13,490 nt of DNA from Candidatus Zymogenus sp. (GTDB taxonomy: Bacteria; Desulfobacterota; Zymogenia; Zymogenales; Zymogenaceae). Positions 1 to 13,490 of this stretch are shown piece after piece (positions within the stretch are counted from its first letter, which is position 1; every line of letters begins with the position of its first letter). Location: NCBI GenBank assembly GCA_030613285.1, contig JAUWME010000017.1, positions 1 through 13,490 of the forward strand, given 5' to 3'. The translations under genes and the position numbers were made by a program. Under the pieces are notes generated by a model. That model worked only from the letters and a program-made list of their open reading frames with translations. It did no database searches and was not told the origin of the DNA.

Positions 1-429
1 ATTTTGCGGATATGTTTTGTATGGAATGGGTGTTGCAGAAACGGGCTGGATGGCGCCGGCCTCGCTGGTTCCCTGTCTTCCCGGCCCAACCGCAAGCTGA
101 CAGAAAAACTTTGCCCCGAACGAGTGTACGTGCTCAACCAGGTCTGACATCATTGGCACAAACAGTTCATTGTAGAGAGACGCATTGTTGTATTTTCTAT
201 AAGTATCTGCGGTGGGGTGATTGGTGCCACCTACCGCTTCCATGATGATAAGCCCCGTTCCACCCTTGGCCCTGGCCGAATAGTAGGCCATCTGTTGTTT
301 GCTCACGTAACGATCTGGTGCAGTGTAGTTCATATTCATCGGTGCCATGGCGATGCGGTTTTTGATCTCTACATTTCCGATTTTAATTGGCTCAAAGATT
401 GCATCGTAATCTCCTTTTTTTGCACTCAT
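1..429 (-). CDS. Old Yellow Enzyme family NADH:flavin oxidoreductase (N-terminal part)
   Basis: This is the first 143 residues of an FMN-dependent oxidoreductase of the OYE / 2,4-dienoyl-CoA reductase / enoate reductase group; it stays open to the left edge. Visible family features are the opening strand and loop IFEPIKIGNVEIKNRIAMAPM (residues 11-31, FMN phosphate side of the TIM barrel), YSARAKGGTGLIIMEA (50-65) and QLAVGPGRQG (111-120), the counterpart of the family QLxHxGR segment with the histidine replaced. The ATG is preceded by GAAGGAT about 7 nt upstream. It is the last visible gene of a seven-gene run on this strand, 110 bp after the DUF35 gene, so it probably reduces a C=C bond in the same acyl-CoA pathway. 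Whether it carries the C-terminal FeS and FAD/NAD domains of dienoyl-CoA reductases cannot be seen. The family call is secure; the substrate is unknown. Confidence 0.88.
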   Translation of the reverse strand, partial: MSAKKGDYDAIFEPIKIGNVEIKNRIAMAPMNMNYTAPDRYVSKQQMAYYSARAKGGTGLIIMEAVGGTNHPTADTYRKYNNASLYNELFVPMMSDLVEHVHSFGAKFFCQLAVGPGRQGTSEAGAIQPVSATPIPYKTYPQN

Positions 430-539
430 TAGATATCCTTCACTAAATTTAAGTTTATGTTATAAAGAATGTTCTCAAAAAATATTTCTCAAAGAACTAT
501 CTCTAAAAAACTTATAAGGTTAAAAACTTTTTCATTCAC
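430..539 (-). other. AT-rich intergenic spacer between the DUF35 and OYE genes
   Basis: This 110-bp AT-rich gap is the longest inside the operon. On the minus strand it contains two copies of TTTGAGAA and a loose inverted pair GTTCT...AGAAC (about 471-497). I see no clear terminator and no well-spaced -35/-10 pair, so read-through into the OYE gene is the simplest reading; an internal promoter or processing site is possible. Confidence 0.3.
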
Positions 540-965
540 TCAATTGCCATTGGTTGGCCTGAACTTGGGGAGCGTAATCTCATCGGTGGCTCTTTCAAAC
601 ACTACCTCCACCGGCATGTCACAACTGATTTTATCGAAATCACACTCCACGATATTGCTCATAAACCGAAACCCCTCATCAAGCGCTATTATCGCCAGGG
701 CATAAGGGACGTGGGGCATAAACTCAGGGGGGGCCATGTCGTAAGTTACCGTGAAGGTGTGAATCTTCCCCTTACCCTTCGATTCTTTCCACCCAAGGTT
801 TTGGCTCATACAGTTCGTACAGAACATCTTCGGGAAGAAGATTACCTCGCCGCAGTCCTTACACTCTTGGTAGAGTAGCTTGTTCTCCTTACACCCGTCC
901 CAGAAAATCTTGCTAAGGCCTGTTATCAACGGCAGTGGTTTCGTATATTCATTCGTTTGTGTCAT
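540..965 (-). CDS. DUF35 zinc-ribbon/OB-fold acyl-CoA-associated protein
   Basis: This 141-residue protein has the DUF35 layout. An N-terminal helical stretch is followed by a rubredoxin-like zinc ribbon with C35-x2-C38 and C49-x2-C52, then an OB-fold that starts around residue 65 (KGKIHTFTVTYDMAPPEF) and includes VPYALAIIALDEG. DUF35 proteins are small obligate partners of thiolase-superfamily enzymes (ChsH2 C-terminus with Ltp2, BbsA with BbsB, archaeal HMG-CoA synthase with thiolase), where they help bind CoA and bridge subunits. Its start lies only 6 bp after the stop of the thiolase-fold gene and has a GGGAGGT ribosome site 10 nt upstream, so the two are surely translated together. The inferred role is structural and CoA-binding subunit of the upstream thiolase-fold enzyme. 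All four zinc cysteines are present. Confidence 0.92.
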   Translation of the reverse strand: MTQTNEYTKPLPLITGLSKIFWDGCKENKLLYQECKDCGEVIFFPKMFCTNCMSQNLGWKESKGKGKIHTFTVTYDMAPPEFMPHVPYALAIIALDEGFRFMSNIVECDFDKISCDMPVEVVFERATDEITLPKFRPTNGN

Positions 966-971
966 CTTATG

Positions 972-2156
972 CTATACCTCCCTTCCTAATATACCCACAT
1001 GAAAGTCCATCCCCACACCCCCGGAAGCCGTCTCGACGACGTATTTTACGTCCTTTACCTGCCTCTCCCCGGCCTTTCCCATTATCTGCCGGGCAGCCTC
1101 CACAAGGATTGCCACACCGCCCCCGGCCCCCGTGTGTCCCTGAGCCATCATTGCCCCATTCGTTGAAACGGGGAGTTTTCCCCCTGGAGATGTATGACCA
1201 TCCTCTACAAATTTTCCCGCTTCCCCCCTTTTGCATAGATCCAATATTTCCATGGATATCAAGATAAAGGTGGGGAATGCATCATAAAGCTCCGCAACGC
1301 CGATGTCCTTCGGCCCCACACTCGCCATTTCGTAAGCTTCTTTTGCCGCAGGTCCCCAGGCCTTAATTATATTCGTGGGCTGGGCTGTTACGGTAAAATT
1401 CGTGCACCTCGAACCCATTCCGAGGATATATGCCGGCGTGTCGGTCATATCATCAGCTCTCTCTTTTGTTGTAACAATAAATGCCGCAGCGCCGTCTGCC
1501 AATATGTTCATCATCCGTTTTCTGACAGGAGATGACAGCATCGGTGAATCTACAACCTCATCTGCGCTCCTCTCTTTTTTCATCATCGCATTGGGGTTCA
1601 GCATCGCCCACTTTCTGAGAGACTCCACAACAGAGGCAATTTGCCTTTCGGTGGTTCCCGTGTCATACATATATCTTTGCTGGAGCATCCCGGCAAGCGC
1701 CAGCTGGGAAAAACCAAAGGGCGCTTCGTATTCCTGGCTTATTGACGCCTTTGCAAACATTGTTATTGCGGCGTTCAAATCAAGGCCGGTTCCCATGCGG
1801 TCTGAATGCACCACCAGAACGGCCTTTGAAAGCCCCGTTGTTACAAGGGCTGTTGCCACCTTTAACGCATTTGCAGAGCTCGACCCACCGCTCATTAACT
1901 GAAAATTTGACTTTGCCACAGAGCCGAGGCCCAACTCCTCAACCACCCAAGAGCAGACCATGTTGGCGTTGTCAAGGGAATTTGCCACAACGCCGATGGG
2001 TATCACTGTGTCAATATCATTTTTGTTTATCCCGGCATCCTTGATGGCATCAGCAGATACCGAGATCGCAGCATCGATAAATGATCTGTCTGGGTACATA
2101 CCGGTGGGGACTTCGCCGATTCCTACAATTGCCGCCTTACCACGAATTGTGCTCAT
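972..2156 (-). CDS. Thiolase-fold acyl-CoA enzyme lacking the nucleophilic cysteine (SCP-x/Ltp2-like)
   Basis: The protein has 394 residues. I chose the ATG at 2156 because AAGGAG sits 7 nt upstream and the protein then begins MSTIRGKAAIVGIGEVPTG, the usual start of lipid-transfer-protein/SCP-x thiolases; the longer frame only overlaps the dehydrogenase gene. The N-terminal half has the thiolase core. At the point where thiolases carry CASG, this one reads LMSGGSSSANAL (87-98), with Gly91 aligned to the Cys. The second half has ELYDAFPTF (289-297, a Tyr where many SCP-x thiolases have His), GGKLPVSTNG and QGHTGAGG (H341). The C-terminal CGG-type cysteine is replaced by TASGGVGMD. Together with its adjacent DUF35 partner this resembles Ltp2, which performs retro-aldol cleavage of beta-hydroxyacyl-CoAs. 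A non-standard thiolase or condensing enzyme is the alternative. Confidence 0.88.
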   Translation of the reverse strand: MSTIRGKAAIVGIGEVPTGMYPDRSFIDAAISVSADAIKDAGINKNDIDTVIPIGVVANSLDNANMVCSWVVEELGLGSVAKSNFQLMSGGSSSANALKVATALVTTGLSKAVLVVHSDRMGTGLDLNAAITMFAKASISQEYEAPFGFSQLALAGMLQQRYMYDTGTTERQIASVVESLRKWAMLNPNAMMKKERSADEVVDSPMLSSPVRKRMMNILADGAAAFIVTTKERADDMTDTPAYILGMGSRCTNFTVTAQPTNIIKAWGPAAKEAYEMASVGPKDIGVAELYDAFPTFILISMEILDLCKRGEAGKFVEDGHTSPGGKLPVSTNGAMMAQGHTGAGGGVAILVEAARQIMGKAGERQVKDVKYVVETASGGVGMDFHVGILGREV

Positions 2157-2197
2157 AAATTTTCTCCTTTTCTTGAAATGCATATAATTTTTATTTT

Positions 2198-3340
2198 CTA
2201 CAAACCGGTCAGAAGCCTTCCGATGACGAGCCTTTGAATCTGGGACGTGCCCCCGCCGATTGTGGCCATCTTGCTGAACCAAAAGTTTCTGCCGATGGGG
2301 TATTCCTTCATGCAGCCATATCCTCCGAATATCTGAACAGCCTTTCTGGATGATCGCTCTGCGGCTTCTGATATGAATGTCTTTGCAATGGCAGCATCCA
2401 AACCGATAAATTCGCCCCTGTCCTTTTTCCATGCGACAAGATAGGTGAGATACCGGGATGCCTCAAGATCCATCTTCATCTCCGCAAGCATTGCCTGTAC
2501 AAGCTGAAACTTACCGATGGGTTTCCCAAACTGCTTTCTCTCCTTTGAATATTCAATACACGCATCGAGATCCGCCTCCATAAGACCAATCGTGGGAGCA
2601 AAGGCTATCCGCTCCCAGCCCAACGTGTAGAGCATCGCCTGAAATCCCTCTCCTTCTCCGCCCAACATATTTTCTGCCGGTACTTTGCAGTCGTCGAAAA
2701 ATATCTCACCGGTGGGCGTGCTTTTCCCCTCGTATTTCTCCAAAGGTTTGCCTACCGTCAGTCCGGGGGTATCCTTTTCGACTATAAAGATTGTAAGTCC
2801 CCCGGCCCTCTTTTCGAGATCGGTGGATGCAAACACTATAAATAGATCGGCAATGGGGGCATTGGATATGAAGGTCTTGCTGCCGTTGAGGATGTAACTG
2901 TCTCCATCTTTTGTTGCAGTGGTTTTAAGCCCCGTGGCATCAGACCCAGCCTCAGGCTCCGTCAGAGCAAAGGCGCCAATCTTTTCACCCGTGGCCATCT
3001 TGGGAAGATACGTCTTCTTTTGTTCCTCTGTCCCCAGTTCCACAATCGGCATGGCGCCAATCAGAAGATGAGACCCCCACACCACACAAAGAGACCCATC
3101 CCAACCTCCATGTCCAAAGGCCTCGAGCCCAACCACCGTTGTCATCGCATCGGCGCCGCCGCCCCCATACTCCTCAGGGATACTTAGTCCCAAAAGACCC
3201 ATTTCCCCCATCTTCTTCCAGATATCATACGAAAACCCCTCTTCCTCTCTTGCGGTAATTCCGGGTCGTATCTCCTTTTCGGCAAATTTAAGAATAGAAT
3301 CCTTGAACATTGTCTGTTCTTCTGTAAAGCTAAAATCCAT
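2198..3340 (-). CDS. Acyl-CoA dehydrogenase
   Basis: This 380-residue FAD flavoprotein should introduce an alpha,beta double bond into an acyl-CoA and pass electrons to an electron-transferring flavoprotein. The ATG at 3340 is chosen because AAGGAG lies 7 nt upstream and the protein then starts MDFSFTEEQ, the family norm. Seen in order are the helical N-terminal domain, FALTEPEAGSDATG (124-137, FAD/substrate loop), the beta domain with NGSKTFISNA (152-161), and the C-terminal helical domain with ERKQFGKPIGKFQLVQ (267-282), QIFGGYG (336-342) and IGGGTSQIQR (361-370). The usual short/medium-chain catalytic Glu is Gly here (G363). A Glu is present at E243 in GWERIAF, the position used by isovaleryl-CoA and long-chain dehydrogenases, so the enzyme is predicted active. 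It sits 14 bp after the MaoC stop and 41 bp before the thiolase-fold gene. Confidence 0.95.
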   Translation of the reverse strand: MDFSFTEEQTMFKDSILKFAEKEIRPGITAREEEGFSYDIWKKMGEMGLLGLSIPEEYGGGGADAMTTVVGLEAFGHGGWDGSLCVVWGSHLLIGAMPIVELGTEEQKKTYLPKMATGEKIGAFALTEPEAGSDATGLKTTATKDGDSYILNGSKTFISNAPIADLFIVFASTDLEKRAGGLTIFIVEKDTPGLTVGKPLEKYEGKSTPTGEIFFDDCKVPAENMLGGEGEGFQAMLYTLGWERIAFAPTIGLMEADLDACIEYSKERKQFGKPIGKFQLVQAMLAEMKMDLEASRYLTYLVAWKKDRGEFIGLDAAIAKTFISEAAERSSRKAVQIFGGYGCMKEYPIGRNFWFSKMATIGGGTSQIQRLVIGRLLTGL

Positions 3341-3354
3341 CTTTTTACTCCTTA

Positions 3355-3786
3355 TCAATTTCGTGATGGTAGGGCAACTGTTGCTTCGCCAACGATGGCG
3401 TTTTCTCCATGCTGATTGACCACAAAGAGCTCGCAATCCACAAGGTTTTTGTCGTCCTTGGTGTATTTTTTTGTAACCTTTCCCTTGAAGGTAAGAGTGT
3501 CTTTTGGCCAGACTTGAGACGCAAACCTTATTTTGTATCTCTTTACATTGCCGTCACCGGCCCAATCTGTAACAACCCTTGTCAAAAAACTGCCGTGCAT
3601 AAGCCCCATGGCAAATACTGAAGGGAGTCCAACTGACTTTGCAAATTCCTCGTCGTGATGAATGGGATTGAAATCCCCCCCTGCGCCTGCGTACTTTACA
3701 AAATGGGTGCGATTTACGGTTACCTCAAAGGAGGGGAGCTCCTCGCTGTCTGCTACATCTTCAAAATATTTTTTTATATCTTCCAT
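3355..3786 (-). CDS. MaoC-like enoyl-CoA hydratase (catalytic hot-dog subunit)
   Basis: This 143-residue single hot-dog protein has the hydratase-2 motif YAGAGGDFNPIHHDEEFA (32-49). The presumed catalytic pair is D38 and H43, followed by GLMHGSFLTRVV (61-72). It should add water to a 2-enoyl-CoA. The gene lies between the FAS1-like partner and the dehydrogenase. Its stop codon falls just upstream of the ribosome-binding site of the dehydrogenase gene, consistent with coupling. The ATG at 3786 has only a weak AGGT 8 nt upstream, so it may depend on translation of the gene before it. At about 140 residues it matches single-domain (R)-hydratases and the ChsH1/HadB type, which pair with a second hot-dog protein; that partner is probably the preceding gene. 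Confidence 0.92.
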   Translation of the reverse strand: MEDIKKYFEDVADSEELPSFEVTVNRTHFVKYAGAGGDFNPIHHDEEFAKSVGLPSVFAMGLMHGSFLTRVVTDWAGDGNVKRYKIRFASQVWPKDTLTFKGKVTKKYTKDDKNLVDCELFVVNQHGENAIVGEATVALPSRN

Positions 3787-3829
3787 TTTTGTTACCTGTT
3801 CAATTGTTATACAATATTTGTTTTTCTAA

Positions 3830-4288
3830 CTAACTCCTCTCAATAAAAACATTCTTCATTGCTGCTACCGGCTTATCATTCTCATCAAAAAAGCTGATTG
3901 TTACCTCAACGAAGGTCATCTTTCCGCCCCGTTTTCCTTCCTTTTCGTAAATATCCCCGATACTTATTTCACCCCTTAAAGTCTCCCCGGCAGCAATTGG
4001 CCGCTCGATGGTGAATTCTGCCTCACCGTGAACGCTGGTGGCAAGGTTCATCTCCAATTTCAGCATCATCTCAACTATCAGGTTCTCTGAAGGGAGGTGA
4101 AAGGCGAAGGTCGCCGGAAATGTTACTGGCATAATCACGCTGTCAAAGCCCAGTCCCTGGGCGTACTCAACGTCCCTGTAAACAGGGTTGGGGTCTAATA
4201 TCGCTCCTGCAAATTCCTTGATCTTTCCCTGCTCCACAGGAAATTCAAACTCCCCAAATTTTGTCCCCGACAGATTTTTTTTGACCAT
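3830..4288 (-). CDS. FAS1-like/MaoC N-terminal dehydratase-domain protein (hot-dog partner subunit)
   Basis: This 152-residue protein looks like the MaoC N-terminal (FAS1-like dehydratase, HadA-type) hot-dog family. Key stretches are FAGAILDPNPVYRDVEYAQ (26-44), VIMPVTFPATFAF (51-63), HGEAEFTIERPIAAGETLRG (87-106) and the closing strands KMTFVEVTISFFDENDKPV. The motif has D32 and N34, but a Tyr (Y37) where the catalytic hydratase-2 motif has His, so it is likely the non-catalytic half of a heterodimer with the downstream MaoC protein 43 bp away. The inferred role is to widen the acyl-binding pocket for a bulky substrate, as in HadAB and ChsH1/ChsH2. The start is supported by AGAGGAG about 8 nt upstream. 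Confidence 0.88.
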   Translation of the reverse strand: MVKKNLSGTKFGEFEFPVEQGKIKEFAGAILDPNPVYRDVEYAQGLGFDSVIMPVTFPATFAFHLPSENLIVEMMLKLEMNLATSVHGEAEFTIERPIAAGETLRGEISIGDIYEKEGKRGGKMTFVEVTISFFDENDKPVAAMKNVFIERS

Positions 4289-4320
4289 AACTATACTCCT
4301 CTAATATCTATTATCTGTTT

Positions 4321-6114
4321 TTAAGAATACATCTCATTTATTTCCTTTTCGTATCGCTCAACCACGGCAAACCGTTTTATCTTCTTCAGGCTTGTCAACT
4401 CACCGTCTTCCTCTGACAGAGGTATCGGCAGTATCTTGAACTTTTTAATCTGCTCCACCCGGGAAAGTTTATCATTGACCTCACTTATATGTTTCTCAAT
4501 CTCCTCGCCTATACCCTTAACATTTAGCAGATCATCATAGCTCTTAACGCTAATCCCCTTATTTGTCCCGAAGGGGATACCCCCCTCAAGGCTGAGCGTC
4601 AAAAGGGCGGTGATATATTTTTTGCCTTCCCCCACAAGCACAGCGTGTTCAACAAGGGGATGACTCATAAGCGATGCCTCGATCTTGGCGGGCGAAATAT
4701 TCTTGGCACCCGATGTGATTATGATATCCTTTTTTCGGCCCGTGATGAAGAGATAACCATCTTCGTCTAAATATCCAAGGTCGCCGGAATAGAGCCATCC
4801 ATCTCGGAAAGTTTCGGCGGTAAGTTCTTTGTCCTTGTAGTAGCCGGGAGAAACCATGTTGCTCTTTACCATTATCTCGCCATCGGCTGCAATTTTGATC
4901 TCGGTCAATGGAAAGGGTTTTCCAACAGAGCCAAATCTGAGAGACTCCCTTGTCTCGGCCGAGCCTATCCCCAGTGCCTCCGACTGTCCGTAGACCTGGC
5001 AAATCCAGATACCCAGAGAAAAGAAGAAGTCGATAATCTCTTTGGATGATACCGATCCTCCGGTCATGACGTGCTTTGCATCATTGAAAAACCCCAGGGT
5101 ATCAAGGATCTTCTTGATGACAAGCTTTTCAGCAATTTTGTGCTTTACCTTCAAGGTCAGGGGTATTCTCTTCTTTTCGTAAAGGTACTTATTGTATTGC
5201 ATACCAACATTTGTAGCCCAATTAAAAATCTTCTTTTTCTTTTCAGGCATGGCATTACGATTTGCCATTACCATGTCATATATCTTCTCCCAGGTTCTCG
5301 GAAGTCCCACTACCAGTGTGGGTTGTACATTCCTCAATTCCTCGATGGCATTGTCCAATTCGCAAAAGTGGACGAGGGAGCCGGTCATTAATGGGGCCAG
5401 GAGGGAGGCACTCCTCTCAAACACATGGGCCAGAGTCAGAAAACAGCAAGTTTTTATCATCTCCGTCTCTCTTTTCATGAACTCCCACCAAACATCGACG
5501 CAAATCGCTGTTGAATAACAATTTTTCTGGGTAAGCATAACCGCCTTGGGATTGCCCGTGGTTCCGGAAGTATATATATAGGTAGCAACCATATCTTCGG
5601 TTACGGAATTTCTCAACTTAATCAATTCCTCCTCACTAATATCATTCCCGACCTTGATAAATGTTTTAAAATCCATCAAGATATCTTCACCTGAAGGTAC
5701 GGTTCCGTTAATGAGGACAATTTTTTCAAGCCCGGTTATATCCTTTAACATACCCTTTATCTTGTCATACTGGCTTATTTCCTCCACGAAAAAGAGCCTT
5801 GCCCCGGAATGGTTGAGGATATACTTTATTTGCTCTCCGCTGCTGGTAGTGTAAATCGGGGCGATTGTTGCCCCAATGGTCATAATCGACATATCGATGA
5901 CGAACCAATCGGGTGAGCTTTTACCTATTAGGGATATTTTGTCACCCGCCTTGATGCCATAACCGACGAGCGCCTTTGAAAACTCCTCGATCTTTTGTCC
6001 GTACTCCTTCCATTTCATCGTTTTAAAACCCTCACCGTCTCGATACTTTAAGTAAGGGCGATCTGGGGTGTCGTTGAGGCGTTTTTCTAACAAAGCGAAT
6101 ATAATTTTTCCCAT
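4321..6114 (-). CDS. Long-chain-type acyl-CoA synthetase (AMP-forming)
   Basis: This 597-residue adenylate-forming ligase should convert a carboxylic acid, ATP and CoA to acyl-CoA, AMP and pyrophosphate; it is the entry step of the operon. Motifs in order are the P-loop YTSGTTGNPK (181-190), the aromatic/gating region FLTLAHVFERSASL (225-238), VYGQSEALG (374-382, the YGxTE motif with Ser), YSGDLGYLDEDGYLFITGRKKD (442-463, ribose-binding D445 and hinge), and near the C-terminus GELTSLKKIKR with the expected catalytic Lys. The length fits the long-chain FadD/FAA type, which is longer than the short-chain acetyl/propionyl type only in its linker regions. A purine-rich AGGGGA lies 6 nt before the ATG. 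It is the first gene after tetR, and an operator-like palindrome lies 74 bp upstream of its start. The actual acid substrate cannot be read from the sequence. Confidence 0.95.
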   Translation of the reverse strand: MGKIIFALLEKRLNDTPDRPYLKYRDGEGFKTMKWKEYGQKIEEFSKALVGYGIKAGDKISLIGKSSPDWFVIDMSIMTIGATIAPIYTTSSGEQIKYILNHSGARLFFVEEISQYDKIKGMLKDITGLEKIVLINGTVPSGEDILMDFKTFIKVGNDISEEELIKLRNSVTEDMVATYIYTSGTTGNPKAVMLTQKNCYSTAICVDVWWEFMKRETEMIKTCCFLTLAHVFERSASLLAPLMTGSLVHFCELDNAIEELRNVQPTLVVGLPRTWEKIYDMVMANRNAMPEKKKKIFNWATNVGMQYNKYLYEKKRIPLTLKVKHKIAEKLVIKKILDTLGFFNDAKHVMTGGSVSSKEIIDFFFSLGIWICQVYGQSEALGIGSAETRESLRFGSVGKPFPLTEIKIAADGEIMVKSNMVSPGYYKDKELTAETFRDGWLYSGDLGYLDEDGYLFITGRKKDIIITSGAKNISPAKIEASLMSHPLVEHAVLVGEGKKYITALLTLSLEGGIPFGTNKGISVKSYDDLLNVKGIGEEIEKHISEVNDKLSRVEQIKKFKILPIPLSEEDGELTSLKKIKRFAVVERYEKEINEMYS

Positions 6115-6188
6115 TTTTTATCCCCTAATGGTGTTATGCACATACTCATATTAACTATAACCTTATTGCTATTAAATGTTTCCATTCA

Positions 6189-6204
6189 GATAGTAAGCAC
6201 TATC
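6189..6204. promoter_or_regulatory. Predicted TetR operator at the operon promoter
   Basis: Perfect inverted repeat GATAGT-AAGC-ACTATC, 16 bp, in the 108-bp gap between tetR and the synthetase gene. It differs from the palindrome upstream of tetR at only three central bases. On the minus strand its TACTAT forms a plausible -10 (6190-6195), with a weak TTTTTA 17 bp upstream (6213-6218), so bound regulator would cover the operon promoter. Operator assignment is inference from symmetry, duplication and position. Confidence 0.75.
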
Positions 6205-6222
6205 CATAGAGTTAAAAATTTT

Positions 6223-6846
6223 TTACCTTTCCTCAAGGACTAACATATCACGCATTAGCCAAAAGAGCATCTCATTGGTGAAACACTCTGGTTCTATAAA
6301 CTCCCTGAGGGAAACTACGGTAAAATATTGATTTACAAATATCCCTGCTAAAATATGAACATCAACATCGCTTTTTAATTTCCCCTTTTTCTTCGCAGAT
6401 ATAAGTACTCTTCTTACTCCTTCTATGCATCTATCCATGAAATCTGTAAAAGTGTTCTTAAAATCCGGATCATTCCTGTAACTCAATAAGTGAACAAGAA
6501 ACATCGATTTATGGGGATTCTCTGTCACAAAATCAAAATATATTTTGATTACCCCTTTTAGATAACCTATTTCATCATCCAAGGTATTTTTATATACTTC
6601 TCTGTAGGAAGAAAGCAATTCTTCGGTAATAGATCTAAAACAGGCGAAAAACAATTCCTTTTTGTTCTTGAAATGTTTGTACATGGTTGGTTCGGAAATC
6701 TTAGCTTCCCTGGCTATCTCTGCGGTTGTGGCTGCTGTATATCCTTTTGCATTGAACAATCTTATTGCTGCATCTAATATGTTTTGATGTCGCTGTTCGT
6801 ATTCAAGGTATCTTTCTCTCGATTTTTCTACGATGTTTTTGGCCAT
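6223..6846 (-). CDS. TetR/AcrR-family transcriptional regulator
   Basis: This 207-residue regulator has the TetR N-terminal DNA-binding domain: helix 1 with NILDAAIRLFNAKGYTAAT (22-40), then the helix-turn-helix TAEIAREAKISEPTMYKHF (41-59), closed by NKKELFFACF. The remainder is an all-helical ligand-binding and dimerisation domain of no specific recognisable class. Regulators of this type next to fatty-acid degradation genes (PsrA, FadR of Bacillus and Thermus) are usually repressors released by acyl-CoA. The ATG is preceded by AGAGGAA about 8 nt upstream. The gene is transcribed in the same direction as the acyl-CoA operon and lies 108 bp before it. Matching palindromes in front of both this gene and the operon point to autoregulation and control of the operon. 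The effector is probably a CoA ester of the pathway (inference). Confidence 0.94.
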   Translation of the reverse strand: MAKNIVEKSRERYLEYEQRHQNILDAAIRLFNAKGYTAATTAEIAREAKISEPTMYKHFKNKKELFFACFRSITEELLSSYREVYKNTLDDEIGYLKGVIKIYFDFVTENPHKSMFLVHLLSYRNDPDFKNTFTDFMDRCIEGVRRVLISAKKKGKLKSDVDVHILAGIFVNQYFTVVSLREFIEPECFTNEMLFWLMRDMLVLEER

Positions 6847-6900
6847 GAGCGAAATTCCTCTTTATAAAAAGCTATCTGAAAGTGGTACACATTCAAACCA

Positions 6901-6930
6901 AGCAATGCCAATTGAGCAATATTGGTTGCT
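6901..6930 (-). repeat. Imperfect hairpin in the tetR leader
   Basis: AGCAA and CCAAT (separated by TG) pair with ATTGG and TTGCT around an 8-nt loop, giving a 10-bp stem with a 2-nt bulge. It lies between the predicted tetR transcription start and the gene. It has no U-run, so it is not a standard terminator; its function is unknown. Confidence 0.4.
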
Positions 6931-6936
6931 AATATA

Positions 6937-6956
6937 TAGATAGTACCTACTATCTA
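6937..6956. promoter_or_regulatory. Predicted TetR operator upstream of tetR
   Basis: Perfect 20-bp inverted repeat: TAGATAGTA, CC, TACTATCTA. Its inner 16 bp (6939-6954) match the operator at 6189-6204 at 13 of 16 positions. It covers the -10 element and probable start site of the tetR promoter, the classical arrangement for autorepression. Binding by the encoded regulator is inferred. Confidence 0.8.
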
Positions 6957-6979
6957 CCAATTAATCAAGGGTATGTCAA
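6951..6979 (-). promoter_or_regulatory. Probable tetR promoter
   Basis: On the minus strand a perfect -35 TTGACA (6979-6974) is followed after 17 bp by TAGATA (6956-6951), a weak -10. An alternative pair is TTGATT with TACTAT, also at 17 bp and shifted downstream. Either way the -10 lies inside the operator palindrome. Confidence 0.55.
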
Positions 6980-7027
6980 GGAAAAAATGGCTGAAATTTT
7001 TTTAAATCCCTTTTTTGTGATACTAAT

Positions 7028-7165
7028 TCAATTCTTTAGTGCGATTGATTGTTTAAAAAAAACCTCGAAAGGCGTTTGAAAGTCAAGACACTTCCTTGGT
7101 CGAGTATTGAGTTTGTACATAGCATGATTGGTACTGTCAAGCTTTTTGTATTGCAAAGCGCACTT
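7028..7165 (-). pseudogene. Remnant of an IS30-family transposase C-terminus
   Basis: Reading the minus strand from 7165 to the stop at 7028-7030 gives about 45 residues, including YKLNTRPRKCLDFQTPFEVF. This matches the highly characteristic C-terminal signature LNxRPRKCLGFxTPxEVF of IS30-family transposases (end of the DDE integrase domain). An in-frame stop (TAA at 7166-7168) closes the frame upstream, and no helix-turn-helix or DDE region of the same gene is visible further right, so only the tail survives. The similarity is clear from about residue 17 of the fragment (7117) to its end. I could not identify a terminal inverted repeat. Confidence 0.75.
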
Positions 7166-7393
7166 TTAGACGAGCCCTTCTCCGTTGAAAAGTTGTACTT
7201 AGGTTAGGCTTCTATTCTGCCAATGTCTTGCCGCTTCTTGGCACAAGAAACTTTTGGAATGAGAAAACATAGCATGTCTACTGATGTCATAATAGTAAGC
7301 TGACAAAAAAGTGTTCATCTCTATGATAATGATAAATATCTACTTTCAATTACTAAATTTGTTGCCGTAAAATGAAATTTTCAATAAAAAAGA
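7166..7393. other. Intergenic AT-rich stretch, no gene seen
   Basis: All frames are broken by stops and I recognise no protein. One small hairpin, TTCTTG-GCA-CAAGAA (7235-7249), overlaps a second possible stem, TGCCAA/TTGGCA (7218-7243). The region may be the rest of the decayed insertion element, but no sequence signature supports that directly. Confidence 0.4.
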
Positions 7394-7422
7394 TTGATTT
7401 TCTCCTCTGTATTTAGTATAAT
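7394..7422 (+). promoter_or_regulatory. Sigma-70-type promoter for tRNA-Leu/tig
   Basis: TTGATT (7394-7399) and a perfect TATAAT (7417-7422) are separated by exactly 17 bp, the best promoter match on the plus strand of this gap. It would start transcription near 7429, about 134 nt before the tRNA. A second weaker pair, TTGGGT / TTTAAT with 17 bp (7473-7501), lies closer to the tRNA. Confidence 0.6.
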
Positions 7423-7562
7423 AATATCAGAAGGGTTATTGAGACATAATCTGTAGGGGCTTGGTCGTATCCTTGGGTTGCTCATCATTTTTAACTTTAA
7501 TATTTTAGTATTGCATTAAAAAAATCTGGAAACTAACGAATCATCTTATCTCTCGCAAAAAT

Positions 7563-7649
<87 letters not shown>

Positions 7650-7721
7650 AAAAACCCACCCCTAACAATATTTTAATTTCAATAATTAAAACCAATAATA
7701 GTATTGCAGGAGTTGCTGTTA

Positions 7722-9041
7722 ATGAAGGTAAATGTAGAAGAAGAAAGTGTCGTAAAAAAGAAAATCTCCGTCACAATTCCAAAAGAGAGGGTAGACGAAG
7801 AGTTCAAAAACGCATATAAAGAACTAAATAGTAAGGCCAAGGTAAAAGGGTTCAGGCAGGGAAAAGTGCCGCTTCATGTCCTAAAACAACGGTTTAAAGA
7901 ACAGGTCGAGGCCGATGCCACAGAGAATCTCTTTAAAAGCACATACCCCGATGCCTTGACAGAAGCGGATATAAATCCCATCACTTACCCCAAGGTGGAT
8001 ACCGAAGGAGCAAAGGAGGGAGAAGAATTTTTGTACACGGCGTCAGTGGAGGTTTTGCCCGAAATTCAAGTAGCTGATTATAAAGGAATCGAGGTGGAGA
8101 AAGAAAAGATTAAAGTCTCAAAAAAAGATGTTGATGCCGTAATCGAAAACTTTGCCAATTCTCACGCTACTCTTGAAACCGAAGAAAAAGATCGTTCCGT
8201 GAAAAAAGATGATATTGCGATTATCGACTTTAAGGCATTCTCCGGTGATGAACCCCTGGATGGCGGGGAAGCCGAGGGTTACCCCTTGGAATTGGGATCA
8301 AAAATGTTCGGGGAAGAATTTGAAAAAGAAATAATCGGAAATAAAAAAGATGACCAATTGGAATTTGAAATTGATTTTCCAGAAGATTACAAGATAGATA
8401 TTTTTCAAGGGAAAAAGGTAAAGTTTAACGTCACCATAAAAGAGATAAAAGTGAAAAAACTTCCCAAGATAGACGACGAATTTGCAAAGGATATGGGTCA
8501 ATTTGAGTCGTTAGATGAATTGGTGGATGATGTGAAAAAAAGACTTACCGAAAATGAAACCAAGCGAGTTGAAGAGGATCTCAAAAAGAGGATAATGACG
8601 CAGTTGATAGAACTTAACAGCTTTGAAATTCCAGACTCCCTAATAGAGGCAAGAAGTTTTGATCTTATCAGAAACACTGAAACGAGGCTCAGAAGCCAAG
8701 GGATGTCCCTTGAGGCGATAGGGAGCGACCCAAAACAGGTGATGGAGATGGTGAAACCACAGGCCATCTTTGACGTGAAAGCAAGAATTATCTCAGACGA
8801 GATCGCCAAGGCCGAAGACATTGAAGCAACAAAAGAAGAGGCAGAAGAAAGACTAAAAGAGGATGCCGCACAGTCTGGGATGAACTTCGAGGAACTAAAA
8901 GAGAGTTACGAGACAAATAATGCGTGGGGTGAGTTAGTCTACATGATTCGCTCAGAAAAAACTCTTGATTTTCTCACAAAGGTTGTTAATATAAAAGAGG
9001 TAAAGAAAATTAAAGATGACAAGGCAGCGGTTGTTGACTAA
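7722..9041 (+). CDS. tig: Trigger factor (ribosome-associated chaperone, FKBP-type PPIase)
   Basis: This 439-residue trigger factor binds the large ribosomal subunit at the exit tunnel and shields nascent chains. The N-terminal domain contains the ribosome-binding signature GFRQGKVP (43-50). An FKBP-like prolyl isomerase domain spans about 160-245 (from KKDDIAIIDF to NVTIKEIK). The long helical C-terminal chaperone arms follow, ending with SEKTLDFLTKVVNIKEV. The start chosen is the ATG at 7722, with AGGAG at 7708-7712; an in-frame TTG at 7704 would place the start before that ribosome site and add six residues not typical of the family. The length is close to that of E. coli trigger factor (432). 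It heads the tig-clpP-clpX-lon block found in many proteobacteria. Confidence 0.97.
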   Translation: MKVNVEEESVVKKKISVTIPKERVDEEFKNAYKELNSKAKVKGFRQGKVPLHVLKQRFKEQVEADATENLFKSTYPDALTEADINPITYPKVDTEGAKEGEEFLYTASVEVLPEIQVADYKGIEVEKEKIKVSKKDVDAVIENFANSHATLETEEKDRSVKKDDIAIIDFKAFSGDEPLDGGEAEGYPLELGSKMFGEEFEKEIIGNKKDDQLEFEIDFPEDYKIDIFQGKKVKFNVTIKEIKVKKLPKIDDEFAKDMGQFESLDELVDDVKKRLTENETKRVEEDLKKRIMTQLIELNSFEIPDSLIEARSFDLIRNTETRLRSQGMSLEAIGSDPKQVMEMVKPQAIFDVKARIISDEIAKAEDIEATKEEAEERLKEDAAQSGMNFEELKESYETNNAWGELVYMIRSEKTLDFLTKVVNIKEVKKIKDDKAAVVD

Positions 9042-9042
9042 A

Positions 9043-9105
9043 GGGGGTTGCTGGGGTTGCTGGGGTTTTTTAAAATTGGAGAGTTGGGTGGTTGGGGTTG
9101 TTGGG
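9043..9105 (+). repeat. G-rich 9-nt tandem repeat between tig and clpP
   Basis: Right after the tig stop, GGGGTTGCT repeats with exact 9-nt spacing (G-tracts at 9044, 9053 and 9062). After an AT-rich break, related units recur at GGGTGGTT (9086), GGGGTTGTT (9094) and GGGATTGTA (9103). More G-runs follow at 9120-9128 and 9137-9139. The strand is almost free of C, so the transcript or the plus strand could form a G-quadruplex with some long loops. No standard hairpin terminator is visible in this 161-bp gap. Confidence 0.65.
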
Positions 9106-9202
9106 ATTGTAGATTGTCAGGGGAGGGGTTTTGTGAGGGAATGGTTTTTTATATAAAAATAGTTGTTTTTAACTGAAACCTAAAAAGGAAGAACACCAAA
9201 AA

Positions 9203-9787
9203 ATGCCACTGATACCAATGGTTGTGGAACAGGATGGAAGAGGAGAAAGGGCTTTCGATATTTATTCAAGGCTCTTAAAAGACCGTATAATTTTTCTCGG
9301 CTCGACCATAAACGACGATGTTGCAAACCTCGTAATTGCCCAGATGCTCTTTCTGGAGGCGGATGACCCTGACAAAGACATTTCTATTTATGTTAATTCT
9401 CCCGGCGGCGTCGTAACAGCGGGACTTGCCATTTACGACACTATGGAGTTTGTAAAACCCCATGTGTCCACGATCTGTGTTGGGCAAGCAGCATCAATGG
9501 GAGCACTCATACTTGCCGCCGGCAAAAAGGGCAAAAGGCTTGCCTTGCCTCACTCAAGGATTCTAATCCATCAGCCAATGGGAGGATTTCAAGGACAGGC
9601 ATCAGATATCGACATTCAAGCAAAAGAAATATTGAGAATGAAAGACGAGCTTAATGAAATTCTCGTTAAACACACAGGCCAAAAGCCCGAAAAAATAAAT
9701 GAGGATACAGACCGTGATTTTTTTATGAGTGGAGAGCAGGCAAAAGAGTACGGTATCATTGACGATGTCATCTCTGTGCGCAAGTAG
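9203..9787 (+). CDS. clpP: ATP-dependent Clp protease proteolytic subunit
   Basis: This 194-residue serine protease subunit forms the double-heptamer chamber that degrades proteins unfolded by ClpX or ClpA. The catalytic triad is visible: S98 in [12 protein letters not shown]123 in [10 protein letters not shown], and D172 in [18 protein letters not shown] (66-74) forms the oxyanion-loop region. The N-terminus [25 protein letters not shown] is the typical short form in which few residues are removed on maturation. AAGGAAG lies 11 nt before the ATG. The gene sits 161 bp after tig and 245 bp before clpX, so clpX may also have its own promoter. Confidence 0.98.
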
Positions 9788-9789
9788 GG

Positions 9790-9910
9790 TGCTGGAAAAA
9801 TGGGAGTGGAATTAAGGTGAAGGAGGAAATGTTGATATTGCCGGAAAAAGGGAACTGGAATTAAGGTGAAAGGAAGAGCAATTGGTACTGCTAAAAAATT
9901 GGGAAAATAA
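9790..9910 (+). repeat. Degenerate 49-50 bp tandem repeat between clpP and clpX
   Basis: Units begin at 9790 (TGCTGGAAAAATGGGAGTGG), 9839 (TGCCGGAAAAAGGGAACTGG) and, partly, 9889 (TGCTAAAAAATTGGGAAA). The first two share the core TGGAATTAAGGTGAA followed by a purine-rich run. The purine bias is strong on this strand. It starts two bases after the clpP stop codon, and no reading frame links it to clpP. Confidence 0.6.
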
Positions 9911-9978
9911 TAAATACACCTTGTTATTTTTATTTACAGTTTTGTTTCATAATATTATTTCATAATTTCAATATATTC

Positions 9979-10006
9979 TTGAAATAGGTGCTACTCTGAA
10001 TAATAA
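9979..10006 (+). promoter_or_regulatory. Possible clpX promoter
   Basis: TTGAAA (9979-9984) and TAATAA (10001-10006) with 16 bp between them lie just upstream of clpX; the leader would be only about 20 nt. The -35 reads CTTGAAA with the preceding base, as in heat-shock sigma-32 promoters, but no CCCCAT-like -10 accompanies it. Weak evidence. Confidence 0.35.
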
Positions 10007-10032
10007 AGGGAGTTAAATCCTAAAGGATAGGT

Positions 10033-11280
10033 ATGAACGAGCATAAAGGAAAAGATAATAGCAACGATATGTTCTGCTCTTTTTGTGGAAAGGGCAAAAA
10101 TGACGTGAAGAAGCTGATAGCAGGTCCTACAAGCTTTATCTGCGATGAGTGCGTCGAACTTTGTAACGACATCATTGCCGAAGAAAGCGAAAGGGAAGAA
10201 CTTTCAAAAGTGGGATCTGTCATACCAAAACCAGTTGAGATTAAAACATTCTTGGATGAGTATGTCGTTGGTCAGGAGAGGGCAAAGAAGATACTCTCTG
10301 TTGCCGTTCATAACCACTACAAAAGGATAGAAACCAGTAACAAATGGGCAGACGTAGAGCTCCAAAAGAGCAATATCTTGCTACTTGGCCCTACAGGATC
10401 GGGCAAGACTCTCCTTGCCCAAACATTAGCAAAGTTTTTAGATGTTCCCTTTACTATTGCCGATGCTACAAGTCTAACAGAGGCGGGGTACGTTGGGGAA
10501 GATGTTGAAAACATCATCTTGAGCTTACTGCAAGCTGCAGATTACGACATAGAAAAAGCATCAAAGGGAATCATATACATCGACGAAGTAGACAAAATCT
10601 CAAAAAAGAGCGACAACCCCTCTATCACAAGAGACGTCTCTGGGGAAGGGGTGCAACAGGCTCTCTTAAAAATCATCGAGGGAACCATTGCCAATGTCCC
10701 GCCGAAAGGAGGAAGAAAGCATCCCCAGCAGGAATTTTTGCCCGTGGATACAACAAACATACTGTTTATCTGTGGCGGGGCCTTTACGGGGTTAGAAAAA
10801 ATTGTGGAAAGAAGGATGCACGCTAAATCCCTCGGTTTTTCAGCTGATATAAAGTCAAAAAAAGAGAGAGATCTGGGAAAACTATTAGCCAACGTACAAC
10901 CAGAAGATCTTATTAAATACGGACTTATTCCAGAGTTTGCCGGAAGGCTTCCTGCCATCGCCACACTAACAGAGTTGTCTGAAGAGGCTTTGATTAAAAT
11001 ATTGCAGGAACCAAAAAATGCCTTGGTTAAGCAGTATAAAAAACTATTCGAGCTTGAAAATGTCAAGCTCATGTTTACCGAAGATTCAATATCGGCCATT
11101 GCAAATATGGCAATGAAAAGAGGCTCCGGGGCAAGGGGCCTGCGTTCAATTATGGAAAATATCATGGTTGATATTATGTACGATATTCCCTCTCAAACAA
11201 ACATCAAAGAGTGTATAATCAACGAGGGAGTTGTTTCAAATCAGGAAAATCCCATAATCCTTTACGAAAAATCGGCATAA
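10033..11280 (+). CDS. clpX: ATP-dependent Clp protease ATP-binding subunit ClpX
   Basis: This 415-residue AAA+ unfoldase feeds tagged substrates into ClpP. The N-terminal zinc-binding domain has C15-x2-C18 and C37-x2-C40. The AAA+ module shows Walker A GPTGSGKT (119-126), the GYVG pore loop (152-155), Walker B IYIDEVDK (181-188, with D184 and E185), the RKH loop (228-230) and EFAGRLPAI (301-309). The ClpP-docking tripeptide usually written IGF appears as LGF (267-269). Sensor 2 lies in [11 protein letters not shown] near the C-terminus. Length matches the family (about 420). AAAGGATAGG precedes the ATG. It lies 245 bp after clpP and 63 bp before lon. Confidence 0.98.
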
Positions 11281-11343
11281 TATCTGGCTTTGATACTTAT
11301 CGGAACAGTTGATTTTTAAAGAAACAAAAGGAGATTAAAATAA

Positions 11344-13490
11344 ATGTTTTTCAAAAATGATAAAGATGATACAGCATTTGAGACGAATGAGAATGTCATA
11401 CCTCTCCTGCCACTAAGAGACATCATTATTTTCCCGCATATGGTAGTGCCACTCTTTGTGGGAAGAAAGAAATCCATCAATGCCCTCGAGACGGCAATGG
11501 CATCAGACAAAAATATTCTCTTGTCAGCGCAGTTGAATGCAAAAACGGACGAACCAACCCCCGACGAAATATATCGAATCGGAACTGTCGGGTCTATCGT
11601 ACAGCTGTTAAAACTCCCAGACGGTACAGTAAAGGTACTTGTTGAAGGGAAACAGCGAGCAAAAGTTAAAGAATATATCCCTAATGAAGATTTCTTTTTG
11701 GCAGAAGTCGAGTATATAAAAGAGGATGAAACCATAACTCCAGAGGTTGAGGCGTTGATTCGCTCCATTAACAGCACGTTTGAGTCATACGCAAAGCTGA
11801 GCAAAAAAATTCCACCTGAAATGATAATGAGCGTTGCCTCTATCATCGAACCTTCAAGGCTTGCAGACACCATTGTTACACAACTAAACCTAAAGCTCGA
11901 AGAAAAACAGCAAGTTCTCGAAATCGAAAACCCGTCCAAAAGGCTCGAAAAAGTTTATTCCTATATGCAAAGCGAAATCGAAATAAAACAGATAGAAAGA
12001 CGCATCAAAAACAGAGTCAAAAAACAGATGGAGCGTACCCAAAAGGAATACTATCTCAACGAGCAGATGAGAGCCATTCAGAAAGAACTGGGGGAAAAGG
12101 ACGAATTTAAGGCCGAAATCAAAGAACTCGAAGATAAAATAAAAGAGAAAAAGCTCACCCCAGAGGCTCTGGAGCGTGTAGAAAAAGAGCTAAAAAAACT
12201 CAAGATGATGTCTCCCATGAGTGCTGAGGCCACGGTAATTCGAAACTACCTCGACTGGATATTAGCGCTCCCCTGGGACGAGTTTACAGAAGATAAACTA
12301 AACATTGACGAGGCAACAAGGATATTGGACGAAGATCACTACGGGCTCAAAAAACCAAAGGAACGCATCCTCGAATACCTCGCCGTTAAACAACTAAAAA
12401 GCGATATGAAAGGGCCTATACTTTGCTTGGTTGGCCCACCGGGAGTTGGAAAGACCTCTCTTGGTCGTTCCATTGCCAGAGCTACAGCCAGAAACTTTGT
12501 TAGGCTCTCCCTTGGCGGTGTGAGAGACGAAGCAGAGATTCGGGGCCACAGACGTACATATATTGGGGCTCTCCCAGGGAAAATCATCCAGTATTTGAAA
12601 AAATCGAATTCGTCAAATCCAGTTTACCTCATGGACGAGGTTGACAAGATGAGTACCGATTTCCGTGGAGATCCGTCCTCAGCTCTGCTTGAGGTACTCG
12701 ACCCGGAACAAAACAATACATTCAACGACCACTATCTCGATCTCGACTACGACCTTTCAAAGGTCATGTTCATCACAACAGCAAATGTGCTGCACAATAT
12801 TCCAAAGCCGCTCCAAGACAGAATGGAAATAATCCAGATTGACAGCTATACAGAATTGGAGAAACTACATATCGCACAGCAGTTTTTAGTTAGAAAACAG
12901 CTGGAAGAAAACGGTCTCGAAGAGAAGAATGTGTCATTCTCGGATAAATCTGTTCTTGAAGTTATCAGGTATTATACAAGAGAGAGCGGTGTTAGAAATC
13001 TCGAAAGAGAAATCGGGTCAATTTGCCGGAAGGTGGCAAAAAACGTTGTAAAATATGGAAGAGAATATTCCGTAAAGGTTACTCCAGCGAAAGTGAAAAA
13101 ATACCTCGGTATCCCTCGCTACCGTTACGGAAAAATCGAAGAGGAAGACCATATTGGTATAGCAACAGGCATGGCATGGACTGAGGTTGGCGGAGAACTA
13201 CTAACCATCGAAGTTACAGAAGTTCCAGGCAAGGGAAAGCTTACTATCACCGGAAAATTGGGTGAGGTAATGCAAGAAAGCGCCCAAGCGGCCATGAGTT
13301 ACATCAGGGGGAGAGCAGAAGAACTGGGGCTCGATCGCGGCTTTTACCAAAATGTGGATTTACACATACACGTCCCAGAAGGTGCCATCCCCAAGGACGG
13401 TCCTTCTGCCGGAATAACCATCGCAACCGCCATCGCATCGGCCATTGCAAAGATCAAAGTACGACATGACATCGCCATGACCGGTGAGAT
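11344..13490 (+). CDS. lon: ATP-dependent protease La (Lon), C-terminus cut by window edge
   Basis: The first 715 codons of a LonA protease, which degrades misfolded and regulatory proteins in the cytoplasm. In order: the N-terminal substrate-binding domain beginning [24 protein letters not shown] (residues 18-41), a charged helical/coiled-coil stretch with [28 protein letters not shown] (about 224-251), the AAA+ module with Walker A GPPGVGKT (364-371) and Walker [10 protein letters not shown] (427-435), and the peptidase domain with the catalytic Ser S688 in PKDGPSAG. The partner Lys, expected about 43 residues further on, and the C-terminus lie beyond the window. AAGGAG sits 10 nt before the ATG. 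The gene begins 63 bp after clpX with no visible terminator between, so the two are probably cotranscribed. Confidence 0.98.

What the first reader, a model, noticed from the sequence alone, without database searches (positions are those of the whole stretch)
1..6114. Operon resembles a split, anaerobic-type version of the steroid side-chain (igr) retro-aldolase module
The order synthetase, FAS1-like hot-dog, MaoC hot-dog, acyl-CoA dehydrogenase, Ltp2-like thiolase-fold protein, DUF35, OYE reductase reproduces the functional set of the actinobacterial igr operon (ChsE dehydrogenase, ChsH1/ChsH2 hydratase, Ltp2 aldolase). Here the MaoC-like and DUF35 halves of ChsH2 are on separate genes, only one dehydrogenase is present, and no cytochrome P450 is seen. 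It suggests a pathway for a bulky or alpha-branched acid (sterol or isoprenoid side chain, or an aromatic-substituted acid) that ends in C-C cleavage without classical thiolysis.
Basis: partly seen in the sequence, partly recalled or inferred. Interest (0 to 1): 0.75.

Follow-up and report, generated by a model that had tools for sequence, protein, structure and literature searches.

The report
Acid-degrading operon with thiolase-fold aldolase
A deltaproteobacterium carries a small, tightly regulated gene set that probably activates a bulky or branched acid and snips it apart by a retro-aldol reaction, using an uncharacterised branch of the enzyme family that some bacteria use to cut steroid side chains.

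Summary
In detail: every gene named is present, in that order, and the set recurs. Hot-dog, hot-dog, dehydrogenase, thiolase-fold and DUF35 genes keep their order in 7 of 8 loci (other genes inserted in two); the eighth contig starts inside the second gene. A tetR gene and two copies of one palindromic operator, the only exact copies in the 2.84 Mb assembly, suggest a dedicated inducible module.

The thiolase-fold protein is probably not a thiolase. The cysteine nucleophile is glycine in 118 of 118 homologues with a residue there. In the tree it groups with the steroid aldolases Ltp2 and Sal, apart from BbsB and the Cys-thiolases (100/100), although pairwise an archaeal Cys-thiolase scores slightly higher. 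Its predicted catalytic set (Tyr291, Ala293, His341) differs from Ltp2 and Sal and may be a third solution to the same reaction.

So it probably works like igr but is not an igr member: one dehydrogenase with an isovaleryl/long-chain-type base, a HadAB-like hydratase, a separate DUF35 protein, no steroid gene recognised in the window. The substrate is unproven; a beta-branched (isoprenoid-like) or bulky acid fits best. The host lies near Candidatus Zymogenaceae.

The parts
1..429 (-). OYE / 2,4-dienoyl-CoA-reductase-like flavoenzyme, 3' part cut off by the contig end
   Evidence: PF00724; 82% identical to the full-length 457-aa OYE of L008, whose best PDB match is FadH 1ps9 and which shows only PF00724, no FAD/NAD domain
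540..965 (-). DUF35 (ChsH2 C-terminal type) protein, separate gene, C4 zinc finger C-x2-C-x10-C-x2-C
   Evidence: PF12172 + PF01796; best PDB 9myr_B, 6esq_E, 6ok1_B; motif in 9 of 9 aligned copies
972..2156 (-). non-cysteine thiolase-fold protein, proposed acyl-CoA retro-aldolase (Tyr291, Ala293, His341)
   Evidence: PF22691; trees with Ltp2/Sal; residue counts; AF2 model pLDDT 85.3
2198..3340 (-). acyl-CoA dehydrogenase with isovaleryl/long-chain-type base (WER) and Gly at the MCAD Glu position
   Evidence: PF00441/PF02770/PF02771; alignment of 8 loci
3355..3786 (-). MaoC hot-dog, HadB-like, with the hydratase motif GDFNPIHHD: proposed catalytic half of the hydratase
   Evidence: PF01575; PDB 5i7n MaoC-like 7e-16, HadB 2.5e-14, ChsH1 3e-9; motif GDF[NQF]P[IL]H in 8 of 8
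3830..4288 (-). FAS1_DH/HadA-like hot-dog: catalytic Asp in 5 of 7 and His in 1 of 7 copies; proposed inert partner
   Evidence: PF13452; PDB 5i7n 5e-8, HadA types 6e-5 to 2e-4; alignment
4321..6114 (-). AMP-binding acyl-CoA synthetase
   Evidence: PF00501 + PF23562; FadD11-like, 339 bits against a cut-off of 950
6189..6204 (.). operator-like site GATAGTNNNNACTATC in the tetR-synthetase gap
   Evidence: exact match; one of only 2 exact sites in the whole assembly
6223..6846 (-). TetR-family regulator
   Evidence: PF00440; 55-58% identical tetR beside the operon in L005, L006 and L010, 41% in L011
6939..6954 (.). second copy of the operator-like site, upstream of tetR
   Evidence: exact match

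Best explanation
A TetR-controlled, patchily distributed catabolic operon. The synthetase makes the CoA ester of a carboxylic acid. The acyl-CoA dehydrogenase, whose base position suits branched or bulky substrates, forms the 2-enoyl-CoA. The HadA/HadB-like pair (one half inert) adds water to give a beta-hydroxyacyl-CoA. The non-cysteine thiolase-fold protein, bound to the separate DUF35 protein, cleaves the alpha-beta bond by a retro-aldol reaction to acetyl- or propionyl-CoA plus a ketone or aldehyde. Tyr291 would take the proton from the beta-hydroxyl and His341 would protonate the enolate. The OYE enzyme would reduce a remaining C=C bond. Shown by computation: gene content, order, conservation, residues, tree, operator-like sites. 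Inferred: the reaction, residue roles, complex formation, TetR binding and substrate. The substrate that best explains retro-aldol cleavage instead of beta-oxidation is one whose beta-carbon becomes a tertiary alcohol, such as a 3-methyl-branched isoprenoid acid (substrate class about 0.25).
For: Cys nucleophile replaced by Gly in 118 of 118 homologues with a residue there; Tyr291 in 119 of 120, His341 in 120 of 120, His117 in 119 of 119. Two trees place it with Ltp2, Sal and 4u4e: 100/97 apart from the Cys-thiolases, 100/100 with BbsB added to the other side. All 9 BbsB-type rows keep C..HD(A/C)F..GHP. In CtSal and TcLtp2 the equivalent Tyr is essential, and CtSal has Gly for the Cys (PMC12329534, parts 1-4 of 7 read). 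DUF35 gene 6 bp away, C4 finger in 9 of 9. Comamonas MaoC and DUF35 parts expressed apart still gave both activities (PMC12502768, abstract and passages), so split genes are no obstacle. Core order in 7 of 8 loci. ACAD with WER + IGGGT in 8 of 8; Gly/Ala at that position is described for LCAD, isovaleryl- and benzylmalonyl-CoA dehydrogenases (PMC11659651, passages), and LCAD/ChsE4 take bulky substrates (PMC11153573, passages). No hydroxyacyl-CoA dehydrogenase in the visible part of the window operon. AF2 model: 30-residue low-confidence beta4-alpha4 loop with a short helix, as described for CtSal. The operator pair is unique in the assembly.
Against: No activity is known for any close relative. 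Pairwise, an archaeal Cys-thiolase (7yvy) scores above Sal and Ltp2 and is Foldseek's first hit; the best VIA match is also a Cys-thiolase (6esq). CtSal loses all activity when the residue at the Ala293 position is Ala or Ser (PMC12329534), so the window protein needs another acid; His341 is a proposal. Sal and Ltp2 sit on long branches. Five rows on the Cys-thiolase side also lack the Cys but keep HD and GHP. An SDR that could be a hydroxyacyl-CoA dehydrogenase adjoins the core in L007 and L008 (2 of 8). All 5 sister-locus ACADs aligned also have the Glu and IGGGT, so these do not mark branched substrates specifically. The operon's left end is missing.
Confidence: 0.62

Rival explanations
1. 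It is a true steroid or bile-acid side-chain (igr/Sal-type) module.
For: Same reaction set; tree neighbours Ltp2 and Sal; below their cut-offs, the L008 OYE scores second best against bile-acid BaiCD (239 of 825 bits) and the L006 crotonase second best against EchA19 (214 of 400).
Against: YDHF/Tyr344 and YDCY motifs absent, single ACAD in the window, HadAB-like hydratase; no protein searched against NCBIfam (18 proteins) passes the cut-off of a steroid model. Whole genomes were not searched for steroid genes.
Confidence: 0.08
2. An aryl-propionate pathway: side chain of a phenylpropanoid-like acid removed by retro-aldol cleavage to an aromatic aldehyde plus acetyl-CoA.
For: Amidohydro_2 in four sister operons; the L008 copy resembles LigW-type aromatic decarboxylases weakly (5e-10); host contig C268 encodes a protein read by eye as 2-hydroxyacyl-CoA-dehydratase-like.
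Against: No Amidohydro_2 orthologue found in the window genome or in 3 of 7 others; a secondary alcohol would not need an aldolase.
Confidence: 0.14
3. The thiolase-fold protein does another non-thiolytic reaction (decarboxylation, Claisen-type or Friedel-Crafts acylation, or scaffold) and the operon works in the synthetic direction.
Against: A synthetase, a dehydrogenase and a hydratase beside it point to degradation; in sequence closer to Sal and Ltp2 (about 1e-34) than to PhlC (2e-15).
Confidence: 0.1
4. Ordinary fatty-acid beta-oxidation operon in which thiolysis is done by a Cys-thiolase elsewhere (for example on C268).
For: The host has a Cys-thiolase with HDCF and GHP on C268.
Against: Operator pair found only here, aldolase-type protein with an adjacent DUF35 gene in 8 of 8 loci, no 3-hydroxyacyl-CoA dehydrogenase in the visible operon.
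Confidence: 0.06

Closest known systems
igr module: ChsE1-ChsE2, ChsH1-ChsH2, Ltp2 (actinobacteria, Comamonas TA441)
   Same: dehydrogenation, hydration, retro-aldol cleavage; non-Cys thiolase-fold aldolase with DUF35 partner; hydratase of two hot-dog parts
   Different: MaoC and DUF35 on separate genes; one ACAD gene; YDAF + His instead of YDHF + Tyr; own synthetase, OYE and TetR; host probably an anaerobe (inferred)
Sal-Shy (Comamonas testosteroni bile-acid aldolase/hydratase, PDB 9myr)
   Same: Gly in place of Cys, catalytic Tyr, DUF35 partner; 30-residue beta4-alpha4 loop (model)
   Different: Sal needs Cys304 (here Ala) and has Gln352 (here His); Shy DUF35 has a C3H1 finger (here C4)
4u4e, Sphaerobacter thermophilus 'thiolase' (uncharacterised, as far as the entry tells)
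   Same: best sequence match in the PDB; Gly for Cys, His117, Tyr, His at position 341
   Different: 29-31% identical; YDSF and THP; function not known
BbsAB benzoylsuccinyl-CoA thiolase
   Same: thiolase fold + separate DUF35 protein
   Different: Cys thiolase (C, HDAF, GHP); other side of the tree; 135 bits against a cut-off of 750
HadAB (3R)-hydroxyacyl-ACP dehydratase
   Same: heterodimeric hot-dog enzyme, close sequence relatives of both hot-dogs
   Different: below NCBIfam cut-offs; here probably a hydratase acting on CoA esters

Membership tests
igr / Ltp2-ChsH2 steroid aldolase module | thiolase-fold aldolase without the nucleophilic Cys, grouping with Ltp2 | tested here: met
igr / Ltp2-ChsH2 steroid aldolase module | YDHF motif plus second catalytic Tyr (Y344) | tested here: not met
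   YDAF and His341
igr / Ltp2-ChsH2 steroid aldolase module | DUF35 partner with C4 zinc finger | tested here: met
   (by sequence)
igr / Ltp2-ChsH2 steroid aldolase module | DUF35 fused to a MaoC domain (ChsH2) | tested here: not met
   separate genes
igr / Ltp2-ChsH2 steroid aldolase module | two-gene dehydrogenase ChsE1-ChsE2 | tested here: not met
   one ACAD gene in the window operon; L008 alone has a second ACAD among the 8 loci
igr / Ltp2-ChsH2 steroid aldolase module | hydratase of two hot-dog parts, one inert | tested here: met
   motif kept in the MaoC gene, His kept in only 1 of 7 FAS1 copies; by sequence only
igr / Ltp2-ChsH2 steroid aldolase module | activity on steroid CoA esters | not testable with these tools
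   needs enzyme assay
igr / Ltp2-ChsH2 steroid aldolase module | further steroid-degradation genes in the genome | not tested
   only the window and chosen neighbour genes were family-searched
Sal-Shy | catalytic Cys in YDC and C3H1 zinc finger | tested here: not met
   Ala or Ser at 293 in 119 of 120; C4 finger
BbsAB benzoylsuccinyl-CoA thiolase | NCBIfam BbsB/BbsA cut-offs and Cys active site | tested here: not met
   135 of 750 bits, 32 of 250 bits; Gly for Cys; tree
SCP2-type / DUF35-linked Cys thiolase | nucleophilic Cys, HD(C/A)F, GHP | tested here: not met
   Gly91, YDAF, GHT
isovaleryl/long-chain-type acyl-CoA dehydrogenase | base in helix G (ER), Gly/Ala at the MCAD Glu376 position | tested here: met
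   8 of 8 loci, by alignment and recalled reference motifs; no family cut-off reached
HadAB dehydratase | NCBIfam HadA/HadB cut-offs | tested here: not met
   77 of 203 bits (HadB) and 56 of 180 (HadA)

The most novel reading that the evidence does not exclude
The YDA/S + GHT clade is a third catalytic class of thiolase-fold retro-aldolases (Tyr base, His acid). It gives bacteria, anaerobes among them, a carboxylase-free route for beta-branched acids such as isoprenoid acids, in which each blocked beta-carbon is hydrated to a tertiary alcohol and cut to a ketone plus acetyl-CoA.
Probability: 0.2. Interest if true: 0.75.

Novelty: new variant of a known kind. Interest (0 to 1): 0.5.

Why it matters
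In the papers found here, retro-aldolases of thiolase fold with DUF35 partners are characterised only for steroid side chains. A conserved, separately regulated clade in Deltaproteobacteria and a few other groups would extend this chemistry to other acids. It would show another way to rebuild a thiolase active site, and would make the breakdown of branched or bulky acids in sediments testable with one small gene set. It would also correct the label 'acetyl-CoA acetyltransferase' that sources give to several of these proteins.

Tried and rejected
BbsB-type thiolase: rejected by motif and tree and by cut-off. Fold comparison as a discriminator: uninformative, since 6esq, TbSLP, Sal, Ltp2, PhlC and BbsB lie within about 5 Z units. 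Amidohydro_2 as an obligatory part: rejected, orthologue found in only 4 of 8 genomes, some of them incomplete. The rest of the OYE gene: not found in the assembly. A wider regulon: 5 further sites with one mismatch against 1 for the reversed control pattern, all 5 inside reading frames of a mechanical ORF list, so no regulon is claimed. Co-occurrence statistics across many genomes: not possible, as the clade is rare.

Literature: DUF35 with retro-aldol (5 papers) and with anaerobic degradation and thiolase (1 paper) listed only steroid and bile-acid work; an isoprenoid retro-aldol search gave none; a terpene/ibuprofen search was swamped by unrelated papers (25 of 755 listed); Desulfatibacillum/isoprenoid, Aestuariicella albida and Zymogenia (none) gave no lead on function in their listings. 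The library holds only open-licence PMC papers, so absence there is weak.

Rows dropped or capped: one search scored 7,993 candidates and listed 120 of 2,541; one search scored at most 4 candidates per genome and at most 6; one search kept hits of 300 aa or more and removed identical ones (117 hits to 90); one search dropped 1 row (L077); one search left out 21 rows (18 near-copies; and L003, PDB 4yzo, L107_8171, long branches). A1 holds 30 of the 120 listed proteins; all 120 were counted.


Full report
WHAT IS THERE. The window is the whole of contig C373 of a 2.84 Mb, 546-contig genome, 88% complete. Eight minus-strand genes run from 6846 down to the left edge: tetR, AMP-binding synthetase, FAS1_DH hot-dog, MaoC hot-dog, acyl-CoA dehydrogenase (ACAD), thiolase-fold protein, DUF35, and an OYE gene cut by the contig end. 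Gaps from synthetase to DUF35 are 6 to 43 bp; the tetR-synthetase gap is 108 bp and the DUF35-OYE gap 110 bp. To the right lie tRNA-Leu, trigger factor (Pfam), and genes that I read as clpP, clpX and lon (by eye, not searched). The named trigger-factor relatives are labelled Deltaproteobacteria/Candidatus Zymogenaceae. Its anaerobic life is inferred from this placement (recalled) and from by-eye reading of other contigs.

IT IS A CONSERVED UNIT. One pattern-based scan of 84,980 species genomes returned 74 loci: 7 with a thiolase-fold protein 73-80% identical, the other 67 at 24-44% over the best segment (a lower bound). The seven come, by record title, from Desulfatibacillum, Deltaproteobacteria/Proteobacteria/bacterium bins, the gammaproteobacterium Aestuariicella albida and an Acidimicrobium-labelled bin. 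FAS1-MaoC-ACAD-thiolase-DUF35 stand in this order in the window and in L005, L006, L008, L009, L010 and L011; a second ACAD intervenes in L008, a synthetase and OYE in L011. L007 starts inside maoC and continues in order. A synthetase 45-65% identical adjoins in L005, L006, L009 and L010; L008 and L011 have a different one. An OYE relative is beside or inside the core in 5 of 8 (window, L006 twice, L008, L010, L011). An Amidohydro_2 gene is in four operons (L006, L008, L010, L011); no orthologue was found in the other four genomes, the window's included. The clade is rare: 6 of 395 phylum genomes matched at E<=1e-110, of which 3, the window's own included, hold a close copy; 1 of 244 in the order of A. 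albida, the centre itself. Of 59 genomes of kin including its own, 7 matched at E<=1e-60, the others at 35-42%. In G001-G003 the tRNA-Leu/trigger-factor junction is present without any gene of the window's operon beside it; one FMN-reductase-like hit (38% over 102 aa) to an L006 accessory gene was the only match. So the operon was gained here or lost there. A protein search found 2541 relatives, 120 listed.

REGULATION. GATAGTNNNNACTATC occurs at 6189-6204 (tetR-synthetase gap) and 6939-6954 (before tetR): 2 exact sites in the window against 0.0012 expected from base composition (with up to 2 mismatches 3 sites against 0.33 in shuffles). These are the only two exact sites in the assembly. Five one-mismatch sites lie inside reading frames; the reversed control pattern gave 1. 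The core TAGTNNNNACTA appears at the same two places in Desulfatibacillum L005 (5203 and 6012 of 21 kb, its only sites) and just before the synthetase frame (94-1641) of L008. L006 has one site, away from tetR; L007, L009, L010 and L011 have none, though L011 shows other palindrome-like sequences at the two equivalent places, by eye. TetR binding is inferred.

PROPOSED CHEMISTRY. In Sal and Ltp2 the YD-Tyr takes the proton from the beta-hydroxyl. Sal dies when its Cys304 becomes Ala or Ser, so a protein with Ala there needs another acid. His341, invariant and at the position of Ltp2 Tyr344, is my candidate. This is inference.

PARTNERS. DUF35 has the C4 finger of ChsH2, not the C3H1 finger of Shy (9 of 9 copies). 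Comamonas MaoC and DUF35 parts expressed separately still gave both activities (PMC12502768, abstract and passages). The MaoC protein keeps GDF[NQF]P[IL]H in 8 of 8 and is closest to 5i7n and HadB types (7e-16 to 3e-14; ChsH1 3e-9). The FAS1 protein is HadA-like, with the catalytic Asp in 5 of 7 and His in 1 of 7 copies. So the hydratase resembles HadAB more than ChsH1-ChsH2 in sequence, with the same division of labour. The ACAD has WER in helix G and IGGGT in the J-K loop in 8 of 8 loci: the isovaleryl/long-chain arrangement, tied to branched and bulky substrates (PMC11659651 and PMC11153573, passages). It is not exclusive: all 5 sister-locus ACADs have the Glu and IGGGT (one with EH for ER), and the second ACAD of L008 has ER without IGGGT.

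SUBSTRATE. Unresolved. For a beta-branched acid: retro-aldol cleavage is needed where the beta-carbon becomes a tertiary alcohol; the ACAD type; no hydroxyacyl-CoA dehydrogenase in the visible operon. In L010 an FAD gene scores 99 bits against the geranylgeranyl-reductase family (cut-off 159; best hit PRK11445, 116 of 303), and L006 has a 68% homologue. An L006 crotonase passes the PRK06142 cut-off; with a FadH-like OYE it may hint at unsaturated substrates (the hint rests on recall). For a ring: an enzyme whose best PDB match is 6-oxocamphor hydrolase (1e-42) precedes the core in L009. For steroids: sub-cut-off scores to BaiCD and EchA19 only. Against a simple reading: SDR genes in L007 and L008, and different accessory genes in each locus. 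The core may serve several acids.

VERDICT. Works like igr, not a member of it: a new variant of a known kind, probably with its own active-site solution. I found no description of this clade in the searches listed, which cover open-licence papers only and mostly their listings.

Noticed in passing
window 7563-7649; L166, L167, L168: The operon lies beside tRNA-Leu(tag)-trigger factor; three genomes of the family keep that junction without the operon, which suggests gain at, or loss from, a variable spot.
   Followed up: yes
L129 (contig C363 of the window's genome) 3-2782: Two further thiolase-fold proteins (the complete one without the nucleophilic Cys, motif YDPQ; the other cut by the contig start) followed by two genes that read by eye as DUF35-like: another unexplained thiolase/DUF35 set in the same genome.
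   Followed up: partly
L009 6362-7234: Crotonase before the Aestuariicella core whose best PDB relative is 6-oxocamphor hydrolase, hinting at cyclic beta-diketone hydrolysis.
   Followed up: partly
L006 16177-17097, L008 8826-9755, L010 7365-8291, L011 4052-4954: Related Amidohydro_2 proteins (49-70% identical to the L008 copy) in four of the operons; the L008 copy has no NCBIfam match at 1e-10. Function unknown.
   Followed up: partly
L106, L107, L108, L110: Sister operons (47-52% thiolase-fold identity) carry genes that look like phytoene-desaturase-type FAD enzymes (label by eye, not searched).
   Followed up: no
L006 17177-20996: Molybdoenzyme with a pyrogallol-hydroxytransferase-like first domain (PF21423) and an Fe-S subunit downstream of the operon.
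   Followed up: no
L005 691-5108: LuxE-like, LuxC-like (acyl-CoA reductase) and a distant OYE gene directly upstream of tetR in Desulfatibacillum.
   Followed up: no
L011 12540-13679: URO-D/MtaA-like methyltransferase downstream of the Acidimicrobium-labelled operon.
   Followed up: no
L030, L032: Acetobacteraceae proteins with YDAF, MHS and His117 group with 4u4e: another uncharacterised non-Cys branch.
   Followed up: no
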